From assembly GCA_905339165.1 (NCBI GenBank), contig CAJPFH010000056.1:1-35208 (forward strand): a stretch of 35,208 nucleotides of DNA. Direction: 5' to 3'. Position numbers and translations under genes: made by a program. The stretch comes from Flavobacteriales bacterium. GTDB lineage: Bacteria > Bacteroidota > Bacteroidia > Flavobacteriales_E > Vicingaceae. The notes under the pieces are model-generated. The model made no database searches and was not told where the DNA came from. It saw only the letters and a program-made list of their open reading frames with translations. Of this stretch, positions 1 to 35,208 are shown one piece after another. How positions within the stretch are numbered: position 1 is the stretch's first letter; the number at the start of each line of letters is the position of its first letter.

Positions 1-204
1 ATCGCTCATTGCAAAACAAGTTTCCCAACCATTTGACATACCAGTGGTGTCTGCAACGGCTGTTCCAGAACTAAAGTCTAAGCCTGCACCATAGCCAAAA
101 TACCAGTGCATAGTGCGTTTAATATCGGGGTTTTGGGCAAACCCACTAACCGCCATTGTAGACAGCATTAATATGGTGAGGGATATTTTGGTTAGTTGTT
201 TCAA
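1..204 (-). CDS. N-terminus of a secreted protein, probably a large T9SS cargo (partial)
   Basis: Reading leftward from a TTG at 204-202, 68 codons stay open to the window edge. The first ~24 residues form a signal peptide (KQLTK basic start, hydrophobic SLTILMLSTMAVSGF core, cleavage after GFA). The mature start contains HWYFGYGAGLDF and a following SSGTAVADTTG. This WYFG-x-GAGLDF pattern is common just after the signal peptide of very large Bacteroidota surface proteins that end in a CHU_C/T9SS type B domain, so that is the likely identity. No in-frame ATG lies upstream before a stop; an internal ATG at codon 13 would destroy the basic n-region, so TTG is preferred. The C-terminal part is outside the window, so the sorting domain cannot be confirmed. 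Confidence 0.7.
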   Translation of the reverse strand, partial: MKQLTKISLTILMLSTMAVSGFAQNPDIKRTMHWYFGYGAGLDFSSGTAVADTTGMSNGWETCFAMSD

Positions 205-412
205 CAAAAAAAAATTAAAAAAACTTAAACTAAGGTAAACAAAAATAAAAGACTAAACAATATTATTTAGGAAACGGTAGCAAAATGGATTAAAAAAAAT
301 GCCCCCCTCTCAAGAAGGGAAAACAAAGGGTTAGCTTTGTAACTTTGTAGGGTAATGTTCATGGTGTGCAAATTAATAATAATTTTTTAGAGGAGCAAAT
401 TTTTTCTTGTTT

Positions 413-490
413 GTTATGGCGAGCAAAGCCATCTTTTTAATACGTGGTAAAAAGGAGTAGATTACTTCGGCATTGCATACCTCGTAATGA
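413..490. repeat. Palindromic intergenic repeat, family A
   Basis: The left arm at 413-434 reads GTTATGGCGAGCAAAGCCAT followed by CT. The right arm at 459-490 begins AGATTACTTCGGCATTGC and ends CTCGTAATGA. The arms are roughly reverse complements at their outer ends (ATGGCGAG against CTCGTAAT; CATCT against AGATTA). The left arm can itself fold (ATGGC with GCCAT) and is followed by five T. The layout resembles the widespread short repeats of the type CATTGCGAG...GAAGCAATCT seen between genes in Bacteroidota; that comparison is from memory. Confidence 0.55.
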
Positions 491-501
491 GGGAAAAAAC
501 G

Positions 502-620
502 GTCACTTCGAGTAGCGAGGAACGAGTGCATCGAGAAAAATAGTTTTTATCTCAATCCCTTTATCAGTTCTTGATACGGCTTTATTTTGTTGGCACTTCA
601 TTAAACCTACTCGAACGGAC
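502..620. repeat. Palindromic repeat, family B, copy 1 (119 bp)
   Basis: Left arm 502-536 starts GTCACTTCGAGTAGCGAGG and ends GCATCGAGAA; a spacer of about 30 bases follows; the right arm 568-620 starts TTCTTGATACGG and ends CTACTCGAACGGAC. The arms are imperfect inverted repeats. The right arm has some 23 extra bases in its middle compared with copy 2. Confidence 0.85.
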
Positions 621-634
621 AAGGAGCAAAAACT

Positions 635-730
635 GTCACTTCGAGTGGCGAGGAACGAGTGTATCGAGAAGAACAGTTTTTGTCTCAATTCCTTTACCTG
701 TTCTCGATACGCTCCGCTACTCGAACGGAC
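635..730. repeat. Palindromic repeat, family B, copy 2 (96 bp)
   Basis: Left arm 635-670 starts GTCACTTCGAGTGGCGAGG and ends GTATCGAGAA; spacer 671-700; right arm 701-730 starts TTCTCGATACGCTCCGC and ends CTCGAACGGAC. It lies in the same direction as copy 1, 14 bases after it. The spacers of the two copies agree at about 24 of 30 positions, so the whole element was duplicated, not only the arms. A third left arm is at 35169-35208. Confidence 0.88.
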
Positions 731-818
731 AAAAAAAACGAAACACTCTACTACGGTAAAAAGGTAGAACAAGAATAGTTGGGTAGATTCTGTTGTTGAG
801 TATTCAACTCTTAGGTAT

Positions 819-826
819 TAGTTTTG
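819..826 (+). promoter_or_regulatory. Bacteroidota -7 promoter element for the 81-aa gene
   Basis: TAGTTTTG matches the TAnnTTTG -7 consensus exactly. A TTG at 796-798 lies 20 bases upstream, fitting the -33 element. The start codon at 860 is 33 bases downstream. Confidence 0.6.
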
Positions 827-859
827 CAAACTTCAACAGATTTTAAGTAATAGCAAGTA

Positions 860-1105
860 ATGGCATCTTTTCCGCAATACCGAAAGTACAAAAACAATAA
901 AAGTTATTTTAAAATATTATCGGAGCAGGAGTTTTATGAAATTCAGTTGCAGAGGAATCAAAAAAACATTTACCATGTAAAAGTTAAAATTTTACCGGAT
1001 AGAAATTATTTACAGGATATGCTTCACAATTATACAGAATACTGGGATAAATGCGATAAAAATGAAATTGAATTCATTGAAACGCATTTAAAAACAAATA
1101 GTTAA
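860..1105 (+). CDS. Small hypothetical protein, 81 aa
   Basis: I do not recognise a family. The product is 81 residues, rich in Lys, Asn, Tyr and Glu, with no signal peptide or membrane segment, so it is probably cytoplasmic. A run of aromatic and charged residues (YFKILSEQEFYEIQLQRNQ) precedes a predicted beta stretch (YHVKVKIL) and an acidic C-terminal helix. Support for a real gene: a good promoter (819-826 with TTG at 796-798), a codon pattern like its neighbours, and a position just before rpmG on the same strand. In many Bacteroidota the gene before rpmG is rpmB (L28), but this protein does not look like L28. A separate promoter before rpmG means it need not be in that operon. Confidence 0.6.
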   Translation: MASFPQYRKYKNNKSYFKILSEQEFYEIQLQRNQKNIYHVKVKILPDRNYLQDMLHNYTEYWDKCDKNEIEFIETHLKTNS

Positions 1106-1158
1106 AAGCAGAAAACAACAAAAAAATAAAATCATTTTAATTCATTCAATAAAAATAG

Positions 1159-1166
1159 TACATTTG
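1159..1166 (+). promoter_or_regulatory. Bacteroidota -7 promoter element for rpmG
   Basis: TACATTTG is an exact TAnnTTTG match 20 bases before the rpmG ATG. No clear -33 TTTG is visible. Confidence 0.6.
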
Positions 1167-1186
1167 CCGTCCCAAAAAAAGTAAAA

Positions 1187-1369
1187 ATGGCAAAGAGAGG
1201 TAACAGAATACAGGTTATTTTAGAATGTACCGAACACAAAGACAGTGGAAAACCAGGTACAAGCCGGTATATTACAACCAAAAACCGCAAAAACACTCCC
1301 GACAGGTTGGAACTAAAAAAGTATAATCCAATCCTTAAGAAAGTAACCGTTCACAGAGAAATTAAATAA
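1187..1369 (+). CDS. rpmG: 50S ribosomal protein L33
   Basis: A 60-residue basic protein of the normal length for Bacteroidota L33. Diagnostic stretches are [15 protein letters not shown] near the N-terminus, then [20 protein letters not shown] and the C-terminal [15 protein letters not shown]33 sits near the E site of the large subunit. Only one Cys is seen (in LECTEH), so this is the zinc-free form rather than the CxxC form. DUF4295 follows after 8 bases, so they are co-transcribed, with a terminator after DUF4295. The leader is A-rich (AAAAAAAGTAAAA) with no Shine-Dalgarno, which is normal in this phylum. Confidence 0.95.
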
Positions 1370-1377
1370 AATAAAAA

Positions 1378-1533
1378 ATGGCAAAGAAAGTAGTAGCAAC
1401 CTTAAAAAAGGGCGATGGAAAAAGTGTTACCAAAGTAATTAAAATGGTACGCTCGCCTAAAACAGGAGCCTATACCTTTAAAGAGGAGATAGTGCCCAAC
1501 GAATTGGTAAAAGAATTTTTAGCAAAAAAATAA
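1378..1533 (+). CDS. DUF4295 family small protein, 51 aa
   Basis: A 51-residue, Lys-rich protein (MAKKVVATLKKGDGKSVTKV at the start, then KMVRSPKTGAYTFKEEIVP and a basic tail). It fits the DUF4295 family of about 50 residues, which is found in Bacteroidota between L33 and FtsY. The function is not established; size, charge and constant linkage to L33 suggest a ribosome-associated role (inference). It begins 8 bases after rpmG and ends in TAA at 1531-1533, before a terminator. Confidence 0.85.
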   Translation: MAKKVVATLKKGDGKSVTKVIKMVRSPKTGAYTFKEEIVPNELVKEFLAKK

Positions 1534-1554
1534 TCCGTGCTTACGGAATGTATT

Positions 1555-1589
1555 AAAGCTTCTCGTATTGGAGAGGCTTTTTTTATTTA
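1555..1589 (+). terminator. Intrinsic terminator after rpmG-DUF4295
   Basis: AAAGCTTCTC (1555-1564) pairs with GAGAGGCTTT (1571-1580) around a six-base loop, with one G-T pair. The T-run 1578-1584 follows. A smaller hairpin, TCCGT-GCTT-ACGGA, sits at 1534-1547. The ftsY start is only a few bases downstream, so ftsY is either reached by read-through or started within this hairpin region. Confidence 0.7.
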
Positions 1590-1596
1590 ATAAAGA

Positions 1597-2547
1597 ATGT
1601 CGTTTTTTAGTTTTTTCAGCAAATCTAACAAAGAGAGTTTAGAGAAAGGGCTTCATAAAACCAAAGAAGGTTTAATGAGTAAATTAGCCCGTGCCATTGC
1701 AGGCAAAAGTGCCATAGATGATGAGGTGTTGGATCGTTTAGAAGAAAGCCTTATTTCGGCCGATGTAAGCGTAGAAACTACCCTGAAAATTATTGATAAA
1801 ATACAAAAAAGGGTTGCCAAAGAAAAGTATGTTAATGCATCCGAATTGCACACTGTTTTAAAAGACGAAATAATCTCTCTGCTATCGGAAAACAAAAGTG
1901 TAAGCGGTAGTTTATTACAAGATAACTTTCCAAAACCATATGTTATAATGGTAGTAGGAGTAAATGGTGTAGGTAAAACCACAACCATCGGAAAATTGGC
2001 CTACCAATTTAAAAATCAAAATCAAAAAGTGCTTTTAGGTGCCGCAGATACTTTCAGAGCAGCCGCAGTAGATCAGTTGAAAATATGGTCGGAAAGGGTG
2101 GGAGTCCCTATCGTATCTCAGGGCATGGGAGCCGATCCCGCATCGGTAGCATACGATACGCTTAACTCGGCAAAAGCACAGGGAGCCGATGTGGTAATAA
2201 TAGACACTGCCGGAAGGTTGCACAATAAAGTAAACCTAATGAACGAACTTACCAAAATCAAAAACGTAATGAAAAAGGTGTATTCCGATGCACCTCATGA
2301 AGTGCTTTTGGTATTAGATGCATCTACAGGACAAAATGCCTTGGAGCAGGCCAAGCACTTTACTGCAGCCACCGAGGTAAATGCCTTAGCACTTACTAAA
2401 TTAGACGGAACTGCCAAAGGTGGAATAGTGCTGAGTATTGCCGAGCAGTTTAAAGTTCCTGTAAAATACATTGGCGTAGGAGAAAAAATGGAAGATTTAC
2501 AACTGTTTAATAGCGATGAGTTTGTTGATAGTTTATTCAAAAAATAA
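1597..2547 (+). CDS. ftsY: Signal recognition particle receptor FtsY
   Basis: SRP-receptor GTPase that docks ribosome-SRP complexes at the inner membrane for co-translational insertion. It has 316 residues and lacks the long acidic A domain of E. coli FtsY; such short forms are usual in this phylum. A short hydrophobic/aromatic N-terminus (MSFFSFFSKS) may help membrane contact. The helical N domain covers about residues 10-100. The G domain shows GVNGVGKTTT (121-130, P-loop), DTFRAAA (151-157), DTAGR (203-207), TKLDGTAKGG (267-276) and GVGEKMEDL (293-301). All GTPase motifs are intact. It lies downstream of rpmG-DUF4295, the usual arrangement, and is followed by a separate promoter for the next gene. 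Confidence 0.97.
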   Translation: MSFFSFFSKSNKESLEKGLHKTKEGLMSKLARAIAGKSAIDDEVLDRLEESLISADVSVETTLKIIDKIQKRVAKEKYVNASELHTVLKDEIISLLSENKSVSGSLLQDNFPKPYVIMVVGVNGVGKTTTIGKLAYQFKNQNQKVLLGAADTFRAAAVDQLKIWSERVGVPIVSQGMGADPASVAYDTLNSAKAQGADVVIIDTAGRLHNKVNLMNELTKIKNVMKKVYSDAPHEVLLVLDASTGQNALEQAKHFTAATEVNALALTKLDGTAKGGIVLSIAEQFKVPVKYIGVGEKMEDLQLFNSDEFVDSLFKK

Positions 2548-2580
2548 CCCCAATTTCTAAAATTGTTTAACTTTCCGCAT

Positions 2581-2588
2581 TATTTTTG
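2581..2588 (+). promoter_or_regulatory. Bacteroidota -7 promoter element for the 594-aa T9SS cargo
   Basis: TATTTTTG matches TAnnTTTG and lies 23 bases before the ATG at 2612. A TTG at 2563-2565 is present, but its 15-base spacing is shorter than usual. Confidence 0.5.
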
Positions 2589-2611
2589 GAAAAACAAATA
2601 CCGATTATACT

Positions 2612-4396
2612 ATGAAAAAAAAAGTATTCCTTCTGTTCTTAACGGCACTATCTAGCTCTGTATTCGCCACTCTATCTACACCACAACTTTCCTTGCCTGC
2701 CGATGGTGCCACTGTAATTATGCCTAATGCCTTTTTAAAATGGGAACCGGTTACCAATGCAACATATTACAGAATACAAGTAGATACCAATGCGAATTTT
2801 ACTAATCCGAAAAGTTTTATTTCTATTCCCACCGGGTTTTATTGTGCTAACTTATTATTTGGAACAGATTATTATTGGAGAATTAAAGCCAAAAGTCCTA
2901 GCGATTCTTCCGTTTGGTCTAACGCGTTTTTATTCACTACATTTTATAACGAGTTTACGCTGAACACCCCTAAAATGGTAAATGCAAAAGCTACTTTTAC
3001 AGTTAGTGCCAATGCCGATATAACTAGTGATGTGCTCACTATTAACGGAGTAAATCTAACCGAAGGGCTGCATTTTATAGCAGGAGGTTCTGCAAATGCC
3101 ACAGCCACAAATATTGCCAATGCCATTAATATTCATGTAAGTTTAATAGGGGTGGTAGCAGCAACCACTTCTAACAACAAAGTAGATGTTTGGGCGGTGG
3201 CAAACGGCACTTTTGGAAATGGTATTCCGGTTTCTTTTACCGCAGGAGGAGCTGCAGGAGGTTCTTGGAATGGAGCCTCTTTAACAAACGGTAGTTTTGG
3301 AATAGATGCCGTTAAAGGGAATCTAACATGGAACGCTATTACCGGTGTAAATTCATATCAATACGAAATAGATATTACCCCATTATTCAACTCTCCAAAC
3401 AACAAAAAAGGAATAGTGCCCTTCGGAACCAACTTGGCCGAAGTTGATCAGTTGTTTTTTGATACCTATTATTATTGGAGATTAAGAGCCATTCACTCAC
3501 AAGATACCAGCGGATGGTCGGCCTACTTAACTTTTAAAACTCCTGCAGAAATAGTACATCTTTCACCGGCTCCTTCCTTTACCGGAGCAATGGCTAATCA
3601 ACAAATGAAATGGAATTTAATGACCGGTGTGCAGGAATATGACGTGCAATACGATACCACATCTAATTTTAATTCTACCGAGCTAAAAACAATCTACAAT
3701 GTTTTTAGTCCGCTTAATTATGCAAATGCCATTAAACTGCATTTTAATCAAAAATATTACTGGAGAGTAAGAGGTGTTCATGATTTTGATGTTTCCGGAT
3801 GGTCCACCTCGTGGAATTATACCACCATTAATCAAATTCCATTGTACCAACCGGCTAATACTTCTTCAACTTCTTCGCCTATTCCAACTTTTGTTTGGAA
3901 AAATGTAACCGGCATAACAAAATATGAATTGCAATTAGATGTAAACAGCAACTTTACAAACCCCACCACTTATGTGGTAAATCAAAACGGATCTGATTCT
4001 GCTTATACATTGCAAAATGCATTGGTTATGAATCAAATTTATTTTTGGAGGGTAAGAGCCATGCACTCAAACGATACCTCCTCATGGTCTGCTCCGTTTT
4101 CTTTTACTGCCTCAAATACTTCGGTTGCTGAAGCCATTTCAAAAGCTTCTATCAATGTTTTTCCTAACCCAGCCAAAGAGGTTGTAAATATTAGTGTGTC
4201 AAATATGTCCTCCTCTTCTGTAAATGTAATTTTAATTGATATGCTTGGAAAAACAGTATTTGAAAGCATTTACTCCATTAATGCCTCTACTCAAAACATC
4301 AGTATAGATTTAAACAAAGTGAATCAAGGCATCTATTTTATTCACGTAATATCCGGAAACGAAAAACTTACAAAACGAATCGTGGTAAACAAATAA
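2612..4396 (+). CDS. Secreted fibronectin-III-like repeat protein with T9SS type A sorting domain
   Basis: 594 residues. Residues 1-19 are a signal peptide. Four fibronectin-III-like repeats end in the recurring motif YYWR-(I/L/V)-(K/R) followed by ...S-W-S (around 87-103, 287-303, 381-398 and 476-493). Residues 505-594 form a T9SS type A C-terminal domain (INVFPNPAKEVVNISV, then LIDMLGKTVF, GIYFIHV, KLTKRIVVNK), which directs export across the outer membrane and is usually cleaved. Repeat 2 is split: FTLNTPKMVNA at 115-125 and GNLTWNAITGV at 236-246 look like the two ends of one repeat, with about 105 residues between them. That insert (VLTINGVNLTEGLHFIAGGS..., then a TFGNGIPVSF stretch) recalls beta-rich modules of phage tail and adhesin proteins. 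No enzyme motif is present; an adhesive or cell-surface role is inferred. Confidence 0.85.
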   Translation: MKKKVFLLFLTALSSSVFATLSTPQLSLPADGATVIMPNAFLKWEPVTNATYYRIQVDTNANFTNPKSFISIPTGFYCANLLFGTDYYWRIKAKSPSDSSVWSNAFLFTTFYNEFTLNTPKMVNAKATFTVSANADITSDVLTINGVNLTEGLHFIAGGSANATATNIANAINIHVSLIGVVAATTSNNKVDVWAVANGTFGNGIPVSFTAGGAAGGSWNGASLTNGSFGIDAVKGNLTWNAITGVNSYQYEIDITPLFNSPNNKKGIVPFGTNLAEVDQLFFDTYYYWRLRAIHSQDTSGWSAYLTFKTPAEIVHLSPAPSFTGAMANQQMKWNLMTGVQEYDVQYDTTSNFNSTELKTIYNVFSPLNYANAIKLHFNQKYYWRVRGVHDFDVSGWSTSWNYTTINQIPLYQPANTSSTSSPIPTFVWKNVTGITKYELQLDVNSNFTNPTTYVVNQNGSDSAYTLQNALVMNQIYFWRVRAMHSNDTSSWSAPFSFTASNTSVAEAISKASINVFPNPAKEVVNISVSNMSSSSVNVILIDMLGKTVFESIYSINASTQNISIDLNKVNQGIYFIHVISGNEKLTKRIVVNK

Positions 4397-4414
4397 TTTT
4401 TTGTTGTTTTAAAC

Positions 4415-4450
4415 AAAACAAACTGCCGCCAAGTGCGGCAGTTTGTTTTT
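4415..4450 (+). terminator. Strong intrinsic terminator
   Basis: AAAACAAACTGCCGC (4415-4429) pairs perfectly over 15 bases with GCGGCAGTTTGTTTT (4435-4449) around a five-base loop, giving A-tract and T-tract flanks. It can work in both directions and ends the T9SS cargo transcript just before rimO. Confidence 0.9.
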
Positions 4451-4464
4451 AATGCGAATACTTA

Positions 4465-5775
4465 ATGCGAACAAAATCTATAAATAAAAAGAAGGTAAAT
4501 ATTATTACACTAGGGTGCTCTAAAAACGTCTTCGATTCAGAAGTGTTAATGGGACAATTGCATGCCAATCAGTTTGAAGTAAGCCATGAAAAAGAAAACA
4601 CAAATGCCGGTATTGTAATTATAAACACCTGCGGTTTCATAGATTCTGCCAAACAAGAATCGGTAAATACGATTTTGCAATTTGCCCAAGCCAGAAAAAA
4701 AGGCCAAATTGAAAAACTAATAGTTTCCGGTTGTTTATCCGAACGATACAAGACCGAATTAGAAAAAGAAATTCCGGAAGTAGATGCCTATTTCGGAACC
4801 AAAGAATTACCTCATTTGTTAAAAATACTAAATGCCGATTATAAACATGAATTAGTAGGCGAAAGGATACTTACTACACCTAAACATTACGCCTATTTTA
4901 AAATTGCTGAGGGTTGCGACAGGCCTTGCTCTTTTTGTGCTATTCCGCTGATGCGAGGAAAACACGTTTCATTTCCCATGCAGGAATTAATTACAAACGC
5001 CCAAAAACTTGCTGATAATGGAGTAAAGGAGTTAATATTAATTGCACAGGATTTAACCTACTACGGACTCGATTTATACAAAGAACGAAAACTTTCTGAA
5101 TTACTAAATCGGCTCTCCGATGTAAGTGGTATAGAATGGATACGTTTGCATTATGCCTATCCGAGCGGTTTTCCATTAGATGTAATAGAGGTAATGAAAC
5201 AAAAAAGCAACATCTGTAAATACCTGGATATTCCTCTGCAACATGCCTCGAATAAAATGCTGGAAGCTATGCGAAGAGGTACTACAAAAGAAAAAACTAC
5301 CGCCCTGATAAATGATATAAGAAATAAAATTCCAGAAATTGCGATACGAACTACGCTTATAACGGGGTATCCGGGCGAAACAGAAAAAGATTTCGAAGAG
5401 TTAAAAGATTTTGTATTAAAAATGCGATTCGACCGCTTAGGAGTTTTTCGCTATTCGCACGAGGAAAATACTTATGCTTATGCTTTTAAAGATGATATAC
5501 CCGAATCATTGAAAATAGCACGGGCAAACGAAATTATGCAATTACAGCAAGAAATATCCTTATCGCATAACCAAGAAAAAATAGGAAAAAAAATGAAAGT
5601 GTTTTTCGATAAAAAGGAAGGAAACCATTTTGTAGGTCGAACAGAGTACGACTCGCCCGATGTGGATAATGAAGTGCTTCTAGAAGCCCAAGAAGCCTAC
5701 GTAAGAATAGGTGATTTTGCTGAAGTGGAAATAACCGGAGCCAGTGAGTTTGATCTTTTTGCCAAATTGATTTAA
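4465..5775 (+). CDS. rimO: Ribosomal protein S12 methylthiotransferase RimO
   Basis: Radical-SAM enzyme that adds a methylthio group to a conserved aspartate of ribosomal protein S12. 436 residues, the usual length. The N-terminal methylthiotransferase domain has its three cluster-binding cysteines at C18 (TLGCSKN), C56 (NTCGF) and C90 (VSGCLSE). The radical-SAM CxxxCxxC is CDRPCSFC at 151-158 (C151, C155, C158), and the C-terminal ~65 residues form a TRAM domain. The VFDSEVLMGQL motif after C18 is typical of RimO rather than MiaB. bshC begins three bases after its stop, so they are co-transcribed. The start at 4465 gives a basic N-terminus matching relatives; the nearby ATG at 4452 is out of frame. 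Confidence 0.95.
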   Translation: MRTKSINKKKVNIITLGCSKNVFDSEVLMGQLHANQFEVSHEKENTNAGIVIINTCGFIDSAKQESVNTILQFAQARKKGQIEKLIVSGCLSERYKTELEKEIPEVDAYFGTKELPHLLKILNADYKHELVGERILTTPKHYAYFKIAEGCDRPCSFCAIPLMRGKHVSFPMQELITNAQKLADNGVKELILIAQDLTYYGLDLYKERKLSELLNRLSDVSGIEWIRLHYAYPSGFPLDVIEVMKQKSNICKYLDIPLQHASNKMLEAMRRGTTKEKTTALINDIRNKIPEIAIRTTLITGYPGETEKDFEELKDFVLKMRFDRLGVFRYSHEENTYAYAFKDDIPESLKIARANEIMQLQQEISLSHNQEKIGKKMKVFFDKKEGNHFVGRTEYDSPDVDNEVLLEAQEAYVRIGDFAEVEITGASEFDLFAKLI

Positions 5776-5778
5776 CCA

Positions 5779-7353
5779 ATGCAAATAGCAGAAATACCAT
5801 ACATACAAACATCCTTTTTACCTAAGTTGGTAAAAGATTATTTAGAAAATAAATTGCCAATTGAGTGGGGTAGCACCTATCCCGATTGGAAAGATTTTGA
5901 GAAAAAAATTGAACAAAGAAAATCATTTACACATCGTGAGCTTTTAGTACAAATGATAAATAAACAATATCACTCATTTGTCTTGCATAAAAAAGTAAAA
6001 CACAACATCAAATCTCTTCAGGAAAATACCACATTTACGATTACCACAGGGCATCAGTTGTGCCTGTTTTTGGGTCCACTTTATGTAGTTTATAAAATAT
6101 TGCATTGTATTAAATTAGCAAACGAGCTAAATAAAAAGTATAAGTCTTATCATTTTGTACCTGTATTTTGGATGGCTTCGGAAGACCACGATACACAAGA
6201 AATAAACCATGTTTTTGTGAAGGGTGAGATGATAAAATGGAATGTAAGCGAATCTATACCTGCCGGAAAACTTTCTACAGAAGGAATAGAAGTGGCTATA
6301 GAACAACTTCGTAAATCGCTTGGATTGCAACAACATTCAGAAACAATCATATCACTTTTTAAAGAAGCGTATTCGAATTATAAAAATTTAGCACAAGCAA
6401 CTCGTTACCTAATAAACGAACTTTTAGGTTCGTACGGAATAGTGGTTATAGATGGAGATGAAATAGAATTCAAAAAAATACTTAAACCTATTTTTAAAAA
6501 AGAAATAAACGAACAATGCATAGAAAAGAATGTGCAAAAGGCCATTCAACACATGCTTCCACATTCTTATAAAATTCAGGCCAATCCACGCAACTGTAAT
6601 ATTTTTTGGCTTCATGAAAATCAAAGAATTCGCATAGAAAAAGTAGAAGATAAATTTTATCTTTCCGGCACAAACCAAGCATTCACTAAAGAAGAAATAC
6701 TGAATAGAATAGACGAAACTCCGGAGAAATTCAGTCCCAATGTGTTGATGAGGCCTTTGTATCAGGAAACGGTGTTGCCCAATTTAGTAAATGTAGGAGG
6801 AGCTGCAGAAACGGCATATTGGTTAGAACTTACTGAGGTTTTTAAAGAACTGAATATTCCCTTTCCTCTGTTATTTTTAAGAGCATCCGTTATTCTAACA
6901 GACGAAAAAATTATGCAAAAAATAAAAAAAACAGAACTAAAAGTGGAAGATTTTTTTTCGGAAGAAAGCGGGCCGGAAAGAAGATATCTACAAAAAAATA
7001 ATTTAGTGTTTAAAACAGAGAACCCATTGTTAACAGCCTTTTTAGAAGAGTTACAGCAAAATATTGTACATATCGATGCATCGTTAGAAACAAGTGCAAA
7101 AGCAACGGCCCAAAAAATAAAAAACGAGTTGGAACAATTGGAAAAGAAAGTACAGCGTGCTATAAAACTTAAAAACGAAGTACAACTCGAGCAGATCAAA
7201 AAATGCAAAGAGAAATTTTTCCCACAAAATAAAATGCAGGAACGTACCGTAAATTTTTCTGAGTATTTTGTAAACACCCCTCATTTTATAGATTGCATTT
7301 ACGAAGCGATAGATGTTAGCGGGAAAAATATTGCAGTACTTAAATGTTTATAA
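5779..7353 (+). CDS. bshC: Bacillithiol biosynthesis cysteine-adding enzyme BshC
   Basis: Proposed last enzyme of bacillithiol synthesis, which joins cysteine to glucosaminyl-malate. 524 residues, the family length. Conserved stretches are TTGHQLCLFLGPLYVVYKI (about residues 92-110), PVFWMASEDHDTQEINHV (about 128-145), and NVLMRPLYQETVLPNLVNVG (about 319-338). A long charged coiled coil (about 430-490) near the C-terminus is also typical of BshC. It starts three bases after rimO, with no room for a promoter. Its presence implies bacillithiol as a low-molecular-weight thiol, provided bshA and bshB exist elsewhere; neither is in this window. Confidence 0.93.
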   Translation: MQIAEIPYIQTSFLPKLVKDYLENKLPIEWGSTYPDWKDFEKKIEQRKSFTHRELLVQMINKQYHSFVLHKKVKHNIKSLQENTTFTITTGHQLCLFLGPLYVVYKILHCIKLANELNKKYKSYHFVPVFWMASEDHDTQEINHVFVKGEMIKWNVSESIPAGKLSTEGIEVAIEQLRKSLGLQQHSETIISLFKEAYSNYKNLAQATRYLINELLGSYGIVVIDGDEIEFKKILKPIFKKEINEQCIEKNVQKAIQHMLPHSYKIQANPRNCNIFWLHENQRIRIEKVEDKFYLSGTNQAFTKEEILNRIDETPEKFSPNVLMRPLYQETVLPNLVNVGGAAETAYWLELTEVFKELNIPFPLLFLRASVILTDEKIMQKIKKTELKVEDFFSEESGPERRYLQKNNLVFKTENPLLTAFLEELQQNIVHIDASLETSAKATAQKIKNELEQLEKKVQRAIKLKNEVQLEQIKKCKEKFFPQNKMQERTVNFSEYFVNTPHFIDCIYEAIDVSGKNIAVLKCL

Positions 7354-7381
7354 ATTGCTAAGTTTTATTTATTATCCTTGT

Positions 7382-7389
7382 TATCTTTG
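7382..7389 (+). promoter_or_regulatory. Possible Bacteroidota -7 promoter element for guaA
   Basis: TATCTTTG is an exact TAnnTTTG match, but it ends only three bases before the ATG at 7393. Transcription would then begin at or within the first codons. A possible -33 TTG (7355-7357) is 24 bases upstream, slightly far. Confidence 0.45.
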
Positions 7390-7392
7390 CCC

Positions 7393-8922
7393 ATGCAGGA
7401 AATGGTACTTATTTTAGATTTTGGTTCTCAATACACTCAGTTAATAGCACGCAGAATAAGAGAACTGAATGTATATTGTGAAATTCACCCCTACAACAAA
7501 CTTCCCGAAAATCTTTTATCGGTTAAAGGCGTGGTGCTTTCGGGTAGTCCTTTTTCAGTAAGAGATGCAAACGCCCCCCACCCCGATTTATCAAACTTTA
7601 AGGGCAAAGTACCTGTGCTAGGAGTTTGTTACGGAGCACAATATTTATCGCACTTTTTTGGCGGAGAAGTAGCCCCCTCTGATACTAGAGAATATGGCAG
7701 AGCAAATTTAAAGTTTATAAATACAGAAAATTCTTTATTAAAAGGCCTAAAAGAAAACACGCAAGTATGGATGTCTCATGCCGATACCATTAAAAAACTT
7801 CCTCAAAATGCACACATCATTGCCAGTACAACCGATGTAGAAATTGCAGGTTATGCAATCAATAACGAAGAAACATACTGCATTCAGTTTCACCCTGAAG
7901 TGTACCATACTACAGAGGGTGCCACATTGCTCAAAAATTTTGTAGTACATATTTGTGGCTGCACTCAAAACTGGACTCCCGATTCCTTCATTGAAACCAC
8001 TATTGCCGAATTGAAAAAGAAGCTAGGAAATGACAAAGTGGTATTAGGCCTATCTGGAGGAGTAGATTCTACTGTGGCAGCGGTACTTTTACACAAGGCC
8101 ATCGGAAAAAATTTGCACTGCATATTTGTGGATAACGGACTGCTTCGGAAAAACGAATTCGAAAATGTATTAGACCAATACAAACACTTAGGACTTAACG
8201 TAAAAGGAGTAGATGCAAAAGATAATTTCTACTCCGCCCTCAATAAACTGTCAGATCCGGAACAAAAACGAAAAGCTATAGGAAAAGTTTTTATAGAAGT
8301 ATTCGATGGTGAAGCACACCGAATAGCCGATGTAAAGTGGTTGGCACAAGGAACTATCTATCCCGATGTAATAGAATCGGTTTCTGTAAATGGCCCTTCG
8401 GCAACCATTAAATCGCATCACAATGTGGGTGGATTACCTGAGTATATGAAGCTAAAAATTATTGAACCCCTGCGTTTGCTTTTTAAAGATGAAGTAAGAA
8501 GAGTTGGAAACGCATTGGGGCTTCAATCGGAATTATTAGGCCGACATCCTTTTCCAGGACCTGGGCTTGCCATTCGCATATTGGGCGAGATTACTCCCGA
8601 AAAGGTACGCATTTTGCAAGAAGTAGATTATTTATTTATAGAAAGACTGAAAAAAGCAAATTTATATAATGATGTTTGGCAGGCAGGTGCCATACTTTTA
8701 CCTGTAAAATCGGTAGGTGTAATGGGTGATGAACGAACCTACGAAAACGTAGTAGCATTACGGGCTGTTTCTTCTACCGATGGAATGACAGCCGACTGGT
8801 GCCATTTGCCCTATGAGTTTTTGGCTCACACATCTAACGAAATAATTAATAAAGTAAAGGGGGTAAACCGAGTGGTGTACGATATTAGTTCTAAACCCCC
8901 GGCAACAATAGAATGGGAATAA
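7393..8922 (+). CDS. guaA: GMP synthase (glutamine-hydrolysing)
   Basis: Converts XMP, ATP and glutamine to GMP. From the ATG at 7393 the product is 509 residues. The class I glutamine amidotransferase domain has the nucleophile in GVCYGAQ (C79) and the His-Glu pair in QFHPEVYH (H167, E169). The ATP-pyrophosphatase domain has the P-loop GLSGGVDST (around 219-227). The C-terminal dimerisation domain contains [14 protein letters not shown] and ends KPPATIEWE, the canonical tail. A TTG at 7378 in the same frame would add five residues (MLSLP) not seen in relatives, and it overlaps the promoter motif, so 7393 is preferred. The stop overlaps the ATG of the next gene by one base (TAATG), indicating translational coupling. 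Confidence 0.97.
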
Positions 8923-10739
8923 TGAAAAAACTAAAAATAGTTGTACTGCTGTTTTTCTTTGCAGGAATTTCGGGTTTTGCTCAAATTGAATCGGGCACTG
9001 AAACGGTTACCGTAAACGGAAAAAAGTATTATTTATATACCGTAGAAAAAGGAAACACCTTATATTCTATTTCTAAGCAATTTAATACACCACTCGAAAT
9101 TATTATACTCGAAAACCCTCACATAAAAGATAAACCCATTAACAAAGGCGATGTACTTAAAATTCCAGTAAAGTATACAGAAGAGAGTACACACCATAAA
9201 AACGGAGAGTTTATCTACCACAAGGTAAAACAAGGCGAAACAATTTACGCCATTGCCAGAGAATATAATGTTAGTGCGAACGATATCTTAGCCAATAATC
9301 CGGATGCAGGCGATGAATTAAAACCGGAACAAATGCTAAAAATTCCTGTTTCAAAAATAAAAAAACAACACAGCGAAGTGTTGCCGATACCCGTAAACAA
9401 AAAAACACATTTGGTAAATAAAGGCGAAACATTGTATTCTCTTTCTAAATTATACAATATGCCTGCCGATTCCATATTAAAGGCAAATAACGGGTTGCCC
9501 AATGGGTTAAAAGAGGGAGAAACCATCATCATTCCGGAATTAGTAGTTAAAAATTCCACCGTACAACTAAGTACTGCTACCATAAAAAACCCAATTACGG
9601 CTACCGGACTAAAAAATACCTATCATATAGCTTTGATTTTACCTTTTTTTGTTTACCAAAACACCGAATTAGAGCAGGCTCAAAGTGGAAAACCCATTGA
9701 TGAACAATATGTATTTCCCCGATCAAAAATTGCATTCGAATTTTATCAGGGAGTGTTACTTGCACTAGATTCGTTAGAAAAAAGACTTGGGAAGGATAAG
9801 TTTAAATTATTTGTATTTGATTCAGGAAGAGATACAAATAATATTTCAGATATTCTGGTAAAGCCCGAAATGAAAACAATGGATTTAATCATTGGTCCAC
9901 TTTATTATTCAGCCTTTGTTAAAACAGCCGAATTTGCAAAAGAATATCAGATCCCCATCGTTTCACCCGTTGCCATTAATAATAAAGTGCTGCTCGGAAA
10001 TCCCTATGTTATAAAAACACAACCTTCTAAAACCATACAGATTACCCGTTTTGCAGAATATGTAGCCGACTCTTTTCGCCTAGATAACGTAATCATTATT
10101 CAACCGGCCGACCAGGAATCGGCTTCTACGGCTACTTTATTTCATACGGCTTACAAAAATTATTTAACTCAAAAACGCGATACGACAACCTCCTCATTTC
10201 CAAAAATTATTGCATGGGGTTCCGGAAGCATAGGTACATTAAATACTTCTCTCTCTAAAGAAAAAAGAAACTTTATTTTTATTCCCACTTCCAGTCAAAT
10301 TTTTGCAACAGAACTTATTAATTCATTAAGCGGCTTACACGAATCTTATCGAGTTTCTATAGGAGGCCTTGAAAATTGGCTTAAATACGAAAATATAGAT
10401 ATTGCCTATTTCAATAGGTTTAATTTACACGTAGTAAAAGGAGGGTATGTAGATAATGAAGATTCTAATACCGCAGCCTTAAGAAAAGAATATGTAGATA
10501 AGTATGGTACGCATCCGGGCAGCTACGCCATGTCGGGTTTTGAAACTACTTTTTACTTTTTAGAAAAATTGAATGAATTTGGAAAAGGATTTATGGATCA
10601 ATTAAGAAGCCTCCATACAGCAAACCACCCCTACACAAACTTTAAATTTCTGAAAACAGGCCCCGAGAGCGGTTTTGAAAACACCTCTTCTACCATTGTT
10701 TACTTTAGAGATTATATGTTAATAAAAGAGTATAGGTAA
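8922..10739 (+). CDS. LysM-repeat lipid/periplasmic protein with type I periplasmic-binding fold
   Basis: 605 residues from the ATG at 8922, which overlaps the guaA stop. An in-frame ATG at 8913 inside guaA would give three extra residues; 8922 gives the cleaner signal peptide (KKLKIVVLLFFFAGISGFA). Three LysM peptidoglycan-binding repeats follow, at about 36-83 (YTVEKGNTLYSISKQF), 97-143 (HKVKQGETIYAIAREY) and 161-206 (HLVNKGETLYSLSKLY). From about 234 to the end comes a domain resembling periplasmic-binding-protein type I folds (YHIALILPFF, DLIIGPLYYSA, QIPIVSPVAINN). The architecture suggests a cell-wall-anchored sensor or a regulator of peptidoglycan synthesis, loosely like LpoA; no ABC transporter genes are nearby, so a transport role is less likely. 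Function is inferred. Confidence 0.85.
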   Translation: MKKLKIVVLLFFFAGISGFAQIESGTETVTVNGKKYYLYTVEKGNTLYSISKQFNTPLEIIILENPHIKDKPINKGDVLKIPVKYTEESTHHKNGEFIYHKVKQGETIYAIAREYNVSANDILANNPDAGDELKPEQMLKIPVSKIKKQHSEVLPIPVNKKTHLVNKGETLYSLSKLYNMPADSILKANNGLPNGLKEGETIIIPELVVKNSTVQLSTATIKNPITATGLKNTYHIALILPFFVYQNTELEQAQSGKPIDEQYVFPRSKIAFEFYQGVLLALDSLEKRLGKDKFKLFVFDSGRDTNNISDILVKPEMKTMDLIIGPLYYSAFVKTAEFAKEYQIPIVSPVAINNKVLLGNPYVIKTQPSKTIQITRFAEYVADSFRLDNVIIIQPADQESASTATLFHTAYKNYLTQKRDTTTSSFPKIIAWGSGSIGTLNTSLSKEKRNFIFIPTSSQIFATELINSLSGLHESYRVSIGGLENWLKYENIDIAYFNRFNLHVVKGGYVDNEDSNTAALRKEYVDKYGTHPGSYAMSGFETTFYFLEKLNEFGKGFMDQLRSLHTANHPYTNFKFLKTGPESGFENTSSTIVYFRDYMLIKEYR

Positions 10740-10796
10740 GAAGCAACCTTATCATTTTTTTTCGTTACATCTATGGTTGTCCGAAAATGTAAGTAT

Positions 10797-13700
10797 ATGA
10801 AAAGAAAAATATATTCTTCTATTAAATGTTTTGTAACACTCCTTTCATTAATAATAGTAAATAGCACTTGTCTAAAAGCGTCTCATTTACCCGGAGGAGA
10901 TATAGAATATCAATGCGTAGGCCCCAATCAATATATTCTTAAAGCTACTTTTTTTGTGAAATGTCCGTCTTCTTTAGGGACAACAATAAATATAAATCGT
11001 ACAAATACCTGTGGATTAACTAATACCGCTATTCCATTAACCTGCTATGTGTGCAAACAAGAGGTATCACAGTTATGCCCACAAGATTTACCCAACAGCA
11101 AGTGTAATGGAGGAACGCTGCCTGGTGTATATATGTATAAGTACCAATCGCAGGTGGTTACTATCCCTCCATGCGATTCTTGGACTTTTTCGTACAGTTT
11201 ATGTTGCAGAAATACAACGGTAAATGTAACAGGGACTCCTACCTTTTATGTAGAAACAAAAATGTACAGCCAAACAGAACCATGTAATACCACACCCAGT
11301 TGGACAGCCCAACCCATACCTTACTATTGTGTAAACCAACCTGTAACTCACAATTGGGGAATAGTAGAACCTGATGGGCATACGATGATATTTCAACTAG
11401 TTCCAGGAAAATCAGCAGCTGGAACAAATATCCCATATAACGGAGGATACTCTGGTGCGGCTCCTATACCAGGGATAACCATTAATCCCTCTACCGGGCA
11501 AATTAACTTTACGGCTACTATTGTTGGAGATTATGTAATTGCAGTAAAGGTAACCGAATATAATAACCTAAATCAAATTGTTTCGGAACAAACCCATGAT
11601 GTACAGTTTACCATAATAAATTGTGCCAATTCATTGCCATTACCTCCGCAGAACGGAATAACAAATGTTACAGGAGGGGGAGTGTTAACCCCACCCAATA
11701 AAATAACTCTTTGTGAAGGAAGTGCCACCTGCTTTGATATTGTTTTTAGCGATCCGAACCAAAATCAGGTGCTTACGCTTACATCTCAGGTAACAAACAT
11801 TCTTGTGGGTTCTACTTTTACTGTAAATGGAACAAACCCAGCCACGGCAACCATTTGTTGGCAAGCACCTCCCGGTTCTCAGGGTACATACACCTTTAGT
11901 GTGCAGGCAAAAGATGGAGCTTGCCCAATTGAAGGAATAACAAGTTTTGGAGTGGAACTTATAGTAATACCTGGAATTATTGTAAACCTTGGGCCAGATC
12001 AAAACCTAAATTGTGGACAAACATTTACTATTAATCCTGCCATTTCGGGAGGTTCCGGTAATTACAACTATTTATGGAGTAATGGTTCTACTAATCCTGC
12101 CATTACAGTTGGGCCGGGTACATACTGGTTGGAGGTTACAGACCAAAATGGCACCACTTGTATAGGGGTTGATACAATAGTTATAAATGGTAATCCTGGT
12201 ATTATAGCCGATTTTAATTTTACAAATGTATGCGATGGTTTTCCTATGACCTTAACAGATGCATCCAATAATTTATCGGGTACCATTACCAATTGGGATT
12301 GGGATATTTACAACAACAACAGCATAGACTACATTACTCAAAATGCGAACCACATTTTTCCGGGCCCCGGCACTTATGATGTTCAACTAATAGTAACTAA
12401 TTCCGCAGGCTGTGTAGATTCTATAATAAAACAAGTAACAGTGTATCCAAACCCGGTCGCAAACTATAGTGCAGTAGGAGCTTGTGACGGCTTTCCGGTT
12501 ACGCTTACCGACTTATCTTCCGGAGGAGTAAATAACTGGCAATGGGACGTAGATAATAATGGCGTTGTTGATTATACTAGCCAGAATACAACGCATATTT
12601 ATCCTAACTCAGGAACATTTATAATAAAACTAGTGGTAGGAAATGCAAATGGGTGCAAAGATTCTGTAACACAAACTGTAAATGTAACCGCATTACCTAT
12701 GGTAAATTTTTCGGCACCTTCAGTGTGTATCGGAAGTATTACTCCTTTTCAAGATGTAACCACTCCCAACCCAACCTCATGGTTTTGGAACTTTGGCGAT
12801 GGAAATAATTCAACTTTACAAAATCCTACTCACACGTATTCTAATCCGGGAGTCTATAATGTAACATTATCTTCTAGTGCCAACGGTTGTATAGATAGTA
12901 TTACGAAACAGGTAGTAGTGAATCCGAAGCCGATTCCTTCTTTTACGTATAATCTAGCTTGTCCAACTCAACAAACCGTTTTTAATAATACTTCAACCAT
13001 TTTAAGCGGAACTATTTCATCTTGGGCGTGGAGTTTTCCCGGAGCAACACCGCCAGGTTCAACTGCACAAAACCCAACAACAACCTATTCTTCCGGGGGG
13101 AATTATGTGGTTACATTAACCGCCACCTCCGATTCGGGTTGTGTAGATAGTGTTAGCCAGCAAATAGTTATTCCTTATACGCCCTTAGCTAATTTTTCTG
13201 CTACTACGGTTTGTGTGGGAGGACAAACATGTTTTACCGATTTATCGAATGTACAAAACGGAAATATTACGGGTTGGCAATGGGTATTTGGAGATGGAAG
13301 TCCGGTTGACAATGCTCAGAATCCCTGTCATACATACGCAAATGCCGGAGTATACAATGTAACTCTTGTGGTTACAAGCAACGATGGATGTGCATCCTCT
13401 CATCAGTTACAGGTAACGGTTCATAGCTTGCCCATTGCTGCATTTAGTACCAACGATGTATGTAATAATATAGCTGCGATATTTAACGACCAGTCGCAAA
13501 ATGTTGCTTCGTATAATTGGAATTTTGGTGATGGAAATACATCAACCTCACAAAATCCATCTCATTTTTATGTAAATCCTGGAACATATTCGGTAAAATT
13601 AGTGGTTACATCTGCAGGTGGCTGCTTAGATTCTATAACAAAGCAAATTACAATTTACCCTATGCCAATTGCCAATTTTAATGTAATCAATGCCTGCGAT

Positions 13701-14939
13701 GGCAATGCAATTATATTTACAGATGCATCTACCGGAAATATTACAAACTGGAACTGGAATTTTGGAGATGGAGTAGGAAGTTCCACTAGTCAAAATGATT
13801 CTTATTTATACGCTTCTTCCGGAGTGTATAATGTAAAACTATTAATAGTTAGTTCCGATGGCTGTATCGATTCGATAGTTAAGCAGGCAACTGTTTATGC
13901 ATTACCTATTGTTGATTTTTCGCCTATCGATGTGTGTCTTGGAACTCCTAGTGTTTTTACTGATTTAAGTCAGGCACCAGGTAGTACTATTTCACAATGG
14001 TATTGGAATTTTGGCGATAATACATCTAGTAGTTCATCAAGCCCAACGCATACTTACAATCAAGAGGGTACGTATAATGTTACCCTTACCGTTACTACCA
14101 ATAACGGATGTGTGGGAACAGCTACCAAAATAATAACGGTACATCCAAATCCAATCGTTGATTTTGCAATATCAGACTCAGCTAATTGTTCTCCGCTTTG
14201 CGTAAACTTTTTTGATTTATCAACCATTTCCGGAAATGGCTCAATTTCACAGTGGGAGTGGAGCTTTGGAACAGGAAATGCCTCTTCTTTGCAAAATCCA
14301 TCAAATTGTTTTACCGCAACCGGCTTAAGTCCTGTTCAATACTCCATTTCATTAACTACAACATCGAATTATGGGTGTAAAAGTTCTTTAACAAAAAATA
14401 ATTTACTTACTGTTTATCCTATGCCAAAAGCCGATTTTGAGGCAAATCCATGGGAGTCTGATGTGTTTTCTTCCAAAATTAGGTTTACTGATTTATCCTA
14501 TGGAGCAAATACGTGGAATTGGAGTTTTGGCGATGGTGCTACATCAAACATTCAGCATCCTACGCACATTTTCTCAGATTCTGGTACATATACTGTTACA
14601 TTAAATATTATCTCGAAATACGGATGTGTTGATGCCATAACAAAAACAATACGTATAAATCCAGATTTTGCTGTGTTTATACCCAATGCTTTCACTCCTG
14701 ATGCTGATGGAATAAATGATACATTTGGCGCAAAAGGTTACGGGATTAACGAATACAGCATGTTAATTTTTGACCGTTGGGGAGAGCTAATATTTGAATC
14801 GTATAGGTATGGTAACAACTGGGATGGAAAACAAAAAGGCAAAGAAGTCGAGGTGGGTGTGTATGTATACAAAATCATTTTAAAAGATATTAACATGAAA
14901 TCACACCAGTTTATAGGTAACGTTAATGTAATTAGATAG
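10797..14939 (+). CDS. Giant PKD-repeat surface protein with T9SS type B (CHU_C) domain, 1380 aa
   Basis: Start taken at 10797 (MKRKIYSSIKCFVTLL, a good signal peptide) rather than the in-frame ATG at 10773, which would put a charged stretch before it. The N-terminal region (about 29-276) starts SHLPGGDIEYQC and is Cys-rich, as in other Bacteroidota surface proteins. Ig/cadherin-like segments follow to about 470. Ten PKD domains fill about 471-1277, each with a W-x-W-x-F-G-D-G-type core, a (H/S)-x-Y...G-x-Y-x-V-x-L segment and a closing GC. Residues ~1294-1380 are the gliding-motility-type CHU_C domain (FIPNAFTPDADGINDTFG, FDRWGELIFES, VGVYVYKI). It is predicted to be exported by T9SS and held on the cell surface. 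A second copy of the array follows in the next gene. Confidence 0.9.
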   Translation: MKRKIYSSIKCFVTLLSLIIVNSTCLKASHLPGGDIEYQCVGPNQYILKATFFVKCPSSLGTTININRTNTCGLTNTAIPLTCYVCKQEVSQLCPQDLPNSKCNGGTLPGVYMYKYQSQVVTIPPCDSWTFSYSLCCRNTTVNVTGTPTFYVETKMYSQTEPCNTTPSWTAQPIPYYCVNQPVTHNWGIVEPDGHTMIFQLVPGKSAAGTNIPYNGGYSGAAPIPGITINPSTGQINFTATIVGDYVIAVKVTEYNNLNQIVSEQTHDVQFTIINCANSLPLPPQNGITNVTGGGVLTPPNKITLCEGSATCFDIVFSDPNQNQVLTLTSQVTNILVGSTFTVNGTNPATATICWQAPPGSQGTYTFSVQAKDGACPIEGITSFGVELIVIPGIIVNLGPDQNLNCGQTFTINPAISGGSGNYNYLWSNGSTNPAITVGPGTYWLEVTDQNGTTCIGVDTIVINGNPGIIADFNFTNVCDGFPMTLTDASNNLSGTITNWDWDIYNNNSIDYITQNANHIFPGPGTYDVQLIVTNSAGCVDSIIKQVTVYPNPVANYSAVGACDGFPVTLTDLSSGGVNNWQWDVDNNGVVDYTSQNTTHIYPNSGTFIIKLVVGNANGCKDSVTQTVNVTALPMVNFSAPSVCIGSITPFQDVTTPNPTSWFWNFGDGNNSTLQNPTHTYSNPGVYNVTLSSSANGCIDSITKQVVVNPKPIPSFTYNLACPTQQTVFNNTSTILSGTISSWAWSFPGATPPGSTAQNPTTTYSSGGNYVVTLTATSDSGCVDSVSQQIVIPYTPLANFSATTVCVGGQTCFTDLSNVQNGNITGWQWVFGDGSPVDNAQNPCHTYANAGVYNVTLVVTSNDGCASSHQLQVTVHSLPIAAFSTNDVCNNIAAIFNDQSQNVASYNWNFGDGNTSTSQNPSHFYVNPGTYSVKLVVTSAGGCLDSITKQITIYPMPIANFNVINACDGNAIIFTDASTGNITNWNWNFGDGVGSSTSQNDSYLYASSGVYNVKLLIVSSDGCIDSIVKQATVYALPIVDFSPIDVCLGTPSVFTDLSQAPGSTISQWYWNFGDNTSSSSSSPTHTYNQEGTYNVTLTVTTNNGCVGTATKIITVHPNPIVDFAISDSANCSPLCVNFFDLSTISGNGSISQWEWSFGTGNASSLQNPSNCFTATGLSPVQYSISLTTTSNYGCKSSLTKNNLLTVYPMPKADFEANPWESDVFSSKIRFTDLSYGANTWNWSFGDGATSNIQHPTHIFSDSGTYTVTLNIISKYGCVDAITKTIRINPDFAVFIPNAFTPDADGINDTFGAKGYGINEYSMLIFDRWGELIFESYRYGNNWDGKQKGKEVEVGVYVYKIILKDINMKSHQFIGNVNVIR

Positions 14940-15029
14940 TTAGTCAAATAACTTTTCAACAAAAAAAACAATAGCATTTTTTTTTAATGTGTCATTGGCA
15001 ACGCTTGAGTATGATTTCCGTCATATTGC

Positions 15030-15037
15030 TAACTTTA
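15030..15037 (+). promoter_or_regulatory. Candidate -7 promoter element for the second PKD gene
   Basis: TAACTTTA differs from TAnnTTTG in the last base. A TTG at 15005-15007 lies 22 bases upstream and the ATG at 15058 is 20 bases downstream. Confidence 0.4.
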
Positions 15038-15057
15038 ACGCATAAAGCCAATCGTCT

Positions 15058-18000
15058 ATGAAATTAAAAAAGTTTTCACTCTATCTTTTTTTACCTGTTG
15101 TTCTATTCTTTTCGAATGTTGCTGATACAAGAGCCTGCCACGCTATTGCACTGGTAAATTTTAATCAACAAAATCCAATTCCCGGAGCTATTCAAGTAAC
15201 AGCAGCCTCTGATATGCCAACGTGTGGCTGTGCATTGTATTGGTTAGATGTTGAGGTGCGTTGTATGAATGACCCCTGGAATGCGGGGCCTTTTAACCCA
15301 GGTTTTTGGGGACCACTAAATACATACCCATACTTTCAGTCCGGGCAAATGAATAAACCAAATTGTGTGGTTCAAAACTATCCATGGGTAACTATATCTT
15401 ATAACGGATTATGCCCAGGTATTCAGTACAAATACAGAATGAGAGAAAATCATAACGGACAAGTTGGACCTTGGACTCCCGACCAATATTTTACAGTACC
15501 CGGTGTGGCAGCTCCGTTAGTAGGACAAGTAGTGGCCAATACAACAAATATATGTCAAGGAAACTGTGCAAACCTCACAGCAAGTGTTACCGGAGGTTGT
15601 AATTTAGCAACCACTTATACTTGGAATAATGGATTAGGAACCGGACCCAATAAAACGGTTTGTCCTGCTGTTACTACCACCTATACCGTAACCATTACCG
15701 AAGCATGCAGTAATACACAAACAACGGCTTCAATTACAATAAATGTTGTTCCTCCCGCTGTTGCAGGAACGGCCACCGTTACCCCGAATCCGGTTTGTTT
15801 TGGAACACCGGTAACACTAACCCTTACAGGTTCTGCAGGAAATGTACAGTGGCAACAATCTACCAATGGCGGAGGAACTTGGACAAACATTCCGGGGGCT
15901 ACCACTACGGTGTATAATACAGCCGGACTAACTGTAAACACATGTTTTCGTGCGGCTGTAACAGGTTGTAATGGTACGGTATATTCCAATATGGTGTGCG
16001 TAACGGTAAATCCAATACCTACTGTGAATGTAAACAATGTAACCATTTGTGCAGGGCAAACAGCTACACTTACAGCCACTCCCTCTGCACCGGGAGGTAC
16101 ATATTTATGGTCTCCGGGAGGGTTTACCACGCAAACTATAAATGTTAGCCCTGGTTCCACCACAACTTATACGGTTACTTACACGTTAAATGGCTGTACA
16201 GGTACAGGTACAGGTACGGTTACTGTAAACCCACAACCTACGGTAAACGTAAATAGTGTAACCATTTGTGCAGGTCAAACGGCTACCCTTACTGCTACAC
16301 CGAGTGTGGGAGGAGGAACTTATTCATGGGCACCCGGAGGTTTTACCACGCAAACCATTAATGTGAGTCCAGGTTCCACTACAACCTATACGGTTACATA
16401 TACTTTGAACGGTTGCGTGGCAACCGGAACCGGAACTGTAACTGTAAACCCACAACCCACCATCAATGTAAACAATGTAACCATTTGTGCAGGGCAAAAT
16501 GCCACTTTAACCGGTACTCCGAGTATTGGAGGGGGAACTTATTTGTGGACGCCCGGCAATCAAACCTCACAGAGTATTACAGTTTCTCCCGGATCTACAA
16601 CTACATATACGGTAACCTATACGCTGAATGGCTGTGTAGCAACTGGAACCGGTACGGTAACAGTAAACCCGCAACCTACGGTAAATGTAAATAGTACCAG
16701 TATATGTAACGGACAAAATGCTGTCTTAACGGCAACACCTAGCGTTGGAGGGGGAACATATTCTTGGTCGCCCGGTGGTTTTACCACCCAGTCAATTACG
16801 GTTTCTCCAGGATCTACTACCACTTATACGGTAACCTATACTCTGAATGGTTGTGTAGCAACCGGAACAGGTACGGTAACGGTTACAACTAATCCAACAG
16901 TAACAGTAAATAACGATTCTATTTGTGCCGGGCAAACAGCCACATTAACAGCTACTCCGTCAGCCCCCGGAGGTACTTATTCTTGGGTTCCAGGCGGATT
17001 TACCACACAAACGATAAATGTTTCTCCCGGAGTTACTACTACTTATACAGTAACTTATGATATTACAGGGTGCATAGGAACGGGTTCCGGAACAGTTACT
17101 GTTTTTCCTCAACCTGTGGCCTCATTTACCGCAGCGAATGTTTGTTTTGGAACAGTTGTTTCGTTTAATAATACAACCACAATAGGAGGAGGCGGAGTAA
17201 TTGCTTCTTGGAACTGGAATTTTGGGGATGGAAATACTTCCACACAGCAATCGCCTTCACACAATTATGCAGCACCCGGCACATACACGGTTACGTTAAC
17301 AGCCACTTCTACAGATGGATGCGTTGATGTATTTACCACAACAGTTACTGTACATCCTGAGCCGATTGCAAATTTTACATATATTGCTGCATGCGATGGT
17401 TTCCCAATTATATTCAATGACCAATCGAGTGTATCTTCCGGAAGTATTACTCAATGGCAATGGAATTTTGGAGATGGTTCTCCCTTAGATAATAATCAAA
17501 ACACCTCACATACATATCCTTCATCAGGTACATATAATGTTACCTTAACTGTTACAACGAATAATGGTTGTACACATTCTGTTACTATTCAAGTAACTGT
17601 TTTGCAAAAACCTGTTCCTGCTTTTACAGCAAACAATGTATGTTTTGGCAACAGTATGTCATTTCAAGACCAAACAACTCCAAATGCAAGTTCATGGTTT
17701 TGGAATTTTGGAGATGGAAATACATCTTCCGCTCAAAATCCTTCTTATACTTATGCTGCACCAGGAACCTATGTGGTTAAATTTATAGCTTCTTTGGGTT
17801 CCTGTTTGGATAGTATTACACAAACAGTAACAGTTCATCCACTACCACAGCCATCTTTTACGTATGCGGCAGGTTGTCCTTCTCAGGCAACTCAGTTTAA
17901 CAATACTTCTACTATTTTAAGTGGTACAATAACCGGTTGGAACTGGAGTTTTCCTAATGGTACTCCCAGTTCATCAACAGCACAAAACCCTTCAACTACC

Positions 18001-19860
18001 TATCCTAGCGGAGGAACGTATAATGTAACATTAGTTGCCACTTCTAATAATGGATGTGTGGATAGTATTACACAAACAGTGGTGATTCCCTATACGCCTA
18101 TTGCCAATTTTTCCGCAATTACTGTTTGTGTAGGTACGGCTACATGTTTCTCAGATTTATCTAACGTGCAGAATGGTAATATCACAACATGGCAGTGGGT
18201 ATTTGGCGATGGAAGTCCGGTAAATAATCAGCAAAATCCATGTCATACGTATGCAAATGCCGGTACATATACGGTAACGCTCATAGTAACAAGTAATGAT
18301 GGTTGTGCCGCTTCAGCAACAATAAATATTACGGTTAATCCTAACCCTATTGCTAGTTTTACAGTAAGTAATATTTGCAGAGATAATTTTGCGGCATTCA
18401 ACAATACATCTACAGGTGCAACAACCTATTCTTGGGCATTTGGCAATGGGGCTACCTCCACCAGTCAAAATCCGGTATATCAATATCCTGTCTCCGGTAC
18501 GTATAATGTTACGCTGATAGCTAATAGTGGTGCTGGATGTGCCGATACAATTACTTTACCGATTACGGTGTATCCTGAACCGGTGGCTAATTTCAATTTT
18601 GTAAATGTCTGCGATGGAAACCCTTTAAACTTTACCGATGCCTCCACTATAGGTGGAGGGGGCTCTATTACTCAATGGAATTGGAATTTTGGAAATGGAA
18701 ATACGTCAACTCAACAAAATCCTTCGGAAACATATAGTACAGATGGTAGTTATTTGGTAACATTAATTGTAACCACAGCAGACGGTTGTACTGATACCAT
18801 TTCGAAACAAGTTACGGTGTATCCGTTGCCTGTGGTAGATTTTACTCCAACCGATGTGTGTTTGGGAACTCCCACACAGTTTACTAATTTATCCACCGTT
18901 TCAAGCGGTAGCAATGTAGGGTTTAGTTGGCAGTTTGGAAACGGAGGAAGCAGTTCGCAACAAAACCCTATGTACAATTACAACCAGCCAGGTACGTACA
19001 ATGTAACACTTACTGTTACGACAAATAATGGTTGTACCGGAATCGTAACTAAGCAAGTTACTGTTCACCCAAATCCAACAGTAAATTTTGCAATAAGCGA
19101 CACAGCCAGTTGCTCTCCCGTTTGTGTTAATTTCTACGATTTAAGCACGATAACGGGAAATAGTTCCATCGTTTCATGGAGTTGGAATTTCTCGAATGGA
19201 ACATCAACCGTACAGAATCCAAGCAACTGTTTTACTGCCGGAGCAATTAATCCGGTGAGTTATACTGTAAAACTGATTGTTACTACAAATTTTGGCTGTG
19301 TAGACTCGGTTACTAAAACAAACTTAATAACTGCTTATCCAAACCCTGTTGCTAATTTTGAAGCGGATCCATGGGAAAGCGATATTTATAGACCCAAAGT
19401 TAATTTTACGGATATTTCTGCCGGTGCCAGCAAATGGTTTTGGAATTTTGGTGATGGACAAACTTCTGTAATTAAGAATCCTTCAAATACCTATCAGGAT
19501 TCAGGTACCTATACGGTTACGATGTATATAGAAAATCAATGGGGATGTGCAGATACGATTTCTAAAACGATTCGTATAAATCCCGATTTTTCTATCTTTA
19601 TTCCTAATGCGTTTACACCAGATGGTGACGGAATAAATGATTCGTTTGGAGCGATAGGTTATGGTATTACAGAATACAATATGTATATATTTGACAGATG
19701 GGGTGAGTTGATTTTTGAGAGCCATAAATACGGAGAGAATTGGAATGGAACCACTTCCGGAAAAGAGTCTCAAATAGGAGTTTATCCTTATCGGATAGAT
19801 ATAAAAGACATAAATTTAAAGCCTCATAGTTTTATAGGACATATAAATTTGGTTAAATAG
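15058..19860 (+). CDS. Giant Ig-like/PKD-repeat surface protein with T9SS type B (CHU_C) domain, 1600 aa
   Basis: Signal peptide 1-26 (MKLKKFSLYLFLPVVLFFSN, cleavage near TRA-C). Residues 27-155 form a Cys-rich N-domain ending in a fibronectin-like stretch (YKYRMRENHNGQVGPW). Two Ig-like domains span about 158-318. Five near-identical 73-residue repeats follow (321-685; 16018-17112). Ten PKD domains cover about 686-1500 in the same order of variants as the upstream gene. CHU_C is at about 1514-1600 (FIPNAFTPDGDGINDSFG, FDRWGELIFES, IGVYPYRIDI). Ser, Thr, Asn and Gly dominate, with few charged residues, as expected of a surface filament. It is a tandem paralogue of 10797-14939 over the C-terminal ~900 residues. 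No catalytic domain is seen; an adhesion or gliding-related role is inferred. Confidence 0.9.
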   Translation: MKLKKFSLYLFLPVVLFFSNVADTRACHAIALVNFNQQNPIPGAIQVTAASDMPTCGCALYWLDVEVRCMNDPWNAGPFNPGFWGPLNTYPYFQSGQMNKPNCVVQNYPWVTISYNGLCPGIQYKYRMRENHNGQVGPWTPDQYFTVPGVAAPLVGQVVANTTNICQGNCANLTASVTGGCNLATTYTWNNGLGTGPNKTVCPAVTTTYTVTITEACSNTQTTASITINVVPPAVAGTATVTPNPVCFGTPVTLTLTGSAGNVQWQQSTNGGGTWTNIPGATTTVYNTAGLTVNTCFRAAVTGCNGTVYSNMVCVTVNPIPTVNVNNVTICAGQTATLTATPSAPGGTYLWSPGGFTTQTINVSPGSTTTYTVTYTLNGCTGTGTGTVTVNPQPTVNVNSVTICAGQTATLTATPSVGGGTYSWAPGGFTTQTINVSPGSTTTYTVTYTLNGCVATGTGTVTVNPQPTINVNNVTICAGQNATLTGTPSIGGGTYLWTPGNQTSQSITVSPGSTTTYTVTYTLNGCVATGTGTVTVNPQPTVNVNSTSICNGQNAVLTATPSVGGGTYSWSPGGFTTQSITVSPGSTTTYTVTYTLNGCVATGTGTVTVTTNPTVTVNNDSICAGQTATLTATPSAPGGTYSWVPGGFTTQTINVSPGVTTTYTVTYDITGCIGTGSGTVTVFPQPVASFTAANVCFGTVVSFNNTTTIGGGGVIASWNWNFGDGNTSTQQSPSHNYAAPGTYTVTLTATSTDGCVDVFTTTVTVHPEPIANFTYIAACDGFPIIFNDQSSVSSGSITQWQWNFGDGSPLDNNQNTSHTYPSSGTYNVTLTVTTNNGCTHSVTIQVTVLQKPVPAFTANNVCFGNSMSFQDQTTPNASSWFWNFGDGNTSSAQNPSYTYAAPGTYVVKFIASLGSCLDSITQTVTVHPLPQPSFTYAAGCPSQATQFNNTSTILSGTITGWNWSFPNGTPSSSTAQNPSTTYPSGGTYNVTLVATSNNGCVDSITQTVVIPYTPIANFSAITVCVGTATCFSDLSNVQNGNITTWQWVFGDGSPVNNQQNPCHTYANAGTYTVTLIVTSNDGCAASATINITVNPNPIASFTVSNICRDNFAAFNNTSTGATTYSWAFGNGATSTSQNPVYQYPVSGTYNVTLIANSGAGCADTITLPITVYPEPVANFNFVNVCDGNPLNFTDASTIGGGGSITQWNWNFGNGNTSTQQNPSETYSTDGSYLVTLIVTTADGCTDTISKQVTVYPLPVVDFTPTDVCLGTPTQFTNLSTVSSGSNVGFSWQFGNGGSSSQQNPMYNYNQPGTYNVTLTVTTNNGCTGIVTKQVTVHPNPTVNFAISDTASCSPVCVNFYDLSTITGNSSIVSWSWNFSNGTSTVQNPSNCFTAGAINPVSYTVKLIVTTNFGCVDSVTKTNLITAYPNPVANFEADPWESDIYRPKVNFTDISAGASKWFWNFGDGQTSVIKNPSNTYQDSGTYTVTMYIENQWGCADTISKTIRINPDFSIFIPNAFTPDGDGINDSFGAIGYGITEYNMYIFDRWGELIFESHKYGENWNGTTSGKESQIGVYPYRIDIKDINLKPHSFIGHINLVK
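16018..17112 (+). repeat. Five in-frame tandem repeats of 219 bp (73 aa)
   Basis: The shared Cys-containing motif (V-T-I-C-A-G-Q-x-A-T-L-T) recurs with a constant 219-base spacing; anchor codons lie at 16042, 16261, 16480, 16699 and 16918. Each unit holds P-T-V-N-V-N-N, then the ICAGQ motif, GGTY-x-W, an SPGSTTTYTVTY strand, NGC and a GTGTVTVNPQ end. Units 4 and 5 have diverged most (SICNGQ, DSICAGQ). Confidence 0.95.
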
Positions 19861-19876
19861 GTTTAGTGTAATTGGT

Positions 19877-19926
19877 TGAAAAATAAAAAGCCCCGTGCCA
19901 TTTGGCACGGGGCTTTTTATTTTTCA
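19877..19926. terminator. Long bidirectional terminator between convergent genes
   Basis: 19877-19899 and 19904-19926 are perfect reverse complements over 23 bases around the four-base loop ATTT. The core is GCCCCGTGCC / GGCACGGGGC, with A-tracts and T-tracts outside it on both strands, so it can end transcripts from both the PKD gene (plus) and lolA (minus). Confidence 0.95.
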
Positions 19927-19934
19927 TAAATATA

Positions 19935-20591
19935 TTATTCTCTTAGGTCAACAATTTCTGCTTTTGGGTATTTTGTTTTATTGAAGGTAAATTTTGAGTC
20001 TTCTACTGTAAAGTCGGGTTCAAAAGTTTTTACCTGATATGTAAAGATAGTTCCGTCCTTTCCTGAAATTTTAATTTTATTAATTTGCTTGGCTGCAGCA
20101 TCGATAGTAAGGGTTATGGTATGGTATGATTTTTCCTTTGGTTTTACCGGATATAAATTAATGATGTGCATGGTTTTTCCTTCTGTTTTTTCTTCATTTT
20201 CATATTTGTATTTAAATCCTTTTTCGTACATGGTAAAAATGTTGTTTGGACTAATAGTTTCATCGCTTTCTGCATCAGATGGAATGGCATTAATTTGCAT
20301 TTCGTTCGCTTCTTTGATGTATGTGTAAATTGCTTTTCCATCGGAAAACACTTCTTGCCCTGCTAAAACTAAATGAAATTTATTCCCTTTAGAAATAAGA
20401 GTTCCGGTTTGTTTTTCATTTATTTTTTCGGTTTTATTTTCCATGGTGTAAGTAAAATCGGTTTTAAACGATTTATATGCTTTGGTTTTGGAAGAAACAG
20501 CATCTAAAATTTCTTTTGCTTTTGCATCTTGAGAAAAAGAGGGTAAAGATAAAAGCAGAGAAGCTCCGGCAATAATAAATTTGTTTTTCAT
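19935..20591 (-). CDS. lolA: LolA-like outer-membrane lipoprotein carrier
   Basis: Periplasmic chaperone that would carry lipoproteins from the inner to the outer membrane. 218 residues with a signal peptide (KNKFIIAGASLLLSLPSFSQ). The mature protein shows the LolA-type opening (AKEILDAVSSKTKAYKSFKT), followed by alternating strands (GTLISKGNKFHLVL, QEVFSDGKAIYTYI, NEMQI) and a late ISGKDGTIFTYQV stretch typical of the half-barrel. It begins 10 bases after the ftsK stop, an operon arrangement common in Bacteroidota. Sequence identity to proteobacterial LolA is usually low, so the call rests on length, signal peptide, strand pattern and context. Confidence 0.85.
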   Translation of the reverse strand: MKNKFIIAGASLLLSLPSFSQDAKAKEILDAVSSKTKAYKSFKTDFTYTMENKTEKINEKQTGTLISKGNKFHLVLAGQEVFSDGKAIYTYIKEANEMQINAIPSDAESDETISPNNIFTMYEKGFKYKYENEEKTEGKTMHIINLYPVKPKEKSYHTITLTIDAAAKQINKIKISGKDGTIFTYQVKTFEPDFTVEDSKFTFNKTKYPKAEIVDLRE

Positions 20592-20601
20592 AAAATAGGG
20601 G

Positions 20602-22998
20602 TTATGATTTGTATCCGTTGTCTTTCAAATATTGTTCCAAACTCATTTCATCGGTTATTTTAACCTGTCTTGCTTTGCTGCCTTCAAAAGGGCCTATAAT
20701 GCCGGCTGCTTCTAATTGGTCTATCAATCGGCCGGCTCGGTTATAACCTAGTTTGAGTTTGCGTTGTAACAGTGATGCTGAACCTTGCTGATGTTGAACA
20801 ATGATTTTGGCTGCTTCAACAAATAGGGTATCAATATCTTCCGAAGAAAAGTCGGTAGCGGCAGAGTTTCCCGATTCATCTACAAACTCGGGCAATAAAA
20901 AGGCATCGGAATAGCCTCGTTGCGAACCAATGAATTCGGTAAGTTTTTCAACTTCGGGGGTATCTATAAAGGCACATTGAACGCGGGTTAAATCGTTTCC
21001 GGTAGAAATAAGCATATCGCCCCTGCCAATAAGTTGTTCGGCTCCTCCTGAATCTAGAATAGTTCTTGAATCTATTTGAGATGAAACTCTGAATGCGAGG
21101 CGAGCCGGAAAGTTTGCTTTTATTACACCTGTAATGATATTGGTAGATGGGCGTTGGGTAGCAATAATTAAATGAATCCCTATCGCTCTGGCCAATTGGG
21201 CTAAACGAGCAATGGGAGTTTCCACTTCTTTTCCGGCTGTCATAATTAAATCGGCAAATTCATCGACAATCACCACAATGTAGGGCAAAAAACGATGTCC
21301 GTTGTTAGGGTTTAATTTTCGTTGTATAAATCGTTCGTTGTACTCTTTTATGTTTCTAACACCTGCCTCTTTTAGTAATCCATAGCGGGTATCCATTTCT
21401 ATGCATAAAGAATTTAAGGTATATAGGGCTTTCTTAGTGTCGGTAATAATAGCTTCTTCGGCATCGGGGAGTTTGGCTAAAAAATGCCGAACAATTTTAG
21501 AGTAGGGGGTTAGTTCTACTTTTTTAGGATCTATTAAAACAAGTTTTAACTGCGAGGGGTGTTTTTTGTAAAGAAGAGAAGCAAGAATGGCATTTATTCC
21601 AACCGATTTTCCTTGTCCGGTGGCTCCGGCCATAAGTAAATGAGGCATCTTGGAAAGATCGGTTACAAAAGTTTCGTTCGAAATAGTTTTTCCTAATGCA
21701 ATAGGGAGGTCCATCTTTGCATGCTGAAATTTTTCTGATGCTAATGCTGCTCGCATAGAAACTATATCGGGGTTTTGGTTGGGCACCTCAATACCTATGG
21801 TGCCTTTTCCGGGTATAGGTGCAATAATTCGAATACCGAGTGCTGCAAGACTAAGTGCAATATCATTTTCGAGGTTTTTTATCTTAGAAATACGCACTCC
21901 GGGGGCGGGAACTATTTCGTATAATGTAACGGTGGGGCCAATAGTGGCCTTTATGTGATCAATTTTAATGCTGTAATTTTCTAGCGTTCGAAGTATTTTT
22001 TCTTTGTTATTTTCGAGTTCTTCTTTATTAATGCTAAGTTGGTTATTGCCGTGATTTTCTAATAAATCGAGTGAGGGAAATTGGTAAGACGAAAGCTCTA
22101 AAGTGGGGTCGAATTCTCCAAATTCTTTAATGGCACTTTGTATTTCTTCATCGCTTAATATTTCTTCTTTATTTTCTGTACTTTCTACAGAGAAACCAAT
22201 ACCATCATTTGATTCGAAAACGATTTCTTTTTTTTCGGGTTCAAGGATTTCTTCATCAATCGTTTCTTCTTCCTCTTCTTTTGTTGGGGTTTCTGTAATC
22301 GTTTCTTCTTTTAGAGTGTTAACAATCAATTCAGGGTCTTTTATATTTTCCTCTTCTTCTTCTTTATCCTTTTTCTTAAGGAAGTTAAAGTTTATGTTAA
22401 AAACGACCACTAGGAAAACGAGTAATATAAATAGAAGTAATAGACCGGCTCCTAATTTTCCGATGATGCTATTTAACCAAATGTTTATATAAAAACCGAA
22501 GGAACCTGCTAAAATAATATAGTGAGGAATTATATAAGCGAGTAAAACCGGAACAGTTAATAAGATGAGTATGGAATATCTGATAATTTTTAAGGCAGAT
22601 GAGGGGGTTGAATTTAACAAAAAATGTATACCCAGCATAGAGAATATGGCTATAAAAGAAAAGGAAGCAAGGCCAAAGGTTTTATAAATAAACAGATGTC
22701 CTGTTAGTGCACCTATTTTTCCGAGCCAGTTTTCTACTATTAATTCATTGTTAAAGAGTAATTCTGCTGCCGGATAAAAAAGTTTATCTTGATCGCTTTT
22801 CCATGTAAAAAGGTAAGAGGTAAATGATGCAAATAAGTAGAGAGAGATGAGTAAGAAGGATAAGCCTAGAATGCGTTGAAATTTTTCGTTTTGTAAAAAC
22901 CGAAACGTATTTTTTAGAGAAAAGGGAGCAACTTTTTTTGCTTCTTTTTGGGAAGAAGTTTTTGGTTTGTATTCTTTTTTAAATTGGTTTTTGCTCAT
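20602..22998 (-). CDS. ftsK: DNA translocase FtsK (FtsK/SpoIIIE family)
   Basis: Septal ATP-driven DNA pump that clears chromosome termini at division and helps dimer resolution. 798 residues. Four membrane segments lie in about 43-200. An acidic linker (208-262, with EEEEE runs) joins to the motor. Motor motifs are GATGQGKS (458-465, Walker A), VVIVDE (575-580, Walker B) and ATQRPSTNIITG (613-624). The gamma winged-helix domain is at about 725-798 (LLQRKLKLGYNRAGRLIDQL) and would read polar DNA guide sequences. The linker is far shorter than the long Pro/Gln linker of E. coli FtsK. A -7 element (23009-23016) sits only 10 bases before the ATG. lolA follows in the same operon. Confidence 0.96.
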   Translation of the reverse strand: MSKNQFKKEYKPKTSSQKEAKKVAPFSLKNTFRFLQNEKFQRILGLSFLLISLYLFASFTSYLFTWKSDQDKLFYPAAELLFNNELIVENWLGKIGALTGHLFIYKTFGLASFSFIAIFSMLGIHFLLNSTPSSALKIIRYSILILLTVPVLLAYIIPHYIILAGSFGFYINIWLNSIIGKLGAGLLLLFILLVFLVVVFNINFNFLKKKDKEEEEENIKDPELIVNTLKEETITETPTKEEEEETIDEEILEPEKKEIVFESNDGIGFSVESTENKEEILSDEEIQSAIKEFGEFDPTLELSSYQFPSLDLLENHGNNQLSINKEELENNKEKILRTLENYSIKIDHIKATIGPTVTLYEIVPAPGVRISKIKNLENDIALSLAALGIRIIAPIPGKGTIGIEVPNQNPDIVSMRAALASEKFQHAKMDLPIALGKTISNETFVTDLSKMPHLLMAGATGQGKSVGINAILASLLYKKHPSQLKLVLIDPKKVELTPYSKIVRHFLAKLPDAEEAIITDTKKALYTLNSLCIEMDTRYGLLKEAGVRNIKEYNERFIQRKLNPNNGHRFLPYIVVIVDEFADLIMTAGKEVETPIARLAQLARAIGIHLIIATQRPSTNIITGVIKANFPARLAFRVSSQIDSRTILDSGGAEQLIGRGDMLISTGNDLTRVQCAFIDTPEVEKLTEFIGSQRGYSDAFLLPEFVDESGNSAATDFSSEDIDTLFVEAAKIIVQHQQGSASLLQRKLKLGYNRAGRLIDQLEAAGIIGPFEGSKARQVKITDEMSLEQYLKDNGYKS

Positions 22999-23008
22999 TT
23001 TGAATTTT

Positions 23009-23016
23009 CAAAAGTA
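23009..23016 (-). promoter_or_regulatory. Bacteroidota -7 promoter element for ftsK-lolA
   Basis: On the minus strand the sequence reads TACTTTTG, an exact TAnnTTTG match, 10 bases before the ftsK ATG. The leader would be very short. A clear -33 TTG is not seen. Confidence 0.5.
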
Positions 23017-23048
23017 CGAATATGCACCATGTATATGGGTGGTGGCAA

Positions 23049-23080
23049 AGAAAAAAGGGACGCGAAGCCCCTTCTTTTTA
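23049..23080 (-). terminator. Probable terminator of the DUF4412-like pair
   Basis: On the minus strand AAAGAAGGG pairs with CCCTTTTTT around a GC-rich loop and is followed by a T-rich stretch, 20 bases after the stop of the 224-residue gene. One G-T pair weakens the stem. Confidence 0.5.
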
Positions 23081-23099
23081 TAAACAGCAAATTGTTATT

Positions 23100-23774
23100 T
23101 TATCTTCCACCACCGTACATTTTCATAAGTTCTTCTTGTGTTACCTCTTTGTAATCTGCCGGTGCCTCAAATTCTGCCGAGGATAGTTTTTCTTTTTTTA
23201 TTTCATTCACAGTAACGGTCATTCGCATAGTTTCCTGAGCAATTTCGTACTCCATAGGGAAGCCTTTTAATGTTTCGTATTCTTTAGGTTTGTTTGGTAG
23301 ATAGTCGGAAGTTAATTCTTCGGTATAAAAAAGCGTAAGCACTTCTCCAGAGGTTTTGCTGTGGACTTCGGCTTTTTTACAGGTATATCCTGCTATTTGT
23401 TTGGTTTCGTTAAGGTAAACAATAGAATAATCATTTGCATCTTCTTTTGTTTCATTGTTTTCAATAGGCGAAAGCATTTTGTATTTACTTCCCATGATAT
23501 CCATTAATGTAATCACTTGCTTACTTTTTTTATTGGTAATTACAACGGTACTTCCTGCCATTCCCATATTTTGTTCCATTCTAGAATTTTCTCCTTTTAT
23601 TTTAATAATAAAATCTTTGGGCATCATGGATGCGTAAGCTGCAAAGGTTTCGTCCATTTCGGTATAATCAATTCTAAATTTTATAGTGCCTTCAAAATCT
23701 GATTTTTTTTGAGAGAGGACAATTGTGCTAAATAGTATTAGCAGAGTAAAAAGTGTAGTTTTAAGTAGACGCAT
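23100..23774 (-). CDS. Secreted DUF4412-like protein, 224 aa
   Basis: Signal peptide MRLLKTTLFTLLILFSTIVL. The mature region has an edge-strand pattern (FEGTIKFRIDYTEMDETFA), a MPKDFIIKIKGENSRMEQN segment, TVVITNKKSKQVITLMD, the hallmark IAGYTCKKAEV and a late FPMEYEI. This matches the general layout of DUF4412-type periplasmic proteins, which probably adopt a LolA/LolB-like half-barrel; the substrate is unknown. Its last residues are YGGGR. It starts 12 bases after the upstream paralogue, so they share a transcript. The Cys in YTCKK is shared with the paralogue. The family name is from pattern memory, so moderate confidence. Confidence 0.7.
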   Translation of the reverse strand: MRLLKTTLFTLLILFSTIVLSQKKSDFEGTIKFRIDYTEMDETFAAYASMMPKDFIIKIKGENSRMEQNMGMAGSTVVITNKKSKQVITLMDIMGSKYKMLSPIENNETKEDANDYSIVYLNETKQIAGYTCKKAEVHSKTSGEVLTLFYTEELTSDYLPNKPKEYETLKGFPMEYEIAQETMRMTVTVNEIKKEKLSSAEFEAPADYKEVTQEELMKMYGGGR

Positions 23775-23786
23775 TATGGTTCGGTT

Positions 23787-24485
23787 TTATTGGTTAAAGC
23801 TTTCAAAAATTTCTTCCATTTCTTTATCCATTCTATCAATGGAAACATGTTGGTATCCTTCGGGTTGTTTCAGGGAATTATCCTCTACACTGCCGAAAGA
23901 AACATTTTTAGCGGTTATACGCATACATAAACCGTATTTTTCTAGTTGATACTCCATTAATACGCCTTTAATCTCTGAATATTGTGTAGCCCAATTAGGT
24001 TCGTCAATATCTATTTCATCGGTATAAAAAATATCAAAAACTTCTCCCGAATTTTCTACTGTAACGGTTGCTTTTTTACATAAGTAACCTGCAATTTCTT
24101 TTGTTTCAGACGAAGGGGTTACAATGTAAGTGGGCATTATTTGATTCATTTCATTTACTCCCTCTTCGTTTAATGTAAGAATGTATTTTTTGTTAATGAG
24201 TTTTACAAAGTGAGTAAATTTTTTGTCGTTGCAATCTATAATAAAGCAAGTACGAAACATACCCATACCTGCCGAAAGTTCTGTAATAAAAGTGTTGTTT
24301 TTAAATCGTTGTTCCATCGATTTTGGTAGAAAATCGAGCATAAAATGAGAGGGATCCATTTTGGGATAGGTAACTTCGAACTCAATGACGCCTTCACTAT
24401 TACTTGAAAATTTTTTTCCACAGCCACCAATCAACGCAATAAGAAGAGAGAAGAATGAGAAATATAAAATCGACCAACGAAACAT
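23787..24485 (-). CDS. DUF4412-like lipoprotein, 232 aa
   Basis: Paralogue of the 224-residue protein: both have GVIEFEVTYPKMD/GTIKFRIDYTEMD, F(I)I-x-(N/D)-K-(K)-T/V, IAGY(L/T)CKKA(T/E)V, a FYT(D/E)E motif and a (V/F)LMEY(Q/E) segment. Here the signal sequence ends in a lipobox (ALIGGC-GKK), so the protein should be lipid-anchored, whereas its partner has a plain signal peptide. The order is lipoprotein first, soluble partner second, in one operon. A near-match promoter (TAATTTTA, minus strand, 24516-24523) lies upstream. The function is unknown; the operon lies next to ftsK-lolA but has its own terminator. Confidence 0.7.
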   Translation of the reverse strand: MFRWSILYFSFFSLLIALIGGCGKKFSSNSEGVIEFEVTYPKMDPSHFMLDFLPKSMEQRFKNNTFITELSAGMGMFRTCFIIDCNDKKFTHFVKLINKKYILTLNEEGVNEMNQIMPTYIVTPSSETKEIAGYLCKKATVTVENSGEVFDIFYTDEIDIDEPNWATQYSEIKGVLMEYQLEKYGLCMRITAKNVSFGSVEDNSLKQPEGYQHVSIDRMDKEMEEIFESFNQ

Positions 24486-24611
24486 TTACTTATATCGGTT
24501 CTTTATTTAAAGCGATAAAATTAACTAATTATACAATACAACGAACAAAAGCTAATTTGCAGATAATCAACATTGTGTTGAGGGTTAATAGCTTATGAGT
24601 AATTACTAAAC

Positions 24612-26012
24612 CTAGGAATAGCCTAAGATTTTAAGCATAGATTTAAAACTTTGTTCCTTGGCAAAGAGTTTTGTAGAAAATTCTCCGTTTTCGTCTATAT
24701 CAATAACCACATGTTTAGGGCTTGGAATAAGGCAGTGTTTTATTCCGCCAAATCCGCTCAAGGACTCCTGATAGGCTCCGGTATTAAAAAAGGCGATGTA
24801 AAGGGGCTCTGAATCTTTTTCATCGTTTTGCGGTAAAAAGACCTGATTTACGTGTGCTTCTGAATTGTAGTAATCTAAGCTATCACAAGTTAAACCTCCA
24901 ATATTAACGCGTTTAAAGGGTTTATCCCATTTATTTATAGCAAGCAAAATATAGCGTTGATTAATAGCCCATGAATCGGGTAAAGTGGTAATAAAAGAGT
25001 TATCAATCATGTACCATGCCTCTATATCATTTTGTATTTTTTCGTCTATAATGGAGTAAATATTTATGCCACTTTCACCTACTGTAAAGGTTCCGAATTC
25101 GGTAAATATATTAGGTTCTTCTATGTTATTGCGATTGCAGAATTCTTTTATTTGGCCAATAATCTCTTCAATCATGTACTCATAATCGTAACCAAAACCT
25201 AAGGAGTTTTTAATGGGTAAGCCTCCTCCAATATTTAAAGAATCTAAATCGGGGCAAATCTTTTTAAGTTCCATGTATACGTTTAAACATTTTAGTAGTT
25301 CGCTCCAGTAGTAGGCATTGTCTTTAATGCCGGTATTTATAAAAAAGTGCAACATTTTTAATTTAAATTTTTTGCTGTTTTTTATTTTTTCCAGGTAGAA
25401 GTTATTGATATCTCTATACCTGATTCCCAGTCTCGATGTGTAAAACTGAAAAGAAGGTTCTTCTTCTGAGGCAATTCTAATTCCCACATTACAAACTCCC
25501 CTTTTAACGTGTTTTTCGTAGTAGTCTATTTCTTTTTTATTGTCCAAAACAGGAATGGCATTAAACCCCTCATTAAGTAATTCAGTTATTTGTTGTAAGT
25601 ACATGGGGCGTTTATATCCGTTGCAAATAACATAGTGTTCTTTGGTTAACTTTTTTTCTTTATACAAAGCCTTTAGTAACGGAATATCGTAGGCCGATGA
25701 GGTTTCTATATGTGCATCGTTTCTTAATACTTCTTCTAATACAAAAGAAAAGTGCGAGCTTTTTGTACAATAACAATAAGTGTATGTACCTTTGTAGTCA
25801 ACTTTTGCCATGGCTACATTGAACATTCTTTTTGCCCGGCTAATTTGCATTCCTATTTTAGGAAGGTAGCTTAGTTTAAGCGGAGTGCCATATTGTTCAA
25901 TAATATCCATAAGCGGAATTCCGTAGTAAAAGAGTTCGTTCTCTTTCACTTCAAAGCCTTCTTGTGGAAAGTCGAAGGTTTGTTCTATAAGGTCCTGATA
26001 ACTGTTTTTCAT
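24612..26012 (-). CDS. speA: Arginine decarboxylase (PLP, alanine-racemase fold)
   Basis: Decarboxylates arginine to agmatine, the first step of a polyamine route. 466 residues, the shorter Bacteroidota type rather than the ~650-residue E. coli SpeA. The likely PLP-binding lysine is K84 in YCYCTKSSHF. Other fold-III features are HIETSSAYDIPLL, a glycine-rich phosphate loop in LNIGGGLPI, and GLTCDSLDYYN near the C-terminus, corresponding to the catalytic-Cys CDxxD motif of these enzymes. ETFGTFTVGE-like segment TEFGTFTVGESG is also present. It is divergent from an arginase, sharing the 26013-26107 intergenic region. A related specificity (ornithine or carboxynorspermidine) is possible, but the N-terminal FDFPQEGFEV and KSSHF patterns match enzymes annotated as arginine decarboxylase. 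Confidence 0.88.
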   Translation of the reverse strand: MKNSYQDLIEQTFDFPQEGFEVKENELFYYGIPLMDIIEQYGTPLKLSYLPKIGMQISRAKRMFNVAMAKVDYKGTYTYCYCTKSSHFSFVLEEVLRNDAHIETSSAYDIPLLKALYKEKKLTKEHYVICNGYKRPMYLQQITELLNEGFNAIPVLDNKKEIDYYEKHVKRGVCNVGIRIASEEEPSFQFYTSRLGIRYRDINNFYLEKIKNSKKFKLKMLHFFINTGIKDNAYYWSELLKCLNVYMELKKICPDLDSLNIGGGLPIKNSLGFGYDYEYMIEEIIGQIKEFCNRNNIEEPNIFTEFGTFTVGESGINIYSIIDEKIQNDIEAWYMIDNSFITTLPDSWAINQRYILLAINKWDKPFKRVNIGGLTCDSLDYYNSEAHVNQVFLPQNDEKDSEPLYIAFFNTGAYQESLSGFGGIKHCLIPSPKHVVIDIDENGEFSTKLFAKEQSFKSMLKILGYS

Positions 26013-26047
26013 TTTTATGTATTAAAGTAAGTGAATTACATTAGAGG

Positions 26048-26055
26048 CAAAAGTA
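26048..26055 (-). promoter_or_regulatory. Bacteroidota -7 promoter element for the arginine decarboxylase
   Basis: On the minus strand TACTTTTG matches TAnnTTTG exactly, 35 bases before the ATG at 26012. It lies back-to-back with the arginase promoter element 15 bases away. Confidence 0.55.
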
Positions 26056-26069
26056 TAATTTAACTTAGT

Positions 26070-26077
26070 TAGATTTG
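26070..26077 (+). promoter_or_regulatory. Bacteroidota -7 promoter element for arginase-argS
   Basis: TAGATTTG matches TAnnTTTG exactly, 30 bases before the arginase ATG at 26108. The two divergent -7 elements overlap each other's upstream regions, so binding at one promoter may affect the other. Confidence 0.55.
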
Positions 26078-26107
26078 TAAATATATTATTAAGAAAGTGA
26101 AAAAAAT

Positions 26108-27076
26108 ATGAATCCAATTCGACTCATTGAAGTAAAATCCGAAATAGGAGCAGGAACAAGAGGTGCCAGTCTTGGAATTGATGCTATCAAAATTGCGGCA
26201 CTCGATTTTGGAAGCACATTTTTTAAAAAGTATAAATCTATTAAAATACCTACCGAAAATAAACTTCTTTTAGAGCCGGTAGCTCAGGTATATGCCAAAC
26301 GGATTAAGGGTATTTTTTCTATGTTAGATAAGGTAAGCAAAGAAATTAAAAAGACCGTAGAAGCAAAAGGATTTCCTATTGTATTAGCTGGCGACCATAG
26401 TACGGCTGCCGGAACCATATCGGGTTTAAAAATGGCGTACCCTAAAAAGAAACTTGGTATTATTTGGATTGACGCACATGCCGATTTACACTCGCCCTAT
26501 ACCACCCCTTCGGGTAATATGCACGGTATGCCTTTAGCCATGGTGTTGGCCGAAGATAATTTAGATTTAAAAGTAAATAACCCCGATAAAACAACCATAG
26601 AATACTGGGAAAAAATAAAACAACTTGGCGATATTACACCCAAAGTATATTACGATGATATAGTATTTATAGCTCTACGAGATACAGAAAGCCAGGAAGA
26701 TTACCTGATTAAGAAAAATAAAATGAAAATCTTTGCAATGCCAGAAATTCGAAGAAAAGGGGTGGAGCGAATTGCCATTGAAGCTTTAAATTATTTAGAC
26801 GATTGCGATTTAATATACGTTTCTTTCGATGTAGATAGCATGGATTCTTCTATCTCAAAAGGTACCGGAACTCCGGTGCCAAACGGAATTACCGAACGCG
26901 AAGCCGGAAATTTGTGTTTCCACTTAATGCGCAATAAAAAAGTGTGTTGCTTTGAAGTAGTTGAAGTAAACCCTACCTTAGATAAAGAAAACCAAATGGC
27001 CGAAAATGCTTTCGAAATTCTTTCGAAAACCGTAAATCAGTTAAACCAACGTTTCCAAATTAAAGATGAAGATTGA
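26108..27076 (+). CDS. rocF: Arginase (ureohydrolase family)
   Basis: Mn-dependent hydrolase that would split arginine to ornithine and urea. 322 residues. Metal ligands are all present: the His in LAGDHST, DAHAD in WIDAHADLHSP, and the two Asp of SFDVDSMDSS. TPSGNMHGMPL after the DAHAD motif carries the Asn, Ser and His that in arginases contact the alpha-amino and carboxylate groups of arginine; agmatinases lack this stretch. EVVEVNP supplies the guanidinium-contacting Glu. Arginase is therefore preferred over agmatinase or formimidoylglutamase, though only assay can decide. The stop overlaps the first 11 bases of argS, so both are translated from one mRNA. The gene is divergent from arginine decarboxylase. 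Confidence 0.82.
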   Translation: MNPIRLIEVKSEIGAGTRGASLGIDAIKIAALDFGSTFFKKYKSIKIPTENKLLLEPVAQVYAKRIKGIFSMLDKVSKEIKKTVEAKGFPIVLAGDHSTAAGTISGLKMAYPKKKLGIIWIDAHADLHSPYTTPSGNMHGMPLAMVLAEDNLDLKVNNPDKTTIEYWEKIKQLGDITPKVYYDDIVFIALRDTESQEDYLIKKNKMKIFAMPEIRRKGVERIAIEALNYLDDCDLIYVSFDVDSMDSSISKGTGTPVPNGITEREAGNLCFHLMRNKKVCCFEVVEVNPTLDKENQMAENAFEILSKTVNQLNQRFQIKDED

Positions 27077-28853
27077 AGTTGAACTAGCCAAATTAGTGGC
27101 ACAAGCTATAAATAATTTATTTAACTACCCAATAGAAGAAGGCTTAGTAACTTTTCAAAAAACACGCCTAGAATTTGAAGGAGATACAACGTTGGTCGTT
27201 TTTCCTTTTACCAAAGTAAGCAAAAAATCACCCGAAGAAACGGCCAAAGAAATAGGTGAATTTTTACTAAAAAACTCAACTTCTGTTCAAAAATACAATG
27301 TGGTAAAAGGATTTTTAAATTTAATGTATACCGATGCGGTTTGGATTGATTTTTTTATTTCACACTATAACCATCATCAATTTGGCATTAACTCTATACC
27401 AACAGGTAAAACCATTATGTTAGAATATTCTTCGCCAAATACCAACAAACCATTGCATTTGGGGCATATTCGTAATAATTTGTTAGGTGTATCGGTTTCT
27501 CGTTTATTAGAAGCCAACGGGCATAAAGTTGTAAAAGCCAATTTAATTAACGACCGCGGTATACACATCTGTAAATCAATGTTGGCTTGGCAACAATGGG
27601 GAAATGGAGAAACCCCCGAATTGTCTGGAATGAAAGGTGATAAATTAGTGGGTAAATACTACGTTGAGTTCGATAAGAAATACAAAACAGAAGTAACCGA
27701 ATTAATGGCTAAAGGCCTTACTAAAGAAGAAGCCGAAAAAAAATCGCTCTTAATGCAGCAAGCTCAAGAAATGCTTCGCAAGTGGGAAGTTGGCGATAAA
27801 GAAGTTCGGAAAACGTGGGAAATGATGAATGAATGGGTGTATCAAGGGTTTAACGTAACTTACAACCTGCTGGGGGTTTCTTTTGATAAAATATACTACG
27901 AATCAAACACGTACCTCTTGGGCAAAGAGGTGGTAGAGTACGGGTTACAGAAAGGCGTTTTATTTAAAAAAGAAGACGGCTCCGTATGGTGCGACCTTAC
28001 AGCCGATGGGCTCGACCAAAAATTATTATTGAGATCGGATGGAACTTCTGTTTACATGACACAAGATTTAGGAACAGCCATAAAACGCTTCGAGGAATAC
28101 CCTCTGTTAAACCAGTTAATTTACACCGTAGGAAATGAGCAAGATTATCATTTTAGGGTGTTGTTTTTAATTCTTCAAAAACTAGGCTATCAATGGGCAA
28201 AAGAATGTTATCACCTTTCGTACGGAATGGTAGAATTGCCCGAGGGCAAAATGAAATCACGCGAGGGAACAGTGGTAGATGCCGATGATTTAATACAGGA
28301 AATGATTGAAACCGCAAGGCAAACTTCCGAAGAGTTAGGAAAACTTGATGAATGTACGGAAGAAGAAAAAAATAAGTTGTATTATACCATTGGCTTAGGA
28401 GCTTTGAAATATTTTATACTAAAAGTTGACCCTAAAAAGAAAATGCTTTTTAATCCTAAAGAATCTATAGATTTTAACGGCAATACAGGTCCTTTTATAC
28501 AATACACGTATGCTCGCATTTGCTCTATTTTACGCAGAGCCGGAGAGCCTGCTTATAACCATCTATTATTGAATATAGCTAACTTTACAACAGAAGAAAA
28601 AGATTTAATTAAATGTCTTTCATTATTTCCGGAGGTAGTTAAAAAAGCAGCCGAAGAATACAATCCCGGAGAAGTGGCTAACTATATTTATGACTTGGCC
28701 AAAACATACAACCATTTTTATCAAACAGTTCCCATTCTTCGCGAAAGCGATGAAATGCTAAAATCCATTCGCGTAGAAATTAGTCGTTTTACGGCATCGG
28801 TAATAAAAAACGGGATGTATTTATTGGGCATAGAAGTGCCGGAAAGAATGTAA
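27066..28853 (+). CDS. argS: Arginyl-tRNA synthetase
   Basis: Charges tRNA-Arg. 595 residues, class I. The N-terminal ~110 residues form the tRNA D-loop-recognising domain. The HIGH-type motif is SSPNTNKPLHLGHIRNN (about 120-136) and the KMSK-equivalent is KMKSREGT (about 396-403), variants normal for ArgRS. The C-terminal DALR anticodon-binding domain contains YTYARICSILRRAG and ends with GMYLLGIEVPERM. The start lies inside the end of the arginase gene (11-base overlap), which indicates co-translation with arginase. The stop is close to the convergent DUF819 gene; a weak hairpin (CTGAAA...TTTCAG, 28864-28880) spans the junction. Confidence 0.96.
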   Translation: MKIEVELAKLVAQAINNLFNYPIEEGLVTFQKTRLEFEGDTTLVVFPFTKVSKKSPEETAKEIGEFLLKNSTSVQKYNVVKGFLNLMYTDAVWIDFFISHYNHHQFGINSIPTGKTIMLEYSSPNTNKPLHLGHIRNNLLGVSVSRLLEANGHKVVKANLINDRGIHICKSMLAWQQWGNGETPELSGMKGDKLVGKYYVEFDKKYKTEVTELMAKGLTKEEAEKKSLLMQQAQEMLRKWEVGDKEVRKTWEMMNEWVYQGFNVTYNLLGVSFDKIYYESNTYLLGKEVVEYGLQKGVLFKKEDGSVWCDLTADGLDQKLLLRSDGTSVYMTQDLGTAIKRFEEYPLLNQLIYTVGNEQDYHFRVLFLILQKLGYQWAKECYHLSYGMVELPEGKMKSREGTVVDADDLIQEMIETARQTSEELGKLDECTEEEKNKLYYTIGLGALKYFILKVDPKKKMLFNPKESIDFNGNTGPFIQYTYARICSILRRAGEPAYNHLLLNIANFTTEEKDLIKCLSLFPEVVKKAAEEYNPGEVANYIYDLAKTYNHFYQTVPILRESDEMLKSIRVEISRFTASVIKNGMYLLGIEVPERM

Positions 28854-28876
28854 ATTTATTTAGCTGAAAAAATATT

Positions 28877-30118
28877 TCAGGGAGCTACATGTTGCATAAG
28901 CACTCCGCAAATCCATGCCCCATAAGTGCCTAATGCATATCCTAGCACAGCCAGTAAAACCCCCACAGGGGCTAAGCTAGAGTGAAATGCCGAAGCCACA
29001 ATGGGAGCCGATGCAGCTCCTCCAACATTCGCCTGGCTTCCTACGGCTACAAAGAAAAAAGGAGCTTTTATTATTTTGCCTACTACTAACATTATACCCA
29101 CATGTATCAGCATCCAGCAAATACCTATAAGAAAAAAAGTGGGAGTATCTAAGATGGAAACAATATTCATTTTCATGCCAATAGTTGCTACTAAAATATA
29201 TAAAAACAAACTGCCCATTTTTGAAGCACCTACCCCTTCGAGTTCTCTGGCTTTAGTAAAAGAGAGAAGTAGCCCTCCGGTGGTGGCAATTACCACAATC
29301 CAAAAGAACCCCGAGTTTAAACTAAGATGATTTAGCTGCGGATAATGAGTGTTGAAAAACGGAGCTAAAATATCGGCTCCAAAGTGCGATATCCCTGTAA
29401 CCAAAAGCCCTACAGCAACTATCAGAACCAAATCGGTGGTAGAGGGAATGCGTGTAATACTATCTCGATATTTTTCTATGCGAGTTTTCAACTCTTCAAT
29501 GGCACAGGAATCGGCTTTAAGCCATGTATCAATTTTTTGAGAAACCCCTGCACCATAAAGCAGAAAAGCCATCCAAATATTGGCTACAATTACATCAACT
29601 GTAATCATAGCACTAAAAAGCGAATCGCTTGCTCCAAAAACTTCTTTCATGGCGGTTTGATTAGCTCCTCCTCCAATCCAGCTTCCGGCAATGGTAGTTA
29701 ACCCTCTCCATATAGCCTCTGGCCCCTCTCCTCCTACTACATCGGGAGCTATCCAAGAGAATAACAAAACGGTAAGTGGCCCACCTGCCACTATACCCAA
29801 GGTGCCTGCCAAAAACATTACGAGTGCTTTGGGGCCTAGTTTCAAAATACCTTTAAAATCTATGCTTAGTGTTAGTAAAACTAAGCTGGCAGGCAGCAAA
29901 TAACGCGAAGCCACAAAATACAATTGAGAAGTTTCCGGATTAATAATTCCAAATGTGTTGAGCAATGAGGGTAAAAAGTAACAAAGCAACAACGAAGGAA
30001 TATACTTGTAGAATGTGAAAAAGAAACCGGTTTTTAATGAGGAAGTATAAAAAACAAAAGCCAATATACCTATCAGAATTCCTAGTATTACAGCATCGTT
30101 GGTAATGAAGGGGTCCAT
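28877..30118 (-). CDS. DUF819 family integral membrane protein
   Basis: About 413 residues from an ATG at 30118 (MDPFITNDAVILGILIG); an in-frame ATG at 30154 would add a Lys/Phe-rich stretch (MASFSFFYKKEK) not expected in the family, so it is not used. Around ten hydrophobic segments, with polar breaks such as GPKALVMFLAGTLGIVAGGP, TIAGSWIGGGANQTAMKEVF and SQANVGGAASAPIVASAF. The latter two Gly/Ala/Asn-rich motifs, one in each half, suggest an inverted-repeat transporter. The substrate is unknown; DUF819 proteins are often called YjcL-like membrane proteins. It is convergent with argS and divergent from the sensor gene, so probably a single-gene unit. Confidence 0.85.
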   Translation of the reverse strand: MDPFITNDAVILGILIGILAFVFYTSSLKTGFFFTFYKYIPSLLLCYFLPSLLNTFGIINPETSQLYFVASRYLLPASLVLLTLSIDFKGILKLGPKALVMFLAGTLGIVAGGPLTVLLFSWIAPDVVGGEGPEAIWRGLTTIAGSWIGGGANQTAMKEVFGASDSLFSAMITVDVIVANIWMAFLLYGAGVSQKIDTWLKADSCAIEELKTRIEKYRDSITRIPSTTDLVLIVAVGLLVTGISHFGADILAPFFNTHYPQLNHLSLNSGFFWIVVIATTGGLLLSFTKARELEGVGASKMGSLFLYILVATIGMKMNIVSILDTPTFFLIGICWMLIHVGIMLVVGKIIKAPFFFVAVGSQANVGGAASAPIVASAFHSSLAPVGVLLAVLGYALGTYGAWICGVLMQHVAP

Positions 30119-30221
30119 TTTTTCTTTTTTGTAAAAGAAAGAAAAACTTGCCACTAATTAGGGCATATAATCATAAAAATTTTTTTAGAAAATTGAATAT
30201 GAGTATATTTCGCCAATAATT

Positions 30222-33200
30222 ATGAAGAAAAATATTTTATTCTTTTTCTTGATTCTTTTATGTTCGTACTCTCTTGTATATGCACAACATGTACGTTTCC
30301 GGAGAATATCTACAGATGAAGGATTGATGAATAGTATGGTAAATGCCATAACGCAGGATAGTGCGGGGTTTATGTGGTTTGCTTGTTCTAACGGATTATG
30401 CCGGTACGATGGAAAAAATTTTGTGTACTTTCAGCACAATCCCTCCGATACATCTACTATAGATGACGGGCTTGTACGAACTCTTTATTACGATACAGAT
30501 GGGTATTTGTGGGCCGGAGGATTTGGCTGCGGCCTGGTTAAAATAAATAGCAGCACCCATAAGTTGCAAAAACTAAGCAGGCTCAATGCCGATTCCTCTG
30601 TTTTTTTACCTAGCAATTCGGTAACTTCAATAATGCCGTTTGGAAACTCCCTGTATATTTCTACGCTTGATGCCGGAATATGGGAATACAATAAAAAGAA
30701 TAAGAAATTTTCAAAACTGTTTGATTCCAATCAACCGTCATTTGTGCCTTACAGAAATATTTTTATAACCCCCGATGGCATAATGTGGATTGCAACCAGC
30801 ACAGAAGGCGTATGGATGTACAATTTAAAAAACAAAGAACTTAAAAAGTACAACGAATCAAATACAAGCGGAGAGCATATTGTTTACAATAAGGTGCGAA
30901 GTGTTTTTGTAGATGCAGAAGGCTGGGTATGGTTAAGTTTTTGGGAAAAAGGAAATGGGGTACTGATGAAAGGAGAAGAACAATTTGTTACGAATGTAGA
31001 GTATCATCCTTTTTTCGGAGAATTACTTACAACAGGACTGGTATCGCAGTTTTTGCAAGATAGAGAAGGAAACATTTGGCTTTGTACTGCCGAAGAAGGA
31101 GCTGTACGCTTTAATAAGAAAAAGCAAAAAACAAAAAGTTATACCAATAGTTTAAGCAATTTAGAATCGATTGGTAACAACACAGTTCTATGTGCATACA
31201 GCGATAATACAGGTGCTTTATGGTTTGGAACATGGAAAGGAGGAGCACAAGTAGTAAATCCCAAATTATCGCGTTTTGGCTTGTATATAGCAGAAGATGC
31301 AAATTCCCATGCCCTTCATAATTCAACCGTAACTTGTTTTACACAATTAAAATCCGGAAACATTTTGTTGGGAACGGGAGATGGAGTTTCGGAATTGAAT
31401 CCATCTAAAAATATTTTTTCTCGTTTCGATTTCGATTCGATAAACAATATATACCATTTGCAAAATGCACACATATACTCTATTGCCGAAGATAAAAACG
31501 AAAATATTTGGGTGTCTGTGTTTGGCTCAGGACTTTATGTTTTCAGTAAAAAAAGAGAATTAATAAAACGGTATGTAGATGGAGAGAAAGGAGGATTATC
31601 CTCTCAAATCATTCAAAAAATACTCATTACAAAATCAAATAAAATATATGCTGCGGCCAGTTCTAGAGGGTTGAATATTTATGACACTCTAACGAATAAT
31701 TTTCATTTTTTAATTCATTCGGAAGAAGATTCTTTATCGCTTAGCAGTGACGAAATTCTTTGTTTATTGGAAGCAAAAAACGAAAATATTTGGGTGGGAA
31801 CAAAAGGTGGAGGGCTAAATCTTTTTAATCCGAAAACCATCAGTTTTAAACGATTTCTTAGCGATAAAAAGAATCCAAAAAGTTTGCCAAGCAATCAAAT
31901 AAACACGCTGTGTTACGATAAACTGGGAGGCTTATGGGTTGGAACCGATGTAGGCATTTGCCGCTATTCCGAATCAGATCATTCGTTTACAAACTATTCG
32001 CACTACGATGAATTAATTCAGTCGGAAATATATTCTATTAATGAAGATGAAAAGGGCGACTTATGGATTATTACTTCAAATGGGTTGGTATGTTTTAATC
32101 CGCTCAACGGAAAAATAAAACAATACAATAAAAATAATGGCATTCAAGGTGGCGAGTTTATCCATAATGCCAGTCTTACCTTAAAAGATAAAAGAATTTG
32201 TACGGGCGGTCTTTCGGGGTTTAATATTTTTCACCCAACAGAAATCATCGATATTCCTAATAATGCAAATATCGTATTTACAGGTTTCTCTGTATTAAAC
32301 AAACCATTTAATACTGAAAATGAGGCCGCCTTTATAAACCAATTAACCCTTAGTTACAAAGACTACTTCTTCTCTGTAAACTTTTCGCATCTGGATTTTT
32401 CGAATCCCTCGCAAAACACCTATGCATACAAACTAGAAGGTTTTAATACCGACTGGGTTTATATAGGCACTACCCAATCGGTTACCTTTACTAATTTAAA
32501 TCCGGGTAGCTATGTATTAAAAATAAAGGCAGCCAACAGCATGGGCGAGTGGAGCACAAGGCAAGCCCTCTTAAAAATAACAATTGTTCCTCCTTTTTGG
32601 AAAACCTGGTGGTTTTACACACTATGCACCTTAGCTGCGGTTTTATTGCTTTTCCTGTTTGTAAGGTATCGAGAAAAGAAATTAAAAAACGAGAAATTAA
32701 AACTAGAACAAAAAGTAGAAGAAAGAACCAAAGAATTACAACACGAAAAACTAAAAGTTGAAGAAGCCAATAAGGATATTAAAGACAGTATAACCTACGC
32801 CAAAAGAATACAAGATGCCATATTGCCATCGGCCGAATTTATGGAAACCCACCTGCCGGAACATTTTGTATTATATAAACCTAAAGATATTATTAGTGGA
32901 GATTTTTATTGGATGGATAAATTAGGAAATGCCTTGTTTTTTGCTGCAGCCGATTGCACCGGACATGGAGTGCCCGGAGCCATGGTAAGCGTAGTATGCA
33001 GCAATGCCCTCAATAAAACAGTGGTAGAACTTGGAGTCAGTGAACCGGGATGCATTTTAGATATGGTGCGAAAAATGGTAGTACAAACTTTCGAAAAGAG
33101 TGATAAAAATGTAAAGGACGGAATGGATATTTCTCTCTGTAAACTCGAAATTTCAAAAGAACATTCTGCCACACTGCAATGGGCGGGAGCCAATAACCCT

Positions 33201-33536
33201 CTTTGGATTATACGTAATGCCAATTATAATGAAGTGTATGAAATTAAACCCGATAAACAGCCTATAGGAAAAATAGAAAATCCAACGCCTTTTACTACAC
33301 ATACCATAGAGCTAATAAAAGGGGATACCTTGTTTATATTTACCGATGGCTTTGCCGACCAGTTTGGCGGTGAAAAAGGTAAAAAGTTCATGTATAAACC
33401 CTTAAAAAAAATGTTATTATCCATTCAGAATAATAACATGAATGAACAGAAACGAATGCTGGAAAAAGAATTTGAAAAATGGAAAGGAAACCTAGAGCAG
33501 GTAGATGATGTATGTGTGATAGGGGTAAGAGTGTAA
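30222..33536 (+). CDS. Two-component-regulator-propeller sensor with SpoIIE phosphatase output
   Basis: 1104 residues. Signal peptide 1-21 (KKNILFFFLILLCSYSLVYA). From ~25 to ~680 many ~40-50-residue Reg_prop repeats, recognisable by (G/D)-x-(L/I/M)-W-(F/V/I)-(A/G)-(T/S/C) cores such as GFMWFACSNGLCRYDG, GYLWAGGFGCGLVK and GGLWVGTDVGICRYS, build two periplasmic beta-propellers. A Y_Y_Y domain (about 720-790, YAYKLEGFNTDW) and a membrane segment (797-817) follow, then a coiled coil (818-870). A SpoIIE/PP2C phosphatase ends the protein: PKDIISGDFYWMD (887), ADCTGHGVPGAMVS (910) and FTDGFADQFGG (1041), with Asp residues placed for metal binding and DDVCVIGVRV at the tail. Most such propellers end in a histidine kinase; here a serine phosphatase replaces it. 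Ligand unknown. Confidence 0.92.
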   Translation: MKKNILFFFLILLCSYSLVYAQHVRFRRISTDEGLMNSMVNAITQDSAGFMWFACSNGLCRYDGKNFVYFQHNPSDTSTIDDGLVRTLYYDTDGYLWAGGFGCGLVKINSSTHKLQKLSRLNADSSVFLPSNSVTSIMPFGNSLYISTLDAGIWEYNKKNKKFSKLFDSNQPSFVPYRNIFITPDGIMWIATSTEGVWMYNLKNKELKKYNESNTSGEHIVYNKVRSVFVDAEGWVWLSFWEKGNGVLMKGEEQFVTNVEYHPFFGELLTTGLVSQFLQDREGNIWLCTAEEGAVRFNKKKQKTKSYTNSLSNLESIGNNTVLCAYSDNTGALWFGTWKGGAQVVNPKLSRFGLYIAEDANSHALHNSTVTCFTQLKSGNILLGTGDGVSELNPSKNIFSRFDFDSINNIYHLQNAHIYSIAEDKNENIWVSVFGSGLYVFSKKRELIKRYVDGEKGGLSSQIIQKILITKSNKIYAAASSRGLNIYDTLTNNFHFLIHSEEDSLSLSSDEILCLLEAKNENIWVGTKGGGLNLFNPKTISFKRFLSDKKNPKSLPSNQINTLCYDKLGGLWVGTDVGICRYSESDHSFTNYSHYDELIQSEIYSINEDEKGDLWIITSNGLVCFNPLNGKIKQYNKNNGIQGGEFIHNASLTLKDKRICTGGLSGFNIFHPTEIIDIPNNANIVFTGFSVLNKPFNTENEAAFINQLTLSYKDYFFSVNFSHLDFSNPSQNTYAYKLEGFNTDWVYIGTTQSVTFTNLNPGSYVLKIKAANSMGEWSTRQALLKITIVPPFWKTWWFYTLCTLAAVLLLFLFVRYREKKLKNEKLKLEQKVEERTKELQHEKLKVEEANKDIKDSITYAKRIQDAILPSAEFMETHLPEHFVLYKPKDIISGDFYWMDKLGNALFFAAADCTGHGVPGAMVSVVCSNALNKTVVELGVSEPGCILDMVRKMVVQTFEKSDKNVKDGMDISLCKLEISKEHSATLQWAGANNPLWIIRNANYNEVYEIKPDKQPIGKIENPTPFTTHTIELIKGDTLFIFTDGFADQFGGEKGKKFMYKPLKKMLLSIQNNNMNEQKRMLEKEFEKWKGNLEQVDDVCVIGVRV

Positions 33537-33582
33537 GGGTTATTTAAATAAAAAAAGCAGTAGATTTTCTATACAACAAACT

Positions 33583-33590
33583 TTAGTTTG
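33583..33590 (+). promoter_or_regulatory. Weak candidate -7 element for the TPR gene
   Basis: TTAGTTTG differs from TAnnTTTG at the second base and lies 18 bases before the ATG at 33609. It overlaps a small CAAAC-TTTA-GTTTG hairpin. Confidence 0.25.
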
Positions 33591-33608
33591 ACTAATTCAT
33601 TAAAAAAT

Positions 33609-35208
33609 ATGAAAGCTAAAATAGTAGTCCTTATATTCTTTTTTATTGGTAAATACGCACATTCAGGAAATATCGATTCTTTAAAAACCATTTTACACAA
33701 TTCAAAGAACGATACAACAAAAGCAAATTTATTAATAAGCATATCAGAGGAGTACTGGACTATAAACTTCGATTCTTCTCTAAAGTATTCTACCGAGGCC
33801 AGTGTATTATCTTCTATGTTATCTTTTAATAAAGGTAAGGCGAATGCATTATCCTCACAAAGTAGTGCCTATTATTATCAGGGAAATTTAGATAGTGCCA
33901 TAAGTATTGGAACTAGAGCCTTATCAATAAAAATCAAACTAGGAAATAAGAAATTAATAGGCAAATCATATAATAATATAGCTATGTTTTATGACGAGAC
34001 AGGTAATTACGACTCTGCTATTACTTTATACAATAAGGCTTTATCTGTTTTTGAAGAAATTAAAGATAAAGAAGGGACGGCCTCTACCTACGGAAACATG
34101 GGCGTAATGTATCGTTATATAGGTAATTATGTTATTGCCATTGATTATTTTTTGAAAACTTTACGCATATTAGAAAACATAGGAAATAAAAAGGGTGTAG
34201 CAACAACCTGTACCAACTTAGGGGTTTTATATGCCAATCAAAAAGAGTATAAAGAATCGCTAAAATATTTTAAAAATACCTTGCAGTTATATGAAGAGTT
34301 GAAAGATATAGACGGTATCAGAAAAGCTCATCAAAATCTAGGGAGCTTATTTTATTTTACCCAGAATTTAGACACGGCCTTATATCATTTTAAAATAGCA
34401 GAAAAAATGCTTTTAGAAACTACGCAAGCTTTTAACTTAGTTTCGCTTTATGATAATATGGGTAGTGTTTATAAATTGAAAAAACAAAATAAAATAGCTC
34501 TCTCATTTTATTTAAAGGCAATGAATATAGCCGACAGTTTGGGAAACGAATATAGTAAGGCTTCTTTGTATTGTAATCTTGGCCTCTTACACATCGAAAT
34601 GAAAAAATATAACGATGCCATTAATTACTGTTTAAAGGAATATGACCTTGCTGTTAAAATGCAAAATATCAGTAACATTAGTTCGGCTTGCAACTGTTTG
34701 TATACCGCTTACGAAAAGAAAGGTAATCTTCCACTGGCATTTAAATTTTATAAAGAACATATTCTCTATAGAGACAGTATTTTAAATGAAAATAACACAA
34801 AAGAAATAACACAAAAACAGATGGAATATTCTTACGAAACACAGCTAATTGCTGATAGTATTAAAAGGGAGGCAATATTTAAAATGAATGAATATACACA
34901 TAAACAAGATATTAAGAATCAGAAAATATACTCTTATGCCGCTCTAGTAGGATTGCTGATAATGGCTGTTTTTGTGTTTGTTCTGTACAGGGGAAATATT
35001 CAGAAAAGAAAAAACAATATTCAACTTGAAGAAAAAAATAAAATTATTAGTTATCAAAAGTTGGTAGTAGAAGAAAAACACAAAGAAATTACCGACAGTA
35101 TTAATTATGCCGAGCGAATACAACGCAGCTTTTTGGCCACCACCGAAATGTTAGATAAGTATTTAGGCGTTACTTCGAGCAGCCATAGGCATGAGGGCGT
35201 ATCGAGAA
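33609..35208 (+). CDS. TPR sensor with SpoIIE-type output, interrupted by a palindromic repeat (partial)
   Basis: 533 codons are open to the window edge. Signal peptide MKAKIVVLIFFFIGKYAHSG. Residues ~30-420 are tetratricopeptide repeats (e.g. GKSYNNIAMFYDETGNYDSA, GTASTYGNMGVMYRYIGNY, GVATTCTNLGVLYANQKEY). A membrane segment is at 440-462 (YAALVGLLIMAVFVFVLY). A coiled coil leads to EITDSINYAERIQRSFLATT, the standard run-in to a SpoIIE phosphatase, homologous to DSITYAKRIQDAILPSAEF in the gene upstream. The PKD-I-x-SGDFYW motif should follow within ~12 residues, but the sequence becomes GVTSSSHRHEGVSR, encoded by a repeat of family B (35169-35208). The frame stays open; whether the phosphatase resumes lies beyond the window. 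Confidence 0.85.
   Translation, partial: MKAKIVVLIFFFIGKYAHSGNIDSLKTILHNSKNDTTKANLLISISEEYWTINFDSSLKYSTEASVLSSMLSFNKGKANALSSQSSAYYYQGNLDSAISIGTRALSIKIKLGNKKLIGKSYNNIAMFYDETGNYDSAITLYNKALSVFEEIKDKEGTASTYGNMGVMYRYIGNYVIAIDYFLKTLRILENIGNKKGVATTCTNLGVLYANQKEYKESLKYFKNTLQLYEELKDIDGIRKAHQNLGSLFYFTQNLDTALYHFKIAEKMLLETTQAFNLVSLYDNMGSVYKLKKQNKIALSFYLKAMNIADSLGNEYSKASLYCNLGLLHIEMKKYNDAINYCLKEYDLAVKMQNISNISSACNCLYTAYEKKGNLPLAFKFYKEHILYRDSILNENNTKEITQKQMEYSYETQLIADSIKREAIFKMNEYTHKQDIKNQKIYSYAALVGLLIMAVFVFVLYRGNIQKRKNNIQLEEKNKIISYQKLVVEEKHKEITDSINYAERIQRSFLATTEMLDKYLGVTSSSHRHEGVSR
35169..35208. repeat. Palindromic repeat, family B, copy 3 left arm, inside a coding region
   Basis: The sequence starts GTTACTTCGAGCAGCC and ends GGGCGTATCGAGAA at the window edge. 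It matches the left arms at 502 and 635 at both ends (GTYACTTCGAG and RTATCGAGAA type) with a more divergent centre. It is in the same orientation as the other two, and the right arm would lie beyond 35208. Confidence 0.75.

Follow-up and report, generated by a model that had tools for sequence, protein, structure and literature searches.

According to a study on palindromic repeats (PMC3733652), the Rickettsia palindromic elements RPE-1, RPE-4 and RPE-6 occur between genes as well as inside open genes, two of them can be present in a single gene, and proteins containing RPE-1 have been reported to be expressed. This source also describes intragenic REPs in several species and, for two Xanthomonas species, different REPs at roughly corresponding positions in recB, and it mentions CGTC repeats in Bacteroidetes. 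Whereas these earlier intragenic repeats were reported to be spread over many genes, the repeats described here appear to have repeatedly entered the same pair of loops in a single protein family. In the portions of the open-access literature that were consulted, no report of repeats within Bacteroidota or SpoIIE genes was found.

The locus lies at the end of the window, i.e., the whole stretch of 35,208 nucleotides that was analyzed (contig C56). There, the 5′ part of a TPR-SpoIIE gene (33609..35208, forward strand) encodes a TPR sensor, a probable membrane helix (judged by eye), a signaling helix and the start of the phosphatase domain, in this order. The last 40 bases (35169..35208, forward strand) are a left-arm copy of the GTNACTTCGAG...TATCGAGAAG repeat family (the TTCGAG family in the following) with the in-frame reading VTSSSHRHEGVSR, and the frame of the gene across this copy is LDKYL-GVTSSSHRHEGVSR. 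A search for the pattern CTTCGAG-N(10-24)-ATCGAGAA yielded three places in the window (506-537, 639-670 and 35173-35208) and none in 100 shuffles. Model R1 of the family, which comprises 16 rows, six of them derived from SpoIIE genes, matched the window-end copy with 43.9 bits (E 1.4e-9), this match being incomplete as it is cut off by the contig end. In the genome, at least 33 matches to R1 were obtained (E<=0.01). The original prediction of a repeat standing in frame at the start of a phosphatase domain is confirmed by the pattern search, the R1 match and the open frame, and the genome-wide family that it presupposed does exist. A chance match is ruled out as an explanation by the shuffles and the R1 E-values.

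Among the 33 genome matches listed, 27 are neither in a SpoIIE gene nor in any frame of at least 150 aa; a copy at C5:1792, which lies in a sense frame of 131 aa, was taken as intergenic. The core of the repeat has a length of 36 nt at the window end as well as at C3, C6, C31:64114 and C45, and of 32 nt in the copies at 506 and 639. One of the latter is an intergenic left arm (502..538, forward strand) with a partner right arm near 607-620, and the other belongs to a two-arm intergenic element (635..731, forward strand). This element is predicted to form a strong hairpin (-42.4 kcal/mol, z -5.97), the hairpin at 502-619 being weaker (z -2.05). In G001, a genome of the same genus, an intergenic copy (C18:206208) and an in-frame copy (C31:13054) have the same letters over 41 nt.

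The window stops at the repeat because the assembly has a junction there. The terminal 141 bp of the window (35068..35208, no strand assigned) form an exact overlap within near-identical phosphatase domains and equal C97:3933-4073 and C72:1-141, which places the window end at the end of contig C97 and at the start of contig C72. The end of contig C18 likewise has 141 bp in common with the starts of C97 and C14, and such common contig ends suggest an assembler with that word length. The remainder of the window gene is C72:142-863, and as synteny with G001 fixes the order of C56 and C72, the gene can be regarded as complete with a total of 773 aa by arithmetic. The orthologue on G001:C4 contains the insert, is 93% identical in its TPR part over 490 aa, and is followed by DNA with identities to C72 of 94% (1011 bp) and 92% (1801 bp). 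Upstream of it lies a SpoIIE gene with a frame length equal to that of the 1104-aa SpoIIE gene next to the window gene (30222..33536, forward strand), an insert-free paralogue. C72 also contains, at L010:4560-6150, an element with two transposase frames which we take to be IS3-like and by which a glycine-rich reading frame appears to be interrupted; a poly-C tract is located upstream of it, near 3946.

Across the repeat, C72:3-863 is free of stops, runs into the SGDFYW motif and on to its stop codon, and contains a complete SpoIIE domain. A complete gene of 686 aa with the same insert is present in C18, so that the anticipated return of the frame to SGDFYW is seen twice. Pfam searches identified TPR_12 on the window part, with no SpoIIE match (PF07228) on this cut part, whereas both the complete paralogue in C18 and the domain of the G001 orthologue matched PF07228 (E-values 7.2e-20 and 5.2e-20). 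Alignment with insert-free orthologues delimits an insert of 48 nt (16 codons) between LDKYL and (RN)YFVFF, of which the first 43 nt are in the window (35166..35208, forward strand) and which corresponds in full to C72:99-146, with edges uncertain by a few bases. The coding arm (C72:98-145) folds no better than shuffles (z -0.19), and the right arm which the original prediction expected beyond 35208 is absent from the C72 continuation, which by reading contains the left arm only.

These continuations bear on two further readings. As the window ends right after the repeat, the domain looks missing from the window alone, and the repeat had also been proposed to be the first step of gene decay leading to the loss of the phosphatase. 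However, the domain is intact in C72, in C18 and in three G001 homologues carrying the insert, and its core has a low pN/pS (0.17). Decay is ruled out by the way in which the gene continues in C72 and C18 and by the unbroken frame of the G001 orthologue, and we give it practically no weight. It would be about equally far-fetched to suppose that the assembler joined the repeat to the gene: the window does end in an assembly overlap, but the repeat is found inside C18 and inside three genes of the congener's assembly, with matching synteny.

At least three different TPR sensors (L009, L010 and L011) lead into a near-identical SpoIIE domain in this genome, which is a sign of domain copying between paralogues. 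Copying of a domain with two inserts under at least three sensors would also explain why the assembly breaks at this place. The assembly holds, however, only two full copies of the domain although three sensors enter it, which counts against our preferred explanation.

The alignment of 20 clade members, with the compared genomes being by their titles largely or wholly metagenome assemblies, revealed nine insert-free members with a domain of about 254 aa (255 alignment columns). Orthologues devoid of the repeat thus have a continuous SpoIIE domain at that place, as was to be expected from the initial claim. This genome and G001 have the insert of 16 residues after LDKYL (site 1); after FIVR (site 2), they have another copy of this family, which is more diverged. 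In G034, site 1 is occupied by the TTCGAG family in one gene, whereas two other genes have the CATTGCGA family at the same codon position. The CATTGCGA family is also found at site 2 in G035, and one gene in G024 (C50) exhibits a tandem pair of TTCGAG copies at site 1. Repeats of the GGGAGG type are present at site 2 in G032 and G024; this type as well as GCTCAGCC, CTGAGCGAAGTCGAAG and GTCAGGCAGG were assigned by eye from the domain inserts alone. Some G070 genes seem, by reading, to hold both arms of the palindrome in frame. A SpoIIE gene of this Bacteroidota clade was also found under the title Candidatus Saccharibacteria (L128, CAJCJB010000256.1), which is probably a mixed or mislabelled bin.

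The lengths of the two loops were measured by anchor patterns in 127 distinct domains. Site 1 could be measured in 120 domains (seven left out) and comprises 27 residues in 104 and 35 to 65 residues in 16 of them. Site 2, measured in 90 domains (37 left out), has fewer than 20 residues in 57 and at least 20 in 33. On a quick domain tree with many weak forks, the presence of long loops requires at least nine changes at site 1 and at least 18 at site 2. No recognized repeat fits 12 of the 49 long loops (two of 16 at site 1 and 10 of 33 at site 2), so part of this length variation is ordinary. In 121 domains examined earlier, the length variation of the segments CD, FG, GH and IJ does not exceed two residues, the DE segment is constant in S-type domains and longer in six of 18 measured C-type domains, and the loops BC and HI are long in a few cases. 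Judged from these alignments, the same two SpoIIE loops of relatives appear to have captured unrelated repeat families again and again, and this repeated entry of unrelated families into the same loops of one protein family is the new part of the present case.

The AlphaFold model of a domain which was taken as that of the G001 orthologue (L102; mean pLDDT 86.7) places both inserts in loops. Both are predicted for the most part as coil of low confidence, the site-1 insert lying between helix 25-32 and strand 51-56 and the site-2 insert between strands 162-168 and 183-189. The best PDB match of this model is the PP2C domain of SiaA (6k4e; TM 0.88 by target length). Together with the Pfam SpoIIE domain and the invariant acidic motifs, the PP2C fold assigns the protein to the SpoIIE family. 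Aspartates of these motifs presumably bind metal.

Uncorrected pN/pS values among five same-genus domains are 0.17 for the core and 0.49 for each insert, as calculated from 16 codons per insert and ten pairs which are not independent. This suggests that the inserts evolve under relaxed constraint compared to the core, and tolerated loop extensions are what they most likely are. As an alternative, they could be functional, either by tuning the coupling between sensor and phosphatase or by keeping parallel sensor-phosphatase paralogues apart. The position of site 1 between the signaling helix and the catalytic core would fit this idea, as would the G070 paralogues (L207, L212, L217 and L223), which have varying numbers of VTSS units at site 2. 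Moreover, the 41-nt consensus of the TTCGAG-type inserts has four open frames out of six and the 24-nt form has five, but the inserts seen in SpoIIE are all read in the frame that gives VTSS or a close variant; such a single frame may point to filtering for hydrophilic peptides or to common descent, and to the extent that descent accounts for it, it does not speak for function. The relaxed constraint argues against a function, as do the wide variation of the inserts in length and sequence between genomes and the 104 of 120 domains without a site-1 insert.

The distribution of the repeats over genes bears on the same question. All match counts are lower bounds, as at most 142 or 150 first-look candidates were scored per genome, and the matches are not independent events, since inserts in paralogues can be common by descent. 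R1 yielded at least 72 matches over nine genomes, in two of which none were listed. At least 21 of these copies lie inside gene frames, 19 of them in sense frames of at least 150 aa and the other two at the ends of C56 and C97, where the frames are cut by the contig ends. All 21 intragenic copies listed are located in SpoIIE genes (15 genes by our count). As R1 contained SpoIIE-derived rows, a further model, R3, was rebuilt from 14 non-coding copies. Of the 46 family genomes, 18 gave at least 89 matches to R3 in total, and none was listed for the remaining 28. Fourteen of the 89 matches listed are in SpoIIE genes, and among the other 75 (44 + 31, by reading) none is clearly inside a non-SpoIIE gene. 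Four of the 31 (G060:C120, G060:C55, G031:C95:16335 and G022:C40) fall within a long frame, at a distance of 2 to 61 codons from where it opens, and precede the likely start codon as judged by eye.

For the CATTGCGA family, model R2 was built from SpoIIE inserts only and 90 of 136 matches were read (46 of the 85 in G071 being left out). Twenty-seven of the 90 are in frames of at least 150 aa, nine of them at frame edges and 18 with at least 40 residues on either side. These 18 comprise ten in five SpoIIE genes and eight in seven other hosts, i.e., aroA, the ribD genes of two genomes, a CHU_C protein and three frames from G071, among them one that has no Pfam match. The repeats in EPSP synthase (aroA, one genome) and RibD (two genomes) are in frame (L272 G034:C157, L283 G034:C167 and L265 G035:C264). 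The copies in aroA, ribD and the others disfavor SpoIIE as the only acceptor. With regard to a function of the inserts, the location of all listed intragenic copies of the window family in SpoIIE loops would be a point in favor, and it is a point against that the CATTGCGA family is read in several different frames in SpoIIE genes (by reading) and also occurs in aroA and ribD; taken together, we consider a functional role unlikely, though deserving some credit. The concentration of the window family in SpoIIE genes exceeds the expectation for a passive filter, which counts against our preferred explanation, so something more may act.

A further alternative is targeting, i.e., a REP-type transposase or a repair process preferring a sequence or structure in these loops. 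The genome does contain two Y1_Tnp genes of the REP-transposase type (L051:980-2010 on C4, and L050 on C49), and the G034 paralogues with different families at one codon position would also fit. However, a search for a RAYT gene with TTCGAG copies at its flanks found none, both Y1_Tnp genes being flanked by other palindromes (by eye), and no target sequence common to sites 1 and 2 was seen by eye in the alignment. Targeting therefore appears quite improbable. One of the two Y1_Tnp genes has GTTTGTAGCTGCAAGCTACAAAC-like palindromes at its flanks, possibly its own REP family.

Taken as a whole, the observations are very probably best explained by a one-arm repeat in frame, tolerated in a loop, together with repeated loop capture in Bacteroidota relatives. 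In this view, the 40 bases at the window end open a 48-bp insert, an in-frame copy of a single arm of an interspersed palindromic repeat, placed in the loop which joins the signaling helix to the first beta-strand of the SpoIIE (PP2C-type) phosphatase domain. This insert presumably predates the split between this genome and its congener and would be translated as a Ser-rich surface loop of 16 residues in an intact enzyme, while the beta-hairpin loop at site 2 holds a second copy that has diverged further. The domain with both inserts would then have been duplicated or homogenized under at least three different TPR sensors. More generally, the repeats may be copied widely, with selection purging all but in-frame, stop-free copies in tolerant exposed loops. 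The many SpoIIE paralogues per genome (26 long matches here, 28 in G001) would offer many such loops, and inserts could spread further by domain copying between paralogues. It is a tentative idea, for which we see perhaps one chance in a few, that the two SpoIIE loops are recurrent repeat acceptors across Bacteroidota, and that lineage-specific repeats at the joint between sensor and enzyme diversify sensor-phosphatase paralogues. With many paralogues and insert-free relatives as controls, a neutral versus a beneficial supply of protein segments becomes testable, and the system also allows one to ask whether loop tolerance or targeting decides where repeats stay.

In comparison with known systems, the CATTGCGA family (G034, G035 and G071) resembles CGTC-tagged REPs, as several of its copies begin with CGTCATTGCGA, whereas no such tag is visible in the TTCGAG family. 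Compared with the description of TnpA_REP (RAYT) subclass 2.6 of Bacteroidetes (PMC6006769), both Y1_Tnp genes have the WQ and YIHNNP motifs, but their HUH motifs are SHIH and NHMH instead of NH[LIV]H. Unlike RAYT-mobilized REPs, the TTCGAG family flanks neither of these genes. The phosphatase has the same fold as SiaA and other SpoIIE PP2C domains and can be aligned with them over the domain, but differs, with the structures being matched at the fold level, by repeat-derived extensions at two loops. The proposed similarity to RPEs holds in part. As in RPEs, the repeat is in frame in a host gene which is open and constrained, and the repeat has many intergenic copies (27 of 33 matches listed). 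In contrast to RPEs, the window gene holds one arm and not the whole palindrome, and the TTCGAG family is not spread over many unrelated genes (21 of 21 intragenic copies listed are in SpoIIE genes). Also unlike RPEs, the host belongs to the Bacteroidota, and several unrelated repeat families share the same two loops.
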